Shown in pieces: positions 1 through 64,000 of a DNA stretch of 64,000 nucleotides (positions are counted from its first letter, which is position 1; each line of letters opens with the position of its first letter). The stretch spans positions 620,001 through 684,000 of the forward strand of contig NZ_LGKN01000004.1 of the NCBI RefSeq assembly GCF_001306175.1, written 5' to 3'. Both the position numbers and the translations under genes were made by a program. The stretch comes from Ardenticatena maritima (lineage in GTDB: Bacteria; Chloroflexota; Anaerolineae; Ardenticatenales; Ardenticatenaceae). The notes beneath the pieces are model-generated. The model was not told the origin of the DNA. It made no database searches and worked only from the letters and a program-made list of their open reading frames with translations.

Positions 1-1355
1 GGCGGTCCATGTTGCGGGAAAAGAACCGTTACAATCGTTCCCTCGCCAGGTGTACTCTCAATAGAGAAAGTAGCGCCAAGCATATCGCAGAACGTTTTGA
101 CGATCGTCAATCCGATCCCCATGCCGCCTTCTTCACGCCTCCAAACGTCTTGCGCCTGCATAAACGGTTGTAAAATGCGCTCCATATGCTCCGGCGCAAT
201 GCCGATACCTGTATCACGCACGCGGAACAAGACAGACGGTTCCCCTTCAACCTCCGTTTGCTCGATCGAAATTGTAATGCGCCCATTGCGTGTAAACTTG
301 ATCGCATTGCTCACAAGCTGGCGCACAATCACGCTCACCTTTTCATGGTCGCTGAGTATTTCAATCGGCGTATCACATTGCATTTGCACGTCATTCGCAC
401 GTCGTTGTGCACGCGGCATCTGGCGCTCAACCTCACCAGCAACGAGGGCACACAGGTCAAAACGGCTCAATGAAAGGGCGTCGGCATCGGCGCCGGTATT
501 GGCGAGCAACAACACATCACTCACCATTTGCAACAATTCATGTGCAGCACGCCGAATACGCCGCAAGGCCGGAGCAATAATACCATCTTGCTGAATATGC
601 GGCTCTTCCAAAAGCATCTCCGCATACCCCAAAATCGCCGTCAGCGGCGTGCGCAACTCATGGCTCATATTCGCCAAAAAAGCGCTTTTCGCCTGATTGG
701 CAACTTCAGCAGCCGCCAAGGCCGCACGCAGCTGCGCCTTGCGCTCTTGGTCACGCAGGTGCATATACTCCAATGAATAGGATTGCCGCAGGCGAATCCA
801 CTGAATAATCGCCCCCACAAACGTAGCTTCAATCATCATAAAGAAGAAGTGATCCCAGGGTGGTTGCATGCCCGCTGGAAGAGCCAAAGCCAGCCAGGAA
901 ATCCAGACAAAGGCCACTGTCGCCCAAAACCAGCGCCATGAAAGATAGAAAACCCCTACACCGATGATGAGAATCGCCAAATTCGTCGTGAGTTGGGGCT
1001 GGTCATTCAACAAATACAAATGAACCCACGAGTTGAGCCATACCAGCATGGCAACCCCAAACGCCAAAGGGTGCGCCCAGCGTGGGTCAAGCGCAGGAAG
1101 ACGAGCACGCACCCACCACGCCATGCCCAGCAACAACAGGACAGAGCCAAACGCGATAGGCGCCATAATGCGTTTGACGTCGGGCGGCAGGACGAAAACA
1201 TGCCCAATCCCCAAAATCAAGTATAACAGCGCCAGCCCAACGCCAACCACCGGCAAAGTGAGTAATACCCGCTCATCCAGGGCGCGCCGAATCGTTGCCG
1301 GCGCAATATGAATATCATCATCATATTTGCGGCGATCTTGATCTCTAGTAAGCAC
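1..1355 (-). CDS. Membrane sensor histidine kinase (C-terminus cut by window edge)
   Basis: Reads in from a GTG at 1355, preceded by a GAGGGGG ribosome binding site about 8 nt upstream, and overlaps the end of the upstream kinase by 11 nt. About 451 residues are visible. Roughly six hydrophobic segments come first, then a short linker helix. There is no recognisable PAS domain. A HisKA box follows with FLANMSHELRTPL (phospho-acceptor His about residue 232), then a HATPase_c domain with N box, RDTGIGIAP and a GMGIGLTIVK G-box. It ends near VTVLFPQ, so little is probably missing. It is the last visible gene of a minus-strand signalling operon (cyclase-regulator, then two 7TM kinases). It probably autophosphorylates at the membrane and signals to a response regulator. 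The signal is unknown. Confidence 0.88.
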   Translation of the reverse strand, partial: MLTRDQDRRKYDDDIHIAPATIRRALDERVLLTLPVVGVGLALLYLILGIGHVFVLPPDVKRIMAPIAFGSVLLLLGMAWWVRARLPALDPRWAHPLAFGVAMLVWLNSWVHLYLLNDQPQLTTNLAILIIGVGVFYLSWRWFWATVAFVWISWLALALPAGMQPPWDHFFFMMIEATFVGAIIQWIRLRQSYSLEYMHLRDQERKAQLRAALAAAEVANQAKSAFLANMSHELRTPLTAILGYAEMLLEEPHIQQDGIIAPALRRIRRAAHELLQMVSDVLLLANTGADADALSLSRFDLCALVAGEVERQMPRAQRRANDVQMQCDTPIEILSDHEKVSVIVRQLVSNAIKFTRNGRITISIEQTEVEGEPSVLFRVRDTGIGIAPEHMERILQPFMQAQDVWRREEGGMGIGLTIVKTFCDMLGATFSIESTPGEGTIVTVLFPQHGP

Positions 1356-3216
1356 TGTTATCCCCCTCTTCTACGACTTGCGGCGACGCCTGCCCCTCCT
1401 GGTTCATTGCATCATTCTTCCGTTGAGGCACAATAAGCGGCAACACCACTGTAAAGGCGCTTCCCTTACCTGGTTCACTCAACACATGAATGCTCCCCCC
1501 CAGCAATTCACAAAAGTGCCGTGTAATCGGAAGTCCTAAGCCCGTGCCACCAAATGCGCGTGTTGGCGAATTATCTGCTTGTTCAAATGGGCGAAAGATT
1601 GATTCAAGTTTTTCCGGGGGAATGCCTACCCCGGTATCACTGACCCGCAAACGCAACAACTCCTGGTTGTTTTCGGGGTGTTGCGTCAGGGAAATTTCCA
1701 GGCGCACTGTGCCATTCTGCGTAAATTTGGCGGCATTGCTCAGCAAGTTATAGAGAATTTGCCGCACCTTGGCACGGTCACTGTACATGCGTGTCCCTAT
1801 CGGGAGCTGGTTCACATACTCAAATGTGTTTTCATTCTCGCGCATTAGAGGGCGCACTGTGCCTACCACTTCATCCAACACCAATTGCAGATCGAACCAA
1901 TCCAGGTCAACTTGCATCTTGCCGGCTTCGATTTTGGACATATCAAGAATTTCACCGATGATTTCAAGCAAATGCCGCCCGGCAATCTGGATACGTTCTA
2001 ATGATGGAATGAGCGACTCATATTCCCCCGCGGCAATATCTTCCAGCAACATCTCTGTGTACCCGATAATCACGGTGAGCGGCGTGCGCAATTCGTGGCT
2101 CATGTTGGCGAGAAAAATACTCTTTGCATGGCTCGCGGCTTGGGCGGCGTCCCGCGCCGCTGCCAGTTCCAGCGCTGTGCGCCGTATTTCGGTGACATCA
2201 TATAAGGTCAAAATTGTTCCCAATTGGTGCCCTGTTTCATCATGCAAGCGTGTGCTTTCAACTTCATAAAAACGCTCTTCTTCTCCAATACGGCGCGTCA
2301 TTTCATGGCGTCCCAGCTCGGCAAGGCAGGTTTGCAACGATTCAACAATTTCTTGTGAAAACGCTTCCGTGTACAAACGCCCTAATACGTCGTACTCCGA
2401 CGTTTCTGCGGCGCACAAAATGTGCAAAGCGACCGGATTGATGTCAATCACACGCCCTTCCAGGTCAAGCACAACAACCCCGGTCGGTGAGCTGCGAATA
2501 ATCGTTTCCCGCGCAACCGGCACAATACGGAACAATTGGTAGCGAAAAAGCCCCCATACCAATGCAAGCACACTGAGCCCAAATGTATAGGGTGTCGTAT
2601 CAATACCTGGCAGAGGATTCTTGCCCAACAAATAGGCGATACTGGCCAGCCATGGGAAGAAAATTGCCAAGAGCAGGCTTACAATCTGCCCGCGATAGAG
2701 ATGGGATTGCTTCAACATAAAACGCAAGAGGAAAAGCGCCCCAACGAAAAGCGCCCCATACGCATAGATGACATGCACCCAAAACCATGGTCCATAGGTG
2801 GGGCGCAAAACGGGGACGATGCCGTCGGTTGCCAGTTCATGAGATTGCCAGACCAAGCGAATGCTTGGATAGCCCCACAAGAAAAGCACCGTTAGCGTTG
2901 GAAGAACCCCCAACACAGCAAGCGCCCAACGCGGGAATTGCTTTTGCTGGGTGTATTCATACGTAAAAAGGAGCCAACCCAACGGTACAAGCACAATCGC
3001 CGGATACTGTACCTTGACCACCAGCAATTTCAACTCAGCCGTGGGCAACATCAAGCTCAGAGCATGCGTGATACACCACCAAACTGTTGCCCCCCCAAAC
3101 AACACAAACCCTCGCAGGGCTGGCTGGCGAAAGCGGTGCCAAACCTGCACCACCAGTGCAGTGATTGCAGCTGCCATCCCCCATAAGATGAGAATAGCAA
3201 CAGCAGCAATGTTCAT
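1345..3216 (-). CDS. 7TM-PAS sensor histidine kinase
   Basis: 623 residues. The N-terminal ~220 residues hold seven hydrophobic helices resembling the HisKA_7TM sensor module. Next come a PAS domain (about 230-340, with SSPTGVVVLDLEGRVIDINP), a HisKA region with LANMSHELRTPL (His about 374) and a HATPase_c domain with RVSDTGVGIPP and FGGTGLGLPI. The start has an AGGAGAG site 6 nt upstream. It is closely related to the next kinase upstream (3268-5091), which suggests tandem duplication. The linker after PAS is a short coiled segment joining sensor and kinase. No receiver domain is attached, so the partner may be the REC-cyclase protein at the head of the operon. Confidence 0.93.
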   Translation of the reverse strand: MNIAAVAILILWGMAAAITALVVQVWHRFRQPALRGFVLFGGATVWWCITHALSLMLPTAELKLLVVKVQYPAIVLVPLGWLLFTYEYTQQKQFPRWALAVLGVLPTLTVLFLWGYPSIRLVWQSHELATDGIVPVLRPTYGPWFWVHVIYAYGALFVGALFLLRFMLKQSHLYRGQIVSLLLAIFFPWLASIAYLLGKNPLPGIDTTPYTFGLSVLALVWGLFRYQLFRIVPVARETIIRSSPTGVVVLDLEGRVIDINPVALHILCAAETSEYDVLGRLYTEAFSQEIVESLQTCLAELGRHEMTRRIGEEERFYEVESTRLHDETGHQLGTILTLYDVTEIRRTALELAAARDAAQAASHAKSIFLANMSHELRTPLTVIIGYTEMLLEDIAAGEYESLIPSLERIQIAGRHLLEIIGEILDMSKIEAGKMQVDLDWFDLQLVLDEVVGTVRPLMRENENTFEYVNQLPIGTRMYSDRAKVRQILYNLLSNAAKFTQNGTVRLEISLTQHPENNQELLRLRVSDTGVGIPPEKLESIFRPFEQADNSPTRAFGGTGLGLPITRHFCELLGGSIHVLSEPGKGSAFTVVLPLIVPQRKNDAMNQEGQASPQVVEEGDNSAY

Positions 3217-3267
3217 TGCGCTCTCCTAACGTGTAGATGATTCAGTGGCTTCATTGTCTTATCCCTA

Positions 3268-5091
3268 TCAACGTACAATGGCGCTATTTTCTTCGGCATC
3301 GAGGACTTCCATTGTCGAAGTAACACGAGGTAAGGACACAGAGACATGCGTTCCTCTTTTCGGCTCGCTCGTTATGTGAATTGTACCACCCAATAATTCG
3401 CAAAAATGGCGCGTAATTGGCAAGCCTAACCCCGTACCAGCCATGCCACGTGTGGGTGAACCGTTCGCCTGCTCGAAGGGACGAAAAATTGATTCAAGCT
3501 TATCGGGCGGAATACCCACGCCAGTATCACGCACATGGAACACAATCATTTCGTTCCCGTGTTCGTCCACCTCTACTCTGGCATGAAAGACAACCTCGCC
3601 ATTTTGGGTAAACTTGGCGGCGTTGCTCAGAACGTTATAAAGGATTTGCCGCACCTTGATGCGGTCGCTGAACATCTGTCCAAGACGCTCAATTTCCCAG
3701 TGAAAAGTATTGTTTTGCCGCTCCATCAAAGGTTGGACCGTCAACACGACCGTTTCAACAAGTTCATCCGCGTCAAACCAGCTGCATTCAATTTCCATCT
3801 TGCCGGCTTCGATTTTCGACATGTCCAAAATTTCGCCAATCACATCGAGCAAATGCTGCCCAGCCGCTTGCACACGTTCTAAGGACGGTTCTAACGCATC
3901 GTATTCACCCGCCGCAATATCTTCTATGAGCATCTCTGTATATCCAATAATAACGGTAAGCGGTGTGCGCAATTCGTGGCTCATGTTTGCCAGGAACGTA
4001 CTTTTGGCACGGTTGGCGGCCTCTGCGGCATCACGCGCCGCCGCCAATTCCAATGTCGCTCGCCGTATTTCGGTCGAATCATGCAACACAATCACATACC
4101 CGATATGGCGCCCGGACGCCTCACGCAAAAAAGAACTCCGCACAGCGATATACCGACGCTCACCGTCAACACTTTTCTGCCATTCCAGGGTTGTCTCAGA
4201 TTGCATGGCTTGTTCCAAAATCTCACGCATATGAGGCAACACATCTATCGCCCGTTGACCAAGGACGTGTTCATCTTTTTTCAATCCCGTCAAGGCACGC
4301 CCGGCAGGATTGATATCAATCAAACGCCCTTCCAGGTCAAGAACGAGCACACCTGTCGGTGAATTACGAATGACGGCTTCGCGCGCTATTGGAGTCACTT
4401 CAAACAGTTGATACCGAAACAACCCCCACATCACTGCCAATGCGCTCGCCCCAAAGGCAAAAGGCGTCAAATCCAATCCAGGGAAGGGATTCGTCCCCGT
4501 TATGTAAATCAAGTTACCGACCCAAGGGAACGCTACGGCTAACAACAAGGTCAACGCTTGCCCGCGATACAAATCCCCCTGGCGCAGCATAAAACGCACG
4601 AGGTAATACGCCCCGAACAGGTTGCAAAAGTACGAAAAGCCGACATGCACCCAAAACCACGGACCATACCGAAAACGCAAGACCGGCACCACCGCCTCGG
4701 TGCTCAAAAAATGGTCTTGCCACACAAGGCGCAACAAGGGATACCCGAAAACAAAAACCAGCGTCAACGAGGGAATAAAACTAAACAACAAACGCGCCCA
4801 CCGCGGCATCCGTTGCCCCCGGCGCGTGTAATCATACGCAAAAATCGCCCACGCCACAGGCGTAATGCTGATCGCGACATACTGGGCTTTGGCCGCGAAC
4901 AATTTCATGTCAAGCGAGGGCGCCAGGATTTCGATGGCATACCACGTACACCACCACGCTGTTCCAATCCCAAATACAAGGAAGTCATACAGCGTAGGTT
5001 GGCGAAAGCGTGACCACACACGCCACACCACAAACACAACCAGTGCGGCCATGCTCAATAAAAGGAAACTTGCCAAGCCAGAAACACTCAT
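3268..5091 (-). CDS. 7TM-PAS sensor histidine kinase
   Basis: 607 residues from the ATG at 5091, two bases downstream of the stop of the REC-cyclase gene. Longer upstream extensions would run inside that gene and have no membrane-protein character. The architecture matches the downstream kinase: seven helices, PAS (RNSPTGVLVLDLEGRLIDINP), HisKA with FLANMSHELRTPL (His about 372), and HATPase_c with RDTGVGIPP and GTGLGLPI. The two kinases share near-identical catalytic stretches, so they are probable tandem paralogues with diverged sensory halves. It is likely co-transcribed with, and functionally tied to, the cyclase-type regulator immediately upstream. Confidence 0.93.
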   Translation of the reverse strand: MSVSGLASFLLLSMAALVVFVVWRVWSRFRQPTLYDFLVFGIGTAWWCTWYAIEILAPSLDMKLFAAKAQYVAISITPVAWAIFAYDYTRRGQRMPRWARLLFSFIPSLTLVFVFGYPLLRLVWQDHFLSTEAVVPVLRFRYGPWFWVHVGFSYFCNLFGAYYLVRFMLRQGDLYRGQALTLLLAVAFPWVGNLIYITGTNPFPGLDLTPFAFGASALAVMWGLFRYQLFEVTPIAREAVIRNSPTGVLVLDLEGRLIDINPAGRALTGLKKDEHVLGQRAIDVLPHMREILEQAMQSETTLEWQKSVDGERRYIAVRSSFLREASGRHIGYVIVLHDSTEIRRATLELAAARDAAEAANRAKSTFLANMSHELRTPLTVIIGYTEMLIEDIAAGEYDALEPSLERVQAAGQHLLDVIGEILDMSKIEAGKMEIECSWFDADELVETVVLTVQPLMERQNNTFHWEIERLGQMFSDRIKVRQILYNVLSNAAKFTQNGEVVFHARVEVDEHGNEMIVFHVRDTGVGIPPDKLESIFRPFEQANGSPTRGMAGTGLGLPITRHFCELLGGTIHITSEPKRGTHVSVSLPRVTSTMEVLDAEENSAIVR

Positions 5092-5093
5092 AC

Positions 5094-6197
5094 CTATTGA
5101 CGATCCTCGATACTTGCCTGGGGACTGAAAGCGCGCAGACCACGCACAACGTAGGCGGTCATGCGCCCTTTCCCCTTGATTTCCACCTCGCGAGGCGCTC
5201 CCTCCAGTTTCGGTTGAAGCGCCTGCCATGTTGCTTCCGCCACCAGAACAGTGTTCGGCTCGGCATGCTCCTGTAAGCGGCTCGCCAGATTCACCGTATC
5301 ACCCCACACATCATATTGCAGGCGATTGGTTCCCAACACCCCCGCCGCCACTGGTCCCGTAGCGATGCCAATGCGCAGATGAAGAGGCGCACCGTCTGGC
5401 CAGCGCCATGCACGCACCGAATCGCGCATGGCAAACGCCAACCGTACCAGACGCTCAGCATGGTCATCGCATGGTTCCGGCACCCCCGCCGCCACCATGA
5501 ACGCATCCCCTACCGTCTTGATTTTGTCAGCGCCAAAAGAAGCGGTCAGTGCTTCAAAATGCCCCCACATTTCCCCCAAAAACTGTACCACTTCTTGCGG
5601 CGAAAGCCGTGCTGCCTGGCTGGTAAAATTCACAATGTCAGCAAACAAGATGCTGGCCGACTCGAATTGGTCTGCCAACACCCCTTCGGTAAACCCCTGT
5701 TTCAACCGTTCGGCAATCGCCCGCGGGAAGATACTGTGCAACAACTGTTCCGTGCGCGCCTGTTCCTCGCGCAACGCCCGCAACGCCGCCTGTTCACGGT
5801 CGCGCAGGCGCTTGCGTTCAAGCAAGTTATCAATACGCGCATACAAAAACACCGACTTGAACGGCTTGACCAAATAATCGTCCGCGCCCATCCGAATACA
5901 TTTGACAATGCTATCCGCATCATTCAACGCGGACAGCACCACCACAGGAATATGACGCAAGGAGACATCATTTTTGATTGTTTCTAAGACTTCAAAGCCA
6001 TTGACTTCTGGCATCATAATGTCCAGAAGCACCAGATCGACCGGCTCAGTGGCAAGAAGGCGTAGCGCTTCCGCACCATTACGCGCTTCCAATACCTCAT
6101 GCCCGCGGCGTTCCAGGCGCATACGCATCAACGCGCGCAAGTCATCGGTATCTTCAACGACCAAAATGCGACTCAGTTCCCCGTTGTTCCTCTTCAT
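5094..6197 (-). CDS. Response regulator with class III adenylate cyclase output
   Basis: 367 residues. The N-terminal receiver has the acidic pocket (VVEDTDD), phospho-acceptor Asp59 in LLDIMMP and a KPF lysine. A coiled-coil linker at about 120-160 follows, then a class III nucleotidyl cyclase domain. Metal-binding Asp187 lies in FADIVNFTS and Asp231 in VGDAFM. Lys227 and Asp296 are the pair expected for ATP rather than GTP specificity. Asn303 and Arg307 in VNLASR match the transition-state residues. It should convert ATP to cAMP when phosphorylated. It heads an operon with three histidine kinases, an obvious set of phosphodonors. The window also encodes two cNMP-binding patatin proteins that could read the product, which is inference. 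Confidence 0.94.
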   Translation of the reverse strand: MKRNNGELSRILVVEDTDDLRALMRMRLERRGHEVLEARNGAEALRLLATEPVDLVLLDIMMPEVNGFEVLETIKNDVSLRHIPVVVLSALNDADSIVKCIRMGADDYLVKPFKSVFLYARIDNLLERKRLRDREQAALRALREEQARTEQLLHSIFPRAIAERLKQGFTEGVLADQFESASILFADIVNFTSQAARLSPQEVVQFLGEMWGHFEALTASFGADKIKTVGDAFMVAAGVPEPCDDHAERLVRLAFAMRDSVRAWRWPDGAPLHLRIGIATGPVAAGVLGTNRLQYDVWGDTVNLASRLQEHAEPNTVLVAEATWQALQPKLEGAPREVEIKGKGRMTAYVVRGLRAFSPQASIEDRQ

Positions 6198-6300
6198 AGA
6201 TTCAACCTGTTGAAAAAAATGGGCGTGGTTCTCCCATGGTACAGGAGATATGATGAAAGGTAAACATTACAACACACATTACAATATGCCCCGACGCCAT

Positions 6301-6337
6301 AAAAAAAGGATTGGCGCTTGATTGCACCAATCCTTTT
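6301..6337 (-). terminator. Intrinsic terminator, bidirectional
   Basis: Arms AAAAGGATTGG (6304-6314) and CCAATCCTTTT (6327-6337) form a hairpin flanked by A and T runs on both sides. It lies just downstream of the DUF3179 gene on the minus strand. Confidence 0.85.
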
Positions 6338-6356
6338 CCCCTTTTTATGTGTGGGT

Positions 6357-7562
6357 TTACGGCAAAAACAGACGTGTATCCGGTCGAAACGCCGCCCACG
6401 AAAACCAAAAATGATTGATGCTCACAACCGGCTCCAACTGGCGACCAGCCAACGCCCCTTCAACGGCTTGCCCCAACGGCGACCACCGTGAATTGGTTTG
6501 CTCATCACGAATCGCTTCCCCATCCCACCAAAACGTCAGCACCTGCCCATCGAGCAGACGCGAAAACGCTAACGCCGCGCCGACATCGCGGCTCTCAGCG
6601 ATGAGATTCCCATCCAACGCCGAAGCGGTTCCCTCAGCCCAAAAGACGACAATGGGCTTGCCGTCAACGGTTTCATTGGCGACATGCACCTCCGCTAACA
6701 CATCATAAGGAAACGCAACTGCGTCATTTTCGCCCGCCACTGTGAGCACACGCGCCATCGGCGGCAAGCGGCCATCAATGGTTGGTCCATCATACAAGAA
6801 GGGGCGGCTTTCAATATCATCATACCCAACATAGGGGTTTCGCCCATAGGCGCGGTTGAAGCCCGTTTCGCGTGAGAGCACGTTGCCGTCGGGATACGCC
6901 TCCTTGAAGGCTTGCCAGGACACAATCGCCGCGGGATAGGTCGTCAACTGCGCCCCCGTCAACGTGCCCACAATGGCTTCCCCCGTGGCTTGTTGCCACC
7001 AACTCTCCGTTTGGCGGTCATACATGATGAGATTGCTGTACCGCAAACGCCCGGTTGTTCCAAAATCAAGCACAAGGTCGCCATACCGCCGGTCGAAGAC
7101 AATGGCGGTATTACACAATGGGCAAAATGTCACCGTCACCGGTACACCGCCCACTTCCGTGTTGACGATTTCATGCCAGGTCAGAATTTGAAGCGGGAAG
7201 GCGCGCGCATCACCATTCAAGGCAAACAAAACCACCGGCTCGCGGTCGCGCAACCACTCGTCGGCTGCCTTCACACTCACATAGCGCGGCGCATCAATGG
7301 CTGGAATGCCGTCTTTGGGCGGTCCCCCCGACAAGATTTCGCGATACGGCACGCTGTGGCGGGTAAAATCTGTGGAAAACTCGCGCGCTGCGCCGGGTGG
7401 AATATCCTCCGGGTCGAAAGCGGGCGTGGAAGAAGGGGTTGCCACCACACCGCTGTTTGCTTGCGCTGGTTGTGTAGCCGACGGCAGCGAAGCATCTGGC
7501 GGTGTGCGAGCACATGCCACGGTCAACGCCATCACCACACCAAGAGCCAGATAGTGCCACAT
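6357..7562 (-). CDS. DUF3179 domain lipoprotein
   Basis: About 401 residues. The ATG at 7562 has AAAGGAG 6 nt upstream; an in-frame GTG one codon earlier is closer to that site. An N-terminal signal peptide with lipobox LTVAC indicates a lipid-anchored, extracytoplasmic protein. The rest matches DUF3179: the DGIPAIDAPRYVSV segment, TWHEIVN, the conserved VTFCPLCNTAIVFDR patch and a second half with FWAEGTASALD. The family has no established enzymatic role. The conserved CPLC pair suggests metal or cofactor binding or a disulfide, which is inference. It is monocistronic, between two terminators. Confidence 0.88.
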   Translation of the reverse strand: MWHYLALGVVMALTVACARTPPDASLPSATQPAQANSGVVATPSSTPAFDPEDIPPGAAREFSTDFTRHSVPYREILSGGPPKDGIPAIDAPRYVSVKAADEWLRDREPVVLFALNGDARAFPLQILTWHEIVNTEVGGVPVTVTFCPLCNTAIVFDRRYGDLVLDFGTTGRLRYSNLIMYDRQTESWWQQATGEAIVGTLTGAQLTTYPAAIVSWQAFKEAYPDGNVLSRETGFNRAYGRNPYVGYDDIESRPFLYDGPTIDGRLPPMARVLTVAGENDAVAFPYDVLAEVHVANETVDGKPIVVFWAEGTASALDGNLIAESRDVGAALAFSRLLDGQVLTFWWDGEAIRDEQTNSRWSPLGQAVEGALAGRQLEPVVSINHFWFSWAAFRPDTRLFLP

Positions 7563-7635
7563 CACCGTCTCCTTTCATCATTCTAGGACAAGAGGCATAC
7601 ACACGTTCAGAGCCGCTCGCCGGCGTCAATCTTAC

Positions 7636-7673
7636 GAAAACAGAAGCCCCCGAACGTGTTCATGTTCGGGGGC
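7636..7673 (-). terminator. Intrinsic terminator of the rodZ-like/rimO unit
   Basis: Inverted repeat GCCCCCGAAC (7646-7655) and GTTCGGGGGC (7664-7673), followed on the minus strand by TTCTGTTTTC. It lies 24 nt downstream of the rimO stop. Confidence 0.85.
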
Positions 7674-7696
7674 TGGCAGGCGTCAACACCATCAGG

Positions 7697-9094
7697 TCAG
7701 GATTCACGCACTCCGATCGCATCCAGGCTGATAGCGGCGGGATGCGGTGGCGGAGTGCGGCGTGGTTTACGCTTCACCACGCGCCCTTCCAAATCGTAAG
7801 GCATCGCCCCCGTAATGCGCACCGTGAGCCGCTCGCCAGGGTCATATTGCCCACGCACGAGCACATAACCATCCACCTCGGGCGCCTCACGATAGGAACG
7901 CGCCAACGTCAACCCGTTTTCGGCGTCGTACCCATCCACCACCACCTCCAGCGTGCGCCCCAACTGCGCTTCCTGACGCGCAAGCGCAATCGGTTGCTGG
8001 TGCGCCATGGCACGCTCCCAACGCTCTTGCTTCACCTCTTCGGGAATCTGGTCTGGCAATTCGGCGGCGGGTGTACCCGGTTCAGGTGAGAAGGTGAAGA
8101 CCCCCACCTTGTCGAATTGCACCGCACTCATGAAATCAAGCAAGTTCTGGAATTCCTCTTCGGTTTCCCCTGGGTAGCCGACAATGAACGTGGTGCGCAG
8201 GCTCACATCCGGCATCGCATCGCGCATCTGCTCGAAAAAGCGGTAAATACGCTCCAGTTTGTGCGGGCGGCGCATACGCTTCAACACGTTGGGGTCGCCA
8301 TGCTGTAAAGGCATGTCCAGGTAGTTGCAAATGCGTTCATGGCGTGCCATCACCTCAATCAGGCGCTCCGTGGCGTGCCCCGGGTACGCATACATCAGGC
8401 GGAACCAGACATCACCTTCCACTTCCTGCATCAAATGTTCCAGCAACGTGGGCAAGCCGTCGGTTTCGCCCCAATCACGCCCGTAGGCTGTCAGGTCTTG
8501 CGCCACCAGCACAATTTCTTGCACACCTTGCGCCACCAGTTCCTGCGCTTCGCGAATCACCGTCCCTGGGCGCTTGGAACGCTGTGGACCTTTGAAACTG
8601 GGAATGGTGCAGAAAGCGCACGGGGCGGAGCATCCATCGGCGATTTTGAGATAGGCGCTATGCCCTTCCGCACGGCGGCTGACGCTATCGGCCACATGGT
8701 TGCGCGCATCCGGCGGCATCGCATAGGCGCGCCAGCGGGCTTCTTCTTCGCGTTCACGCAATTGTTGGATGAAATCGGCAATGCGTGTCCATTGTTGTGT
8801 GCCGATAATGCCATCCAGCGCCGGGACTTCATCGGCAAGTGCGGCGCCATAGCGCTCGCTCAAACAGCCGGCGGCAACGAGCAATTGCCCCGGCTTCTTC
8901 CGCTCGCCCAATGCGTTCAGGGTTTCAATACTTTCTTGCCGCGCGGCTTGCAAAAAGCCACACGTATTCACAATCAGGACATCAGCCTCATCGGGCGTGC
9001 CGGGTTCATACCCCGCCGCCCGCAACAACGTGCCAATGCCTTCACTATCGGCAATGTTTTTTGCGCATCCTAAGGTGACAACATGATATTTCAT
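7697..9094 (-). CDS. rimO: Ribosomal protein S12 methylthiotransferase RimO
   Basis: 465 residues, usual length for the family. It is a radical-SAM enzyme adding a methylthio group to the conserved Asp of ribosomal protein S12. The N-terminal MTTase domain carries TLGCAKN, NTCGF and AAGCLSERY, which supply three cysteines for the auxiliary cluster. The radical-SAM core has the CAFCTIP motif (CxxxCxxC, preceded by DGCSAP). A C-terminal TRAM domain covers the last ~70 residues. RimO rather than MiaB is preferred from the YHVVTLGCAKN start and the CSAPCAFC context. It lies 18 nt after a RodZ-like gene on the same strand and shares its transcript. Confidence 0.95.
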   Translation of the reverse strand: MKYHVVTLGCAKNIADSEGIGTLLRAAGYEPGTPDEADVLIVNTCGFLQAARQESIETLNALGERKKPGQLLVAAGCLSERYGAALADEVPALDGIIGTQQWTRIADFIQQLREREEEARWRAYAMPPDARNHVADSVSRRAEGHSAYLKIADGCSAPCAFCTIPSFKGPQRSKRPGTVIREAQELVAQGVQEIVLVAQDLTAYGRDWGETDGLPTLLEHLMQEVEGDVWFRLMYAYPGHATERLIEVMARHERICNYLDMPLQHGDPNVLKRMRRPHKLERIYRFFEQMRDAMPDVSLRTTFIVGYPGETEEEFQNLLDFMSAVQFDKVGVFTFSPEPGTPAAELPDQIPEEVKQERWERAMAHQQPIALARQEAQLGRTLEVVVDGYDAENGLTLARSYREAPEVDGYVLVRGQYDPGERLTVRITGAMPYDLEGRVVKRKPRRTPPPHPAAISLDAIGVRES

Positions 9095-9112
9095 ACACGC
9101 CTCACTTCTGCC

Positions 9113-10033
9113 TTACCCCGTCGTCGTCGGTACAGGGGTGGGTTGCGGTTCGCCCAATACGGGCATACCGCTCTGTGCATCGAGATAGATTTCACGCGAC
9201 AATACTTCACCAGATTCGCCCAGCACGCCAATATCCACACCATTGACAAAGACATGCGTACCGCCGGCGTTCCCTGTGCGCAAGAACAGACGTTCACGCC
9301 CCACCCATTCCTGCGTATCGCCGGACTGCAAAAGCCCCTCGAACACCTTTTCACCATCCACTTCTACCAACAGCCACACATCCTGCTCAGCCACCACACG
9401 CACTTGCAGCCCATCCACCACGGGCGGGGCTTCGGCTTCGCCCGGTGTGGGGGTTGGCGTGCGTGGTGGGCGCGTGGCGGTGGGCACAGGGGTAGCCGTC
9501 GGTGTGGGAGTTGGGGTCGGTGTGGTGATGGTTTCCCCCCCTTGTGAGCCACTGCCGGCAATCAGGACGGTCGGCGTCGGTGTGGGCGTAGCAACGGTTT
9601 CCGCTCCCAACAAGCCAGCCAACCCCAAACGGTCGAACCACTCGCTCCGCTGGGGGTAGAACCACATCAGCGCGCCCAACACCGCCAACACCCCAATCAC
9701 AAGCCCCACGGCGGAAAGCAAACGCCCCCACGGAACAGGCGAGGGCGCAAGCGGCTCATCAATCTCACGATCAACGCTAAACTGCTCGGCTGTCAGCACC
9801 TCAATTTTGGGAGCCCCCAACGCCGCCATCAACGCCTCTGGGTCAAGCCCCACTGTACGCGCAAAGTTGCGCACAAATCCGCGCGCCACAACGTCATCCG
9901 GCAACGCGGCAAAGTTATCTTGCTCAATCGCTTCCAGATATTCCAAACGAATGCGCGTTTCAGCGGCGACATCTTCGAGCGAAAGCCCTCGCGCTTCGCG
10001 CGCTTCTCGTAATTGCTGTCCAATGCTTGCCAT
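9113..10033 (-). CDS. RodZ-like membrane-anchored helix-turn-helix protein
   Basis: 306 residues from the ATG at 10033, which has GGAGAG 7 nt upstream. The first ~70 residues form an Xre-type HTH_25 domain (IGQQLREAREARGLSLEDVA, then TRIRLEYLEAIE). A single transmembrane helix lies at about residues 110-130. An extracytoplasmic Pro/Thr-rich low-complexity linker (TPTPTPT repeats) and a C-terminal beta-rich DUF4115 domain follow. This order matches RodZ, the cytoskeleton linker that ties MreB to wall synthesis. No mre genes are in the window. It is co-transcribed with rimO and divergent from the LCP gene, whose product also acts at the wall. Confidence 0.87.
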   Translation of the reverse strand: MASIGQQLREAREARGLSLEDVAAETRIRLEYLEAIEQDNFAALPDDVVARGFVRNFARTVGLDPEALMAALGAPKIEVLTAEQFSVDREIDEPLAPSPVPWGRLLSAVGLVIGVLAVLGALMWFYPQRSEWFDRLGLAGLLGAETVATPTPTPTVLIAGSGSQGGETITTPTPTPTPTATPVPTATRPPRTPTPTPGEAEAPPVVDGLQVRVVAEQDVWLLVEVDGEKVFEGLLQSGDTQEWVGRERLFLRTGNAGGTHVFVNGVDIGVLGESGEVLSREIYLDAQSGMPVLGEPQPTPVPTTTG

Positions 10034-10075
10034 GCGGGTTCTCTCCACATGATATTGTCAGGTTTGCGGCAGCGA

Positions 10076-10103
10076 AGTATAAGTGAGAAAAGCGAAAAAC
10101 CAA
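10076..10103 (-). promoter_or_regulatory. Predicted sigma-70 promoter for the rodZ-like/rimO unit
   Basis: On the minus strand, TTGGTT (10103-10098), a 16-nt spacer and TATACT (10081-10076) lie about 43 nt upstream of the start codon. Confidence 0.6.
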
Positions 10104-10189
10104 ATATCATCTCCTCACCTTCCTTCAAAATCGCCAAAAATTTTTTCAGAATTGGCCGAACCCGCCCCGTTCGCCTTCATCTTTATTGA

Positions 10190-10218
10190 TTGGCGCTCCG
10201 CCTTGCGTATGCTATACT
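10190..10218 (+). promoter_or_regulatory. Predicted sigma-70 promoter for the LCP gene
   Basis: TTGGCG (10190-10195), a 17-nt spacer and TATACT (10213-10218) lie about 36 nt upstream of the LCP start. Confidence 0.65.
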
Positions 10219-10254
10219 CTCGCGCTGTGAAATCTCTCACGAGTCGGGTCGCCT

Positions 10255-11475
10255 ATGCAAAAAAGTGTTCAACAACCGCAACGAAAAATCGTATCGGATC
10301 AAGGACTTCCCTGGTTCGATATTTTTATGGCCTCGCTTCTGGTGCTCTTTATTGTCGCGGGGCTTTTTACCACATTCCTGACCTACAAAGCCGCACGGCA
10401 CATCGTTGCAACAGCCAACCTGCCTTTTGCGACGGTCGCCACAGGCGCCTCATCTTCCCAAGGGCAAGGAACAACAGCCGGTCCCATCTCGCTTCCCTCA
10501 ATCTCTTTTGGGAGCGAAGAGAACGAGCAACTCTCGATTGCCGACCTGCAAGAGCCGCTCACCATCCTGGTTTTAGGGGTGGACAAGCGGGATGAAGCCG
10601 AACGCACATGGCGCAGTGATACCATCATCTTGGTGCGGATTGACCCCCAGACGAAAAGCGCCGCCATGCTCTCCATCCCGCGCGATTTGTACGTCACCAT
10701 CCCCGACTACGGCTTTGGCGAGCAACTGAATCGCATCAACACGGCTTTCTTCTTTGGCGAAGCCTACGACTACCCCGGTGGGGGGCCGGCGCTGGTGAAA
10801 CAAACCATTCGCCGCAACTTTGGGATTACTGTTGATCGGTACGTGGTGGTTGATTTCGACGCCTTCCGCAAAATTATCGACTTGATTGGCGGCATTGACA
10901 TTGAAGTCCCCGAACGCATTGTTGACCCCTACTATCCCACTGAGGACTATGGGTACATGCGGGTGGAGTTCGAGCCGGGGTTGCAACACATGGATGGCGA
11001 GCGTGCGCTGATTTACGCGCGCACGCGCCATTCGGGGAGCGATTTTGACCGCGCCGAGCGTCAGCAACAGGTCATTCTGGCCGTGCGCGATAAGGTGCTC
11101 AGTTTTGGCATCCTGACGAGCCTCACGCCGCGCCGTCTCTACCAAATGGCAAACACAGTCTACAGCAGTATCGAAACCGATATGACGATTGACGAGATGA
11201 TTGCATTGGCGCGCTTGGGGAGCGAGATTGACGCCGCGAATATCCGGCGCGGCATTATCGGGCCCAACTTCGTATACGACCTGAAACTGGAAGGCTTGGG
11301 CGATGTGCTCCAACCACGTTGGGACAAAATTTACCCGTATGTGCAAGAAACATTGGGCATTTCGGAACTCTTGCCCATTGCACCATCGCCCACCCCACCG
11401 CCCACACCAACACCCGACCCCTTCGCCACGCCAACCAGCGAGCCAGTGGCGACGCCATCCGTTGAAACACCATAA
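10255..11475 (+). CDS. LytR-CpsA-Psr (LCP) family cell-envelope phosphotransferase
   Basis: 406 residues with one N-terminal transmembrane helix (about 22-44). The LCP catalytic domain (about 105-330) shows VLGVDKRDE, RSDTIILVRIDP and LSIPRDLYV, plus the later ALIYARTRHSGSDFDRAERQQ block with the conserved Arg/Asp residues. The family moves polyprenyl-phosphate-linked glycopolymers onto peptidoglycan or surface proteins outside the membrane. The C-terminus is a Pro/Thr-rich tail. The gene is single, with its own promoter and a shared downstream terminator. The attached polymer cannot be told from sequence; the window encodes several envelope glycosyltransferases. Confidence 0.93.
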   Translation: MQKSVQQPQRKIVSDQGLPWFDIFMASLLVLFIVAGLFTTFLTYKAARHIVATANLPFATVATGASSSQGQGTTAGPISLPSISFGSEENEQLSIADLQEPLTILVLGVDKRDEAERTWRSDTIILVRIDPQTKSAAMLSIPRDLYVTIPDYGFGEQLNRINTAFFFGEAYDYPGGGPALVKQTIRRNFGITVDRYVVVDFDAFRKIIDLIGGIDIEVPERIVDPYYPTEDYGYMRVEFEPGLQHMDGERALIYARTRHSGSDFDRAERQQQVILAVRDKVLSFGILTSLTPRRLYQMANTVYSSIETDMTIDEMIALARLGSEIDAANIRRGIIGPNFVYDLKLEGLGDVLQPRWDKIYPYVQETLGISELLPIAPSPTPPPTPTPDPFATPTSEPVATPSVETP

Positions 11476-11490
11476 CGCCTTGTGCAAGAA

Positions 11491-11519
11491 AAAAGCCCCG
11501 CTCGGCGAGCGGGGCTTTT
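11491..11519. terminator. Bidirectional intrinsic terminator
   Basis: Perfect 13-bp stem (11491-11503 with 11507-11519), a 3-nt loop, and A/T runs on both sides. It separates the convergent LCP and JAMM genes. Confidence 0.92.
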
Positions 11520-11532
11520 CGCTGCGTGGCGC

Positions 11533-11982
11533 TTACTCGTCCTCAATTTCAATGTGGACTTCTTCAATCGTATCAGGATCGGGCAAGAGAAAGCCGCGAA
11601 TCACCGGTCGCGTCTCATCCGCCAGCGAGATGATGTAGTAAATCGTATCCGGGTAGAGCGGCTGGTTGTCGAACGGGTCAAACGCCAGCCCACGGTCGGT
11701 TTCCGAAGGATAGGCTTGTGTGGCGGGATGGCTGTGATAGATACCATGCAACTGCCACCCGCGCGATTCCATCTCGCGAAAGGCTTGCAACTGCGCGTGG
11801 GGGTCCATGTGGTAGGTGATGATTTTGTTTGTAGCAATGTTGGGCACACGAAACAACGCCACGGGACGCCCCGAAGCATCCCCCGCCACCAAGCCGCAAA
11901 TCTCTTCCGGTTTGCCCTCACGCGCATGGGCAATCATCTGCTCTGCAATTGTCCGCGGCAAATACACCGTTTTCGCACTCAT
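11533..11982 (-). CDS. JAMM/MPN+ family metalloprotease
   Basis: 149 residues. It has the full JAMM zinc signature: Glu in the PEEICGL segment (about residues 25-31), then HSHP (His-x-His), ten residues and the Asp of SETD. The Ser of PSETD is also present. Bacterial JAMM proteins cleave isopeptide or C-terminal bonds, for example of ubiquitin-like sulfur carriers. No sulfur-carrier gene is adjacent. It overlaps the end of asd by 4 nt (ATGA), so translation is probably coupled. Why a JAMM protease is coupled to aspartate-semialdehyde dehydrogenase is not evident. Substrate unknown. Confidence 0.9.
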   Translation of the reverse strand: MSAKTVYLPRTIAEQMIAHAREGKPEEICGLVAGDASGRPVALFRVPNIATNKIITYHMDPHAQLQAFREMESRGWQLHGIYHSHPATQAYPSETDRGLAFDPFDNQPLYPDTIYYIISLADETRPVIRGFLLPDPDTIEEVHIEIEDE

Positions 11983-13031
11983 GCCACAAACCCCTCGGCT
12001 TTCAACAATTCGCCATTGAGCAGCGCCGCGGCTGCCGCGCCGCGTTCCGTGTTGTGCCCCAACACCACAAACTTCACATCAAACAATGGGCACTCACGAA
12101 TGCGCCCCACGGTAATCGCCATACCGCCCGCCGCATCACGGTCGCGCACCGGTTGCGGCCGGTCGTCCTCTTCACGCACCACAATCGGCGTCGGTGCGGC
12201 GCTCGGCAAATTCAATTCTTGCGGCTTACCACGGAACGCCCGCAAAACCTCGGCCACCTCCGCGGGCGTCGCCTGCTGCTTCAGCTTGACGCTCACGCAA
12301 AGCATATGGCCGTCACGTGTCGCAACACGGTTTGCCTGCGCACTAATCGCAATAGGCGCCGCCTCAACCGTATCATCCGAAAGCGTGCCCAACATTTTGA
12401 GCGGTTCGCTTTCAATTTTGGGCTCTTCCCCACTGATGAATGGAATCACGTTGTCCACAATATCCAGCGAAGCAACGCCGGGATACCCCGCCCCACTAAT
12501 CGCCTGCATCGTGACGACAAAGACTTGTTCCACACCAAAAGCATCTTGCAACGGTTTCAGAGCGAGTGTGAGCGGAATGGCAACACAATTTGCATTCGTC
12601 ACAATCCCGCCCGTCCACCCGCGTTGGCGTTGCTGAACATGCAACAACGCCAGGTGGTCTGGGTTCACCTCGGGCAACACCAGCGGCACATCAGCGTGCA
12701 TGCGATAATTGCGCGCATTGCTGGACACAAACGCCCCAGCCTGGGCAAACGCCGCTTCAATGTCCGCCGCAATGCTGGACGGCAACGCCGAAAAAACCAA
12801 TTTCGCCGGCACATGCGCCGGGTCGCTGGGCTGAACAATCATGTCGGCAACCTGCGGCGGCGGATCACCGGGAAGCCGCCATCGCACCACATCAGCATAC
12901 CGTTTCCCTTCCGAGCGCGCCGAGCCCGTCAATGCCACCACCTCAAACCAGGGGTGGTCAGCCAGCCGGCGCACGAGGCGCTGCCCAACAAGCCCTGTTG
13001 CCCCCAGAACGGCCACCGGAATCTTCGCCAT
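11979..13031 (-). CDS. asd: Aspartate-semialdehyde dehydrogenase
   Basis: 350 residues, normal for the family. It reduces aspartyl phosphate to aspartate semialdehyde with NADPH, at the branch to lysine/diaminopimelate, threonine and methionine. The N-terminal Rossmann motif is VAVLGATGLVGQ. The catalytic Cys lies in TNANCVAIPL. The substrate-binding segment GAGYPGVASLDIVDN and the later LCVSVKLKQQATPAEV sequence resemble the archaeal-type branch rather than the E. coli type. The start has AGGAGG 5 nt upstream. It is the first gene of a two-gene unit with the JAMM protease. Confidence 0.93.
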   Translation of the reverse strand: MAKIPVAVLGATGLVGQRLVRRLADHPWFEVVALTGSARSEGKRYADVVRWRLPGDPPPQVADMIVQPSDPAHVPAKLVFSALPSSIAADIEAAFAQAGAFVSSNARNYRMHADVPLVLPEVNPDHLALLHVQQRQRGWTGGIVTNANCVAIPLTLALKPLQDAFGVEQVFVVTMQAISGAGYPGVASLDIVDNVIPFISGEEPKIESEPLKMLGTLSDDTVEAAPIAISAQANRVATRDGHMLCVSVKLKQQATPAEVAEVLRAFRGKPQELNLPSAAPTPIVVREEDDRPQPVRDRDAAGGMAITVGRIRECPLFDVKFVVLGHNTERGAAAAALLNGELLKAEGFVA

Positions 13032-13061
13032 AACCCCTCCTTTTCATCAAAATTGGCATAG

Positions 13062-13092
13062 AAAAAGCCGGACGTCTTGGGAGACGTCCGGC
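13062..13092 (-). terminator. Intrinsic terminator of the TPR gene
   Basis: Stem GCCGGACGTCT (13067-13077) with AGACGTCCGGC (13082-13092), followed on the minus strand by a TTTTTC run. Confidence 0.88.
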
Positions 13093-13143
13093 GCCGTTGC
13101 TCACGCCTACAGTATAGAGAAATCGGGCGAAAAGGCGAAACCG

Positions 13144-13704
13144 TCAAACAGCCGTGATGGGGTCAATAACGCCAATGGTCAGCAAAAGCATGAGGATCAC
13201 GCCCAGCGCCAAGAACCCCAACAAAACCAGTGTCGCGATACGGTACGGCGCATCGGGCGCTGCAAAAAATTCACGAATATCAAACCCCGTGGACGTTTCC
13301 AAAGCGGGACCCGAAAGCAAGCCGGTTCCAGGGCGTTCTTCCTCATCGGTGTGCAATTGCGCCCGCAATTGCGCTTCAATGCTCGAAAAACCCGCTTCTT
13401 CCGCCGCTGAAGTGGGTTGCGCTTCCAGTTCGGCGATTTGTTGTTCCGCCCACGCCAGCCCACGCCGTGCACGTTCATTCAGAGGGTCAATTTCAAGCGC
13501 ACGTTCCAGGCAATACTTCGTTTCATACGGGTCGTCCATCACACCGGCAAGCCATAGCCATGCTTCGGCGTTGTTGGGGTCAATATCCACAGCCGCCTGA
13601 AGGTATTGGCGCGCTTCCTCACGACGCTCATTGCGTGCGGCTTCGCGTCCACGCGCGAGCAATTCTTGCACACGTTGCGTCACATCGCCTTCATCCATGA
13701 CCAT
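13144..13704 (-). CDS. TPR-repeat protein with C-terminal membrane anchor
   Basis: 186 residues from the ATG at 13704, 6 nt after an AAGGAG site. The 27 codons further upstream in frame lack such a signal. Residues ~10-90 hold about two tetratricopeptide repeats (AVDIDPNNAEAWLWLAGV, then ALEIDPLNERARRGLAWAE). An acidic linker and one C-terminal transmembrane helix (about 155-180) follow. It is probably a tail-anchored cytoplasmic scaffold; partner unknown. It forms its own unit between the tRNA cluster, which is divergent, and asd. Confidence 0.85.
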   Translation of the reverse strand: MVMDEGDVTQRVQELLARGREAARNERREEARQYLQAAVDIDPNNAEAWLWLAGVMDDPYETKYCLERALEIDPLNERARRGLAWAEQQIAELEAQPTSAAEEAGFSSIEAQLRAQLHTDEEERPGTGLLSGPALETSTGFDIREFFAAPDAPYRIATLVLLGFLALGVILMLLLTIGVIDPITAV

Positions 13705-13814
13705 GGGGAACTCCTTTTGTCCGCTCGTTTCTTCTGGCTGGTGGGATGATACCACGAGGACTTGCGAGGAGCAAGGTTTTGGCACGGTGTGCGGATATGA
13801 CCCTCAGCCCAAAT

Positions 13815-13843
13815 TTGACACAAAACGGGAACATTGCTATTGT
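13815..13843 (+). promoter_or_regulatory. Predicted promoter of tRNA-Trp
   Basis: TTGACA (13815-13820), 17-nt spacer, TATTGT (13838-13843), ending 15 nt before the tRNA. Confidence 0.7.
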
Positions 13844-13858
13844 ATCGGCGCTTTGCCC

Positions 13859-13931
<73 letters not shown>

Positions 13932-13938
13932 CTTCGTT

Positions 13939-13966
13939 TTGAAAATAGCGTTGCTCTTGCTAAAAT
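13939..13966 (+). promoter_or_regulatory. Predicted promoter of tRNA-Gly
   Basis: TTGAAA (13939-13944), 16-nt spacer, TAAAAT (13961-13966), 14 nt before the tRNA. tRNA-Gly and tRNA-Gln may share it. Confidence 0.55.
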
Positions 13967-13980
13967 AGGGACGTTGATAA

Positions 13981-14052
<72 letters not shown>

Positions 14053-14089
14053 CTCTGCTGGAAAACAGAAAAGCAGATGGGTTTATCGA

Positions 14090-14161
14090 TCGGGGGTCGT
14101 CTAATCGGCAAGACAGCGGACTTTGGATCCGCCAATCCAGGTTCGAGTCCTGGCCCCCGAG
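14090..14161 (+). tRNA. tRNA-Gln (TTG)
   Basis: Acceptor TCGGGGG pairs with CCCCCGA, discriminator G. The anticodon stem GCGGA/TCCGC encloses loop CTTTGGA (anticodon TTG). The T-arm has GGTTCGAGTCC. It lies 37 nt after tRNA-Gly and 21 nt before the next ORF, so the ORF may share this transcript. Confidence 0.95.
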
Positions 14162-14182
14162 TTTTTTATGGAGTAGAGGCTT

Positions 14183-14530
14183 ATGTTCCGAAATAACGTG
14201 TTCCTGTTCCCACATCGCATTACACGCACACTCGCCAACTTGCGGGGTCCTAAGTGGAAGGAACTGGTTGAGAGCGTCGCACAAAAAGAAGAAACCGACC
14301 CCGAGGCGTTGGCATTCCAGCTGATGATGGTGCAATTATGTGGGTGTTTGAAATGTCAGCCCGGCTCTTACAAACTTTCCTTGGGCTGTCAGACCTGTGC
14401 ATCACGTACCATCAGCAGCCTGAGCGGAACCGACGCTGCCCTTCTTCGCCGCTATCGCAAAGCCCAGGAAGAAGTGAATGAGTTTCTGGCACTACGTCAT
14501 CAACAATCATCCGAGAACGTGATGGCGTAA
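14183..14530 (+). CDS. Small cysteine-rich conserved hypothetical protein
   Basis: 115 residues. I do not recognise the family. The ATG follows TAGAGG by 5 nt. The central region carries a dense cysteine cluster (CGCLKC, then GCQTC about 15 residues on), typical of a zinc ribbon or small Fe-S site. Flanking regions are helical and charged, with no signal peptide or membrane segment, so it is probably cytoplasmic. It lies directly behind tRNA-Gln and ends at a strong terminator, so it may be read from the tRNA transcript. A role in RNA or tRNA biology is guilt by association only. Confidence 0.78.
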   Translation: MFRNNVFLFPHRITRTLANLRGPKWKELVESVAQKEETDPEALAFQLMMVQLCGCLKCQPGSYKLSLGCQTCASRTISSLSGTDAALLRRYRKAQEEVNEFLALRHQQSSENVMA

Positions 14531-14590
14531 AAAGGTTTGAGGCCATGTGCCATTCAGTTTTCATACACAAGCGAGAATACACGATTGTAT

Positions 14591-14624
14591 AAAAAGCGGC
14601 CTTGCCCTGTGCAGGCCGCTTTTT
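14591..14624 (+). terminator. Intrinsic terminator after the Cys-rich gene
   Basis: 12-bp stem AAAAAGCGGCCT (14591-14602) with AGGCCGCTTTTT (14613-14624). Confidence 0.9.
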
Positions 14625-14652
14625 GCTTATCAAGCGAAGAGGGAGTCAAGTC

Positions 14653-15156
14653 ATGGCTGGTGTGCTTGTGCTCAACGCCTCTTACGAACCACTCCATACC
14701 GTCTCTGTCAAGCGTGCCGTCGTCCTGCTGCTCAAAGAAAAAGCAGAACTGCTTGAAAGCGATGAGGCGTTCATCCATTCGGCGCATTTGAGCCTCCCAC
14801 GTCCGCTGGTCATTCGCCTGTATCGCTATGTTCATGTGCCGCGTCATTGGAGCGTTCCATTGACACGGCGCAACCTGCTGCTTCGGGACGAATTCACATG
14901 TCAATACTGCGGCAAGCAACCGGGGCTTGAACACTTGACGATTGACCATGTGGTGCCGCGCTCGCGCGGTGGGGAACATTCGTGGGAGAATTTGGTCGTC
15001 GCGTGTATTGCTTGCAATCGGCGCAAAGGCAATTACCTGCCGCATGAAATCGGCATGACATTGCTGCGTAAGCCTTTCCGCCCACGCTATTTTGGGCTGA
15101 CGTTGTTAGGCAATGGAAACGCGCCCGATATCTGGAAGAAATACATCTACGCCTAA
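14653..15156 (+). CDS. HNH endonuclease family protein
   Basis: 167 residues from the ATG at 14653, preceded by GAGGGAG. A longer in-frame start at 14602 lies inside the terminator hairpin and is rejected. The C-terminal half is an HNH nuclease fold with zinc-knuckle cysteines (CQYCG and CIACN) and DHVVPRSRGG as the HNH core. The N-terminal LVLNASYEPLHTVSVKRAV motif is typical of a widespread bacterial HNH group usually found alone, often near core genes, with unproven function. It is probably housekeeping DNA processing rather than part of a restriction system. Confidence 0.9.
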   Translation: MAGVLVLNASYEPLHTVSVKRAVVLLLKEKAELLESDEAFIHSAHLSLPRPLVIRLYRYVHVPRHWSVPLTRRNLLLRDEFTCQYCGKQPGLEHLTIDHVVPRSRGGEHSWENLVVACIACNRRKGNYLPHEIGMTLLRKPFRPRYFGLTLLGNGNAPDIWKKYIYA

Positions 15157-15159
15157 CCG

Positions 15160-15600
15160 CTACGATACGTGCGGCGGAAGCGTGGCGTTGACGAGCCACA
15201 AGAGGAAGATTGTCGCAATCAACCAGGCGGCAATCAACATCCAGGGGCTTTGATTGACAACCGCTGGCCCTTCGAGGAGTTTGCGCTCCGTCTCGCCCGA
15301 GGTTTTGACTTCTTCCAGTACGTAGTAGTACGTCACGCCAGGCACAACATTCGTATCAATAAAACGATATTGCGGATGGTTCTCCTCATCCGTCGTCGCC
15401 GGTATCATCTCCAACATCAGCGGTTCAAAAGGTCCTTCAGCCGACTGCCCCCGGTAAAGATAAAATCCTTGAACATCTGCATGTTCTGCATCCCAGGCCA
15501 CGGTAATAGAAGGCGTCAAAAGTCCAGTGCCCCACATTCCCAACAATGTCAATGCTGAAAGAAGAGCAATCAGCCATGTTTGGCGACGACGCAATGCCAT
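15160..15600 (-). CDS. Membrane-anchored protein with fibronectin III-like domain
   Basis: 146 residues from the ATG at 15600, 8 nt after AAAGGAG. Longer readings overlap the LuxR-type gene upstream. One N-terminal transmembrane or signal-anchor helix is followed by an extracytoplasmic beta-sandwich (VAWDAEHADVQGFYLYRG, then YYYVLEEV), which resembles a fibronectin type III fold. A second hydrophobic helix sits at the C-terminus. It is the last gene of the GT4/Wzz/LuxR unit and stops 3 nt from the convergent HNH gene. A role in surface polysaccharide assembly is suggested by position only. Confidence 0.78.
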   Translation of the reverse strand: MALRRRQTWLIALLSALTLLGMWGTGLLTPSITVAWDAEHADVQGFYLYRGQSAEGPFEPLMLEMIPATTDEENHPQYRFIDTNVVPGVTYYYVLEEVKTSGETERKLLEGPAVVNQSPWMLIAAWLIATIFLLWLVNATLPPHVS

Positions 15601-15616
15601 ACGGGATACTCCTTTC

Positions 15617-16324
15617 TCACGATAAAATCTCATCCATACTGACAAGATTATGTTTGAGAGCAAAAAGCAAGAGCTCTACACGATTATTCATGTCAAGTTT
15701 GTTGAAAATAGACGTAAAATGGTGCCGCACGGTCGATTCGCTAATGGACATTCGTTCAGCAATATCGCGATTTTTCAAACCTTTGGCCAACCAACGAATG
15801 ACTTCACGTTCACGGTCCGTCAAAGATTCGATTTTCTCCTGTGTTTTATCTTTCGAGGTCCCCATTTCCGAGCGTGTGAGGCTATTCAAGACCACAGCCG
15901 TCAATGCGCGATCAAGCCAAAGTTCGCCCTCAAAGACTTTGTAAATTGCACGGCTCAGGAGCATCAAAGGCATACGAGAGGGCACCACACCGACCACCCC
16001 CCGCAAGACCGCTTCGTGTACCAATTGCCGTGTTTCATGCTCGGTATACGTTACTAAAATAACTTTTGCATCGAGCGCCACAAATGCTTCGATCAAGTCC
16101 AGGCATCTAGTGGTTTCTTTGACGGGCGGCAGAAACAAAACCACCTCGGGATGAAACTGTTGGACTTGCTCTAAAAGCGTGTTTGAGTCTTCTTCAGAAT
16201 ATTCCTGTGGGAGCACAAAATGGGCGACGTCCAGTTTATAGCGTTGTTGGAGCACGCTCGCCAACGCTTCCTGCAAAAATTGCAAAGGCCCACACACGGC
16301 TACACGTATTGCGGTTTCTGGCAT
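15617..16324 (-). CDS. LuxR/NarL-type regulator with degenerate receiver domain
   Basis: 235 residues; AGGAGG lies 5 nt before the ATG. The C-terminal ~65 residues form a clear LuxR helix-turn-helix (LTDREREVIRWLAKGLKNRD, then SESTVRHHFTSIFNKL). The N-terminal half has receiver-like length and pattern but lacks the phosphorylation residues: the acidic pocket reads VAVCGPLQF, and the usual Asp after beta-3 is replaced in VVLFLPPV. It is therefore probably an unphosphorylated pseudo-receiver that responds to protein or ligand binding. It lies between the Wzz-like gene and the FnIII-like gene, so it is likely the local regulator of this polysaccharide-type operon. Confidence 0.85.
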   Translation of the reverse strand: MPETAIRVAVCGPLQFLQEALASVLQQRYKLDVAHFVLPQEYSEEDSNTLLEQVQQFHPEVVLFLPPVKETTRCLDLIEAFVALDAKVILVTYTEHETRQLVHEAVLRGVVGVVPSRMPLMLLSRAIYKVFEGELWLDRALTAVVLNSLTRSEMGTSKDKTQEKIESLTDREREVIRWLAKGLKNRDIAERMSISESTVRHHFTSIFNKLDMNNRVELLLFALKHNLVSMDEILS

Positions 16325-16351
16325 TGGTACCTCCTTTTTGGCCTCCCCATC

Positions 16352-17047
16352 TCAACGCCAGCGCCGCGAGCGGCGTGGAATTTCACTCAGGAGCTGCGTT
16401 CTGGTATACCGTTCCACGTCGGTGCGTGAGCGAATGGTATCATCAAGGTATTCCCAGAGAAACGTAAACGCGACAGCAGCGATCAAAGCAAGCACGATAC
16501 GCAAAGGAATGTCCAGTTTCTGACGCAGCCCTCCCCCTACGGGAAAAGGACCATGTTGCCCCACGACAGCAATTTGCGTGCGTGTACCCCCAATCAACGG
16601 CAAAAACCGGTCGGCTTCGGATTCCAGGGTTGCCACAACAGCTTCACCAATACGCTCCAAGGCCTCAGGGGCTCCCCACGTGATGGTGATGGTCAAAATG
16701 CGGTGTTGTTTTTCAGCCACGGTTGCGCCTGCAATCGCCCCCGGTGGCACTTGCAAATCGCCCAAACGGGCGCTCACGGCTTGCGCAAAAGCGGTCTCAC
16801 TCACAATCACGCTCAAATCGTCGGCAATGTACTCGCTGGCTTGCGCAGCCGCCAAGCGGGGGTCTGTCTCCCAAGCCATTCCATCTTCTTCAAGCGGCTC
16901 CACGCCGACAACCAGCCGAATCACATACTGATACACAGGCGCCGGCGGCGTGTAGGTTAGCCAGCTCAATCCGCCCACTAATGCGGGCAAAACCACAAGC
17001 AACCACCAACGTCGCCGTAAAATATGCCAGTATTGGCGCAATTCCAT
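16352..17047 (-). CDS. Wzz/chain-length-determinant-like membrane protein
   Basis: 231 residues. The ATG at 17047 sits in a TGATG overlap with the upstream glycosyltransferase and follows GAGGAGG by 7 nt. Two transmembrane helices (about 16-34 and near 185-205) flank an extracytoplasmic domain, as in Wzz polysaccharide co-polymerases. It begins MELRQYWHILRRRWW, a typical Wzz start. There is no fused or adjacent tyrosine kinase. It probably sets chain length or supports export of a surface polysaccharide. Coupling to the GT4 gene supports this. Confidence 0.85.
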   Translation of the reverse strand: MELRQYWHILRRRWWLLVVLPALVGGLSWLTYTPPAPVYQYVIRLVVGVEPLEEDGMAWETDPRLAAAQASEYIADDLSVIVSETAFAQAVSARLGDLQVPPGAIAGATVAEKQHRILTITITWGAPEALERIGEAVVATLESEADRFLPLIGGTRTQIAVVGQHGPFPVGGGLRQKLDIPLRIVLALIAAVAFTFLWEYLDDTIRSRTDVERYTRTQLLSEIPRRSRRWR

Positions 17048-18180
17048 CAACCAACCTCCTCGGTATGCCGAACGCCTTGGCGAAATCGGGCTTGGTGCTC
17101 GGCAAACGCCTCTTCCACAAATTCACGTATGGCTGTTTTGAAGGCGGTCGTGTCAAAGCGCACTGCATGGCGCCGAATACGGTCAGGGTCAAACGTCATG
17201 CGGTCGAGGCGTTGCACGGCTTCTGCCAGAGCGGCGGGTGTTTGTTCGTGAAAGAATGTTCCGGTCACGCCTTCGATGACCGTATCCAATGCGCCCCCAG
17301 CGGCAAAAGCAATCACGGGACGCCCCGCGGCTTGCGCCTCGATTGGTGCAATGCCAAAGTCTTCTTCGCCGGGGAAGACGAAAGCGCGGCACCCCTGCAC
17401 CCAACGGGGCAATTCTTCATCACTCACGCGCCCCAAAAAGCGAACGGTGGGCCCCGCAATGCGCTCTAACGCTTCCCGATCACGACCATCGCCAATAATC
17501 ACAAGCGGCTTTTGTAATTGCGTGTACGCTTTGACAGCGAGGTCAATGCGCTTGTAGGGGATAAGTCGCGAAACGATCAAATCGTATTCGCCGGGGGGCG
17601 CATCAGTGGCAAAGCGTGATGTTTCCACAGGTGGATAGATAATCACCGAATCGCGGCGATAGAATTTTCGCACACGATGCTGGATAGCCGTCGAAATGCT
17701 GACAAAGCGGTCCACACGATCCGCCGCCACGCGGTCCCATACACGCAACGCACTCAAGAAGGGGGGCAAAACGCGCTTTGCCCAGCCGCCAATCCCTTCA
17801 CGTGCGATGTAGGTGCTGGTATTCCACAAGTAGCGTGTCGGGGTAAGACAATAGCAGATGTGCAACGTTTGCGGTGGGGTGATAATGCCATGGCAAAAAC
17901 CGCTCTTGTTGCTTATGACCACGTCGAAACCGCTGAAATCGAACTGCTCGAACGCCAGCGGATACAACGGCAAAAACGCTTGATGCCGCTTGGTAATCCC
18001 CGGAATGCGGTTGAGGAATGAGGTATGAATCTCCCACTCTCGCATGAGGGACGGCATCGCATCCGGGTCATAGATACTTGTAAAAACCGGCGCTTCTGGA
18101 AAGATTTCTTTGAGCGTGATGAGGACGTTTTCCGCGCCCCCCATTTGATTGAGCCAGTCATGGACGAGTGCAATACGCAT
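17047..18180 (-). CDS. GT4 family glycosyltransferase
   Basis: 377 residues from the ATG at 18180 (MRIALVHDWL); a TTG seven codons upstream is possible. The GT-B fold shows an N-terminal WLNQMGGAENVL loop and the C-terminal donor-site segment: YPPVETSRF, LIPYKRIDLAVKAY, then FVFPGEEDFGIAPIEAQAAG with the GT4 E-x7-E motif. The family transfers sugars from nucleotide donors to lipid-linked acceptors at the cytoplasmic membrane face. It is first in the unit with the Wzz-like, LuxR-like and FnIII-like genes. Confidence 0.92.
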   Translation of the reverse strand: MRIALVHDWLNQMGGAENVLITLKEIFPEAPVFTSIYDPDAMPSLMREWEIHTSFLNRIPGITKRHQAFLPLYPLAFEQFDFSGFDVVISNKSGFCHGIITPPQTLHICYCLTPTRYLWNTSTYIAREGIGGWAKRVLPPFLSALRVWDRVAADRVDRFVSISTAIQHRVRKFYRRDSVIIYPPVETSRFATDAPPGEYDLIVSRLIPYKRIDLAVKAYTQLQKPLVIIGDGRDREALERIAGPTVRFLGRVSDEELPRWVQGCRAFVFPGEEDFGIAPIEAQAAGRPVIAFAAGGALDTVIEGVTGTFFHEQTPAALAEAVQRLDRMTFDPDRIRRHAVRFDTTAFKTAIREFVEEAFAEHQARFRQGVRHTEEVG

Positions 18181-18289
18181 GGATTTCACGCCTTTTGACA
18201 AGATGGTTGACTTTTAGAGACAAGGCAATAATGATGTATTGAACACAAGTCAATCGTTTCTAGCAGTGTATCATACTTTGGTTGATTGA

Positions 18290-18946
18290 ATGAACCGCAA
18301 ACGGGTTTTGGAACGGCTTTTTGAATACCTGTATACCGACCTCTGGTGGTTTTATGACAGCGCCGCCTGGATCGCAAGTGGCGGTCTTTGGTACGAATGG
18401 GTACGTACCGCTGCCCAGTTTGTAGAAACGCCCCCTGTGCTCGAAGTCGGTTTTGGACGTGGGCGCTTATTAGCCTTTTTGCACAGCAAGGGGATTCCCG
18501 TTGTTGGTGTAGACCGCTCCGCACAGATGGTACACGCAGCAGACCGCATGTTGCGCCGCCATCATCGGCACGTACCTCTCGTGCAAGCGGATGGGCGCAC
18601 ACTCCCCTTTCCTGACGCCACATTTGGCACGTTGATCACAACTTTTCCGGCGCCCTATGTGCAAGAAGGCCACACCCAACAAGAATTTGCACGGGTCCTC
18701 CGCCCTGGGGGACGCTGGATTTGCCTGGATGCGGCATTTGGGGCGCACCGCTGGGCGATACGGCTATGGCCGGCAACGCTTGTGTACACATTCGCCGGGT
18801 GGCGCATGCACAACACAAAAGGCGTGATTGATACCTCTATCACGCCCACTTTCGTCAACCTCCATCTTTTCGACTGTCACGTGGAGATCGTCCCTGTTCG
18901 TGAAACCTACGTGCGTCTTTTGCTATGTAAGCGCCGTCTCATCTGA
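18290..18946 (+). CDS. Class I SAM-dependent methyltransferase
   Basis: 218 residues. Motif I is VLEVGFGRGRLLAFL, the acidic motif II is VVGVDRS, and motif III is near VQADGRTLPFPDATF, with LRPGGRWICLD further on. This is the Methyltransf_11 pattern. The substrate may be a lipid, quinone or small molecule and cannot be told. It is divergent from the GT4 operon. Its 3' end overlaps the convergent ccmD-like reading frame by 24 nt (18923-18946), so the two coding regions are antisense at their ends. Confidence 0.9.
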   Translation: MNRKRVLERLFEYLYTDLWWFYDSAAWIASGGLWYEWVRTAAQFVETPPVLEVGFGRGRLLAFLHSKGIPVVGVDRSAQMVHAADRMLRRHHRHVPLVQADGRTLPFPDATFGTLITTFPAPYVQEGHTQQEFARVLRPGGRWICLDAAFGAHRWAIRLWPATLVYTFAGWRMHNTKGVIDTSITPTFVNLHLFDCHVEIVPVRETYVRLLLCKRRLI

Positions 18947-19075
18947 ACGCATCTCACGCTCTATGTCCAACTCGCGCTCGACGAAACGTTCACGCTGGCG
19001 CAGGCTCCACCAGTAGATGAGATACACAAGCCCCATCGCCAAATAGCCGCCGAACAAATATTCCGCGTTGGTCAC
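18923..19075 (-). CDS. ccmD: CcmD-like small membrane protein
   Basis: 50 residues. The GTG at 19075 sits in a GTGA overlap with the ccmC stop and is preceded by GGAGGAAGGAGG. The sequence starts MTNAEYLFGGYLAMGLVYLI (one transmembrane helix), then WWSLRQRERFVERELDIE, a charged helix. That is the usual CcmD plan of one helix plus a basic or charged tail. CcmD assists release of holo-CcmE in system I cytochrome c maturation. Identification rests on position after ccmC and on topology, since the family is poorly conserved. The gene end is antisense to the methyltransferase end. Confidence 0.75.
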   Translation of the reverse strand: MTNAEYLFGGYLAMGLVYLIYWWSLRQRERFVERELDIEREMRSDETALT

Positions 19076-19824
19076 GGCGTCCCTCCTTCCTCGCGCAGAC
19101 GCGCCAATTCGGCGCGTGCCATCTCCAAACGAGCACGGCGCACCAAAAAGTACGCAAAGAGCAGAAGCACTGCCACCATGCAGACCATCAAGGTGATTTC
19201 CATGGACTGCGTCAACGCCAAATCCCCTTGCGCCGTCTCGGCGGATTCTCCGCCAAACAAAACCGGGTGGATGGTGCGGTCAATCCAGCGCGTGCTGAAC
19301 CAGACCAACGGGATATTGACAAACCCCACAATGCCCATCACTGCGGCAAAGCGGGCACGGCGTTCCGGGTCGTCAATGGCTTGGCGGAGCATCATGTACG
19401 CAATGTAGGTCAACATCATGATGGTCACACTCGTCAGGCGGGCATCCCATGTCCACCAGACATTCCAGACGGGGCGCGCCCAAAACATGCCTCCTAAAAT
19501 CCCCGCCAACGAGAACACAATGCCCGTCTCTGCACCAGCCACCGCCCACATATCGCGTTCCGCTGAGCGTTCGACAAGGTAGGCGATACTGGCAACAAAC
19601 GTCACAAAAAAGCCTGCAAAGCCGGCGATAGCGGCAGGCATATGGAAGAAGAAAAGTCGGTACACATCCCCCATCGTGGCTTCGGTTGGCGCATAGAAAA
19701 ATGCCATCCCCAGGCCAACCAGCACAAAAACAAGACTCAACCACCCCAGGCGTGTTTGCCAGACGCTCAATGATTCCAACGCCGCAGTATGTGGACTAGT
19801 TGTTTTCGCAACTTTGACGGTCAT
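19072..19824 (-). CDS. ccmC: Cytochrome c maturation heme-handling protein CcmC
   Basis: 250 residues with six transmembrane helices. It carries the heme-handling WWD motif as WNVWWTWDARLTS and flanking conserved histidines (FFFHMPAA and TIHPVLF). CcmC presents heme to CcmE at the outer membrane face. It lies 27 nt after a histidine kinase gene and overlaps ccmD. ccmA, ccmB, ccmE and ccmF are not in the window, so the pathway must be completed elsewhere. CcsA is the alternative; the size and the paired ccmD favour CcmC. Confidence 0.9.
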   Translation of the reverse strand: MTVKVAKTTSPHTAALESLSVWQTRLGWLSLVFVLVGLGMAFFYAPTEATMGDVYRLFFFHMPAAIAGFAGFFVTFVASIAYLVERSAERDMWAVAGAETGIVFSLAGILGGMFWARPVWNVWWTWDARLTSVTIMMLTYIAYMMLRQAIDDPERRARFAAVMGIVGFVNIPLVWFSTRWIDRTIHPVLFGGESAETAQGDLALTQSMEITLMVCMVAVLLLFAYFLVRRARLEMARAELARLREEGGTP

Positions 19825-19851
19825 ATCGCTTTTTCGTTTCCTTTTTGTTTA

Positions 19852-21318
19852 TCAGGCTGACGCATGTTGTGCGGATTCTTGTGTTGATTGATGCCCCATG
19901 TTCATGGGCAAACGCACGGTGAACGTTGTGCCTTTGTCGCCACTTTCAACTGCAATTTCACCGCCATGCGCCTGGACAATCTCGCGCGCAATTGCCAAAC
20001 CAAGCCCAACACCACCACCACTACGCGCCTGGTCGGCACGATAGAAACGGTCGAAAATATGCGGCAAGTCTTGCGCGGCAATGCCAGGCCCATTATCCAT
20101 CACTTGAATTTCAATCCACCAGCGCCCCAGGTCACCGCCGGCGCCATCTTGGGCCACACCGCGGACACCACCCAGTTTACCAATCAAGCGCACTTCCGGC
20201 GCATCAGGAGATTGTTGCGCATACTTGAACGCATTATCCAGCAAGTTTGTCAATACTTGTTCCAGGCGGTCGGGGTCGCCAATGATAGGAAGCGCTTTGC
20301 GCGGATGGCGCACTTTGAATTTGATGCCTTCGGCTTCAGCACGAGACGCATAAATATCCTTCAAGCGCTGGATGATCTCGTTCAAGTCCACATCACGCCG
20401 CGCCATGATAAAGCGTCCCGATTCAATACGCGCCAGGTCGAGCAAGTCTTGCACCAGGCGCGAGAGGCGTGACGCTTCTTCATGAATAATTGCCGCCACA
20501 CGCTGCTGCTGCGCCGGGGGAACCGTCCCATCCATCAACGCTTCGGAGAACCCTTGAATGCTCGTCAATGGGGTACGCAAGTCGTGGCTGACATTTGCCA
20601 GGAAGTCGCGCTGTGTATCACGCGCTACATTGACTTCATCAATCATCGTGTTGAAAGCCCGCGCCAGTTGGGCAATTTCATCATCGCCGCTCGTATCCAC
20701 TTCAGCTCGCGCACTAAAATCACCGGCGGCAATACGCTTGGCGGCTTCGGTGATTTTGCCCAGCGGCTCGGTAATGCGGCGCGAGAAGTACCAGCCAACC
20801 GCCCAGGAAACCAGAACCGCCACTGCCATCGCGCCCAAAAGGCCGGGCAACAGCTCTATCCAGCTATTGAGCAAGCTGCTGCGCGGCACAGCCAATAAGA
20901 CCACGTTGTTGGCCTCGCTACCGCCAATGGGGATAGGCGCCAGGAGCAAATCCTCGCCATTGCCGCGATACGAAAAAACAGAATCGGTGCGCAAAGCGGC
21001 GGCAATACTCGCCGGATCGCCCAAAGAAGCGCCTTCCAGCGTGTCGCCCGTATCGGCGACCACTTGCCCCTCGCGATTGATGACCAACAAGCGCAAACCG
21101 TGTTGCTCAGCAAGGGCACGCAATTCGCGCGCAGCCAGCGAACGATTAGGCGCATTGCGCAAGACAACCGCCGCTTGCCTCGCCATGCTCTGCAATGTGG
21201 TGCGTGCCGTGCGTTCTTGCTGAACACGCAGCACAAAGGCCCCGGCAGTGCCTGCCAGCAATGTGGCAATCAACGCAATGATGAGATAACTGGTCGTTAA
21301 GCGCTTTTGGAGTTTCAT
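19852..21318 (-). CDS. HAMP-containing sensor histidine kinase
   Basis: 488 residues. Two transmembrane helices (about 10-30 and 160-182) flank an extracytoplasmic sensor domain. HAMP follows (RRITEPLGKITEAAKRIAAG), then HisKA with FLANVSHDLRTPL (His about 245) and HATPase_c with NLLDNAFKYA, DNGPGI and GLGLAIAREI. The layout resembles PhoR/BaeS. A 4-nt ATGA overlap with the OmpR-type regulator upstream makes the two a cognate pair. ccmC follows 27 nt downstream, so the unit may extend into cytochrome maturation. Confidence 0.94.
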   Translation of the reverse strand: MKLQKRLTTSYLIIALIATLLAGTAGAFVLRVQQERTARTTLQSMARQAAVVLRNAPNRSLAARELRALAEQHGLRLLVINREGQVVADTGDTLEGASLGDPASIAAALRTDSVFSYRGNGEDLLLAPIPIGGSEANNVVLLAVPRSSLLNSWIELLPGLLGAMAVAVLVSWAVGWYFSRRITEPLGKITEAAKRIAAGDFSARAEVDTSGDDEIAQLARAFNTMIDEVNVARDTQRDFLANVSHDLRTPLTSIQGFSEALMDGTVPPAQQQRVAAIIHEEASRLSRLVQDLLDLARIESGRFIMARRDVDLNEIIQRLKDIYASRAEAEGIKFKVRHPRKALPIIGDPDRLEQVLTNLLDNAFKYAQQSPDAPEVRLIGKLGGVRGVAQDGAGGDLGRWWIEIQVMDNGPGIAAQDLPHIFDRFYRADQARSGGGVGLGLAIAREIVQAHGGEIAVESGDKGTTFTVRLPMNMGHQSTQESAQHASA

Positions 21319-22007
21319 ACCTCTTCCACCAATTTGTACCCGATTCCCCAGACGGTTTCGACTTTGACGCCACTCTCTTCGAGTTTGTCACGAAGAGAAG
21401 CGACGTGAACATCCACCGTACGCGTCTCGCCAACGTAATCGTAGCCCCACACCCGGTTGAGTATCTGCTCACGGCTGAGCACTTGTCCGGGGTGGCGCAA
21501 AAACGTTTCCAGCAAATCGAACTCTTTCGGGCGTAAATAAACTTGCTCTTTTCCGATAAACACCTCACGGCGCTTCGGGAACAACCGCACGCGCCCTAAT
21601 GCTAACGGCACCTCGCGCGTTTGGTCTGATGAGCCCTCTGTTCCCCCAACACGCCGCAACACGGCTTTTACGCGCGCCACCAATTCACGCGGATTGAATG
21701 GCTTGGTGACATAATCATCAGCCCCTAACTCCAAGCCCAAAATCTTGTCAATATCATCACCACGCGCCGTCAGCAGAATAATGGGAACACGGTTGCCATC
21801 TTGCCGCAATTGTCGGCAGACGCTCAACCCATCCAACTCCGGCAACATGACATCCAACACAACCAAATCCGGCTCGATTTCAGCCACTTTCCGTAACGCT
21901 TCTACACCATCAGCAGCGTAGGCGACATCAAAGCCTTCTTGTTCCAGGTACAACCGCACCAGTTCAAAGATATGCTGCTCGTCGTCAACAACCAAAATGG
22001 TGCTCAT
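21315..22007 (-). CDS. OmpR/PhoB-family response regulator
   Basis: 230 residues. The receiver has VVDDE, phospho-acceptor Asp52 in VLDVMLP and the KPF lysine near residue 102. The winged-helix DNA-binding domain follows (LRPKEFDLLETFLRHPGQV, TRTVDVHVASLRDKLE, then the GIGYKL wing). The start overlaps the stop of the cNMP-patatin gene by 4 nt and its own stop overlaps the kinase start by 4 nt, so all three are translationally coupled. Targets are unknown. Confidence 0.95.
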   Translation of the reverse strand: MSTILVVDDEQHIFELVRLYLEQEGFDVAYAADGVEALRKVAEIEPDLVVLDVMLPELDGLSVCRQLRQDGNRVPIILLTARGDDIDKILGLELGADDYVTKPFNPRELVARVKAVLRRVGGTEGSSDQTREVPLALGRVRLFPKRREVFIGKEQVYLRPKEFDLLETFLRHPGQVLSREQILNRVWGYDYVGETRTVDVHVASLRDKLEESGVKVETVWGIGYKLVEEV

Positions 22008-23698
22008 CGCGCTTTTTCGATGACTTTCTGGCGAATATCCACGCGAGCGCCCGCACGACGTTCGCTCAACAAGCGCTTGATATCATCAACAAATTTTTCA
22101 GCCGCCACACGCCCACGCTCAACGATGGGCTTCCATTCTTTGTAGTTCATCCCATCAACGTCGGTAACGTCCGGCTGGATGAGCACATCTACATTGCTCA
22201 TGCGGCTTTCAACAATACCCGCCTCCATAATTTCCTGAACACCCAACACAATGTTCAACACATTGGGCAACCGACCGCTTTGCAAAATTTCTTTGCGGTG
22301 GGCGCGTTCGGTCAGGTTCACAATCACACTCGAGGCGATGATGATATTCACATCGTTTTCAAGCGTACTGGCAGGGACAGGGTTGACGGCACCACCGTCA
22401 ATCAAATAGCGTCCATCCACATATGCGGGCTGAAAAATGCCCATGATGCTGGTACTCGCACGCACTGCATCCGCCAGAGGACCTTCGGTGAAGATGACTT
22501 CTTCCCCTGTGACAAGGTCTGCCGCCACCACTTTGAGCGGGATTTCCAAGTCTTCGATATTGGCGTTCCCAAACCATTTTTCGGCAAGGTAGCGGCGCAT
22601 TTTTTCGCCTTTGAGAATGCCGGTACGGAACGGAAAAGCAAAGTCATACAAGCCGAAGCGGAAACTGGTGGCTTTGGGGAGATGCGAAACAAATTGATAG
22701 AGATACTCGATGGAAGGGCGGTAGGCGTACAAACCGCCAATCAGCGCCCCCATGCTCGTCCCCGCAATGTAGTCAATGGGGATGTTGTTTTCACGCAAGA
22801 CTTCCAACACCCCCACGTGCGCCAATCCGCGCGAATTACCGGCGCTGAGGGCAATCCCCACCAACTTGCGCGCGACACGTCGCGCCGCGCGATCGACATC
22901 CTTGCGGCTTGGTTGCACATGCCAATAATTCTGCCGCCCATACCGCCGCAACCAGGTGGTGCTGTGATGGTCCACTTCGATAATAACTTCCCCAAGTTCA
23001 GCGGCTTTCCTCGCCAACGGAGTTTGGCGAGTGCGAATCACCATGACAATGCGGTTGTACTCATCCACCTCTTGACCGAGGAACTCGGCTAACTCCTCAG
23101 GACGTGCATCCCATGGAAAATGGTGAACATCCACATCGGGCGGCATGTCGGGCAAAGATGGACGCAAGCCGCCAATATCCACCACCAACACACGGTCGCC
23201 CGTGACGGCTTTCAAGCGTTCAACAAAGAAAGGAATATGCTGCCCTGTGATGGTAATGAGGTTGGTTTCGTCAATCTCAATGGGCTGTTGAATGGTTTTG
23301 CTCAGGCGGCGGCTGAGTTCCTTGCTGATATTGATGGCGATTTGTGGGTATTCTTGCAAGAGGTCGTCAAGGTCGCGTTTGTGCAGTTCCCAAATCTCAG
23401 CATCAATCGCCACCCGCACCGTTGCTGAGCGCCGCTCGCCCAACAACAGCGCCATTTCGCCAAAGAACGAACCGGGTCCCAAATGGGCCAGAACGCCGCC
23501 AGTTGGCTCACCTTCCCTGTCGGCTAATACTTGCACCTGGCCGCTTTCAATCACAAACATGGATTCGCCCGGTGCTCCGGCAGGGAACACAATGTCGCCT
23601 TTTTTGTAGCGGCGGAGTTTCATCCGCTTTTGGATAGCGGATAAGGCTTCCTGATCAAGCCCCTGGAAAAATGGTACTCGGCGCAGATTCTGGTTCAT
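22004..23698 (-). CDS. cNMP-binding patatin-like phospholipase (NTE family)
   Basis: 564 residues. The N-terminal cyclic-nucleotide-binding domain (about 1-140) includes GSFFGEMALL and RSATVRV. A patatin-like hydrolase follows after a linker. Its oxyanion loop lies in SAGNSRGLAHVG, the nucleophile Ser315 in GTSMG, and the catalytic Asp434 in LIDGGAVNP. This matches bacterial NTE-like lysophospholipases. Fusion to a cNMP domain suggests activity gated by a cyclic nucleotide. It is followed by a coupled OmpR two-component pair. A paralogue lies immediately upstream. A class III adenylate cyclase at 5094-6197 is a possible source of ligand, by inference. Confidence 0.93.
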   Translation of the reverse strand: MNQNLRRVPFFQGLDQEALSAIQKRMKLRRYKKGDIVFPAGAPGESMFVIESGQVQVLADREGEPTGGVLAHLGPGSFFGEMALLLGERRSATVRVAIDAEIWELHKRDLDDLLQEYPQIAINISKELSRRLSKTIQQPIEIDETNLITITGQHIPFFVERLKAVTGDRVLVVDIGGLRPSLPDMPPDVDVHHFPWDARPEELAEFLGQEVDEYNRIVMVIRTRQTPLARKAAELGEVIIEVDHHSTTWLRRYGRQNYWHVQPSRKDVDRAARRVARKLVGIALSAGNSRGLAHVGVLEVLRENNIPIDYIAGTSMGALIGGLYAYRPSIEYLYQFVSHLPKATSFRFGLYDFAFPFRTGILKGEKMRRYLAEKWFGNANIEDLEIPLKVVAADLVTGEEVIFTEGPLADAVRASTSIMGIFQPAYVDGRYLIDGGAVNPVPASTLENDVNIIIASSVIVNLTERAHRKEILQSGRLPNVLNIVLGVQEIMEAGIVESRMSNVDVLIQPDVTDVDGMNYKEWKPIVERGRVAAEKFVDDIKRLLSERRAGARVDIRQKVIEKAR

Positions 23699-23765
23699 CG
23701 AGTTCCTCGTATTGGGAAACCGGTTGTTTGGCGCTCAAGTATAATACAAAAGTTTGATACTTTTG

Positions 23766-23792
23766 AAAAAAGCGCACGCGCCTTTCGCTTTT
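23766..23792 (-). terminator. Intrinsic terminator between the patatin paralogues
   Basis: AAAAGCG (23768-23774) pairs with CGCTTTT (23786-23792), with a T run on the minus strand. Just beyond it is a second inverted repeat, CAAAAGT-N5-ACTTTTG, at about 23748-23766, near where the downstream gene's promoter should lie. Confidence 0.6.
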
Positions 23793-23836
23793 CTACCTAT
23801 GCCAACACCCGTTTGTGATGGATAAAAGTCCCATTT

Positions 23837-25537
23837 TTACGAAAGAACCGATAACAGCGGCACAGCAACTTGTGGGTAGAGCAAGCGCTGAATGGACTCC
23901 ACCGAAGATTCAGCTGCCTGACGCCCCCGCGCAATCAATTCCTCCCACCGGTCGTATTCAAACCCGCCAATATCGCTCACGTGAGGACGCAAGAGCAGAT
24001 CGGCGCTGTGCTGTGTCTGGTGCTCTAGCATGACCGCCCCCATGATTTCCTGCACCCCCATGATAATGTTGACCAAGCCCGGCACACGCCCGGCACGCGC
24101 AATCGCGCGGCGGGTACGGCGTTCCGATAAGCTGGGGATTGTGCTGACAACAATCAGGATATCCACTTCATGCTCGATAACGGAGATGGGAATGGGGTTG
24201 ACTGCGGCGCCATCCACCAGATACCGCCCGTTGTAGAAGAAAGGTTGGAAGATGCCCGGAATACACGCGCTCGCCCAAACCGCTTCGGTCACCGGACCAG
24301 TATGGAAGACGACTTCTTGCCCGGTGACAAGGTCGGTGGCGACCACATAGAGCCGCCGTTGAAGGTCGCGGAAGGTTTTGTGGTGAAACCATTGTTCGGC
24401 AAGATAGCGCCGTGCTTTTGCGCCTTTGATGAACCCGTGCCGCGGCCACCACGCAATATCGTACAATCCAGAGCGCCAGCTGGTTGCCCAGGGAAGATGC
24501 GCAGCAAATGTCTGTAATCCCTCGGCGTCGTAGCCGGCGGCGTAAAGCGCCCCCACCAATGCGCCCATACTCGTCCCGGCAATCACATCCACCGGCACGC
24601 CGACTTCTTCCAGCACTTGAATAACGCCAATATGCGCCAATCCCCGCGCATTTCCCGAACTGAGCACCAGCCCCACGGTTTTGTGCGCCAGTTTTCGCGC
24701 CATGTAATCCACTGCACGCGGTTCAGCCAGTGCATGCCAGTAGACGCCCCCCGCCAAGGAAGAGACCCAATGTGTGACTGGCGTACCCAACTCAATCACG
24801 ACATCGGCTTGCCCAACGGCGGTACGGTTCAACAGGGTGTCGGACGGGGAGATGAACATGATGATACGATCGTAATCCGCGGCGTTGTCACTCAGAAAGA
24901 TGGGGAGCGCTAGCGGGTTTTCCTGTTGCCATGTGTACCATTCCACCCGGTTGGAAAGTCTCCACTGCTCCGGCTGCCAGTCGGCACGGGTCGCATCCAC
25001 CAACAACAGGCGTTCAGCGCTCACCTCTTCAAATCGCTGGATGAACGCCATAGCCGTCGGTTCATCCGCCAGCAGTGCCACCAGCCGCCACACACGATTG
25101 ATGGATTCACCGTGAATGGTTCGGCGAAGCCGCAAACTCAATTCGCGGCTCATGTTGATGGCAATCACGGGGTGTTCTTCAAGCAACGTTTCGAGGTCTT
25201 CTTTATGCAACTGCAAGAGAACGGCATCAATGACCACACGTACCGTTGCGGAGCGAGTCCCCCCTAACAACAACGCGACTTCGCCAAAAAACGAGCCAGG
25301 CCCCAAACGCGCGAGCACATTCTCCTTGCCGTCTTCTTGTTGCGCGACGACTTCGACTTGCCCGGATTCAATGAAGTACATGGCGTCGCCCGGTTCACCT
25401 TGCAAAAAGACGACATCGCCTTTCTGGTAGGACACGCGACGCAAACGCCGCGCCATTGCCGTGAGTGTTTGTTCCGGCAAGAGGCTAAAGAATGGGACGC
25501 GTCGCAAGTTCAACGCCATGTCGGGTTTGGTCACCAT
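23837..25537 (-). CDS. cNMP-binding patatin-like phospholipase, paralogue 2
   Basis: 566 residues; GGGAG lies 7 nt before the ATG. It has the same architecture as the next gene: cNMP-binding domain with GSFFGEVALL and RSATVRV, then a patatin domain with SSGNARGLAHIG, nucleophile Ser323 in GTSMG and Asp442 in LVDGAAVNP. The two proteins align over their whole length with identical blocks (LRRVPFF, IAINMSREL versus IAINISKEL). They are tandem duplicates that have diverged, mostly in the middle linker. Each has its own terminator region, so they may be controlled separately. Confidence 0.93.
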   Translation of the reverse strand: MVTKPDMALNLRRVPFFSLLPEQTLTAMARRLRRVSYQKGDVVFLQGEPGDAMYFIESGQVEVVAQQEDGKENVLARLGPGSFFGEVALLLGGTRSATVRVVIDAVLLQLHKEDLETLLEEHPVIAINMSRELSLRLRRTIHGESINRVWRLVALLADEPTAMAFIQRFEEVSAERLLLVDATRADWQPEQWRLSNRVEWYTWQQENPLALPIFLSDNAADYDRIIMFISPSDTLLNRTAVGQADVVIELGTPVTHWVSSLAGGVYWHALAEPRAVDYMARKLAHKTVGLVLSSGNARGLAHIGVIQVLEEVGVPVDVIAGTSMGALVGALYAAGYDAEGLQTFAAHLPWATSWRSGLYDIAWWPRHGFIKGAKARRYLAEQWFHHKTFRDLQRRLYVVATDLVTGQEVVFHTGPVTEAVWASACIPGIFQPFFYNGRYLVDGAAVNPIPISVIEHEVDILIVVSTIPSLSERRTRRAIARAGRVPGLVNIIMGVQEIMGAVMLEHQTQHSADLLLRPHVSDIGGFEYDRWEELIARGRQAAESSVESIQRLLYPQVAVPLLSVLS

Positions 25538-25676
25538 GGTTCACTCCCAGCACCAGTTGGTCGGCTTGTGCCACATTGAGGGTAAGGGGGGCAGATGAAG
25601 GGTGTATGAAGCGCTTCAAAGAAGCACGTGGAGTTTTTTTCAATGAAGGGCGCTTTATCCGCGAACCGCAACAAAA

Positions 25677-25704
25677 AAGGCGAGCACTGAAACGTGCTCG
25701 CCTT
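25677..25704 (-). terminator. Intrinsic terminator of trpB2
   Basis: Perfect 11-bp stem AAGGCGAGCAC (25677-25687) with GTGCTCGCCTT (25694-25704), followed by TTTTTT on the minus strand. Confidence 0.9.
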
Positions 25705-25724
25705 GACGCTCGGAGCAAATCTGC

Positions 25725-27089
25725 TTATGCGTTGACGCTGGGCAATCCGGCTAACGCCATGGCGATTTCTTCTTCGGGATACTCGTAATCTTCGAGCTTG
25801 CCCGCAAAATAATCCATGTAGGCTTGCATGTCGAAATGCCCATGCCCGCTCAGGTTGAAAAGAATCGTGCGGCTGACGCCTTCTTCCTTGCACCGCAAGG
25901 CTTCACGCAGGGCGGCCGCCACCGCGTGGTTGGATTCCGGCGCGGGGACGATGCCTTCGGCACGGGCAAACTGCACGCCGGCGGCAAACGCCTCGGTCTG
26001 GTGAACTGCCACGGCTTCAATCACCCCCAGCTCGTACAAGTGGCTTACGAGCGGCGCCATGCCGTGGTAGCGCAAACCGCCGGCATGGATGGCGGGGGGC
26101 ACAAATTGGCTGCCCAGCGTGTGCATTTTCACCAGTGGCGTCAGCCCGCCGGTGTCGCCAAAGTCGTAGGCATACTTGCCACGGGTCAGCGACGGGCACG
26201 CCGCCGGTTCGACGGCAATGACGCGGGGGTTGCTTTCACCACGCAGTTTGCGCCCGATGAACGGGAACGCCAGCCCTGCGAAGTTGGAACCGCCGCCCGC
26301 CGCCCCGATGATGATATCGGGCTCGTCGTCCGCCATTTCCATTTGCTGCAAGGCTTCCAACCCGATGACGGTTTGATGCAAGAGCACGTGGTTCAGCACG
26401 CTGCCAAGGCTGTATTTCGTCTCAGGGTCTTTGGCGGCGACCTCCACGGCTTCCGAAATGGCAATCCCCAGCGAACCGGTCGAGTTGGGGTTTTTGGCTA
26501 AAATGGCACGCCCGGCTTCGGTTTCGGTGCTGGGGCTGGGTATGACCTGAGCGCCGTATGTCTCCATAAGGGCGCGGCGGTAGGGCTTCTGCTCATAGCT
26601 GACCCGCACCATGAACACTTTGCATTCCAGCCCAAAGAAAGCGCACGCCATCGCCAGAGATGACCCCCATTGCCCCGCGCCCGTCTCAGTCGCAAGGCGT
26701 TTGACGCCTTCCTGCTTGTTATAGAAGGCTTGCGCCACGGCGGTATTGGGCTTGTGTGAACCACTGGGGCTTACGCCTTCATATTTATAGTAGATGCGCG
26801 CCGGTGTGTCGAGGAGTTGCTCCAATCGCCGCGCACGGTAGAGCGGCGAAGGGCGCCACTGACGATAGACTTGCCGCACCGGTTCAGGGATTTCAACCCA
26901 CGGTTCAGTCGTCACTTCCTGCTGGATAAGCGCCATCGGAAACAGAGGGGCTAAATCATCGGGACCAACGGGTTGCCCGGTGCCGGGATGCAAAACAGGC
27001 GGCGGGGGTTCTGGAAGGTCTGCAACAATGTTATACCAGGCGGTGGGAAGCGCGGATTCTTCCAGCAAAAACTTGATACGGTCAGACAT
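25725..27089 (-). CDS. trpB: TrpB2-type tryptophan synthase beta-like enzyme
   Basis: 454 residues from the ATG at 27089, 7 nt after AGGAGGT. The longer in-frame N-terminus lacks this site. It is a PLP fold type II enzyme; the PLP lysine lies in [12 protein letters not shown] and the phosphate-binding glycine loop in [10 protein letters not shown]. Length and the long N-terminal extension ([20 protein letters not shown]) match TrpB2, the branch common in thermophiles and archaea that condenses indole or phosphoserine with serine without tight TrpA pairing. No trpA or other trp gene is adjacent, which fits TrpB2. The true substrate may be indole salvage. Confidence 0.92.
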
Positions 27090-27210
27090 ACTTTTACCTC
27101 CTGAGGGGTTGATTGAGTGGCGTGGCACCATTGCCGTGGCTCGCGTGAAGCGCATTGTGGCAAAGGCTCTTGCGGGCGTCAAGTGGGGAGGCGAAGGGAA
27201 GATTATAGGC

Positions 27211-27238
27211 TTGTCGTTTTAAGTAATAAAGGTATACT
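27211..27238 (+). promoter_or_regulatory. Predicted promoter of the Mrr-like gene
   Basis: TTGTCG (27211-27216), 16-nt spacer, TATACT (27233-27238). The gene start follows with AAGGAG about 8 nt before its ATG. Confidence 0.55.
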
Positions 27239-27265
27239 CAATAAAAACATACAAGGAGCACTCTT

Positions 27266-27997
27266 ATGACAGAAAATATCAGTACGCTCCGTGTTGTTAT
27301 TTTGGTGTTTGAGATCACCTTCAATTTTTGGCCTCTCATTCTCGTTTCTGCAATCGCACAACATAAGCGTGGCTCACTCCTACGAGGGTTGTTCATCCTC
27401 TGGATATTTTTGGCCATTGGACGCTTTTTGATGTTCTTTGAACAAAAAATTGTTTTCACTTCTTTCCTGATACCAGAGCCCTTAAATACGCTTTTGTTTT
27501 TCCTCATAGGCGGCGCGATCCTTGGTCTTTTGAAATTTCAAGAATATCGCAAACAAAACCATCTATGGAAAAAAGCGGCAACATTAACTGATGGCCAGGA
27601 TTTAGCAGATTTATCACCAATAGAATTTGAAGAAATGGTTGTCGAGTTGTTTAACCTATTAGGGCACAAGGCCAAACGAACAGGACGAAGCGGTGATCAC
27701 GGCGTAGATGTCGTTGTTAAAGCCCAAAACGGCGAAAAATGGATCGTTCAATGTAAACGTTGGCGCAAACCGGTAGGCGAAAATGTTGTGCGTGATTTTT
27801 ATGGTACTCTTCAACATGAAAAGGCCTCACAAGGGATGATTGTCGCCGCAAACGGCTTTTCAAAGCCTGCAAAAGAATGGGCAAAAGGCAAACCCATTAG
27901 TCTGATAAGTGGTGATGAATTTGTGCAAATGTGGAAAAAAGCACAGGCCCTGCGAGCCAAGAAAAGTCAAACCAAACACCCTAAAATAGCAGGATAG
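27266..27997 (+). CDS. Membrane-anchored Mrr-type restriction endonuclease-like protein
   Basis: 243 residues. Three hydrophobic N-terminal helices (about 8-28, 38-58 and 70-90) lead to a cytoplasmic Mrr_cat domain. The nuclease core shows LSPIEFEEMVVELF, then GDHGVDVVV and IVQCKRW, which is the D...QxK pattern of PD-(D/E)XK nucleases, with the QGMIVAANGFSKPA strand. This soluble domain often acts on modified DNA. Base composition is visibly more AT-rich than neighbours, with no methyltransferase next door, suggesting acquisition as a single-gene defence or DNA-sensing module. Substrate unknown. Confidence 0.88.
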   Translation: MTENISTLRVVILVFEITFNFWPLILVSAIAQHKRGSLLRGLFILWIFLAIGRFLMFFEQKIVFTSFLIPEPLNTLLFFLIGGAILGLLKFQEYRKQNHLWKKAATLTDGQDLADLSPIEFEEMVVELFNLLGHKAKRTGRSGDHGVDVVVKAQNGEKWIVQCKRWRKPVGENVVRDFYGTLQHEKASQGMIVAANGFSKPAKEWAKGKPISLISGDEFVQMWKKAQALRAKKSQTKHPKIAG

Positions 27998-28001
27998 GCC
28001 T

Positions 28002-28040
28002 ACACAAAGCGGGATTCAACAAATAAATCCCGCTTTGTGT
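28002..28040 (+). terminator. Intrinsic terminator of the Mrr-like gene
   Basis: 15-bp perfect stem: 28002-28016 (ACACAAAGCGGGATT) with 28026-28040. Confidence 0.9.
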
Positions 28041-28165
28041 TTCCTGTGCATCTTGCACCTTTCAGCAAAGGGTATTTCCCAATCGCCATTTGTGCGCTAC
28101 CACCTTCCCCCTGCAATCAGTAGCGCGATTCCCCATTCTTCTCAATCCCCCATCACGCCCCTCAC

Positions 28166-28194
28166 TTGACGCTCACCCCAATACACGGCACAAT
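28166..28194 (+). promoter_or_regulatory. Predicted promoter of the redoxin gene
   Basis: TTGACG (28166-28171), 17-nt spacer, CACAAT (28189-28194). It overlaps the upstream part of the longest reading frame and so supports the start at 28244. Confidence 0.6.
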
Positions 28195-28243
28195 GGGCAC
28201 CCGTAGCGACGTCTCACAACCTCGTCGAAACAAGGAGGGGCTC

Positions 28244-28759
28244 ATGGCTGTTGGCATCAACCAAACAGCACCCGATTTTGAACTGCAAGACTTGCAAGGC
28301 AAGACCTACCGCCTGAGCGATTACAAGGGCAAAATTGTCGTGCTCGTCTTCTGGGCGGCTACGTGCGACATCTCACGCCGCTATGTGCCCTACCTCAACG
28401 GCTTTGCCGAGACCTACTGGGCACGCGGTGTTGTCACGCTGGGCATTGATTCGCACGCCTTCGACACCGAAGAGCGCTTGAACATGGTCCTGCGGAAACG
28501 CCCGCTTACCTTCCCGCTGCTGCTCGACCGCGACGGCAAGGTCGCCGACACATTCGGCGTTACCCTCACGCCCACCGTGGTCGTGCTCGACGGCGAAGGC
28601 GTTGTGCGCTATTGGGGCGCCATTGACGACCGCTCCGAAGAAAAACCCGCGCCCGACAAAATCTACCTGGAAGAAGCCGTTGACGCTCTGCTCCTGGGCG
28701 ATGAAGTCCCCGACCCCCAAAACGAACCCTGGGGCTGCGAAATCGAACGCACCGCCTAA
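28244..28759 (+). CDS. Redoxin (AhpC/TSA-like thioredoxin-fold protein)
   Basis: 171 residues from the ATG at 28244, preceded by AAGGAGG. It has a thioredoxin fold with the opening APDFELQDLQGKTYRLSDYK and strand VVLVFWAATCDISRRYVPYL. Only one Cys sits at the active-site loop, where ResA-type proteins have CxxC; a second Cys lies near the C-terminus (GCEI). The cis-Pro segment is TLTPTVVVLD. It is probably a cytoplasmic peroxiredoxin-like or thiol-dependent reductase. No signal peptide is seen. It is followed by a hairpin and then the AI-2E transporter gene. Confidence 0.85.
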   Translation: MAVGINQTAPDFELQDLQGKTYRLSDYKGKIVVLVFWAATCDISRRYVPYLNGFAETYWARGVVTLGIDSHAFDTEERLNMVLRKRPLTFPLLLDRDGKVADTFGVTLTPTVVVLDGEGVVRYWGAIDDRSEEKPAPDKIYLEEAVDALLLGDEVPDPQNEPWGCEIERTA

Positions 28760-28767
28760 GTGCAACA

Positions 28768-28801
28768 CAACCGGCGAGGCAGACGTATGTCTCGCCGGTT
28801 G
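28768..28801 (+). terminator. Hairpin after the redoxin gene, weak terminator
   Basis: 11-bp stem CAACCGGCGAG (28768-28778) with CTCGCCGGTTG (28791-28801). There is no T run after it, so it may only partly terminate or may stabilise the 3' end. Confidence 0.5.
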
Positions 28802-28830
28802 ACAACTGACACACCAACACGCAAGCGCCT

Positions 28831-30120
28831 ATGCCGCATCACACGCAACCATCCCGGCACAAACGACCCTGGCCGCCACTCTACCGCCCACTCGTCCTCA
28901 TCGCCGAAGTGGGCATTGTTCTCTTGCTGGTCTGGCTGGCACGCCCCTATTGGTCGGTCTTTCTCGTGGCGGCGCTCCTCGCCTACCTGTTGAGCATGCC
29001 CATTGATTGGATTGACCGTCACACCTTCATTCCGCGCTGGCTGGCGGTGCTTGGCGCGTACCTTGTGCTGTTGCTGATTGTGTTCAGCGGTCCTGTGCTC
29101 GCCGTGCCCTTCCTCGTCTCACAAACGCAAGAACTCTTCCAGGGCTTGCCCGAATTCATTCAGCGCATCAACCTGGCTGTTCAAACTTGGCTGGAAAACC
29201 CGCCCACCATCCACATCTTTGCGTTCCAGTACAACCTCGAACCGCTTATTGCCAGCTTTGCCGACATCTTCCCGCTCTCCGCTCCATTGACGCCCCCTAC
29301 CGCGCAAGAAATCGCCCAAACCGTGCAGCAAGTTCTCCGCTCGGCGGGGAGCGTGGTAGGTGTCGCAACCGGCATCGTCGGGCGGGTGTCGGGGTTCGTC
29401 CTGTCCACGTTCATCGTCTTCATTCTCTCCATCTATCTCCTTGTAGATGGACCACACTGGCGGCATCGCCTGCTGAGCATCGCCCCCGAAACCACACGCG
29501 ACGACCTCGATATCCTTCTGGATGAAACAGCGCGCGTCTGGCGCGCCTACTTCCGCGGGCAACTCATTCTCTCAACCGTCATCGGTGTGATGACGTTTGC
29601 GGGGCTCGTTGCCCTGGGCATTCCCGGTGCGCCGTTGCTCGCCCTCATTGCCGGCGTGCTGGAAATTTTGCCCAACGTCGGTCCCATCATCGCCGTCATT
29701 CCGGCGGCATTCGTGGCGCTTGTGCAAGGTTCGCTCTATCTCAACTTGCCCGGCTGGCAAGTCATGTTGCTGGTGTTGGGCTTGTACACCCTTATTCAGC
29801 AACTGGAAAACAACCTGCTCGTTCCTCGCATCCACCACGAAACAGTGGATTTGCCCCCTGTGGTCGTCTTTCTCGCCGTCCTGGTAGGCGCGACCCAAGG
29901 CGGCGTGCTGGGCGCGATTCTGGCGGTGCCCTTGCTGGGCACGCTCAAAGTCTGGTTGCTCTACGCTCACGAGCGGCTGATTGCACCTGACCCATTCGTG
30001 CCCGAAGAGGTCACCTTCATCCCACCACCCTACCTGCCAGATGAGTTCCCACTCCTCGACGCCAACGACGACGAAGCACCCCCAGCCGAAGATGACGAGA
30101 TTGACACCGACGCCCCCTAG
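28831..30120 (+). CDS. AI-2E family transporter (PerM-like permease)
   Basis: 429 residues with about eight transmembrane helices in the characteristic pattern: a pair near the N-terminus, a long soluble insert (about 100-180), then a C-terminal helical block with GILPNVGP-like sequence (EILPNVGPIIAVIPAAFVAL) and ENNLLVPRI. The family includes TqsA and PerM, and members move diverse small molecules or Na+/H+, so the AI-2 label is only a family name. The acidic C-terminal tail is low complexity. No strong ribosome binding site is seen; the ATG was chosen because the signal-anchor follows soon after. Confidence 0.9.
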   Translation: MPHHTQPSRHKRPWPPLYRPLVLIAEVGIVLLLVWLARPYWSVFLVAALLAYLLSMPIDWIDRHTFIPRWLAVLGAYLVLLLIVFSGPVLAVPFLVSQTQELFQGLPEFIQRINLAVQTWLENPPTIHIFAFQYNLEPLIASFADIFPLSAPLTPPTAQEIAQTVQQVLRSAGSVVGVATGIVGRVSGFVLSTFIVFILSIYLLVDGPHWRHRLLSIAPETTRDDLDILLDETARVWRAYFRGQLILSTVIGVMTFAGLVALGIPGAPLLALIAGVLEILPNVGPIIAVIPAAFVALVQGSLYLNLPGWQVMLLVLGLYTLIQQLENNLLVPRIHHETVDLPPVVVFLAVLVGATQGGVLGAILAVPLLGTLKVWLLYAHERLIAPDPFVPEEVTFIPPPYLPDEFPLLDANDDEAPPAEDDEIDTDAP

Positions 30121-30179
30121 TTGCCCTCTTGCCGTCTTTTCGCCAAGATGAGACCATCATCCCCACAAGGAGGCGGGTT

Positions 30180-30968
30180 ATGGAGGGTATTCACCCTTGG
30201 GCGTCGTGGACGTGGCATAACGGTCAATGGGAAGAAGAAGCAGACGGAGCAGTTATTGAAGAAGGGCTGGTGCGCATCCACCTCAACGGGCGCGAATTAG
30301 CAACGTTCATGTGCACGCCCTATCACCTTGACGAACTCGCGCTGGGCTTTTTGCGCGCCGAAGGGCTTATCGCCTCGCTTGATGACGTGCGCATGCTCAA
30401 CATCTGCCCCAACCGCAATTGCGTCGAAATCTGGCTCCAAGACTTGACAATAGAACCCCCATCACGTCCGATCATCACATCCGGTTGCGGCGGCGGCATT
30501 ACGTTCGATGATTTGAGCGCACGCGCCCAACCGCTTCCACTGCACACACACCCCATCATCACGCCTGAAGCCGTCGGGAACCTCATGCGTCAGTTGCAAG
30601 AAGCGGCAACACTCTACAAACAGGTGCGCGGCGTCCACACGTCGGCGTTGAGCGATGGCGAACGGTTATTGCTGGTTGCCGAAGACGTGGGACGCCACAA
30701 TACAATTGACCGACTATGGGGACAAGCCTTGAAGCAAGGGCTTCCAACCGAGGGGAAAATCCTGGTGGCAACCGGGCGCATCAGTTCCGAAATGCTCAAC
30801 AAAGCCGCCAAAATGGGCGTGCCGGTTGTCATTTCACGCACATCGGCTACCAGCCTGTCGGTGGCGCTGGGGCATGCGTGGCAAATCACGGTGATTGGCT
30901 ACGCCCGCCACAACCGCTTTCGGGTGTACACATGGCCGCAGCGGGTTGGGTTGATGAAGAGTTTTTGA
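30180..30968 (+). CDS. fdhD: Formate dehydrogenase accessory sulfurtransferase FdhD
   Basis: 262 residues from the ATG at 30180, 8 nt after AAGGAGG. FdhD passes sulfur from IscS to the molybdenum cofactor, which is needed for active formate dehydrogenase. Conserved blocks seen are LATFMCTPYHLDELALGFL, the catalytic-loop Cys in TSGCGGG, the EDVGRHNTIDRLWG motif and SRTSATSLSVALG. Only the first Cys of the E. coli CxxC pair is present, as in many family members. No formate dehydrogenase gene is in the window. Confidence 0.94.
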   Translation: MEGIHPWASWTWHNGQWEEEADGAVIEEGLVRIHLNGRELATFMCTPYHLDELALGFLRAEGLIASLDDVRMLNICPNRNCVEIWLQDLTIEPPSRPIITSGCGGGITFDDLSARAQPLPLHTHPIITPEAVGNLMRQLQEAATLYKQVRGVHTSALSDGERLLLVAEDVGRHNTIDRLWGQALKQGLPTEGKILVATGRISSEMLNKAAKMGVPVVISRTSATSLSVALGHAWQITVIGYARHNRFRVYTWPQRVGLMKSF

Positions 30969-31068
30969 TAGAGAAATTTAGATAATTAACTAATATTAAT
31001 AAATTGAACATAAAGCACAAAAGACGATTGTATTTGTTTATTTTTATAAGAATTTAGTATTTTATTGT

Positions 31069-31097
31069 TTGAATGGCAAAACGTTTTTGTTTATAAT
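31069..31097 (+). promoter_or_regulatory. Strong predicted promoter of the AT-rich orphan
   Basis: TTGAAT (31069-31074), 17-nt spacer, consensus TATAAT (31092-31097). It lies in the 163-bp AT-rich gap after fdhD, which otherwise holds no gene I can see. Confidence 0.7.
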
Positions 31098-31131
31098 TAT
31101 CAAAACGCTTTAAATCTTAGAGGAGGTTAAA

Positions 31132-31566
31132 ATGTGCGGGACAGATTCTTCAGCAGCGGGAGCATCGGCTGCACGCTATAAATTGGCTCGTTTTCTTAAC
31201 GATAATGGTTTTAAAATTTTGTCATCTACATATGGTTGCCCACCATCTGATGAAGATTTTTTGAATGGAATTTTAAAGGCAAGCAAAAAACAAAAATCGT
31301 CCTATAGTTCCTCATCAGAATTAGTGATAATTTCTTTTTACTGGTGGCAAGCTACACATATATTTAAGATTCCAAGATTTATTTTAGACGCCCTACAAAA
31401 CAAAAAACTCACAAAATACAGTTTGTTTTCCATCAAAACGAGTTATGGTAAAAGCACATTTTTCTTAACTATAAATCACCAAAATCAATTTAAAGTATAT
31501 CGTTATAAATATTGGCAACCGAATGAAGATGTTTTTGAAATATTTGATGTGAAAGTTGCCTATTAA
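31132..31566 (+). CDS. AT-rich orphan protein of unknown function
   Basis: 144 residues. I do not recognise it. It is clearly expressed-looking: consensus promoter and AGAGGAGG 7 nt before the ATG. The protein starts MCGTDSSAAGASAARYKLAR and continues with a Lys/Ser/Tyr-rich, beta-rich second half. There is no transmembrane helix or signal peptide. Composition is far more AT-rich than both neighbours, in gene and flanks, a sign of recent transfer. The stop codon abuts that of convergent aceK with no gap. It could be a small defence or phage-derived gene, but nothing in the sequence proves that. Confidence 0.75.
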   Translation: MCGTDSSAAGASAARYKLARFLNDNGFKILSSTYGCPPSDEDFLNGILKASKKQKSSYSSSSELVIISFYWWQATHIFKIPRFILDALQNKKLTKYSLFSIKTSYGKSTFFLTINHQNQFKVYRYKYWQPNEDVFEIFDVKVAY

Positions 31567-33309
31567 CTAGATTGCAGACGACAACCGGCACGCCTCACGA
31601 TAGGGGAGAATGTAGAGAATCTCACCGCGGCGGTGGCGCTCCTGCATGTTCTGCCAAAACTCCACCGTGAACAAATCCCCGTGGTGCGCCACAAACACCT
31701 CGCGCAAACGTCCCGTCAACTCCCAAAAGCGCGGAAACTCCTCTGGAAAAACATCATTGGGCCCCACATGAAACCAGGGCTGTGCCGACAACGCCTCTTC
31801 TTCATCACGCGGCTTGGGCAAACGGCGGAAATTGTAGTCGGTCAGCAATCCCAACTCATCATAATCGTAGAACACAACCCGCCCGTGGCGCGTGACCCCA
31901 AAGTTTTTGAGCAGCATATCCCCCGGAAAAATGTTCATTGCCGCCAAATCCTTGATCGCCTGCCCGTACTCAATCACCGCCGCTTCAGCCGCGGCTTCAT
32001 CCGCCGCCTTCAAGTACACATCCAGCGGAATGAGCCGCCGCTCGACATAGCAATGGCGCACAACCACGCTCTCGGCATCCGCCTGCACGGTTGAAGCCGC
32101 CACACGGCACAACTCATCCACCAGGCGGTCATCAAACCGAGCCCGATCGAAGCGCAAATGCTCAAATTCCTGCGCATCAATGAGCCGCCCCGCGCGGTCA
32201 TGCCGAAACACAAGGCGATAGCGTTCCATCACATCGCGGCGGGTGGTTGTTTTGGGTGGGGCGAACTGGTCTTTGATGATTTTGAACACCAAATCGTAGG
32301 TTGGCATGGTGAACACCGTCATCACCATGCCCGGCGTACCGGGGGCAATCACAAATTTGTCATCAGTCGTCGCCAGGTGGTAGAGCAAATCGCGGTAGAG
32401 TTCAGTTTTGCCATGCTTGTTGAACCCCAACGAAATGTAGAGTTCCGCAATACGCTTGCGGGGCAACATCTTTTTGATGAAGTGCACCAAATCGTAAGGA
32501 CGCGGTGCATGCACATGAAAATAGGAACGGGCGAAACTGAACAGAATGCTCACATCGTTCTCATCCAGCAAGACAGCATCCACCAGCACCCCCCGCCGCC
32601 GATTGTGCAGCGCAAGCACCAGCGGCACCAGGTAGGGACCACAGAACAACCGCCCCACCAGATACGCCGCCTGGTCGCGGTAGAACACTGCATCCACCAC
32701 TTCGGCGCGGTCAATCACGCGCAATGCGCCGCTGGTACGCAAATGGTCGGCGATACGGGCGGCAACCTGTTGGGCGTCGCGCTCGGCGTCTTCATAGGGG
32801 ACATTGAACGCAAAATCATTCAGGATAGCCAGAATGAGTTCGGCGATAGACCAGGTGCGCCCATATGTGCGATAAATCGGGTAGCGGGCGGGGGTGGGCG
32901 GTGCGGCAAAGTCTGTATGCACAAATTCAATCTGTGGGTCCACCCCCACCGTGGTGAAAATGCGGCGCGTAATCGAATTGAAGAAGGTCTCCGCCAGTTC
33001 CCAATCGTCGCGCTCGTCAATCAAGCCCGAATAGACCGCCTTCATGCTCGCCCACACGAGTTTGTTGTGCAGGCGCTCCGCAAGCGTCTCGCGAATATCG
33101 TACACCACGCCGTTGACCACTTCACGGTACAGGTCCAGCCGTTCGGCGGCATCTTGCCGCGCACCATGCCAATCGCGCTGCTCGAACCGCTCCTGCGCAC
33201 GTGCGGTAATGGCTTCAAAGCGTCGGCGATAGGTCAAGAACCCATCGAAAATGGTATGCGCGCCGATATTGGCGAGACGGCTATCGGTCAGGCGGGTCTG
33301 CGACTGCAT
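31567..33309 (-). CDS. aceK: Isocitrate dehydrogenase kinase/phosphatase AceK
   Basis: 580 residues, the normal length. A GAGGAG site lies 6 nt before the ATG. The bifunctional enzyme phosphorylates or dephosphorylates isocitrate dehydrogenase and so splits flux between the TCA cycle and the glyoxylate bypass. Signature blocks are APGTPGMVMTVFTMPTYDLV with KIIKDQFAPPK (ATP loop and catalytic region), YISLGFNKHGKTELYRDL, FYDYDELGLLTDYNFRRLP and the FPGDMLLKNFGV catalytic loop. AceK is best known from Proteobacteria next to aceBA. Here it follows two glgC-type genes by 51 nt with no terminator between, an unusual partnership. Confidence 0.95.
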   Translation of the reverse strand: MQSQTRLTDSRLANIGAHTIFDGFLTYRRRFEAITARAQERFEQRDWHGARQDAAERLDLYREVVNGVVYDIRETLAERLHNKLVWASMKAVYSGLIDERDDWELAETFFNSITRRIFTTVGVDPQIEFVHTDFAAPPTPARYPIYRTYGRTWSIAELILAILNDFAFNVPYEDAERDAQQVAARIADHLRTSGALRVIDRAEVVDAVFYRDQAAYLVGRLFCGPYLVPLVLALHNRRRGVLVDAVLLDENDVSILFSFARSYFHVHAPRPYDLVHFIKKMLPRKRIAELYISLGFNKHGKTELYRDLLYHLATTDDKFVIAPGTPGMVMTVFTMPTYDLVFKIIKDQFAPPKTTTRRDVMERYRLVFRHDRAGRLIDAQEFEHLRFDRARFDDRLVDELCRVAASTVQADAESVVVRHCYVERRLIPLDVYLKAADEAAAEAAVIEYGQAIKDLAAMNIFPGDMLLKNFGVTRHGRVVFYDYDELGLLTDYNFRRLPKPRDEEEALSAQPWFHVGPNDVFPEEFPRFWELTGRLREVFVAHHGDLFTVEFWQNMQERHRRGEILYILPYREACRLSSAI

Positions 33310-33360
33310 GCCAGGCTCCTCATTTCTGCTTCATTGCAGACAACCACAGGCGACTTTCCC

Positions 33361-34632
33361 TCACGCCAGAATGGTCGTGCCCGAGGCAATTTCCTTTTGC
33401 TTGAAGTGGCGCGGCTGAGCATACGGATAGACCACGCAATTGCGCCCAATCACCACCTCGGGGGGAATCTGCGCGCCCTTCCCCACCAGCGTGATGCCTG
33501 TATTGAGCACGGTTGGTTGCTCATGGTTGGGGGTGTTATCCTCGCCAAACCCCACATGCGCCCCCGCACCAATCACAACGTTTTTATCCACAATCGCGCG
33601 GTCAACCACCGCCCCACTCTCAATGACCGTATCGGTGAAAATGATGGAATCACGCACCTCAGCGCCCGGCGCGACATACACCCCCGGCGACAACACCGAG
33701 CGCACCACACGCCCGAAAACCTGCGCCCCGTCGCTGAGCAGGCTTGTTTCCACCTGCGCTTCGGGGCTGAAAAAGACCGGTGGGCGTTCTTCGCTTTTGG
33801 TGTGAATCACCCATTCAGGGTCGTACAAATCGAGCGCGGGGGTTTCCGCTAGCAAAGCGGTATTGGCTTCCCAGTAGGCTTGCACCGTCCCCACGTCCGC
33901 CCAGTAGCCGAGGAAGGGGTAGGCGTAGAGCCGCTTGCCGGCTTCCAGCATGGTGGGAATCACTTCACGCCCAAAATCGCGTTGCGTTTTGCCGGGACCA
34001 CTCAGCCACTCAATCAGCAACTGGCGGTTGAACACGTAAATGCCCATGCTCGCCAGCGTACTGCGTGTGCGGCGCGGTTTTTCTTCAAAGTAGGTCACGC
34101 GCCCATCGGGGTCAGCCGTCACCATGCCGTAGCGCCGCACCTCATACGGGTTGACAGACCGCACCGCAATGGTGACATCGGCGCGTTGTTCAACGTGGTA
34201 GCGCAACATGGGGCGGTAGTCCATCTTGTAAATGTGGTCGCCCGCCAGAATGAGCACCACATCGGTGTTTTGCTCGCGCACCACATCCAGGTGGAAGCGC
34301 ACCGCGTCGGCTGTCCCTTCCTGCCAGGCGGTGTTTTCTCCCGGTCGCGCCTGATATGGCTGCAACAGCCGCAACCCGCCGGTGGTGGTTCGGTCCAGGT
34401 CCCAGGGGCGACCAATGCCGATATGCTCGTTGAGCGAACGCGGTTGGTACTGCGTCAACACAGCAACGTTGTAAATGTCGGAGTTGACGCAATTGCTCAG
34501 CGGAAAATCAATAATGCGATACTTGCCGCCAAACGGAAGCGCCGCCTCTGAGCGTAGTGCAGTCAGCACACTCAACGCGGGGCTAGCGCCACCTGCCAAA
34601 ATCATCGCCAACGTTGAAGGAAATGTCGCCAT
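33361..34632 (-). CDS. GlgC-like protein with degenerate nucleotide-binding loop
   Basis: 423 residues, full length with an N-terminal nucleotidyltransferase and a C-terminal left-handed beta-helix. It aligns end to end with the neighbouring GlgC ([41 protein letters not shown]). The essential N-terminal loop is altered: [20 protein letters not shown] replaces [20 protein letters not shown], losing the conserved Arg and the Lys that touch ATP and pyrophosphate. It is therefore probably a non-catalytic or regulatory subunit that pairs with GlgC, analogous to GlgD or plant large subunits. It is co-transcribed 15 nt after glgC. Confidence 0.87.
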
Positions 34633-34647
34633 GAGCAGACTCCTGCC

Positions 34648-35910
34648 TTATTCGATGGTTTCACCCGACGGCACTACACCGTCGAAAGGAGCGAAAGCGT
34701 CTTCGTCCACATCCGGATGAATGAGCACATTGCGCCCAATGCGCGTATTGGGGGGCACGTGCGCCGCCTTGCCGATGACACTGATACCGGTGTTGAGTTT
34801 ATCCGGCTCGGTGCGGTTCGGCGTGTCAACATCATCGCCAACCCCAACCAGCGCCCCCGCCCCAATGACGACATCTTTATCCACAATCACGCGGTCGAGC
34901 ACGGCACCCGGTCCAATCCAGGTATCGTTCATCACAACTGATTCGCGCACCACCGCACCCGGCGACACATACACCCCCGGTGAAAGCACAGAACGCTCCA
35001 CACGCCCGCGCACAATCGCCCCGTTGCAAATCATGCTTTGCACCACGTGCGCTTGAGGTCCCAGTTTGGCGGTGGGGCGCTCATAACTGCGTGTGTGAAT
35101 GACCCATGAGCGGTCATAGAGTTGCAACGGCGAATCGGGGCGCAACAAATCCATGCTGGCTTCCCAGTAGGATTGAATGGTGCCCACATCCACCCAATAC
35201 CCATCGAAGGGGAACGCGTACACTTTGTGCGTTTCAAGCAGCGCCGGAATCACATGTTTGCCAAAATCCAGGTCGGGGTGCTGTTCACCAAGCGCCGGCA
35301 GCACCGTCCGCAAGACATCCGCGCGGAAAACGTAAATGCCCATGTTCGCCAACGTGCCGTATTCCGGCGTGTCGGGCTTCTCGTGGAACTCAGTCACGCG
35401 CGATTGACGGTTGGTCGTCAAAATGCCGAAGCGGTGTGTTTCGTGCTCGGGCACATTCATCACGGCAATCGTCAAATCGGCTTCCTTCTCCTGGTGAAAC
35501 GCCAGCATGGGGCGGTAATCCATCTTGTAGATATGGTCGCCCGAGAGAATCAGCACCGTATCAGCGCGGACTTCGTCCAGATATTCAAGGTTCTGCAACA
35601 CGGCGTCCGCCGTCCCACGATACCACTCCTGATGCCCACGCCCCTGGTAAGGCTGCAAGACGCGCAACCCGCCACGCGAGCGGTCCAAATCCCAGGGGCG
35701 ACCAATCCCCAAATGGCGATTGAGCGAGTGCGGGCGGTATTGGGTCAACACGGCAACATCAAAAACGCCTGAATTGACGCAATTGGAAAGCGTGAAGTCA
35801 ATAATGCGGTATTTTCCAGCAAAGGGCACAGAAGGTTTGGCGCGTTTGTGCGAAAGAACCGTCAGGCGCGTCCCTGCACCACCGGCGAGGATAATGGCTG
35901 CCACTCGCAT
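34648..35910 (-). CDS. glgC: Glucose-1-phosphate adenylyltransferase
   Basis: 420 residues. It makes ADP-glucose from glucose-1-phosphate and ATP, the committed step to glycogen. The full catalytic loop [20 protein letters not shown] is present, then [43 protein letters not shown] (metal Asp) and FHEKP (sugar-phosphate Lys). A C-terminal left-handed beta-helix carries regulatory and oligomer contacts. The ATG follows AAAGGAGA. It heads the glgC, glgC-like, aceK unit. No glycogen synthase or branching enzyme is in the window. Confidence 0.95.
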
Positions 35911-35993
35911 AGGGGTCTCCTTTTTGGCTGTTGGTGCATGCTACAGGCAAAGTGTATCGTGTTTGAAATGGGGTGGCAAGTGCACTTTGGGCA

Positions 35994-36021
35994 TAAAAAA
36001 AGCGCGCCCGCAAGCGCGCTT
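35994..36021 (-). terminator. Intrinsic terminator of tRNA-Ser
   Basis: 8-bp stem AAGCGCGC (36000-36007) with GCGCGCTT (36014-36021), and a long T run on the minus strand (35994-36001 complement). Confidence 0.8.
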
Positions 36022-36029
36022 GACCAGAG

Positions 36030-36118
36030 CGGAGAGGGAGGGATTCGAACCCTCGAGGGCGGTTTCCCACCCTACACGATTTCCAATCGTGCCCGTTCGG
36101 CCGCTCCGGCACCTCTCC
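36030..36118 (-). tRNA. tRNA-Ser (GGA)
   Basis: 89 nt on the minus strand. The 5' acceptor GGAGAGG pairs with CCTCTCC. The anticodon stem ACGAT/ATCGT encloses loop TGGAAA (anticodon GGA). A long class II variable arm (TAGGGTGGGAAACCGCCCTC region) is followed by a T-arm with GGTTCGAATCC. Confidence 0.95.
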
Positions 36119-36131
36119 AAATGCCTGCGGC

Positions 36132-36159
36132 ATTCTATCCCCCAACCCTGCGCTGTCAA
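36132..36159 (-). promoter_or_regulatory. Predicted promoter of tRNA-Ser
   Basis: Minus strand TTGACA (36159-36154), 16-nt spacer, TAGAAT (36137-36132), 14 nt upstream of the tRNA. Confidence 0.7.
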
Positions 36160-36195
36160 GTTTTGGGGCAAGAAGAGGCCGCTTGCCGGCGAACA

Positions 36196-36224
36196 TTGAC
36201 CCCACTTCTCCCGCCGACTATAAT
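36196..36224 (+). promoter_or_regulatory. Near-consensus promoter for the acyltransferase/R3H ATPase unit
   Basis: TTGACC (36196-36201), 17-nt spacer, TATAAT (36219-36224). It implies a start site near 36231 and excludes an upstream start at 36183 for the gene that follows. Confidence 0.75.
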
Positions 36225-36299
36225 TTGACCAGCCGCAAGGCACATCAACAAACAATCTCCTTCGTCTGTGACGGGCGGAACACAGGAACACATACATTC

Positions 36300-37325
36300 A
36301 TGTATCGTATAAGGCTTGCCGATATTTGGCTGGTCTATCGGCTCCAACACAAAGGGGTTCGGTTAGACGTGCGTTCAGCCGTGTTGGAACCTGCGTCGCC
36401 GTTGCGTCTGGTTCTGCCCGCGCTTCTTTCGCCGTGGCATCACCGCGTTGTCACCATCCCCTTGCGCCGCCGTGACCAGGGACGACGGCAAAGCGGTTTC
36501 CTGCAACTGCGCTGGCGCAGCAGCCTTCCAGCCATGGACGTGCTCTACATTGCACCGTCGCTGGAACACGCCCCTGGTGTGACATGGTTTTGGAAGCACC
36601 TGTTGCAACGGGGCGCTGAGGTTGCGGGAGCCGCCGGGGCGCAGCGGCTGTTCGCCCATGTACCCGCCGAACGCCACGCCGAAATTGAAGTGTTGCGGCA
36701 ATCCGGGTTCGCCTTGTACGCCCAAGACCGGCTCTTTCGGCTCGATCCACCGTGGCCGCTGGCGGAACAAACAACCGTCCCGCGCCACTGGACGCCGCAG
36801 TTCGACGTGGATACACACGGCATTCAGCAGTTGTACCGCGCAATTACGCCGGCTGTGGTGCAGCAAGCCGAATCCATGGGCAACAACGGCGATACCGCCG
36901 GCGGTTGGTGGGGGGAAACCCGCGAAGGATGCTACGTCGTGCGACCAGGACCAGGCGAGGTGTTGGGCTACCTGCGGTTGACGCGCGGACAACGAGGGCA
37001 TTGGCTGAAAATCGTGCTCCATCCGGAGTTGAGCGACCGCGCCGATGCCCTGGTGCAAGAAGCGCTTAGCCTGATGCGCGATTGGCCTAAGCGCCCCATT
37101 TTTTGCGATGTGCGCGAATACGAAGGCTATGTGGGCGACGGATTGCAGACACACGGCTTCCGACCAGTGATGACGCGCCGTTTGCTGGTGCGCCACACAA
37201 CGGTGCCGGTGCGTGTGGCTGAGCGTCAGCGGCTGCATGTGCTCAACGGTTCGCGCGAACATGCGCCCACCATGAGCGCCAAGCAGATGCCGCCCACGTA
37301 TCCGTTCGCCAAAGATAAGCCCTAA
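36300..37325 (+). CDS. GNAT-like acyltransferase-fold protein, function unknown
   Basis: 341 residues from the ATG at 36300. The 39 upstream in-frame codons overlap the promoter, so this start is preferred although its ribosome site is weak. Pattern and spacing suggest two degenerate N-acetyltransferase halves (LFAHVPAERHAEIEVLRQSG FA-type strand in the first, LGYLRLTRGQRGHWLKIVLH in the second). There is no signal peptide. It precedes the R3H ATPase gene by 35 nt and shares its promoter. I cannot assign a substrate. Confidence 0.75.
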   Translation: MYRIRLADIWLVYRLQHKGVRLDVRSAVLEPASPLRLVLPALLSPWHHRVVTIPLRRRDQGRRQSGFLQLRWRSSLPAMDVLYIAPSLEHAPGVTWFWKHLLQRGAEVAGAAGAQRLFAHVPAERHAEIEVLRQSGFALYAQDRLFRLDPPWPLAEQTTVPRHWTPQFDVDTHGIQQLYRAITPAVVQQAESMGNNGDTAGGWWGETREGCYVVRPGPGEVLGYLRLTRGQRGHWLKIVLHPELSDRADALVQEALSLMRDWPKRPIFCDVREYEGYVGDGLQTHGFRPVMTRRLLVRHTTVPVRVAERQRLHVLNGSREHAPTMSAKQMPPTYPFAKDKP

Positions 37326-37360
37326 CAGATTGAAACAGAGGAGGACAATCAGGGAATAGG

Positions 37361-39049
37361 ATGAAACACATGGAGACAGCCAACGAAACTTTGGAAGCAA
37401 TCAACACGAGTGAGGGAACCTCAACCGTGGTCAACCAGATGATTACTGATGATATCGAAGCCTTGTTCGACGTGTTGCCGCCGCGCATTCGCGAGCGGTT
37501 GCGCGCCATGCCCGACGGCGACCAACTGATCGAAATCGTCATGGACCTGGGACGCCTTCCCGAAGCGCGTTTCCCCAACCGTGAAGTGGTGCTGAGCGAC
37601 CACGAAATCACCCATGACGACCTGGAATACGTCGTAAGCCGCATTGGCGAGTTCGGCGGCGATAACCGCGCCGGTATCGAGCGCACATTGCACCGCATTA
37701 GCGCCATTCGCAACCGGCGCGGCGACATTGTGGGGCTGACCTGCCGCGTGGGGCGCGCCGTCTTCGGCACGATTGACATCATCCGCGACATCGTCGAAAG
37801 CGGCAAAAGCATTCTTCTGCTGGGGCGCCCCGGCGTGGGCAAAACCACCATGCTGCGCGAAACGGCGCGCGTGCTTGCCGAGAAGAAGCGCGTCGTGATT
37901 GTGGATACGTCGAACGAAATCGGCGGCGACGGCGATATTCCGCACCCTGCGATTGGACGCGCCCGCCGTATGCAAGTGCCGCGCCCCGAACTGCAACACG
38001 AAGTGATGATTGAAGCGGTCGAAAACCACATGCCCGAAGTCATCGTGATTGACGAAATCGGGCGCGAACTGGAAGCCCTGGCGGCGCGCACCATCGCCGA
38101 GCGCGGCGTCCAACTGGTGGGGACGGCGCACGGCAACACGCTTGACAACCTGCTGATGAACCCCACCCTGAGCGACCTGCTGGGCGGGATTCAAAGCGTC
38201 ACCCTTTCGGACGAAGAAGCCCGCCGCCGCGGGACGCAAAAAAGCGTGCTGGAACGCAAAGCGCCGCCCACCTTTGACATCGTCATCGAAATTCAAGACC
38301 GCGATACGCTCGTCATCCACCACGACGTGGCGCGCGCGGTGGACGCCATGTTGCGCGGGTATCCCGTCAACAGCGAAGTGCGCCGCCGTGACGAATCGCG
38401 CCCCAGCGGCTACGTCAGCGAAGAAGTGGCGGTTGAACCGGGCGAAATGTTGCGCCGCGCGGGTGGCTTGCGCGGGCGTCCAACGCTCAATGAGCGCACC
38501 CCCACACGGGGGAGAAGCAACAACGGGGGGCAAAGCCTCGCCGAAAGCCCGAGCGCCATCCAGCCTACCGCGCCGGTCCGTTCCACCATGCGCGTTTATC
38601 CCTACGGCATTAGCCAGAACCGCCTGAAACAAGCGGCGAAAGCGCTCAACCTGCCCTTGCTCATCGTCACCGACCTGGGCGAAGCCGACATGCTGATGAC
38701 CTTGCGGAGTTACTACCGCAAACGCCCACAAATCATTAGCGACGCCGAACGGCGCGGCTTGCCCGTCTACGTCCTGCGTTCAAACACTGTGGCGCAAATG
38801 GAACAGGCGCTGGCGGACATTTTCGGGCTTGCCGCCGAAGTGGACCCTTACACGCGCGCCATGGAAGAAGCCCGTCTCGCTATCGAGAAAATTCAATCGG
38901 GGCAGGCAACCAGCGTGGAACTCTCACCGCAAAGCGCATACATTCGCCGCCAACAGCATGAACTGGCACGCCAGGCGAACCTCATTAGCCGCAGTCTGGG
39001 CAAAGAGCCGCGTCGGCGTGTGCGCATTTACGCCAACAAAACGCTCTAA
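37361..39049 (+). CDS. Ycf45-like AAA ATPase with C-terminal R3H domain
   Basis: 562 residues; the ATG at 37370 is an alternative start. A SpoIIIAA/Ycf45-type P-loop domain covers about 120-330. Walker A is LLLGRPGVGKTTMLRE, Walker B is VIVIDEIGRE, and sensor-like GTAHGNTLDNLL follows. A disordered linker (about 360-400) leads to a second folded region and a final R3H motif (RRQQHELARQANLISRSLG, then RRRVRIY), a single-stranded nucleic-acid binder. Such proteins occur in cyanobacteria, plastids and Chloroflexota. The role is not established, possibly RNA or DNA remodelling. It ends at a strong terminator. Confidence 0.92.
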   Translation: MKHMETANETLEAINTSEGTSTVVNQMITDDIEALFDVLPPRIRERLRAMPDGDQLIEIVMDLGRLPEARFPNREVVLSDHEITHDDLEYVVSRIGEFGGDNRAGIERTLHRISAIRNRRGDIVGLTCRVGRAVFGTIDIIRDIVESGKSILLLGRPGVGKTTMLRETARVLAEKKRVVIVDTSNEIGGDGDIPHPAIGRARRMQVPRPELQHEVMIEAVENHMPEVIVIDEIGRELEALAARTIAERGVQLVGTAHGNTLDNLLMNPTLSDLLGGIQSVTLSDEEARRRGTQKSVLERKAPPTFDIVIEIQDRDTLVIHHDVARAVDAMLRGYPVNSEVRRRDESRPSGYVSEEVAVEPGEMLRRAGGLRGRPTLNERTPTRGRSNNGGQSLAESPSAIQPTAPVRSTMRVYPYGISQNRLKQAAKALNLPLLIVTDLGEADMLMTLRSYYRKRPQIISDAERRGLPVYVLRSNTVAQMEQALADIFGLAAEVDPYTRAMEEARLAIEKIQSGQATSVELSPQSAYIRRQQHELARQANLISRSLGKEPRRRVRIYANKTL

Positions 39050-39067
39050 TCCGTACACCGAGAGAGC

Positions 39068-39103
39068 AAGAAGGTGGCCTGACGCGCCACCTTCTTCTTT
39101 TTT
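39068..39103 (+). terminator. Intrinsic terminator after the R3H ATPase
   Basis: 11-bp stem AAGAAGGTGGC (39068-39078) with GCCACCTTCTT (39086-39096), then a T run. Confidence 0.9.
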
Positions 39104-39123
39104 GGCTCACACGTAAAAGCGCG

Positions 39124-39151
39124 TTGACATGCGTAGTGGCAAGGCTATACT
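39124..39151 (+). promoter_or_regulatory. Predicted promoter of grpE
   Basis: TTGACA (39124-39129), 16-nt spacer, TATACT (39146-39151). No CIRCE inverted repeat is seen in the 70 nt between it and the start, so HrcA control is not evident. Confidence 0.7.
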
Positions 39152-39198
39152 ACGCCCACGTACCGAATGGGAGCGGAACCCCCGCGAGAGGATGAATC

Positions 39199-39834
39199 AT
39201 GTTTCCAGGCGACCCTTTCAACCGTCGAACCGTGCGCAAAATTCCCGTGCGCCCACGCAACAAACGCGATGACAAACAGGATGAACCGACCGACGACGTC
39301 GCCGCGCCACCCGCGAGCGACGATCCCCCCACCCCATCCACATCACGCGATACCGTGCTCGACAATATCACCAAAGCCTTTCAACAGGAACTCGCGCAAG
39401 CCTACAAAGAGCGCGACGAATGGCAACAACGCTACGCCGAGTTGGAAAAAGAAACGCGCCACATGCGTGAACGCCTGCGCCGCATTGCCGAAGAAGAAGC
39501 GTTCCGCGAGCAAATTCGCACGCTTGAAAAGATGCTCGACATCGCCGACAATATCGAACGCGCCCTCGCCGCGGCTGACGAACCGTCCGCCCTGGCGGAA
39601 GGCGTGCGGCTGACGTACCGCGAATTGATGCGCGCCCTGCAAGACCTGGGGGTTGAGCGTATCGAAGCCCTGGGGCAACCATTCGACCCGGCGTTTCACC
39701 ACGCTGTGGGGGTTGTGGCAACAGATGAGCATGCGCCGGGCACGGTTGTCGCCGTGGAGCGCCCCGGCTATCGCTATCGGGGGCGTGTGTTGCGTCCGGC
39801 GTTTGTGCATGTTGCCGCCGAACCGACGACATAA
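39199..39834 (+). CDS. grpE: Nucleotide exchange factor GrpE
   Basis: 211 residues. An N-terminal disordered acidic segment (1-50) and a long coiled coil (about 55-110) lead to the beta-wing domain with LGVERIEALGQPFDPAFHHA and YRYRGRVLRPAFVHV. GrpE exchanges ADP for ATP on DnaK in the cytoplasm. It is followed by a dnaJ-type gene at 67 nt. dnaK itself is not in the window. Confidence 0.93.
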   Translation: MFPGDPFNRRTVRKIPVRPRNKRDDKQDEPTDDVAAPPASDDPPTPSTSRDTVLDNITKAFQQELAQAYKERDEWQQRYAELEKETRHMRERLRRIAEEEAFREQIRTLEKMLDIADNIERALAAADEPSALAEGVRLTYRELMRALQDLGVERIEALGQPFDPAFHHAVGVVATDEHAPGTVVAVERPGYRYRGRVLRPAFVHVAAEPTT

Positions 39835-39900
39835 AGCATCATCTCCATCAAATATCCACACTGTTGGGATACACTCAGCGCAAGCAAAGATAGGTGGCCT

Positions 39901-40743
39901 ATGGCAAAAGATTACTATGCCATTCTAGGTGTTTCGGTGACAGCAACCCAAGAAGAAATCAAACACGCCTACCGCCAATTGGCGCGCCGATACCACCCCG
40001 ACCGCAATCCGGGGGATAAAGTCGCCGAAGAACGCTTCAAAGAAATCAACGAAGCCTATGAAATTCTGGGCGACCCGGTCAAACGCCGTCGCTACGACGC
40101 CACCCGCACAACGTCGCATACGCGCTCATTCAGCGGCTGGAGCCGTCCAAGCGGCGGCTCGGTGAACTTTGAGGATATTTTTGAATCCATCTTCAACAAT
40201 TTTTCGCGGCACCAGCAGGCAAGCCCGCAACAAGCCGATATTGAGCAAGAAGTCGAAATCACGTTGCGCGAAGCCTACAACGGCACGCGCCGCTTGATTA
40301 CACTGAACGGAGAGCAATTTGAGGTGAAAATTCCGCCCGGCGTCTATACGGGCGCAAAAGTGCGTGTGCGCGGCAAGGGGCGCCGCCTGCCCAATGGACG
40401 ACGGGGCGATTTGTACCTGCTGATTGAAGTCATGGACGATCCGGTTTTCCAGCGCGTCGGCGATGACCTGATTGTCCCCGTCAAAATTGACCTTTACACC
40501 GCTGTGTTAGGCGGTGAAGCCGACGTCCCCACGCTGGACGGCAAAGTTGTTTTGCGTATTCCGCCGGGCACAGGCGGCGGCAAACGATTGCGAATTCGGG
40601 GCAAAGGTATGCCCAATTTGAAAGAACCGGGGCGTTTTGGCGACCTTTACGCCGACATTATCGTCACTGTGCCAACGTCACTCTCGCCACGCGAGCGCGA
40701 ACTGTTTGAAGAATTACGCCGTTTGCGTCAGGGGAATGCGTAA
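39901..40743 (+). CDS. DnaJ-type co-chaperone (CbpA-like, no zinc finger)
   Basis: 280 residues. The N-terminal J domain (1-70) carries the HPD motif in YHPDRNPGD and starts KDYYAILGVSVTATQEEI. A Gly/Ser/Phe linker and the two beta-sandwich substrate domains of the DnaJ C-terminal region follow (VEITLREAYNGTRRLI, PPGTGGGKRLRIRGKGMP). The CxxCxGxG zinc-finger repeats are absent, so this is type II, CbpA-like. It stimulates DnaK ATP hydrolysis. Its position between grpE and htrA indicates a stress operon. Confidence 0.93.
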   Translation: MAKDYYAILGVSVTATQEEIKHAYRQLARRYHPDRNPGDKVAEERFKEINEAYEILGDPVKRRRYDATRTTSHTRSFSGWSRPSGGSVNFEDIFESIFNNFSRHQQASPQQADIEQEVEITLREAYNGTRRLITLNGEQFEVKIPPGVYTGAKVRVRGKGRRLPNGRRGDLYLLIEVMDDPVFQRVGDDLIVPVKIDLYTAVLGGEADVPTLDGKVVLRIPPGTGGGKRLRIRGKGMPNLKEPGRFGDLYADIIVTVPTSLSPRERELFEELRRLRQGNA

Positions 40744-40790
40744 ACCACAATGCAACGCCAACAAATTGACCATCATGAGGAGTAGGGACG

Positions 40791-42035
40791 ATGAGCCGAA
40801 ACAGTCGCGCACTCATCACAGCCTTTTTGAGCATCATTCTGGTTTCTATTTTGTGCCTCTGCATCATGGTTGCGGGTATCTTTTTCTGGGAACAGAGCGG
40901 TGGCTCGCAAGCCTTTATGGATTCTTTTACAGAAACACAAGAAGAAACACCTGCCATAACGGCGCCTGAACAAGAAGAAGCACAACCCCCAAGCGAAGAA
41001 CCCGCTGCGCCCACCGACCTGGCCGCATTGACGGATGAACAAATCGTCGCGGCGCAAAGTCGGGTCATTCGGCGCGTCTATGAACGGGTTGCGCCCAGCG
41101 TGGTGAACATCGTCGTCACAAGCGATTCGCTTTTGGGCGGCGGCGAAGGCAGCGGCTTCGTGATTGACAAAGAGGGGCACATCGTCACCAACAACCACGT
41201 TGTCGCCGACGCAAACGAGATTATCGTCAAATTCTCGGAAGAAACGGAAGTCAAAGCCTCGTTGGTCGGGACAGCGCCGGACGTTGACCTGGCGGTCATC
41301 AAAGTTGAGGTTGACCCCTCTATTCTGGTGCCCGTTGAAATGGGGAGCATGAACGACCTTGCTGTGGGGGATTTGGTCATTGCGATCGGCAACCCCTTCG
41401 GGTTTGAACGCACAGTGACAACCGGCATTGTGAGCGCCCTGGGGCGCACCATTCCCCGCGCCACGGGGCAATTCTCCTTGCCCAACCTCATCCAGACCGA
41501 CGCCGCCATCAACCCCGGCAACTCTGGTGGTCCCTTGCTGGACATTCATGGCCGCGTTGTCGGTGTGAATACCCTCATCTTCTCCCAAACCCCAGGCGCC
41601 AATTCGGGGGTCGGGTTTGCCATTCCCATTGATACGGTAAAGCGCGTCGTGCCGGACCTCATCGAGACGGGGCAATTCCAGTATCCGTACATTGGCATTC
41701 AGGCGCTGACGCTGACGCCCACGCTCGCCGAGGCGTTGGGCACCAGTGTGCAACATGGCGTTCTGGTACAAGAAGTGATTCCCGATTCACCCGCTGAAAA
41801 AGCCGGCTTGCGCGGTGGCGACGAAGAAGTCGAGATTCCAGGGTTCGGGCTTGTTCGTAAAGGTGGCGATATCATTATCGGGGTTGACGATGTGCAAGTG
41901 GAATCTTTCGACGACTTGATCAACTACCTGGACACGAAGCGCGTCGGCGACACCATCCGCTTGCGAATCGTGCGCAACGGCGAAGAGCAAGAACTGGACC
42001 TGACGCTTGGTCCGCGCCCGCAATCGTTGCCGTAA
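40791..42035 (+). CDS. htrA: HtrA/DegP-type serine protease with PDZ domain
   Basis: 414 residues. One N-terminal signal-anchor helix (about 9-31) and an acidic Pro/Glu linker lead to a trypsin-like domain. The triad is His in IVTNNHVVAD, Asp in DVDLAVIKVE and Ser in NPGNSGGPLLD. One PDZ domain follows (about 300-410, with SPAEKAGLRGGDEEV). It acts outside the cytoplasmic membrane as protease or chaperone for misfolded envelope proteins. It is the last gene of the grpE, dnaJ, htrA run and ends at a terminator. Confidence 0.94.
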   Translation: MSRNSRALITAFLSIILVSILCLCIMVAGIFFWEQSGGSQAFMDSFTETQEETPAITAPEQEEAQPPSEEPAAPTDLAALTDEQIVAAQSRVIRRVYERVAPSVVNIVVTSDSLLGGGEGSGFVIDKEGHIVTNNHVVADANEIIVKFSEETEVKASLVGTAPDVDLAVIKVEVDPSILVPVEMGSMNDLAVGDLVIAIGNPFGFERTVTTGIVSALGRTIPRATGQFSLPNLIQTDAAINPGNSGGPLLDIHGRVVGVNTLIFSQTPGANSGVGFAIPIDTVKRVVPDLIETGQFQYPYIGIQALTLTPTLAEALGTSVQHGVLVQEVIPDSPAEKAGLRGGDEEVEIPGFGLVRKGGDIIIGVDDVQVESFDDLINYLDTKRVGDTIRLRIVRNGEEQELDLTLGPRPQSLP

Positions 42036-42055
42036 ACCATACACACGCTTCACAC

Positions 42056-42087
42056 AAAACCCCCGCCACACCAGGGCGGGGGTTTTT
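42056..42087. terminator. Bidirectional terminator between htrA and the GT2 gene
   Basis: 12-bp stem AAAACCCCCGCC (42056-42067) with GGCGGGGGTTTT (42075-42086). Confidence 0.9.
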
Positions 42088-42103
42088 CTCTTCCACAAAC
42101 CGC

Positions 42104-43444
42104 CTATTTGAGCGACGCCAGCAAAGCGGCATACGCTTGCGTTGCACGCCGTTGCACATCGGCAACACCGGCGCGCACTTGCTGCATGGGGTCGCTCACG
42201 CGCCACGTTCCCGGTTCCGCCATCGCATGCAAGAACCCACTCAATCGGAACCAATACACCAGCATGCGGTATGCCGGCAGCAAAAAGAGTACCCACCAGG
42301 CTGCACGTGCCCGCCGCCAGGCAAAAGGTGGCGCGCTGGAGAGCGCCACCGCCACCCACAGCAGGTCAATACCGAGATAGAAGAAATACAACACGATAAA
42401 CGTCGTCACAATCAGCGAAAGCGAATACCCAAAAAACACCAGCACAGGCAACAAAAACGTCCAGACGGCGCGCGGAAATGAAAGCGTGTGGTCAATCAGG
42501 AGCACACGGCGCGGGTTGAACCCCCAAAACGCCCACCAGGGGCGCTTGAGCAAATGGCGGTGGCGGGCGCTCACCTCAACCTGTCCACGTTGCCAGCGCA
42601 CACGTTGCGCATAGAGCGCGCTCAGTGATTCAATGGAATGGACGTAAGCAATCGCCGTGGAAATCGCGCCGACACGCTTATCGCGAAAACGTTCGTAGAA
42701 TTCAAATGTCAGGTCGGTGTCCTCGGTGACGGTGAGTTGGGAGTACAGGAACGTTTCCAGCAGGGCTTCGCGCCGAAAGATGGAGAACGCCCCCGAAAGC
42801 GTGTAGAGATTGTTCAACAACGTCTGATGCTCACGCCCCACGTGGAACGCTGTGAGATACTCAAAAAACTCGCATTCGGCCAACACGCGCCGCGCCAACG
42901 AGGCATCCGGTGGCGGCGGCAACACTTGGATAGAACCGGTGGCGGCCACCATATCCGGCTCCACTTCAAAGACTTCCACGACTTTGCGCACAGCGTCGGG
43001 CGCGAGCACCACATCGCTATCTACGTTGAAAATGTATTGCCCACGCGCGAGATGAATACCTGCATTGAGCGCCCACGCTTTGCCTTTGTTGAGAATGGTG
43101 TGCCAGCGCATGTGCAAGGGCAATTCGGCTTGCAAACGGGCAAACACACCAAACGAGTTATCCGTCGTACCGTTGCTGATACAAAGAATTTCCATCCGGT
43201 CGAGTGGGTAGTCTTGCGCAGCAATGGAACGCAGGCAAGGCTCCAATGTCTCTTCACTGTTGTACACAGGGATGACAATCGAAATGAAAGGGTAATACGT
43301 CAGCGGGCGATACAAACGCCGCCGACGGTAGCGCATTGCCAACACGCCCACCACGTTGGCAATCGCGGTAGTCAAGTCAACCAGTATGGGGACGAGCAGC
43401 CACACCCCCCAAAAGATGATGAAACGCCATACCTGCTCACTCAT
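42104..43444 (-). CDS. Membrane GT2 glycosyltransferase, exosortase-cassette type
   Basis: 446 residues. One N-terminal helix, a GT-A family 2 domain and about three to four C-terminal helices, as in processive membrane glycosyltransferases. Motifs are ISIVIPVYNSEE, the nucleotide-binding NVDSDV (DxD), TEDTDLTFEF and the QRVRWQRGQ (QxxRW-type) motif. The start overlaps the stop of the exosortase-like gene by 4 nt. From memory, a GT2 family of this kind (TIGR03111) accompanies XrtG exosortases in Gram-positive bacteria. It probably adds or extends a lipid-linked sugar for the same surface system. Confidence 0.9.
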   Translation of the reverse strand: MSEQVWRFIIFWGVWLLVPILVDLTTAIANVVGVLAMRYRRRRLYRPLTYYPFISIVIPVYNSEETLEPCLRSIAAQDYPLDRMEILCISNGTTDNSFGVFARLQAELPLHMRWHTILNKGKAWALNAGIHLARGQYIFNVDSDVVLAPDAVRKVVEVFEVEPDMVAATGSIQVLPPPPDASLARRVLAECEFFEYLTAFHVGREHQTLLNNLYTLSGAFSIFRREALLETFLYSQLTVTEDTDLTFEFYERFRDKRVGAISTAIAYVHSIESLSALYAQRVRWQRGQVEVSARHRHLLKRPWWAFWGFNPRRVLLIDHTLSFPRAVWTFLLPVLVFFGYSLSLIVTTFIVLYFFYLGIDLLWVAVALSSAPPFAWRRARAAWWVLFLLPAYRMLVYWFRLSGFLHAMAEPGTWRVSDPMQQVRAGVADVQRRATQAYAALLASLK

Positions 43445-44067
43445 GACGTCCGCCTCATCTGCAAGGCTTCCTGCTGACGTTGATACACATCGTCAATGCT
43501 CACGCGCGTAATCAACCACCAGAAAATGGCGACAATGCAGGCGAAGAAAACCAGTTTGCCCAGATACGTATGCGCAAGCACCAGCCAGGATTTCCCCATG
43601 TAGTGCAAAATCACCACGATGAGCAGCACGCGCACAATGTTGGCCGCCCATGTCGCCACAAGCCCAAGCGTCAGATACCATGTGCGGCGCGGTAATGACC
43701 AACCGGGGTAGAAGACGAGCAGGCTCGCCAGCACCGACAATTCCAACAAGCCCGAAGATTCCACCCCAATGCGCAACATTGTCCACCCCACATCCTGCTC
43801 AATCACCAGTACCAGCAAAACCCCCGGCGCGCCGCGAAAAATGCGTGTCGGGATACCAATGCTCTCACACAAAACGTGCACCGTCCACGCGACCGAATGC
43901 GCCAAGGTCATTTCCAGCCCCAGGAATGGACCCGCCAAGAGAATCAACCCATAGGCAAGCCCCACCGTCGCGATGATGTAATACGGCAACCAAATGCGGT
44001 ACGCGCGCAAAAAGAGCACCAGCGCGCCCCACGCGCCCACCCCAAGCACAAACCAGACCAGGCTCAT
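43441..44067 (-). CDS. xrtG: XrtG-like exosortase/archaeosortase family protein with Ser for Cys
   Basis: 208 residues. The ATG at 44067 lies in an ATGA overlap with the upstream gene, 8 nt after GGAGG. A longer in-frame start is rejected. About seven transmembrane helices. The family's Arg and His are present: Arg146 in ANIVRVLLIV and His166 in LAHTYLGKLVFF. The expected catalytic Cys before SG is a serine: IGVESSGLLEL, with Ser104 (codon TCT at 43758-43756, one base from a Cys codon). Exosortases cut a C-terminal sorting tail and may attach a glycolipid. The gene is flanked by a GT2 gene and a candidate substrate. The protein could be a Ser-type variant or inactive. Confidence 0.85.
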   Translation of the reverse strand: MSLVWFVLGVGAWGALVLFLRAYRIWLPYYIIATVGLAYGLILLAGPFLGLEMTLAHSVAWTVHVLCESIGIPTRIFRGAPGVLLVLVIEQDVGWTMLRIGVESSGLLELSVLASLLVFYPGWSLPRRTWYLTLGLVATWAANIVRVLLIVVILHYMGKSWLVLAHTYLGKLVFFACIVAIFWWLITRVSIDDVYQRQQEALQMRRTS

Positions 44068-44732
44068 GACAGCCGCCTCCGTTGCCGAGCGAGCAACAAC
44101 GCCCCACTCAATGCCACAACACCAATCAAGGGCCACCCTAACGCATTTGCCGGGCTCCACTGCACTTCCTGTGTCGTATCTTCAATACGGTCGGGGTGTT
44201 GGTTGTGTGTTGTGGCGGCAAACATGAGCATGGTTTGTCCGGGAATAATACCCAAGACATCAAACGGCACACCCCACTCAACACGCAAGCCCCCTTCTTG
44301 ACGGCTTTCGCCCCAGTCGGCGTTGTGTGCAATCTGCGCGATAAAGCCTCCCGTGCCGTCGTACACTTCAACATCCACTTGCGAACCTTGGTTCTTGGGC
44401 TGGTAACGCACAAAAATACGGCGGTCGCCGGGTTCGCCGTAATTGCCGTTGTTGTTCGTATCAAGAAAGAGCGAAATTTCCAATTTTGTGTTATCACTTG
44501 CCCACCGCTCTAACATGAAGTAGAGCGTTTCCTCATTCGGGTTGGTATCGAAATAGAGCCGACGAATGTCGTTTTCTTTATCGGCATCGCCAGGTGGGTC
44601 TTCAACGTAAGGGTGTCCGTCCCATTCCCCCATGTTGCTATCCAACACAATGGGGCCATTCGCCAGCACCGGGCGTGCAAGCGTCATCATCAGCACGAGT
44701 ACAACCAGAACAACCTTTCCTATTCGCCACAT
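44064..44732 (-). CDS. Secreted surface protein with sorting-signal-like C-terminus
   Basis: 222 residues. Signal peptide (about 1-25, ending ARPVLANG). The extracytoplasmic domain (about 26-190) begins IVLDSNMGEWDGHPYV and has alternating strands like a CBM9 or DOMON-type beta-sandwich with Asp-rich turns (DTNNNGNYG), possibly metal-binding. The C-terminus is a short SPANALG segment, one hydrophobic helix and a basic RQRRR cluster, the general layout of exosortase or LPXTG-type sorting signals without either canonical motif. It overlaps xrtG by 4 nt and is 8 nt after the PTPS_related gene, so it is a plausible substrate. Confidence 0.83.
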   Translation of the reverse strand: MWRIGKVVLVVLVLMMTLARPVLANGPIVLDSNMGEWDGHPYVEDPPGDADKENDIRRLYFDTNPNEETLYFMLERWASDNTKLEISLFLDTNNNGNYGEPGDRRIFVRYQPKNQGSQVDVEVYDGTGGFIAQIAHNADWGESRQEGGLRVEWGVPFDVLGIIPGQTMLMFAATTHNQHPDRIEDTTQEVQWSPANALGWPLIGVVALSGALLLARQRRRLS

Positions 44733-44740
44733 ACATTACC

Positions 44741-47311
44741 TCACGAAGAAACCTGCACACCTTCCGGCATGGGATACCACGTTGGCCAAAGTGGGCGCTC
44801 CGCCGGTGTACGCCGCACATACCAGAGCAACACGAATAAGAAGACCACCCCCGCCAGACTGACAAGCCGCCCGACCGTGTAAATCGGCGGCGGCTGGAAC
44901 CGCAGCGCCACCTGGTGCGTCCCAGCCGGGGCATCCATCACCAGCAAGCGTTCATAGGATTGATACGCAGAGGGAGCATCATCCAGGGTGAGCGCCCAGC
45001 GGTCATGGGCGGCAATGGGCACAAAGAGCGTTTGCGGCGTTTCCAAAGTGTAGGTGAAGCGATACCCAAACGTGCCAGCCTTGTATGCCTGCAACGGCAC
45101 GGGGTGCACCACCGGGAGCGCGTGCGCCGTCAAACCAGTCGCTTCTTCCAGCAGATGAATAGCGTCCACATCGCCGCGCGCCAGGGTGTAGAAAAAGAGG
45201 TTGTACCCCACAAACCAGACACGCCCGCCGTCAACATCTTTGTAGCCGACCAGCGTGGCTTTTTCTCCAATGTAGGACGTTGTCGCCACATCACCACTCA
45301 GCCCCTGGGGCGTGTGCGTGTACCACAAAATGGATTTTTCGCCGTCATGCGTTCCAAAAGGCGAGAGCGTCATCGTCTCGCCAGTCGCCAGATTGACAGG
45401 CACGGGACGTTCGTCCAGCACCACCGGTTCCCCCCACACATCCAAAAAATGCGGAATGCTCGCCATCGGGTCCGGGGGTGTACCCGTCAAGTCAATCACC
45501 ACACGCACACCCGCCCGCGCCACATCACGCACCAGCGCTTCGGCACGCTGCTTGTCATGCCACTGAAACCCCGACAACACCAGTAGCGGATACCGCGTCA
45601 ACTCATCCAGCGTGTAGTCATCGAGATAAGGCGATGTGCCCATCACAATTGAAGGGAAAATGTAAGCCGCATTTTGCGCGCCGCGCCCAATCCCCAACCC
45701 CTGCCACTCCACAACGAACGCACGGGGTTCCCCATCACGGTGATAGAGGGCAATCTCTTCACCATCGTACAAACGCTGAAACCCATGCCCCTGAAGCCCG
45801 CGCATCACATCGTTCACTGTCGGCAGGCGCTTCAAGACCACGACATCATCCACACCATACACATCCAGGCGAGACAAAACGTAGGGGATAAACCCGGTTT
45901 GCAACGCCTCATTGAGCGCGGCAACCGTGCGAGCCGTTGTTGCGCCCTGATACGCCCAGCCAAACACCTGCTCCCGCCCTTGCACAGCAAACCAATAGGA
46001 CGTTTTCGAGCCAAGCGCACTATGATCCAGCGTGGCGACGCGCCAGCCGGGCGTTTGCGCCAGGTTGGATACAACGGCTTCGAGATCGGGAGAAAGTGGA
46101 CGCATGAAAACCAAACGCCGCCCCAGCATGAACTCGGCGCACACCAGCAACAAAAGCACCACTGGTACGACGCGCCAGCGCCCACGCCAGGGCACATCGC
46201 GCAGATACCAAAGTACGCCGAAGAGCACAAATGTGCTGGCAATCCCCAAAAAACGCGCCGGCCAGAGCAGGCTGTGCATGGGTAAAGCGTTGTAAAACGT
46301 GTTCACGCGTGGCGTTGAAAGCAGAATGCCCACAAAACCGACGCTCACCAACGCCAACGCCGCCGGAGACTGCCGACGTCGCCAGAGCAGCAGCATGAGC
46401 GCACCCATCAACAGGAACGCGCCCACTGTCATCGTTTCAATGTCCGACAAACGCACCCTTGGATCGAAGTAGTGCGCAATCGGCACAACCGCCAAGGCTT
46501 CGGTCATGGCGGTGGTGTCAATATCGGTAATGCCACCCGTCAAACTGGGGAACAACCACCAGCCGCTCAGCATGATACCAATCACCAATGCGGCAATCAC
46601 GCGCAAAGCGCGGCGCATTCCGCCGGAGAACGCCATCACCCATGCCAGGCTGAGCAACGCCAGCATTGCCGCATAAATCGCCGCCATCATGGCATGGCTC
46701 AGCACGGTGAGCGCCATGCCAACGGCGATGATGAACAGATGTCGAGCGCGCCCATCCGGTTCCAGCGCACGCAACACGGCAAAGAGCAGCCAGGGCAACA
46801 AAGCAATTGCCACCACCCGCGGGACGTTTCCATCAGCAAACGCGACACGCACATTGTCGGGCAATATCAAGTACAATGCGCCCCCCACAAGCGCCCACCC
46901 CATGCCCAGCCAGCGCCGATAGAGCAACCAGCCACACGCGCCCACAAGCAGCGCACCAACCATGAGCCAGTTGGTTGCGACAAGCATATTGGGCGCAACC
47001 TGCGCCAGAGCAGCGATGAGGTAATACGCCGCCGGGGGATAGTAGCGCAGCATTTGCAACCCCATGTACCAGCCCGGAAACAAGTCGGGGTACCAGACAC
47101 CCTGCGCCACACTTTCGGCGAGATAGGTGGCTTTGAGAACATGCCCCAACGTGTCCGGCGCCCAGGGATACGTCCCGGCAGGTGCGAACAGCACTGGTGC
47201 ATAAAACCAAAGCGCCCCAGCCAGAAGCCCCAAGGCGCCCCCCAGCCACCAGCCTATGGGTTTGAAGGCTTCAACTTGCCTGTTGCGCACGGTGTTCATC
47301 ATCGTCTCCAT
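44741..47311 (-). CDS. Large polytopic PTPS_related membrane protein (GT-C-like)
   Basis: 856 residues; starts at 47302 or 47299 are also possible because GGAG lies just before those ATGs. About ten N-terminal transmembrane helices with loop WAPDTLGHVLKATYLAES and an Asp-containing extracytoplasmic segment resemble GT-C glycosyltransferases and match the PTPS_related family (PF10131). A large extracytoplasmic domain (about 430-800) and one C-terminal helix follow. It probably uses a lipid-linked sugar outside the membrane. The 5' end overlaps the PTPS-like gene by 41 nt, indicating coupled expression. Substrate unknown. Confidence 0.85.
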   Translation of the reverse strand: METMMNTVRNRQVEAFKPIGWWLGGALGLLAGALWFYAPVLFAPAGTYPWAPDTLGHVLKATYLAESVAQGVWYPDLFPGWYMGLQMLRYYPPAAYYLIAALAQVAPNMLVATNWLMVGALLVGACGWLLYRRWLGMGWALVGGALYLILPDNVRVAFADGNVPRVVAIALLPWLLFAVLRALEPDGRARHLFIIAVGMALTVLSHAMMAAIYAAMLALLSLAWVMAFSGGMRRALRVIAALVIGIMLSGWWLFPSLTGGITDIDTTAMTEALAVVPIAHYFDPRVRLSDIETMTVGAFLLMGALMLLLWRRRQSPAALALVSVGFVGILLSTPRVNTFYNALPMHSLLWPARFLGIASTFVLFGVLWYLRDVPWRGRWRVVPVVLLLLVCAEFMLGRRLVFMRPLSPDLEAVVSNLAQTPGWRVATLDHSALGSKTSYWFAVQGREQVFGWAYQGATTARTVAALNEALQTGFIPYVLSRLDVYGVDDVVVLKRLPTVNDVMRGLQGHGFQRLYDGEEIALYHRDGEPRAFVVEWQGLGIGRGAQNAAYIFPSIVMGTSPYLDDYTLDELTRYPLLVLSGFQWHDKQRAEALVRDVARAGVRVVIDLTGTPPDPMASIPHFLDVWGEPVVLDERPVPVNLATGETMTLSPFGTHDGEKSILWYTHTPQGLSGDVATTSYIGEKATLVGYKDVDGGRVWFVGYNLFFYTLARGDVDAIHLLEEATGLTAHALPVVHPVPLQAYKAGTFGYRFTYTLETPQTLFVPIAAHDRWALTLDDAPSAYQSYERLLVMDAPAGTHQVALRFQPPPIYTVGRLVSLAGVVFLFVLLWYVRRTPAERPLWPTWYPMPEGVQVSS

Positions 47312-47912
47312 GCTGCAACGCTTTCAAACTCGCCGCCTGCTGGGCACGCATCAGCGCATAGAACCGTTTGCGCGTATCCGGTCGTCGCAATGCGCGCGAG
47401 GCTTCTTCTTGTTGAAAGCGCTCCTGCTCCACCGGTTCGAGCCGAAACGCGACAGACTCCGTCGGGGATTCCCACACCGTCACCCCGACCAACTCAACCG
47501 GCAAATCGGCGAGCAAGCGTTCCAACTGCTGAAAAAGTACAGCCGCCAGGTTTTCCGTTGTGGGTTGTAATCGCTGAAAAGGCGGCAAATCGTTCAACAA
47601 CTGGTTGTTATACGCCGAGACCACCTGGTTCATCCGCTCACGAATAGCCGTATACCCCACAACAACGTGCGAGTCTTGTTCTAATTGCCGACTGCGACAG
47701 CGCACTTGCAACCGATACGAATGCGTATGTACCTCGCCCGGTACGCCATTCATCACGACAAAGTGGCGCGCATTGAAGAACATATCGAGCGTGATTTCAT
47801 AAACAAAGCCTTCGGGGGCCTTCAAAATACGCTCGATGTCAACGTCCCAAAACCCTTCAGGCAATGATGTTTCTTCAATTTTCTTTTCGTTATTCCTGGA
47901 AAAAAACGCCAT
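47271..47912 (-). CDS. 6-pyruvoyl-tetrahydropterin synthase-like protein lacking catalytic Cys
   Basis: 213 residues from the ATG at 47912. The 18 upstream in-frame codons lie in the leader and lack a good site. It has the PTPS/QueD fold with all three zinc histidines: His50 in FFNARHFV and His62/His64 in VHTHSYRL. The usual catalytic Cys four residues before the first His of that pair is Pro58. The WESPTESVAF end keeps the substrate-binding Glu. A related PTPS-like family (TIGR03112, from memory) occurs in XrtG cassettes. It begins the minus-strand cassette that ends at the GT2 gene. Its chemistry is open. Confidence 0.87.
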   Translation of the reverse strand: MAFFSRNNEKKIEETSLPEGFWDVDIERILKAPEGFVYEITLDMFFNARHFVVMNGVPGEVHTHSYRLQVRCRSRQLEQDSHVVVGYTAIRERMNQVVSAYNNQLLNDLPPFQRLQPTTENLAAVLFQQLERLLADLPVELVGVTVWESPTESVAFRLEPVEQERFQQEEASRALRRPDTRKRFYALMRAQQAASLKALQHGDDDEHRAQQAS

Positions 47913-48249
47913 TTGCACACACCTGTTTTTTGAAAAAACACCCCAATGTAATAAAGCCTGGAACACTGTCCAGGCGCATCATACATGTTTTAGATGAATC
48001 TTGTTTGTAAATGCGAATACCGTTTTTTGAAAAAACCTCAAACAAAAGGCCCGCTTCCGGAAGCACATTCTAACCAAAAGCCCCGTTTCTCCAATAGGAC
48101 TTTACGGCTACAATCGGCATTTCAACAAAATGTCGTCTCACACCTTCGTGCTCCCCTTCAACACATACGGCGCGGCAACATCGTCATTTTGGCAATGTGT
48201 GATACAATATCGGTTGCTCTGCAATCCAATCTGAACAGCAGGAAGTTTT
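47913..48249. promoter_or_regulatory. Divergent control region of the PTPS/exosortase cassette and rlmD
   Basis: No gene is seen in these 337 bp. It holds two identical 15-bp inverted repeats (47925-47939 and 48022-48036), a hairpin with GCCTGGA/TCCAGGC arms (47956-47962 with 69-75), and a TACAAT -10-like box at 48203-48208 toward rlmD. The promoter for the cassette is not clear. Confidence 0.55.
47925..48036. repeat. Pair of identical 15-bp inverted repeats, candidate operators
   Basis: GTTTTTTGAAAAAAC occurs at 47925-47939 and again at 48022-48036, 97 bp apart. Each is a perfect inverted repeat around a central G. The pair sits upstream of the PTPS-like gene and flanks a hairpin. Confidence 0.8.
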
Positions 48250-49491
48250 ATGACAACCTATGACATCACATTTGAACGCATGGTTCACGGCGGCGAAGCC
48301 TTGGGACGGCTTGACGATGGGCGCGTGGTCTTCGTGCCCTACGTGTTGCCGGGCGAACGCGCTATCGTGCGCCTTACAGAAACCCACAAACGATGGGCGC
48401 GCGGCGTGGTGGTAGAACGCCTGACCAACGCACCTGAGCGGGTCGAACCACGGTGCCCCCATTTTGGTCCTAGCGCATGTGGGGGCTGCCACTGGCAACA
48501 CGCCAACTACGCCGCCCAACTCGCGTACAAAACCGACATCGTGCGCGACCAAATTGCGCGCATTGGTAAACAAAACCCCGAAGTTGTGCGCCCATGCATT
48601 GGCATGGAAACCCCCTGGCACTATCGGAATCATGTTCAATTGCATATCAGCGAAGATGGGCGCTTGGGCTACATCCGCGCCGACCAAAACGGTGTCGAAC
48701 CCATTGACGCTTGCTTGATTATGAACCACCGCGTAGCCGAACTGTTCGAGCAACTCGAAATCAGTTTCCCCAGCCTGCAACGGGTTGCCCTGCGCGGAAG
48801 CGACCGCACCGGCGACGGCATGGTCATTCTGGAAACCCTGGAAGATGAACCGCCGGAAATCGAAGTGGATTTGCCCGTATCGGTGGTGATGGTCCTCTCC
48901 GATGGAACCCCGGTGACACTCGTCGGCTCGCCGTACCTGGAAGAAGAAGTCGCCGGACGGCGCTGGCGCATTTCCGCCAACAGTTTCTTCCAAACCAACA
49001 CTGAAATGGCTGAAAAACTTGTGTACCTTGTGCGCGAATTTGCCCAACCACTGCTCGGCATCGAAACAGTGGTGGATGTGTACGGCGGCGTTGGGCTTCT
49101 GGGCATCAGCCTCGCCCCCGAAGTGCAGCATGTCATCATCGTCGAATCCAACCCCGACGCCATCCATGACGCCCACCACAACGGCGCCGACCTGGGCAAT
49201 GTTTCCCCGTTTGTTGAAGATGCGGCGGTCGCGCTCAGCAACTGGGAAGCCCCGCGCCCGCATCTCGTTATCGTGGACCCACCGCGCGCCGGCATCGAAC
49301 GCGAAGCATTGGAAGCCCTGGCACGCCTGCGCCCACCGCGGCTCATCTATGTCTCCTGCGACCCCGCCACTTTGGCGCGCGATATCCGTTTCTTGTGCGA
49401 GCAGGGCTACCATCTCGATGTTGTCCAACCGCTTGACATGTTCCCGCACACCTACCATGTCGAAAACGTCGCCCGATTGAGCCTGGAGTAG
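48250..49491 (+). CDS. rlmD: 23S rRNA (uracil-5-)-methyltransferase, RlmD/RumA type
   Basis: 413 residues. The N-terminal TRAM domain (1-60) includes HGGEALGRLDDGRVVFV. The [4Fe-4S] cysteines are in CPHFGPSACGGCHWQHA with a further Cys near the start. The SAM domain shows VVDVYGGVGLLGISL, DPPRAGIERE and the nucleophile-containing VSCDPATLARD. It methylates U1939-type sites in 23S rRNA or a tRNA T-loop equivalent; RlmD, RlmCD and TrmA are hard to separate by eye. It is followed by a hypothetical gene 8 nt downstream. Confidence 0.93.
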   Translation: MTTYDITFERMVHGGEALGRLDDGRVVFVPYVLPGERAIVRLTETHKRWARGVVVERLTNAPERVEPRCPHFGPSACGGCHWQHANYAAQLAYKTDIVRDQIARIGKQNPEVVRPCIGMETPWHYRNHVQLHISEDGRLGYIRADQNGVEPIDACLIMNHRVAELFEQLEISFPSLQRVALRGSDRTGDGMVILETLEDEPPEIEVDLPVSVVMVLSDGTPVTLVGSPYLEEEVAGRRWRISANSFFQTNTEMAEKLVYLVREFAQPLLGIETVVDVYGGVGLLGISLAPEVQHVIIVESNPDAIHDAHHNGADLGNVSPFVEDAAVALSNWEAPRPHLVIVDPPRAGIEREALEALARLRPPRLIYVSCDPATLARDIRFLCEQGYHLDVVQPLDMFPHTYHVENVARLSLE

Positions 49492-49498
49492 CGCGCGT

Positions 49499-50212
49499 AT
49501 GCTCATCCACCTTGATGACATTTCCCCCGTGTGGCAGGTTGACGATGTGGTGCGTGCCCGCCAAGGCGTCGCCGACCCCGACCTGGATGTTGATGTGAGC
49601 GGCTGGCAAGGGCGCATCATCGAAGTGCTGCCCGAAGAACGCCTGGCGTGCGTGGCGTGGGATAGCCACACCCTGCGCAACATGCCCGCGCGCATGATCG
49701 AAGAATGCGAAGAAAACGGCATGGACTGGCGCACCATGTACCTGGCGTTTGAAGACCTGGAACGCGCCGAGCCGCGCGACACCGAAGCCGACGTCGCCGC
49801 CACCATTGCTGAACTCGAACGCCGCCACGCATGGGCGTACCTTGGCGAACAAGGGAAACGCATTCGGCGCATTCTCAAAGGCATTGACCCCACCGACATA
49901 GAAGCCGCCTTACGCGCCTGGCAACGCTTTTTCAAACAGCGCCTGCGTCTCCCGTTGAATGTGGTTGTGTTTGAACCACCCCCGCCTGAAAGCGGCCTTG
50001 CGCTGGATGACCGTGTAAAACTGCGTGCCATTCGCGGCGCAACACCCGACGAAGGCTTGCTCGCTGAGGTCGAAAAACGGCGCCAAGAGCGCGTCCAAGT
50101 GCCGCTGTTCATCCTGCAAGCCGCCAAGGAATCCTCAAAACCGGCGCAATGGCTGGACGATTACAGCACCTGGTGGCACAACCGGCATCGTTTTGTGGTT
50201 GAATTTGATTAG
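49499..50212 (+). CDS. Conserved hypothetical, possible calcium-binding SH3-like protein
   Basis: 237 residues. I recognise it only weakly. The first half has a small beta-barrel pattern (GWQGRIIEVLPEERLACVAW DS), the middle is helical, and the end has WLDDYSTWWHNRHR, which recalls a family labelled calcium-binding in archaea and cyanobacteria. It has no signal peptide or membrane segment. It is co-transcribed with rlmD (8 nt gap). Function is not claimed. Confidence 0.72.
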   Translation: MLIHLDDISPVWQVDDVVRARQGVADPDLDVDVSGWQGRIIEVLPEERLACVAWDSHTLRNMPARMIEECEENGMDWRTMYLAFEDLERAEPRDTEADVAATIAELERRHAWAYLGEQGKRIRRILKGIDPTDIEAALRAWQRFFKQRLRLPLNVVVFEPPPPESGLALDDRVKLRAIRGATPDEGLLAEVEKRRQERVQVPLFILQAAKESSKPAQWLDDYSTWWHNRHRFVVEFD

Positions 50213-50238
50213 TTATGCTAATTGTTTACAAAAATTAC

Positions 50239-50267
50239 TTGACGTAGGCCGCCAAATCTTGTACAAT
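50239..50267 (+). promoter_or_regulatory. Predicted promoter of cspA
   Basis: TTGACG (50239-50244), 17-nt spacer, TACAAT (50262-50267). It implies a leader of about 225 nt before the cspA start. Confidence 0.7.
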
Positions 50268-50421
50268 ATGCAAAGAGTAATGCGCTTTCAGATGTGCGAT
50301 TCTTTCATGGGGTGTGGGTGGTGGCATGAAAGCGTCGCACCAGGCAATAGCGTGTTGCTCGGAGGCACTTTGACGTATTCAAGAACCAACCGTAAGGTCG
50401 TGAGGCGTTCGACGAAGCATC

Positions 50422-50453
50422 AAAGCGCGCGAGCCAAGCCTCGGCGCTTTTTT
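50422..50453 (+). terminator. Terminator-like hairpin in the cspA leader
   Basis: Stem 50422-50433 (AAAGCGC, bulged G, CGAG) pairs with 50440-50450 (CTCG, GCGCTTT) and is followed directly by a T run to 50453. It lies 47 nt upstream of the cspA start, inside the leader, and could act as an attenuator. Confidence 0.65.
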
Positions 50454-50500
50454 GCTATACGGCGCCGACGCGGCCGCCAGTCATCAAGAGGGGGCTCAGG

Positions 50501-50728
50501 ATGGCAGAAGTTCAAGTCGGAACGGTCAAGTGGTTCAACAACGCCAAGGGCTACGGCTTCATTCAGCGTGACGAGGGGCCGGACGTGTTTGTGCATCACA
50601 CAGACATTCAAATGGAAGGCTACCGCACACTGCAAGAAGGGCAACAAGTCGAATTTGAGCTTGTTGACGCCGAAAAGGGCCCACGCGCGCAAAACGTGCG
50701 CCCCTTGGCGACCCCACAGACTGTGTAG
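50501..50728 (+). CDS. cspA: Cold-shock protein CspA family
   Basis: 75 residues forming a single cold-shock domain. RNP1 is KGYGFI and RNP2 is DVFVHH; the start [20 protein letters not shown] is typical. It is an RNA chaperone that binds single-stranded RNA. The ribosome site is AGGAT with weak spacing. The long leader with a terminator-like hairpin suggests leader-based control, as in E. coli cspA. Confidence 0.95.
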
Positions 50729-50954
50729 GTTGTACCGGTTCTCATTCACCAAGCCGTTATCCCGCTCGCATGAGCCCACCACCCACCGGCTTTTGCCATT
50801 CGCACATATGCGGTATGATGTTCGATGCCTCGTGCACACGGGGCATTTTTTATGATGATTGATTGGGCGCGATGGAGAGTGCAATTTCTTGAAATTGGAT
50901 TCTCCATCGAGAACAATCACTCGAAGTCTTTTCAATACCAATGAAGGAGTTTCT

Positions 50955-52622
50955 ATGGCAGGACGTAAACTGAAAATTATTCCGCTTGGCGGCCTGGGCG
51001 AGATTGGCCGCAATATGACACTGCTTGAGTACGGGAACAACATTCTCGTAGTTGATGTGGGGGTCAAATTCCCCACCGCCGAACAGTATGGCATTGACCT
51101 TGTCATTCCCGACTGGCACTATTTGCGCGAACGCCGCCAGCATGTGCGCGGCATTGTGCTCACCCACGGGCATGAAGACCACATTGGGGCGCTGCCCTTC
51201 CTTCTGCGCGATGGGTTTCACGATGTCCCCATCTACGCCACGCGGCTCACCCGCGGGCTGGTGGAAGGCAAGTTGGAGCAATACGGCTTGCTCGAAGGCG
51301 TGACCATTCACACCATCCGCCCAAGCGAGCGCTTCCATGTAGGGCCGTTTGAAATCGAACCTGTGCATGTCGCGCATAGTATTCCCGATGCGGTGGCGCT
51401 GGCCATTCGCTCACCTGCCGGGTTGGTCGTCGTCACCGGCGACTACAAGTTCGACCACACGCCGCCGATTGGCAACCCCACCGACGTGGCGACATTGGGA
51501 CGTTTGGGCGCAGAAGGTGTGCTGGCACTGCTTGGTGACAGCACCAACGCCGAAGTGGAAGGCACAACACCGTCGGAACGGGTTGTGGAAGAAACGATTA
51601 GCCGCATTTTCAGCGAGGTTGAAGGGCGGATTATCGTCGCCACTTTTGCCAGTTCGCTGGCACGCATCAACCAGATTTTGCACACAGCGGCGGAGCACGG
51701 GCGCAAAGTGGCCGTCACGGGGCGCAGCATGGTGCAGAACGTGGACATTGCGCTCAAGTTGGGGTATCTGCAAGCGCCCGAAGGGTTGATTGTGCCCATT
51801 GAAGAAGCCTTGCAATTGCCGCCCAAGCGCATTTGTTTGTTGACCACGGGGTCGCAGGGTGAACCGGCGGCGGGGTTGGCGCGGCTGGCGAACGGTTCGC
51901 ACCGTCAAATCCAAATCATGCCGGGCGATACCGTGATTGTGAGCGCCCACCCCATTCCCGGCAACGAGGAAGCCGTTTCGCGCGTGATTGATAACCTGTA
52001 CCGCTTGGGCGCCGATGTGATTTACGGGCGCATGGCGCGCGTCCACGTCAGTGGCCACGGCGCCCGCGATGAGTTGCGGTTGATGCTCAACCTGCTGCGC
52101 CCGAAGTATGTCATTCCGGTTCACGGGCAATACCGCATGCAAGTGCAGCATGCCCGGCTTGCGGAGCAGATGGGCATTCCACGTGAAAACATTTTCGTGC
52201 TTCAAAATGGGCAACCGCTGCTCATCAATGAAAAAGGCGCTGAATTGGGCGAGCCGCTCCCCATGAAAGAGGTGTACGTGGACGGCAACCGCGTGGGTGA
52301 AATTGGCGAAGTGGTCCTGCGCGACCGCGAAATGCTGGCGCGTGATGGGTTCTTCATCACTGTGCTGACGCTCGACCGTCAAACCGGCGAACTGATCGGC
52401 AATCCGCAGTTGTTGTCGCGGGGTTTTGTCTACTTGCGCGAGAGTGAAGAGCTTTTGAACACCATTAGTGAGCGGATTCGCCAGGTGGTAAACAACAGCC
52501 AAAATGGGCATCGCACCGACATTAGCGCCCTGGAAACGCGGTTGCGCTCAACCGTATCACGGTATCTGTATGAAGCCACCGGCTGCCGTCCATTCGTGAT
52601 GGCGGTGATCAACACGGTGTAA
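50955..52622 (+). CDS. rnj: Ribonuclease J
   Basis: 555 residues from the ATG at 50955, 7 nt after AAGGAG. Beta-CASP metallo-beta-lactamase RNase with LTHGHEDHIGALPFLL (zinc motif HxHxDH), the later VTGDYKFDHTP and GDSTNAE, the beta-CASP ATFASSLARI and TTGSQGEP segments, and VHVSGHGARDEL and PVHGQYRM. It has 5' exonuclease and endonuclease activity in mRNA and rRNA processing. The 226-bp gap before it holds an imperfect inverted repeat around 50874-50906 but no gene. It ends at a strong terminator. Confidence 0.95.
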   Translation: MAGRKLKIIPLGGLGEIGRNMTLLEYGNNILVVDVGVKFPTAEQYGIDLVIPDWHYLRERRQHVRGIVLTHGHEDHIGALPFLLRDGFHDVPIYATRLTRGLVEGKLEQYGLLEGVTIHTIRPSERFHVGPFEIEPVHVAHSIPDAVALAIRSPAGLVVVTGDYKFDHTPPIGNPTDVATLGRLGAEGVLALLGDSTNAEVEGTTPSERVVEETISRIFSEVEGRIIVATFASSLARINQILHTAAEHGRKVAVTGRSMVQNVDIALKLGYLQAPEGLIVPIEEALQLPPKRICLLTTGSQGEPAAGLARLANGSHRQIQIMPGDTVIVSAHPIPGNEEAVSRVIDNLYRLGADVIYGRMARVHVSGHGARDELRLMLNLLRPKYVIPVHGQYRMQVQHARLAEQMGIPRENIFVLQNGQPLLINEKGAELGEPLPMKEVYVDGNRVGEIGEVVLRDREMLARDGFFITVLTLDRQTGELIGNPQLLSRGFVYLRESEELLNTISERIRQVVNNSQNGHRTDISALETRLRSTVSRYLYEATGCRPFVMAVINTV

Positions 52623-52640
52623 GGTTTTCGCCGACAACCA

Positions 52641-52675
52641 AAAAGGCGCGGACATGGTGTCCGCGCCTTTTTTTA
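52641..52675. terminator. Bidirectional terminator between rnj and the DUF5666 gene
   Basis: Perfect 15-bp stem 52641-52655 with 52659-52673 around TGG, with A and T runs. Confidence 0.93.
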
Positions 52676-52686
52676 TGGGCGTGTGA

Positions 52687-54279
52687 TTAGTCGTCATCAC
52701 GGCCGTGGTCGTCGTCATCGTCGTCGTTGTTATTGCCACCGTGGTCATCGTCATCGTCGTCATCATCGTTGTCGTTGCCACCATGGTCATCATCATCATC
52801 ATCGCCGTTGTCGTTATGGTCGCCGCCGCGATCGTCATCGTTGCCATTGTGGTCGCCGCCGCCAGGACCGGAGTTGTTGGCGTTGTGATCGCCTTGGTTC
52901 GGGCCAGGATTGCCGCCGTTGTCGTTTTCGTCGTCGTCATCATCACCGCGGTTGTCATTGCCTTCATCGTCATCGTCATCATCATCGTTGGCGTTGGCGT
53001 GGTCTTCGTTGTCATTGTCATCATCGTCATCGTTAGCGTTGTTCTCATTCACATTGGCATTATCGTCATCATCGGCGTCATCATCACGCACCACCTTGAT
53101 TTCGCGCGCCACCAGTGTCCCATCCGCCATGACCAACACTTCCACCTTCACCATCGCCCCAACTTCGAGTTGTCCCTTCACCTCCGTTTGTGGTGTCAGC
53201 AGGAGCGTCTGGCCAGCGACAACGATAGTGTTTTCACCCAGAGCCTCTACCGGCGCTTCGATTTTCATCTTGTCGCGCACTTCGTTCTCGTTGCGGTTGT
53301 CGTCTTCATCGTCATCATCTTCGTCGTCATCGTGCGCCGGCTCGATTTCGCGCACCACCAATGTGCCGTCATCCATCACCCAGACATGTACCTTCACCAG
53401 CATGCCCACTTCCAGCTGCCCCTTCACCTCGCTTTGGGGCGTCAACAGGAGCGTGTGCCCGGCCACCGTCACCGACAGTTCGTCCATCACTTCAAGCGGC
53501 GCCACAATTTCCATCTCGCCTACGACACCACCAACCATCTCGTTCTCGTTGGTGTTGCCATTCGCATCTTCGTTGGCGTTCTCGTTGCCATTGGCGTCAT
53601 CGTCATCATGCGCTGGCTCGATTTCGCGCACCACCAACGTGCCGTCATCCATCACCCAGACATGCACCTTCACCAGCATGCCCACTTCCAGCTGCCCCTT
53701 CACTTCGCTTTGCGGTGTAAGCAGCAACGTCCAGCCGGCGACCGTCACACTGCCCTCGTCCAGCGCTTCTACCAACGCCACAATCTCAATTTCGCCGGTA
53801 ACACCTTCGGGTGTCTCGTTGGCGTTTTCGTCCTCGTTTTCATTCTCATTCTCGTTGGCTTCGTTCTCGTTCTCGTTGGCGTTCTCATTCGCATTGCCAT
53901 TGTCGTTCGCATTCTCATTGCCGTTGGCGTTGTCATCGCCCGCGCCCTCATCGGCGGGTTCAATTTCACGCGCAACAAGCGTACCGTCATCCGCCAGGAA
54001 AACGTGCACTTTCACCATGGTGCCAACGTCAATTTGCCCCTTGATTTCGGTGGCGTCGGTCAGGTGCACAGTCTGCCCCGCAACAACAATCGTGCTATCG
54101 CCCATGGCTTCAATAGGGGCAACAATTTCAACCTCGCCATTCGCATCGAATGAGATGTTTTGCACCTGCGCCAATTCATCCACCGTTGTGCCCAGGGTTT
54201 GGGCATCACCGCAGCCGGTTGCCAGCACCATAGCCAGCACACTCACGAATAAGATCGTCAATGTTCGCACAAATTTCAT
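52687..54279 (-). CDS. Asp/Asn-rich lipoprotein with four DUF5666 repeats
   Basis: 530 residues; GAGGAGG lies before the ATG. Signal peptide with lipobox LATGC. Four DUF5666-like beta domains follow (about 45-107, 160-226, 250-317 and 335-398), each with TVAG or VVAGQT, SEVKGQLEVG and DGTLV-REI. They are separated by NENAN-type acidic linkers. The last ~130 residues are almost only Asp, Asn, Gly and His. Domains 2 and 3 are nearly identical at DNA level. The Asp-rich tail may bind Ca2+ or stay extended at the surface, by inference. The gene is alone between terminators. Confidence 0.87.
   Translation of the reverse strand: MKFVRTLTILFVSVLAMVLATGCGDAQTLGTTVDELAQVQNISFDANGEVEIVAPIEAMGDSTIVVAGQTVHLTDATEIKGQIDVGTMVKVHVFLADDGTLVAREIEPADEGAGDDNANGNENANDNGNANENANENENEANENENENEDENANETPEGVTGEIEIVALVEALDEGSVTVAGWTLLLTPQSEVKGQLEVGMLVKVHVWVMDDGTLVVREIEPAHDDDDANGNENANEDANGNTNENEMVGGVVGEMEIVAPLEVMDELSVTVAGHTLLLTPQSEVKGQLEVGMLVKVHVWVMDDGTLVVREIEPAHDDDEDDDDEDDNRNENEVRDKMKIEAPVEALGENTIVVAGQTLLLTPQTEVKGQLEVGAMVKVEVLVMADGTLVAREIKVVRDDDADDDDNANVNENNANDDDDDNDNEDHANANDDDDDDDEGNDNRGDDDDDENDNGGNPGPNQGDHNANNSGPGGGDHNGNDDDRGGDHNDNGDDDDDDHGGNDNDDDDDDDDHGGNNNDDDDDDHGRDDD
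53330..53731. repeat. Tandem DUF5666 repeat with 276-bp period
   Basis: The 53330-53455 and 53606-53731 segments are almost the same at nucleotide level, offset by 276 bp (92 codons). They encode domain 3 and domain 2 and differ mainly at third positions. Confidence 0.85.
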
Positions 54280-54347
54280 CGTTTATCCTCCTCATGTTCT
54301 TTTGATGAAATGTCTTTTCGACAGAGGCACTTGAAACACGTATGGCT

Positions 54348-55907
54348 TCATGGAAAGGTTACGGCGAAAATCACAGCAAAATCATCACGATACACCTCCT
54401 TCAAATATGGGTCGTCAGCCGCTACGCGCAGAAAAGCGGCATGACGGTGGTCGGTGAACACATACTCAGCACCAAAGAATGTGCGAATAACCAAGCCAGG
54501 TGTCTCATTGCGTCCTTCGGTGATATCAACCCAAACTTTGTAGAGCCCAGGGTTGGCGCGTTCTAGAAACACGGGGTCAAGTCCCACGAGATAGGTGTTG
54601 TGGTGGTTGTAGAAAAAGAGGCGTGGGAAATCGTCCCAATCCGTCTGGAAGACGCGACTCTGCGGCGGTGTGTTTTTCGCCAACCACGTCGCCGCCGCCT
54701 GATAACGTTCAGAAGGCGCGGAGCGCTGCACAGCGGCCTGGGCGCGCGGCAATGTGTAGAAACCACCCGCCACCAACCCCGCCAGCAACAACGCCACGCT
54801 CAGCATGTTGGAACGCCGCGAGGCCGTTTTCCTCAGCAAAGGCCCCAGATGATACGCGGCAAAGAGCAGGACAAACGGGGGCGCGTATTCAACGAACCGC
54901 CGCGATTGCAACACCATCATGCCAAACAGCAGGACACAAAGCGTGAAAAAGAGGCTCTCGGTGCGTTGACGCACGCCAAACGCCACCTGCGCCAGCCAGC
55001 CCAGCGCCAGCAACACCATCGCCGGCGCCATGTTGCGAACCAGTTGGTCGGTCTTGTAGGGATACCATTCATTCCCGACGGCGATTTCCGTCGGTGTGCT
55101 CAGTTTGGGGGCAATGTGGTGTACAAGAAAGAGCACGTTCTGCGGGAAATAGGGATTGATGACCAATCCCGCCGCAATACCCAGCAGGCTATACGCCAAA
55201 GGACGCCACTCAAAGCGTCCTTCGGCCAGCAATGTTGCCACGCCATACGCGCCGGTCAGCACAATCAGCAGCGGGAAGGCGTTATACGCCCAGACATACA
55301 GGAAGCCCACCAGTGCAAGCCGCCGATAGTGACCATCGAGCAACCACGCAACAGCCACCAACAAGAAGAAGAGTGAAAGCGACTGCGCACGCGGCATACT
55401 CATGCGATAGAGAAACGCATCGGAAACGACAAAGAAGCCCAGCGCCCAGAGGGTTGCCCACGGCACCCTGCGCCGCCGCAAAACCCACCAGAGCGCAACG
55501 CCGGCCAGCGCCGCCATGAAGACGCTGCCCCACTTCGCCCCCAGCCGCAAATCGCCAAAAGTGAACGGCATGAGCAAGACATGGAAGAGGTAATGATGGT
55601 CCACAAACTGGTTAGCGTTGAGCACGGTCAGCGGCAACCAGATGAATGCAGGGCGCAACCCTTCGGTGCGCAAGAGATAAGCCATCTTGATATGGTAGTA
55701 ACCGTCATTGCCGACGAGGTGAGGCGTGGAAAATTGCAACCACGCCAACCCCACTACAAACAGTAAGAAGACCCCCACCGCCTGCACAACAGTGCGCGCA
55801 TGGACGCGCTTCTGCGCAAACACCAGCCCCCGCCTTTTCGTGCTCGACGGTTGCACGGTGGGCAACATAGCCCCAACGATTTTCTTGTGGTCGCTCAGTT
55901 CACTCAT
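54348..55907 (-). CDS. GT-C fold membrane glycosyltransferase (STT3/ArnT-like)
   Basis: 519 residues from the ATG at 55907, just after GAGGGG; an ATG five codons upstream is possible. About 11-12 transmembrane helices. The first extracytoplasmic loop has the conserved acidic site GNDGYYHIKMAYLL, then ADQ-type NANQFVDHHYLFHVLLM, and a C-terminal soluble domain with TDWDDFPRLFFYNHHNTY. This recalls oligosaccharyl- or lipid-phosphate-sugar transferases. Its gene stands alone, opposite to the polyferredoxin operon. Acceptor unknown. Confidence 0.85.
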   Translation of the reverse strand: MSELSDHKKIVGAMLPTVQPSSTKRRGLVFAQKRVHARTVVQAVGVFLLFVVGLAWLQFSTPHLVGNDGYYHIKMAYLLRTEGLRPAFIWLPLTVLNANQFVDHHYLFHVLLMPFTFGDLRLGAKWGSVFMAALAGVALWWVLRRRRVPWATLWALGFFVVSDAFLYRMSMPRAQSLSLFFLLVAVAWLLDGHYRRLALVGFLYVWAYNAFPLLIVLTGAYGVATLLAEGRFEWRPLAYSLLGIAAGLVINPYFPQNVLFLVHHIAPKLSTPTEIAVGNEWYPYKTDQLVRNMAPAMVLLALGWLAQVAFGVRQRTESLFFTLCVLLFGMMVLQSRRFVEYAPPFVLLFAAYHLGPLLRKTASRRSNMLSVALLLAGLVAGGFYTLPRAQAAVQRSAPSERYQAAATWLAKNTPPQSRVFQTDWDDFPRLFFYNHHNTYLVGLDPVFLERANPGLYKVWVDITEGRNETPGLVIRTFFGAEYVFTDHRHAAFLRVAADDPYLKEVYRDDFAVIFAVTFP

Positions 55908-56137
55908 GATTCCCCTCAGCATGCAGGTATTTGGGTGGAGGTCTTCACAAGGGGAGACGAACGGGCAGGAAAAAGGTTACGGTGAATCCAAGAAAACATT
56001 CACTATCTGAACGACCTGATCTCTGCATTATCAGCATCACACCTCTGAAAGCATCCAACTTGCCAACCTTCCCCTTTGCACTACAACATTCCCGCTGAAC
56101 AAAACCAACACTCAAACATGAAGAGAAAGAGTATGCC

Positions 56138-56521
56138 ATGCGCGCACGCTTGCTTATCGTGTTCTGGTTGCTGCTCGGTCTCACAACCGCCTGTGCACGC
56201 GGCCAAAATGGCGCGTCTTCACTCATTGCCAACCTGAACATCACCCCCAGCACCGTGGGGGAAAACCATGTGCGTATTGAACTCCTCGACAGCACCAACG
56301 CCCACGTCATCGGCGCAGAGGTCAAAATGATTGCCAACATGAACCACGCCGGCATGCAGCCGTCCAGCGCTTCGCTCACCGAAACAGCGCCCGGCATCTA
56401 CGAAGGCACCATCGAATTGACCATGCCCGGTGAATGGTTCGCCATCCTCGAAATCGCGCGGGAAGACGGGCAAACCGTCGAACTCCAGGTGGCGCTGCCA
56501 GAGGTTCGCCGTGGCGAATAA
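56138..56521 (+). CDS. FixH/YtkA-like lipoprotein
   Basis: 127 residues. Signal peptide with lipobox LTTAC, then a small immunoglobulin-like YtkA/FixH beta domain (VRIELLDSTNAHVIGAEV, NMNHAGMQPSSA, PGEWFAILEI). MNHAGM offers Met and His that could bind copper, as in YtkA-type proteins. The next gene starts by GTG inside its last codons. It is the first gene of a four-gene overlapping operon with the polyferredoxin, a related membrane-tethered protein and a glycosyltransferase. A role in redox or metal handling at the membrane is inferred. Confidence 0.83.
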   Translation: MRARLLIVFWLLLGLTTACARGQNGASSLIANLNITPSTVGENHVRIELLDSTNAHVIGAEVKMIANMNHAGMQPSSASLTETAPGIYEGTIELTMPGEWFAILEIAREDGQTVELQVALPEVRRGE

Positions 56522-57926
56522 GCCCCCCACGCTTGACCTGCTGACGCTCCCACTGCTGGGGCGATTCTGGCGCTGGCGGCACGCCCGCACCGCCATGCAG
56601 ATTCCCCTCTTGCTCGTGGCGCTCGTGGTGGTGTGGGATGGGTTCACCGGCTCGCCGCTTGCCCCGCGCAACCTCGCGACCATTCTGCCCTGGCTACATT
56701 ACCGCGGCTTCGTCATTCTGGCGCTGCTCATCTTTGGCAACGCCTTCTGCATGGCGTGCCCCTTCATGCTGCCGCGGAACGCTCTGCGCCGCTTCATCCA
56801 GCCTGCGCGCCATTGGCCTGCCCGCCTGCGCAACAAATGGCTGGCGGCGGCGCTTTTCGCGCTCTTCCTCTTTGTGTATGAACGCTATGACCTGTGGAGC
56901 ACGCCCTGGTGGACGGCGTGGCTGATTGTGGGCTATTTCATCACCGCGCTGCTGCTCGATGCGCTGTTCGAGGGCGCGCCCTTCTGCAAATACGTCTGCC
57001 CTTTGGGACAATTCAACTTCCTGGGCAGTCTCGTCTCACCATTCGAGGTGCGTGTCCGCTCGCAAGACGTATGCGCCGCCTGCACAACCCACGACTGTCT
57101 GCGTGGACGCGGCACGCAGCGGGGGTGTGAACTCTGGCTCTTTCAACCGCGCAAAGTGGGCAATCTGGACTGCACCTTCTGCCTCGATTGCGTCCACGCC
57201 TGTCCCCATGACAACATTGGCATCCAACCCCGCTTGCCCGCCGCTGAACTCTGGTTCGACGGGGCGCGTTCGGGCGTTGGGCGGCTCTTTCGCCGCGCCG
57301 ACTTTGCCGCGCTGACAACCATCTTCGTGTTTGGGGCGTTGCTCAACGCCTTCGGCATGGTCAGCCCGGTTTACACGCTGGAAGCCTGGCTCGCCGACCT
57401 GCTCCATGTGCAGAGCGAAACGCCCGTGCTAGCCATCATCTTCGGCGCGGCGCTGCTGCTGGAACCGCTCCTTTTGCTCGGCGGCGCGGCGTGGCTGACA
57501 CGCCATCTGGCGCATGTGCCACACACCCCCGTGCACATCGCCCTGCGCTACGTGTACACACTCGTGCCCTTTGGCGTCGGCATGTGGGCGGCGCACTATG
57601 CCTTTCACTTCCTCAGCGGCTTTTGGTCGTTCGTCCCGGTTGTGCAGAGCATCGCCCTTGAATTTGGCATCACCTGGCTGGGGCGTCCACACTGGGAACT
57701 CGCGGCGCTGGTGCCGCTCGCGTGGCTCGACCCACTCGAATGGGGGCTTATCGGGCTGGGGGCGTTTGGCTCACTCATTGCCATCACCGAACGGGCGCAA
57801 CGCGACGCCCCCCACGCCTGGCAACGCGCTGCCCTGCCCTGGGTGGGCGTTTTGCTTGTGTTGACTCTCTCCGCCCTTTGGCTGATGACGCAACCCATGG
57901 AAATGCGAGGGACACTGCTCGGATGA
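56511..57926 (+). CDS. Membrane polyferredoxin (NapH/CcoG-like 4Fe-4S protein)
   Basis: 471 residues from the GTG at 56511, about 8 nt after GAGG and overlapping the FixH-like gene by 11 nt. About ten transmembrane helices. Two membrane-loop Cys motifs, CMACPFMLP and CKYVCPLGQ, are typical of this family. A soluble cluster region has CAACTTHDC, RGC and CTFCLDCVHACPHDN, enough for two [4Fe-4S] clusters. It probably passes electrons through the membrane, as NapH and CcoG do (CcoG reduces copper for cbb3 oxidase). A FixH-like gene beside a CcoG-like gene recalls ccoGH, but no cbb3 genes are present. Confidence 0.88.
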   Translation: MANKPPTLDLLTLPLLGRFWRWRHARTAMQIPLLLVALVVVWDGFTGSPLAPRNLATILPWLHYRGFVILALLIFGNAFCMACPFMLPRNALRRFIQPARHWPARLRNKWLAAALFALFLFVYERYDLWSTPWWTAWLIVGYFITALLLDALFEGAPFCKYVCPLGQFNFLGSLVSPFEVRVRSQDVCAACTTHDCLRGRGTQRGCELWLFQPRKVGNLDCTFCLDCVHACPHDNIGIQPRLPAAELWFDGARSGVGRLFRRADFAALTTIFVFGALLNAFGMVSPVYTLEAWLADLLHVQSETPVLAIIFGAALLLEPLLLLGGAAWLTRHLAHVPHTPVHIALRYVYTLVPFGVGMWAAHYAFHFLSGFWSFVPVVQSIALEFGITWLGRPHWELAALVPLAWLDPLEWGLIGLGAFGSLIAITERAQRDAPHAWQRAALPWVGVLLVLTLSALWLMTQPMEMRGTLLG

Positions 57927-58462
57927 ACCATCACACACCTTTCACACGCACACTTTGGCTCAGTATCATCGCCCTCGTGGCGAGCGTGCTCTTTGCACGC
58001 CCCGCCTGGGCACATAGCGGTGCGCCCATCGTTGTCGTGCGCGACATGCAGTTGGGCGCGTATCTTGTCGAACGCCTGCTCGCCGACCCCGACGTGGGCG
58101 GCGGCACCTTTGAAGCCATCATCACGGTTGAAGGCAGCGCGCCCCCCGATGGCACAACCGTGCGCTTTGGCGGCGAACCCCTGGACGGGGCAAGCCCCGC
58201 GCTTGTTGCTTCCGCAGAACGCAGCGCCACCGATCCCCGCACGTTCACCGCCACCATTCCCTTCGACCGCGAAGGCGAATGGCGCTTGTTCCTGGAAATA
58301 GCGGGACCGGCAGGCGATGAACGCTACGAATGGACCATGCGCGTCACGCCGCCGGGCGGGTTCTCGCTCGTCTCGTTGCTCTGCCTGGTGCCCTTCATCG
58401 CCGCCGGGGTGCTCTGGTGGTGGGGAACAAAACGCATGGACGAAACAACCACACACGCATGA
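57923..58462 (+). CDS. Membrane-tethered extracytoplasmic beta-domain protein
   Basis: 179 residues from the ATG at 57923, in an ATGA overlap with the polyferredoxin gene. Signal peptide (ending RPAWAHSG), a beta-rich extracytoplasmic domain (about 35-140, with GGTFEAIITVEGS, FTATIPFDREGEWRLFLEI) resembling FixH/YtkA or CopC folds, and one C-terminal helix near 155-175. His after the cleavage site (AHSGAP) recalls copper proteins of the CopC group, though the rest lacks a clear metal motif. It probably works with the FixH-like lipoprotein and polyferredoxin. Confidence 0.78.
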   Translation: MNHHTPFTRTLWLSIIALVASVLFARPAWAHSGAPIVVVRDMQLGAYLVERLLADPDVGGGTFEAIITVEGSAPPDGTTVRFGGEPLDGASPALVASAERSATDPRTFTATIPFDREGEWRLFLEIAGPAGDERYEWTMRVTPPGGFSLVSLLCLVPFIAAGVLWWWGTKRMDETTTHA

Positions 58463-59649
58463 GACACCGGGGGCGTGCCGCAGCGTTTGGGTGGTTGCTG
58501 GGGGCGGTGGTCTGGCTGCTTCTGCTGCACCCTGCCCCTCTGCATGAAGATGAAGCCATCTACGCCGTCTGGACGCGCGCACTCTTCACCGACCCCCTGC
58601 TCACGCAGACCCCCGTGGACAAGCCCCCGCTCTTTTTCTACGCGCAACTTCCCTTCCTGCTCTGGCAGGACAGCCCCCTCGCCGCCCGCCTGCCCAACGC
58701 GCTGGCAACAGTGGCGACGGCGCTCATCGTGGCGCGTGCCAGCCGCCGCCCCACCTGGGCGCTTGCCCTCTTCGCCACAACGCCGCTGGTCATCTTCTTT
58801 GCCGCCGGGGGGTTCACCGACCCGCTCATGCTTGCGTTCCTGGCGATCGGCTGGCTTGCCTGGCAACGCCATGCCCCCGTAGCGGCGGGGGCGGCATGGG
58901 CGGCGGCGCTGCTCACCAAGCCCACCGCGCTCCTGACGCTTCCCTTCTGGCTTTGGCTGGTGAAACAGCGCCCGGCGGACGCACGCCCCGCCCTGCTGAC
59001 CGCGGGGGGGCTACTCTTGACGGCATGGGCGTGGGACGTCAGCCGTGCCGCGCCGTCGTGGTGGTGGTTGGGGAGAAACGCCTACGGTTCGCTGGGGCGT
59101 CCTACCTTCGCAGCAGCCGTTGCCTGGCTGACGCCCGCCCTGCTAGGGGTGGGGGCAACGTGGTGGGCGGTGTTGCCACGCCGCCGGCACCCCCTCACCT
59201 GGCTGGTGCTGGCATGGATACCCATGCACATCATGCTGGGCTTTCAACCCTGGGACCGCTATCTGCTCCCGCTTGCGCCGTTGCTGGCATGGCTTGGGGC
59301 TGACATCAACACGCGTCGCACGCGCCTGCTCATGCTTGGCGGCAACATTGCGCTGGCGCTGGTGCTTTTGGCGCACCCTACGCCGGGGCTAGCGGGGCGC
59401 GATGGGCGTTGGCAGGGCATCGAAACGCTTGCCGCCCGCTTGCCCAACGCCCCCGTCTATCACCGCACGCTGGGGCGTCCGCTGGCGTACTATGCGCCCA
59501 ATGCTACGCTCATCTGGCTGCCCGACCATGCGTCGCCCCCACCGAACGCATGGTGGGCTGGGCGCGTGGAAGACCCCGAATGCGCCGCGCTCGTCTGGTT
59601 TCACCCCCAAAGCCATCTCGCGTTGTGCCGCACACGCAGCACGCAGTAA
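58459..59649 (+). CDS. GT39/ArnT-like membrane glycosyltransferase
   Basis: 396 residues from the ATG at 58459, which overlaps the previous stop by 4 nt (ATGA). The N-terminal helix is followed by the family acidic motif LHEDEAIYAVWTRALF and QTPVDKPPLFFYAQLPFLLW. About nine more helices and a soluble C-terminus. This is the PMT_2 (dolichyl- or undecaprenyl-phosphate-mannose or aminoarabinose transferase) pattern. It probably moves a lipid-linked sugar to a lipid or protein outside the membrane. It is the last gene of the polyferredoxin operon. Confidence 0.87.
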   Translation: MRHRGRAAAFGWLLGAVVWLLLLHPAPLHEDEAIYAVWTRALFTDPLLTQTPVDKPPLFFYAQLPFLLWQDSPLAARLPNALATVATALIVARASRRPTWALALFATTPLVIFFAAGGFTDPLMLAFLAIGWLAWQRHAPVAAGAAWAAALLTKPTALLTLPFWLWLVKQRPADARPALLTAGGLLLTAWAWDVSRAAPSWWWLGRNAYGSLGRPTFAAAVAWLTPALLGVGATWWAVLPRRRHPLTWLVLAWIPMHIMLGFQPWDRYLLPLAPLLAWLGADINTRRTRLLMLGGNIALALVLLAHPTPGLAGRDGRWQGIETLAARLPNAPVYHRTLGRPLAYYAPNATLIWLPDHASPPPNAWWAGRVEDPECAALVWFHPQSHLALCRTRSTQ

Positions 59650-59677
59650 AAAAGGCGCGGATGTGTTCCGCGCCTTT
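59648..59677. terminator. Terminator between the GT39 and acyl-CoA ligase genes
   Basis: 11-bp stem AAAGGCGCGGA (59651-59661) with TCCGCGCCTTT (59667-59677). The TTTTTT run favours the minus strand. Confidence 0.82.
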
Positions 59678-59696
59678 GGCTGTGCCGCCCCGCCGG

Positions 59697-61265
59697 CTAC
59701 TGTTCGCGCTTCATGCGCTCCTGTTCAACCAGCACACGCCGCAAAATCTTCCCCGAAGGCGACTTGGGAATGCTCTCCACAAATTCGACTTCGCGCACCT
59801 TCTTGTAGGGTGCAACGTGCTTGGCGACATACGCCATGATTTCCTCAGCGGTCACGTCCGCTTTCTTCACAATGAACGCCTTGGGAATCTCACCCGCTTC
59901 TTCATCCGGCACGGGAATCACAGCGGCGTCCGCCACAGCCGGGTGCGAGAGCAACACCGCTTCGAGTTCAGCCGGCGCTACCTGGTAGCCTTTGTACTTG
60001 ATGAGTTCCTTCACGCGGTCCACCACGTAGAAGTAACCATCCTCATCCACATACGCCACATCGCCCGTGTGCAACCACCCTTCACTGTCAATCGTCTGCG
60101 TCGTCGCATCCGGGCGGTTCAAGTAGCCCTTCATCACCTGCGGACCACGCACCCAGAGTTCACCCCGCTCGTTGGGACCCAAATCTTGCCCCGTAGCCGG
60201 GTCAACAATGCGGGCTTCTGTGTTCGGCACCAGCGGCCCCACCGACGCCACCTTGATTTTGTCGGGATCATCGGGGTTGACGTGCGTCACGGGGCTGGTT
60301 TCAGTCATCCCGTACCCTTGTTTGACCAGGCACCCCAGGCGTTCGCGCACTGCCGTCGCCAATTCTTCACCTAGCGGCGCCGCACCCGAAATAATCATGC
60401 GCACCGATGAAAGGTCGTACTTGTCCACCATCGGGTGTTTGGCGAGCGCCAGCAAAATAGGCGGCACCAGGTGCATGCGCGAAATCTTGTACTTCTGAAT
60501 GAGTTCGAGGAACATCTCCAAATCGAAGCGCGGCATGGTCACCACGGTCGCGCCGTGATAGAGGCTAGCGTTCAAAATGACCATCATCCCGTAAATGTGG
60601 TAGAAAGGCAACACCCCAACCAACACATCCGTATCGCGAATAACCTCAATCCCCTCGGTCTGGCAAATGTTGGAGACAAGGTTGTAATGCGTCAGCATCA
60701 CGCCCTTGGGCAAGCCCGTTGTCCCGCTGGAATAGGGAAGCGCCACCACATCTTCGCGCGGGTTGATCTCCACCTCGGGCACCACGCCATCACCTTGCAA
60801 CAAACTGGCAAACGGAGTCGCCCCTTCGGCTTCGCCAAACACAAAAATTTCCTCAATGCCGGCTTCCGCCGCCGCTTCTTTGGCGTTTTCGAGGAAGAGA
60901 GGAATGGTGAGCAAATACTTCGCATTGGCGTCTTTCAACTGGTGCGCCAACTCCGCCGCCGTGTAGAGTGGGTTTGCCGTGGTGACAATCCCCCCCAACG
61001 ACGCCACAGCGTGGAACGCAATGGCATATTCAGGCAGGTTGGGGCTGTAAATGGCGAAGACATCGCCTTTGCCAAAACCACGCTTGTGCAAACTGGATGC
61101 CACCAAACGAATCGCGCCCGCCAGTTGCCCGTAGGTGAGTGTGCGCCCGGTGGGACCGTCAATCAGCGCCGGTTTGGTCGCCAATTCTTGCGCCTTGCGC
61201 AACACAAAGGGGGTCAAAGGCATTTCGGGGATTTGAACATCCGGGTACGGGCTTCGGTAAATCAT
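59697..61265 (-). CDS. Long-chain acyl-CoA or 4-coumarate-type CoA ligase
   Basis: 522 residues; AAAGGAGG lies before the ATG. ANL-superfamily AMP-binding enzyme. The P-loop is YSSGTTGLPKGVMLTH, the A5 motif QGYGMTETSPVTHV, the A7-A8 region WLHTGDVAYVDEDGYFYVVD with DRVKELIKYKG, and the catalytic Lys is in PKSPSGKILRR. It activates a carboxylic acid as an adenylate, then forms the CoA thioester. The substrate range (fatty or aromatic acid) is not clear from motifs. It is single and divergent from sbcD. Confidence 0.93.
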   Translation of the reverse strand: MIYRSPYPDVQIPEMPLTPFVLRKAQELATKPALIDGPTGRTLTYGQLAGAIRLVASSLHKRGFGKGDVFAIYSPNLPEYAIAFHAVASLGGIVTTANPLYTAAELAHQLKDANAKYLLTIPLFLENAKEAAAEAGIEEIFVFGEAEGATPFASLLQGDGVVPEVEINPREDVVALPYSSGTTGLPKGVMLTHYNLVSNICQTEGIEVIRDTDVLVGVLPFYHIYGMMVILNASLYHGATVVTMPRFDLEMFLELIQKYKISRMHLVPPILLALAKHPMVDKYDLSSVRMIISGAAPLGEELATAVRERLGCLVKQGYGMTETSPVTHVNPDDPDKIKVASVGPLVPNTEARIVDPATGQDLGPNERGELWVRGPQVMKGYLNRPDATTQTIDSEGWLHTGDVAYVDEDGYFYVVDRVKELIKYKGYQVAPAELEAVLLSHPAVADAAVIPVPDEEAGEIPKAFIVKKADVTAEEIMAYVAKHVAPYKKVREVEFVESIPKSPSGKILRRVLVEQERMKREQ

Positions 61266-61405
61266 ACGCTGGCCTCCTTTGCCGGATTCAGTTGGACAAT
61301 CAGGTGTTGGTTGGTCTTCAAGAAAACAGCGGGTTATGTGTGGCGCGCTTATTCTAGCAAGAGACAGGGGGGCGCGTCAATTGTGAAGAATCCGCCGCCA
61401 AGGGG

Positions 61406-61453
61406 TTGCATTTCGCCCCCAAATGGTGTATACTCACATCAGAACACATGTTC
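61406..61453 (+). promoter_or_regulatory. sbcD promoter with LexA-type SOS box
   Basis: TTGCAT (61406-61411), 17-nt spacer, TATACT (61429-61434) predicts a start site near 61441. Directly on it lies GAACACATGTTC (61442-61453), a perfect GAAC-N4-GTTC that fits the Gram-positive LexA box. The region 61266-61549 holds no gene; a TATAAT at 61506-61511 lacks a good -35. Confidence 0.75.
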
Positions 61454-61549
61454 TACAATTGTGAAGGGGCATTGAAAAAAGTTTTCCGGCAACTGATACC
61501 TGACGTATAATCACGCCAGCACCACAACCAAGCCCAGAGGAGTTGTCCT

Positions 61550-62770
61550 GTGCCGCGTATTCTGCACTTTTCCGACTTGCACATTGGGACTGAAAACTAC
61601 GGACGCATCAACCCTGAAACGGGTTTGAGCACGCGCCTGGAAGATTTTTTGCGGGCGTTCGACTTTGTGGTGGACTATGCGCTTGAAAACGACGTTGACC
61701 TGGTGCTCTTCACGGGCGACGCCTTCAAGAACCGCGACCCATCGCCCACCCACCAGCGCGAATTTGCCCGCCGTATCCGCCGCCTCATCGAAGCCGACAA
61801 ACCCGTCTTCTTGCTGGTGGGCAACCACGACATGCCAAACTCACCCACGCGCGCCCACAGTCTGGACATCTACGCCACACTCGGGCTCGACCGCGTCCAC
61901 GTCGGCGACCGCCCGAACATTCACCGCATCAATACTGCCCACGGTCCCGTGCAGGTGGCGGCGCTCCCCTGGCTGACGCGCAGTCGTTTTCTCGCCAAAG
62001 AAGAGACGCAGGGGCTCAGCCCCGAAGAAATTGACCACCTCATCCGCGACCGCCTGGAACAGTTGGTGTACAAACTCGCCGAGCGCATCAATCCCGACGA
62101 GCCCGCCATCCTCGCCGCCCACCTGACTGTCGAAGGCGCGGAGTGGGGCGCGGAACGCAGCGTCATGCTGGGGAGCGACCTCACCATCCCCAAATCGGTG
62201 CTCGCGCAAGAGGTGTTCGACTACATCGCCCTGGGGCACATTCACAAGCACCAGGTCGTCTCGCATCGTCCGCTCATGGTGTATGCGGGCAGTATCGAAC
62301 GCATTGACTTCGGCGAGCGCAACGATCCCAAAGGCTTCGTCGTGGTGGACATCGAACGCGGCAAGCCGCCCGCCTGGCAATTCGTCGAAACACCCACCCG
62401 CCGCCTCTACGAAATCACGCTGGACGTGCGCGCCGAACCCGACCCCATGCACGCCATCCAATCGGCGCTGGAAACCCACGACATCGCCGACGCAATCGTC
62501 AAAGTGGTCATCCACTGCACGCCCGAACAAGCCAGCCTGCTCACCGAACGCGAAATCCGCACCTGGCTGAGCGACGCCGCCCACATCGCCGCCCTGCGCT
62601 TTGAAACCGAACGCCCCAACCGCCTGCGGTTGGGCGACGCCGCGACCATCGCCGACCTGGACCCGCGCGACGCCTTGCGACGCTACTTTGAAGCCCAAAA
62701 ATACCCGCGCGATGAGAGCGAGCGACTGCTCCACTACGCCGAAGAACTGTTCCAAGAGGAAGAAGCCTGA
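61550..62770 (+). CDS. sbcD: SbcD/Mre11-type double-strand-break repair nuclease
   Basis: 406 residues from a GTG at 61550, 7 nt after GAGGAG. Metallophosphoesterase with ILHFSDLHIG, LVLFTGDAFKN, LLVGNHDMPN, AAHLTVEG and IALGHIHKHQV, which give the full set of Mn-binding Asp/His/Asn. A C-terminal capping domain follows (about 280-400). It trims DNA ends with a partner SbcC/Rad50 ATPase. No sbcC gene is next to it here, though one may be beyond the window. An SOS-type operator is at its promoter. Confidence 0.93.
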   Translation: MPRILHFSDLHIGTENYGRINPETGLSTRLEDFLRAFDFVVDYALENDVDLVLFTGDAFKNRDPSPTHQREFARRIRRLIEADKPVFLLVGNHDMPNSPTRAHSLDIYATLGLDRVHVGDRPNIHRINTAHGPVQVAALPWLTRSRFLAKEETQGLSPEEIDHLIRDRLEQLVYKLAERINPDEPAILAAHLTVEGAEWGAERSVMLGSDLTIPKSVLAQEVFDYIALGHIHKHQVVSHRPLMVYAGSIERIDFGERNDPKGFVVVDIERGKPPAWQFVETPTRRLYEITLDVRAEPDPMHAIQSALETHDIADAIVKVVIHCTPEQASLLTEREIRTWLSDAAHIAALRFETERPNRLRLGDAATIADLDPRDALRRYFEAQKYPRDESERLLHYAEELFQEEEA

Positions 62771-62794
62771 CGCGCCGCCAAGGGGGGGCATGGC

Positions 62795-64000
62795 ATGAGT
62801 CGCATTTTCGACCTGGAAACTGTCGAACTGAGCATCATCGAGGGCGACCGTCGTTCCACACCGCCCGAAATGGGGCGTCTCGACATTGACGAAGAGACGA
62901 CGCTCTTTGTCCTTGTCGAACTTTCCGCCCCCGTGGAACTGTGGGACGACGTTTCCGCCTTGCTTGTGCAAACAGCGGTGCAAGGCTTCTCGCTGGCAAA
63001 AGGGGGCGAAACCCGCGCCCTGCAAAAAGCCGCCGAAGACGCAAACCGCGCCCTCGTGTACGAAAACGAAGACCTTCCCCCCGAAGACCGCATGTGGGCG
63101 GGCTTGAACATGGCGCTCGTCAAAGGTGATACCCTCTACCTCGCCCAATCTGGTCCGGCGCTGACTTACGTCGCCCGCGGTGCCAAAACAACGCACTTCC
63201 CCAAAACCACCGACCCGGACCGCGTCAACGACGCCGACCGCGAGACATTGCGCCCACTGGGAGAACAACGCCGCGTGCAAGTGCGCTTTGCCCGTTTCCA
63301 CCTGCAACCCGGCGACGTTTTCGTGCTGAGCGCCTCGCACTTGCCTTCACTCATCGAACACGAAACCGTCCGCGAGATTCTGCAACAAACCGACGCCTAC
63401 GACATCGCCGATGACATCGCCGACATGGTGGGCGAAAACGACTACTCGGCGCTCATCGTGCAGGTGCAGCCCCGCACGGAACCGACGCCGTCCACATCAA
63501 CGCGGACGCCCACGCCGCGCCAGCACACACCGGCGCCAGAGCCAACGCCCGCCACCACCGTGGTCGAAGAACCAACGCCCGCCGCCACGCGCCAAACCAC
63601 CACGCACGCCCACCGCGCGGCAACCGCCATGCCCAAACCGCGCCCACGTCCACGCCCCAACCTGGACGACAACGCCGACGCGCCCCCCACACGCGACCAC
63701 GCGCCGCTGCTTCCGCGCCCCACCCACGGCTTGCTTGAACGCCTGCTGGCGCAGGTGGACACCTGGGGGCGGCGCACCATCCACCTGGCGGACGTTGCCC
63801 GCACCGAAGCCTTTGCCACCGAGCGTGTGGCGCGCCTTTTCTACCTGTTTGGGGCGTTTCTGCTCATGTTGCTGGCGCTCATCCTGCACGCGCTCGAATG
63901 GCTGCTGGCGCTCTACGCCTCTCTCGTGCCGCCACTTTGGCAGCGTCTCGTGCCCATTCTGGACGCCGCGGCGCTCGCCCTGCTCGACGGCATGGGCTGG
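62795..64000 (+). CDS. PP2C-like fold protein with membrane segment (cut by window edge)
   Basis: 402 codons to the window edge, starting with ATG at 62795, 24 nt after sbcD. The first ~220 residues have a PPM phosphatase-like strand pattern (ALVKGDTLYLAQSGPALTYV, QPGDVFVLSASHLPSL), but the metal-binding aspartate motifs (DGMGG, DG) are not recognisable, so it may be non-catalytic. A Pro/Thr-rich disordered linker (about 228-300) and at least one hydrophobic helix (about 350-380) follow. It is probably a membrane-tethered sensor or scaffold. Downstream of sbcD with no terminator, so it may share its SOS control. Confidence 0.7.
   Translation, partial: MSRIFDLETVELSIIEGDRRSTPPEMGRLDIDEETTLFVLVELSAPVELWDDVSALLVQTAVQGFSLAKGGETRALQKAAEDANRALVYENEDLPPEDRMWAGLNMALVKGDTLYLAQSGPALTYVARGAKTTHFPKTTDPDRVNDADRETLRPLGEQRRVQVRFARFHLQPGDVFVLSASHLPSLIEHETVREILQQTDAYDIADDIADMVGENDYSALIVQVQPRTEPTPSTSTRTPTPRQHTPAPEPTPATTVVEEPTPAATRQTTTHAHRAATAMPKPRPRPRPNLDDNADAPPTRDHAPLLPRPTHGLLERLLAQVDTWGRRTIHLADVARTEAFATERVARLFYLFGAFLLMLLALILHALEWLLALYASLVPPLWQRLVPILDAAALALLDGMGW

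Follow-up and report, generated by a model that had tools for sequence, protein, structure and literature searches.

Exosortases were named for their sortase-like Cys-Arg-His triad, and the only mutational tests that we found were made in an archaeal relative; replacement of the Cys by Ser in Haloferax ArtA, attributed to Abdul Halim in 2018, reportedly abolishes processing. Canonical exosortases share six invariant residues, arranged as Cys-x-Gly, Asn-x-x-Arg and His-x-x-x-Gly (PMC1569441), and a review describes Cys173 of ArtA as critical (PMC9263693). A membrane serine enzyme that acts on substrates with a tripartite C-terminal tail is known in rhombosortase and its GlyGly-CTERM proteins (PMC3237569), which differ from exosortases in their unrelated rhomboid fold and in their motif.

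The closest described relatives of the locus analyzed here are the XrtG cassettes of Bacillota, represented in our comparison by three of the four plasmid records found to contain XrtG. [Eubacterium] eligens NC_012780 encodes a Firmicu-CTERM protein, XrtG, a TIGR03111 glycosyltransferase, an extra protein, a PTPS protein and a PTPS-related protein; Lactococcus lactis pBV60 encodes Firmicu-CTERM, XrtG, TIGR03111, PTPS and TIGR03766; and Aneurinibacillus encodes PTPS, a secreted protein, XrtG and TIGR03111, such that two of these three annotated cassettes include a Firmicu-CTERM protein. We found no experiment on XrtG in the literature searched, and in Lactiplantibacillus plantarum the reported expression of a ‘complete XrtG system’, Firmicu-CTERM protein included, was a matter of transcript correlation only (PMC12854382). 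In L. lactis, diguanylate cyclase and EAL-domain genes lie directly upstream of the cassette (L052:3956-5641), suggesting c-di-GMP control of the glycan system; and the extra E. eligens gene, located between the GT2 and PTPS genes (L051:9373-10455), specifies a 360-aa membrane protein that matches no family above cut-off and whose C-terminal half resembles, by eye, a degenerate GGDEF-type domain.

The five-gene cassette and its distribution

The window, i.e., the whole 64,000-nucleotide stretch of Ardenticatena maritima DNA that was analyzed, comes from a genome of 3.56 Mb in 12 contigs that is 98.6% complete. Between positions 42104 and 47912, its minus strand carries five open reading frames in series (PTPS-like, PF10131 membrane protein, secreted protein, exosortase-like, GT2), all of which were recovered where the original prediction had placed them:

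47271..47912, minus strand: PTPS-fold protein, 213 aa from ATG 47912 (PF01242 and TIGR03112 profiles)
44741..47311, minus strand: PF10131 membrane protein, 856 aa (PF10131 profile; AF2 model)
44064..44732, minus strand: candidate substrate, secreted, 222 aa (AF2 model; tail profile)
44166..44660, minus strand: predicted CBM9-like beta-sandwich of the candidate substrate, residues 25-189 (structure comparison of predicted model)
44136..44165, minus strand: tail signature V-Q-W-S-P-A-N-A-L-G (conservation)
44067..44135, minus strand: C-terminal TM helix and basic end RQRRRLS (sequence; model helix 199-221)
43441..44067, minus strand: XrtG-like exosortase-superfamily protein, 208 aa, Ser type (TIGR03110 and TIGR04178 profiles)
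43756..43758, minus strand: Ser104 (TCT) in E-S-S-G, at the canonical Cys position of C-x-G (alignment)
43630..43641, minus strand: Asn143-x-x-Arg146, retained (present in all 20 aligned proteins)
43570..43572, minus strand: His166 of H-x-x-x-G (G170), retained (alignment)
43555-43557, minus strand: Lys171, five residues past the active-site His; Arg in Cys types (alignment)
42104..43444, minus strand: XrtG-associated GT2, 446 aa, with DxD, TED and QxxRW motifs (TIGR03111 profile)

The five genes probably constitute a single transcription unit. Overlaps of 4 nt (ATGA) occur at both the GT2/exosortase and the exosortase/secreted-protein junctions, an 8-nt gap separates the secreted-protein and membrane-protein genes, and the membrane-protein and PTPS genes overlap by 41 nt; a scan for promoters returned sites no more often than chance. 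The PTPS frame remains open as far as GTG 47966 (a 231-aa ORF), but ATG 47912 is preferred as the start, its Met being retained in the genus-level relative. The cassette is bordered upstream by a divergent TRAM/RNA methyltransferase gene (48250) and downstream by a convergent gene for an HtrA-type protease (40791-42035). The window also contains a tandem pair of GlmU-like genes of the nucleotidyltransferase/left-handed beta-helix type, about 7 kb away from the cassette (33361-35910), which may supply nucleotide sugars; a tandem pair in which a cyclic-nucleotide-binding domain is fused to a patatin-like phospholipase (22004-25537); and a tandem pair of histidine kinases, both with the 7TM input domain PF16927 (1345-5229).

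At least eight other Chloroflexota genomes have the same gene order. The full order of PTPS, PF10131, substrate, exosortase and GT2 genes is present in G001, G002 and G004 (same family), in G034 (another family of the same class), and in G203 and G295, and the five-gene order recurs at L042, L044 and L046, the last with PF10131 and substrate reading frames that are broken or fused; where contigs of relatives end prematurely, they carry whatever part of the cassette fits. Among these genomes, G001 is a genus-level relative whose GT2 is 87% identical to that of the window. Despite this adjacency in relatives, the cassette is sporadic: 14 of the 400 genomes sampled from the phylum match TIGR03110, about half of them weakly, as do 9 of 396 genomes in the class-level sample (E 1e-8). 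One weak match, L007/L014, was set aside for poor alignment and lack of a cassette. Upstream of one cassette copy, a second and diverged PF10131-like protein (25% identity; L033:369-2798) forms a tandem of GT-C genes.

Profile searches, together with linkage to a TIGR03111 GT2 and a PTPS-related protein, bear out the identification of an XrtG-type cassette. Neither outcome named beforehand as overturning the original prediction was observed: the superfamily match of the exosortase is significant, the five genes remain linked in relatives, and the resemblance is not a product of chance. The original prediction of a complete cassette with its own candidate substrate was likewise correct; however, since Bacillota cassettes already hold a GT2, XrtG, PTPS and a Firmicu-CTERM protein, with Firmicu-CTERM beside xrtG in two annotated cases, this combination is of a known kind. 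The Bacillota systems share with the present one a secreted protein adjoining XrtG and the TIGR03111 GT2, as well as the PTPS-fold protein. The membrane gene is PF10131 both here and in E. eligens but TIGR03766 in L. lactis, which also has upstream c-di-GMP genes; the positions of the PTPS and membrane genes also differ from those here, as do the tail motif and the active site, which has Cys in these Bacillota cassettes and Ser in the window. Within the Chloroflexota, Cys-type cassettes (L009, L029, L046, L047) contain the same genes, although the contigs of L029 and L047 are too short to include the PTPS gene, and their substrates end in the same W-S-P-x-x-x-L-G tail; they differ in having an E-C-S-G site and G-R after the His, as opposed to E-S-S-G and G-K.

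Glycosyltransferases and the candidate substrate

The GT2 matches TIGR03111 with 374.1 bits (cut-off 363.95), the next-best profile being PgaC/IcaA at 129 bits, and its DxD, TED and QxxRW motifs are invariant among the relatives compared. The membrane protein matches PF10131 with 382 bits (gathering score 26.4), and its sequence retrieved nothing significant from the PDB. Its AF2 model (pLDDT 77.6, with low confidence in parts such as residues 260-300) comprises a GT-C core (about 10-525), a GATase/ThuA-like domain (about 534-735) and a C-terminal TM helix. Foldseek matched this model to AftD (E 3e-10), and with the core alone the VIA Z scores were 21.5 for yeast OST (8agb), 20.7 for AftD and 17.0 for ArnT. 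The protein therefore models as a GT-C glycosyltransferase and not as a pterin enzyme, and such a fold would fit the use of a lipid-linked sugar donor. Near residue 41, most relatives keep an [SP]-D-T-x-x-H motif, which in E. eligens reads S-D-T-M-Y-H; it may correspond to the first-loop acid of GT-C enzymes. A relationship to TIGR03766 was considered and rejected, the profiles being dissimilar. The original prediction had the PTPS-like and membrane proteins making or presenting a lipid-linked group; on the modeled fold, the role of the membrane protein is refined to that of a GT-C glycosyltransferase, and pterin-synthase chemistry finds no support.

That OST and Pmt are among the structural neighbors of the model, and that a weak match to PgfM2 was obtained (E 4e-7), raises the possibility that the substrate is itself glycosylated. 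The GT2 would then generate a polyprenyl-linked sugar and the GT-C enzyme would act as a protein glycosyltransferase, in the manner of PgfM2, Pmt or OST, before the exosortase released or lipid-anchored the glycoprotein. However, AftD, AftA and ArnT, which act on glycans or lipids, match about equally well, the QxxRW motif of the GT2 is that of processive enzymes, and Lactococcus has the unrelated XrtG-associated glycosyltransferase TIGR03766 instead of PF10131. We consider substrate glycosylation a tentative possibility.

The secreted protein belonged to no family in profile searches, and its sequence matched nothing significant in the PDB. Its AF2 model (pLDDT 82, from nine sequences) consists of an N-terminal signal helix, a beta-sandwich and a C-terminal helix. 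The predicted sandwich has a CBM9-like fold by structure comparison, with VIA Z scores of 11.8 to CBM9 7nwn, 11.6 to CBM9 1i82 (bound to cellobiose) and 11.4 to the third chain of ethylbenzene dehydrogenase (2ivf_C), most later rows falling to 7-8; no CBM9 Pfam match was present among the 11 members examined. The modeled fold suggests a carbohydrate-binding role, but CBM9-like folds also occur in chains that do not bind sugars, 2ivf_C among them. At its beginning, the mature domain reads I-V-L-D-x-x-x-x-[DE]-W, similar to the beginning of Firmicu-CTERM proteins; the Firmicu-CTERM profile TIGR04145 does not match the substrate, and only a short stretch, I-x-[LI]-D-G-x-F-x-D-W, is common to both.

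Serine in place of the catalytic cysteine

The best profile for the exosortase-like protein is TIGR03110 (XrtG; 76.1 bits, E 3e-21, below the cut-off of 102.75), and the superfamily profile TIGR04178 is matched well above its cut-off (53.5 bits against 23), which upholds the assignment to the exosortase superfamily. Cys-type relatives from the same class score 104.8 and 103.6 bits with TIGR03110, above the XrtG cut-off. Because the protein lacks the Cys and scores under this cut-off, we classify it as a Ser-type, XrtG-like variant: by its sequence, it is an XrtG homologue in an XrtG-type cassette, and not a canonical exosortase. Five of the six invariant residues are kept (E-S-S-G, N-I-V-R, H-T-Y-L-G). 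The prediction that the exosortase cleaves and attaches its substrate overlooked the Ser, and since the Cys is absent, this canonical role cannot simply be transferred, even though the superfamily match stands. No significant PDB match to the sequence was obtained and no exosortase structure was found with which to compare the geometry of the site. No paper that we found names a Ser exosortase, although one may exist.

Across the 21 proteins compared, the site residue is Ser in 12, all from Chloroflexota, and Cys in six Chloroflexota and the three Bacillota proteins. In six of the 12 Ser types, the 100 residues to either side of the site contain no Cys, so that no substitute Cys is possible in these. 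G-R follows the His in every Cys type, and 11 of the 12 Ser types, forming the main group, have Lys instead of Arg; the remaining one, L034, keeps Arg, and the two replacements in the main group may have been one event. Neither on the exosortase tree nor on the tree of the GT2s, which lack the trait, do the Ser proteins group as one clade, and a single clade is rejected for both (AU p 1e-4 and 8e-99, respectively, in a test designed after the residue was seen and on trees with long branches). The Ser-type L034 and the Cys-type L030, from the same family, are sisters at 100% support in both trees. Such well-supported branches force at least two switches between Cys and Ser, as judged from these sequences. 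In the independent Ser-type cassette of L034 (L034:9432-11516), the candidate substrate is another protein, whose end reads CSGATAMGWPLLG etc. and which lacks the S-P motif.

In the substrates of Ser types, V-Q-W-S-P-A-N-A-L-G is the most conserved of all 10-residue windows (mean pairwise identity 91%, compared with 48% in the mature domain and 34% in the TM helix), and its S, P, L and G are invariant across 13 tails. A profile built from these 13 tails, used in searching for further substrates, gave a single strong match, adjacent to the exosortase gene, in each of the eight genomes tested; the match in the window genome has an E of 6e-21 and there is no second. This agrees with the expectation of one dedicated candidate substrate adjoining the exosortase gene and with the conservation of the block. 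In the same genome, the exosortase is the sole match to TIGR04178, so the tail is served by no other detected exosortase. Because W-S-P-A-x-A-L-G is both the most conserved segment and present once per genome, it is likely that the Ser enzyme retains its client. ArtA and PGF-CTERM are similar in superfamily, tripartite tail and critical Arg, and the window tail matches PGF-CTERM weakly (14 bits); ArtA differs in its Cys173, its many substrates per genome and its studied lipid anchoring.

Replacement of Cys by Ser usually kills cysteine proteases. The Ser-type protein could accordingly be a dead exosortase that now serves as a tail-binding receptor or chaperone, keeping the CBM9-like protein at the glycan synthase, as might be expected from the invariance of the Cys in canonical exosortases (PMC1569441), its importance in ArtA (PMC9263693) and the accompanying change from Arg to Lys in the main Ser group. 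However, mere binding would need neither His nor Arg, and yet the Arg, His and Asn of the site are invariant; moreover, the replacement arose at least twice and in all 12 cases is Ser, never Ala or Gly. The exosortase also has a dN/dS of 0.09-0.16 between the window and G001, a rough value since dS is near saturation. This value, motif conservation and the pairing of a single tail with a single exosortase lead us to favor an active, dedicated pair, and, although a tail-binding pseudoenzyme would fit these features as well, we regard it as unlikely.

The PTPS-like protein matches PF01242 above its cut-off (81.6 bits, E 6e-23) and TIGR03112 slightly below it (64.5 bits, cut-off 69.35). Aligned with 2oba, 1b66 and relatives, it has all three zinc His (H68, H80 and H82, in the numbering of the 231-aa ORF), which, with a late Glu, are retained in nearly all PTPS-like members; the position of the catalytic Cys is occupied by Pro, and the Asp-His pair by Asn-Asn. 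The absence of the catalytic Cys, Asp and His led us to reject pterin chemistry, and the same loss in Bacillota members indicates that the whole family is probably not a pterin synthase. That an ordinary XrtG cassette is at hand, in which the PTPS-like protein supplies a pterin-type or otherwise modified lipid-linked group for attachment, is very improbable: the PTPS fold is indeed linked to the cassette in both Bacillota and Chloroflexota, but its catalytic residues are replaced family-wide and the exosortase has itself lost its Cys.

A proposed surface-anchoring system

We propose, with a probability of roughly 0.55, that the locus serves both glycan synthesis and protein anchoring as an XrtG-like cassette, with a single dedicated substrate, an acyl-enzyme on Ser104 and a PTPS-fold accessory. 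In this model, the GT2, with the QxxRW of processive synthases and a resemblance to PgaC/IcaA, would produce a surface glycan or a lipid-linked part of it, and the PF10131 enzyme would add or transfer sugar at the outer face from a polyprenyl-linked donor. The CBM9-like protein would be exported and then retained by its C-terminal helix. Past export, every step is one that we infer: the exosortase homologue would recognize W-S-P-A-x-A-L-G and cut at the outer face, through an acyl-enzyme on Ser104 in place of Cys, with Arg146 and His166 assisting; the new C terminus would be joined to a lipid or glycan acceptor; and the carbohydrate-binding protein would thereby be tied into the glycan coat, where it could hold the glycan. 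The PTPS-fold protein may be a cytoplasmic accessory that binds zinc or a ligand. By analogy, the nearest experimental case is PepA of Aquincola, a PEP-CTERM protein that keeps polysaccharide cell-bound, in a system where exosortase/PEP-CTERM ties protein to exopolysaccharide in flocs (PMC9850573).

The Ser site, the tail motif, the GT-C and CBM9-like folds and the loss of PTPS residues all go beyond the original prediction. We think it somewhat more probable than not that the Ser enzyme works like an exosortase. On balance, and by a modest preponderance, we believe these to be natural serine exosortases: Chloroflexota XrtG-like proteins in which Cys changed to Ser at least twice while Arg and His were kept (with the nearby Arg becoming Lys in the main group), and which would process one CBM9-like W-S-P-A-x-A-L-G substrate via an oxyester intermediate.

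Natural enzymes that keep everything but the Cys offer a direct test of the accepted exosortase mechanism, and the cassette, with one enzyme and one substrate, is a minimal system. If Ser types do not cleave, there must be a use for tail binding alone. If they do, exosortases can vary in their nucleophile, and members of the family escape annotation rules in which a Cys is required. The GT-C and CBM9-like assignments would turn a vaguely ‘PTPS-related’ cassette into a concrete hypothesis about a surface glycan.
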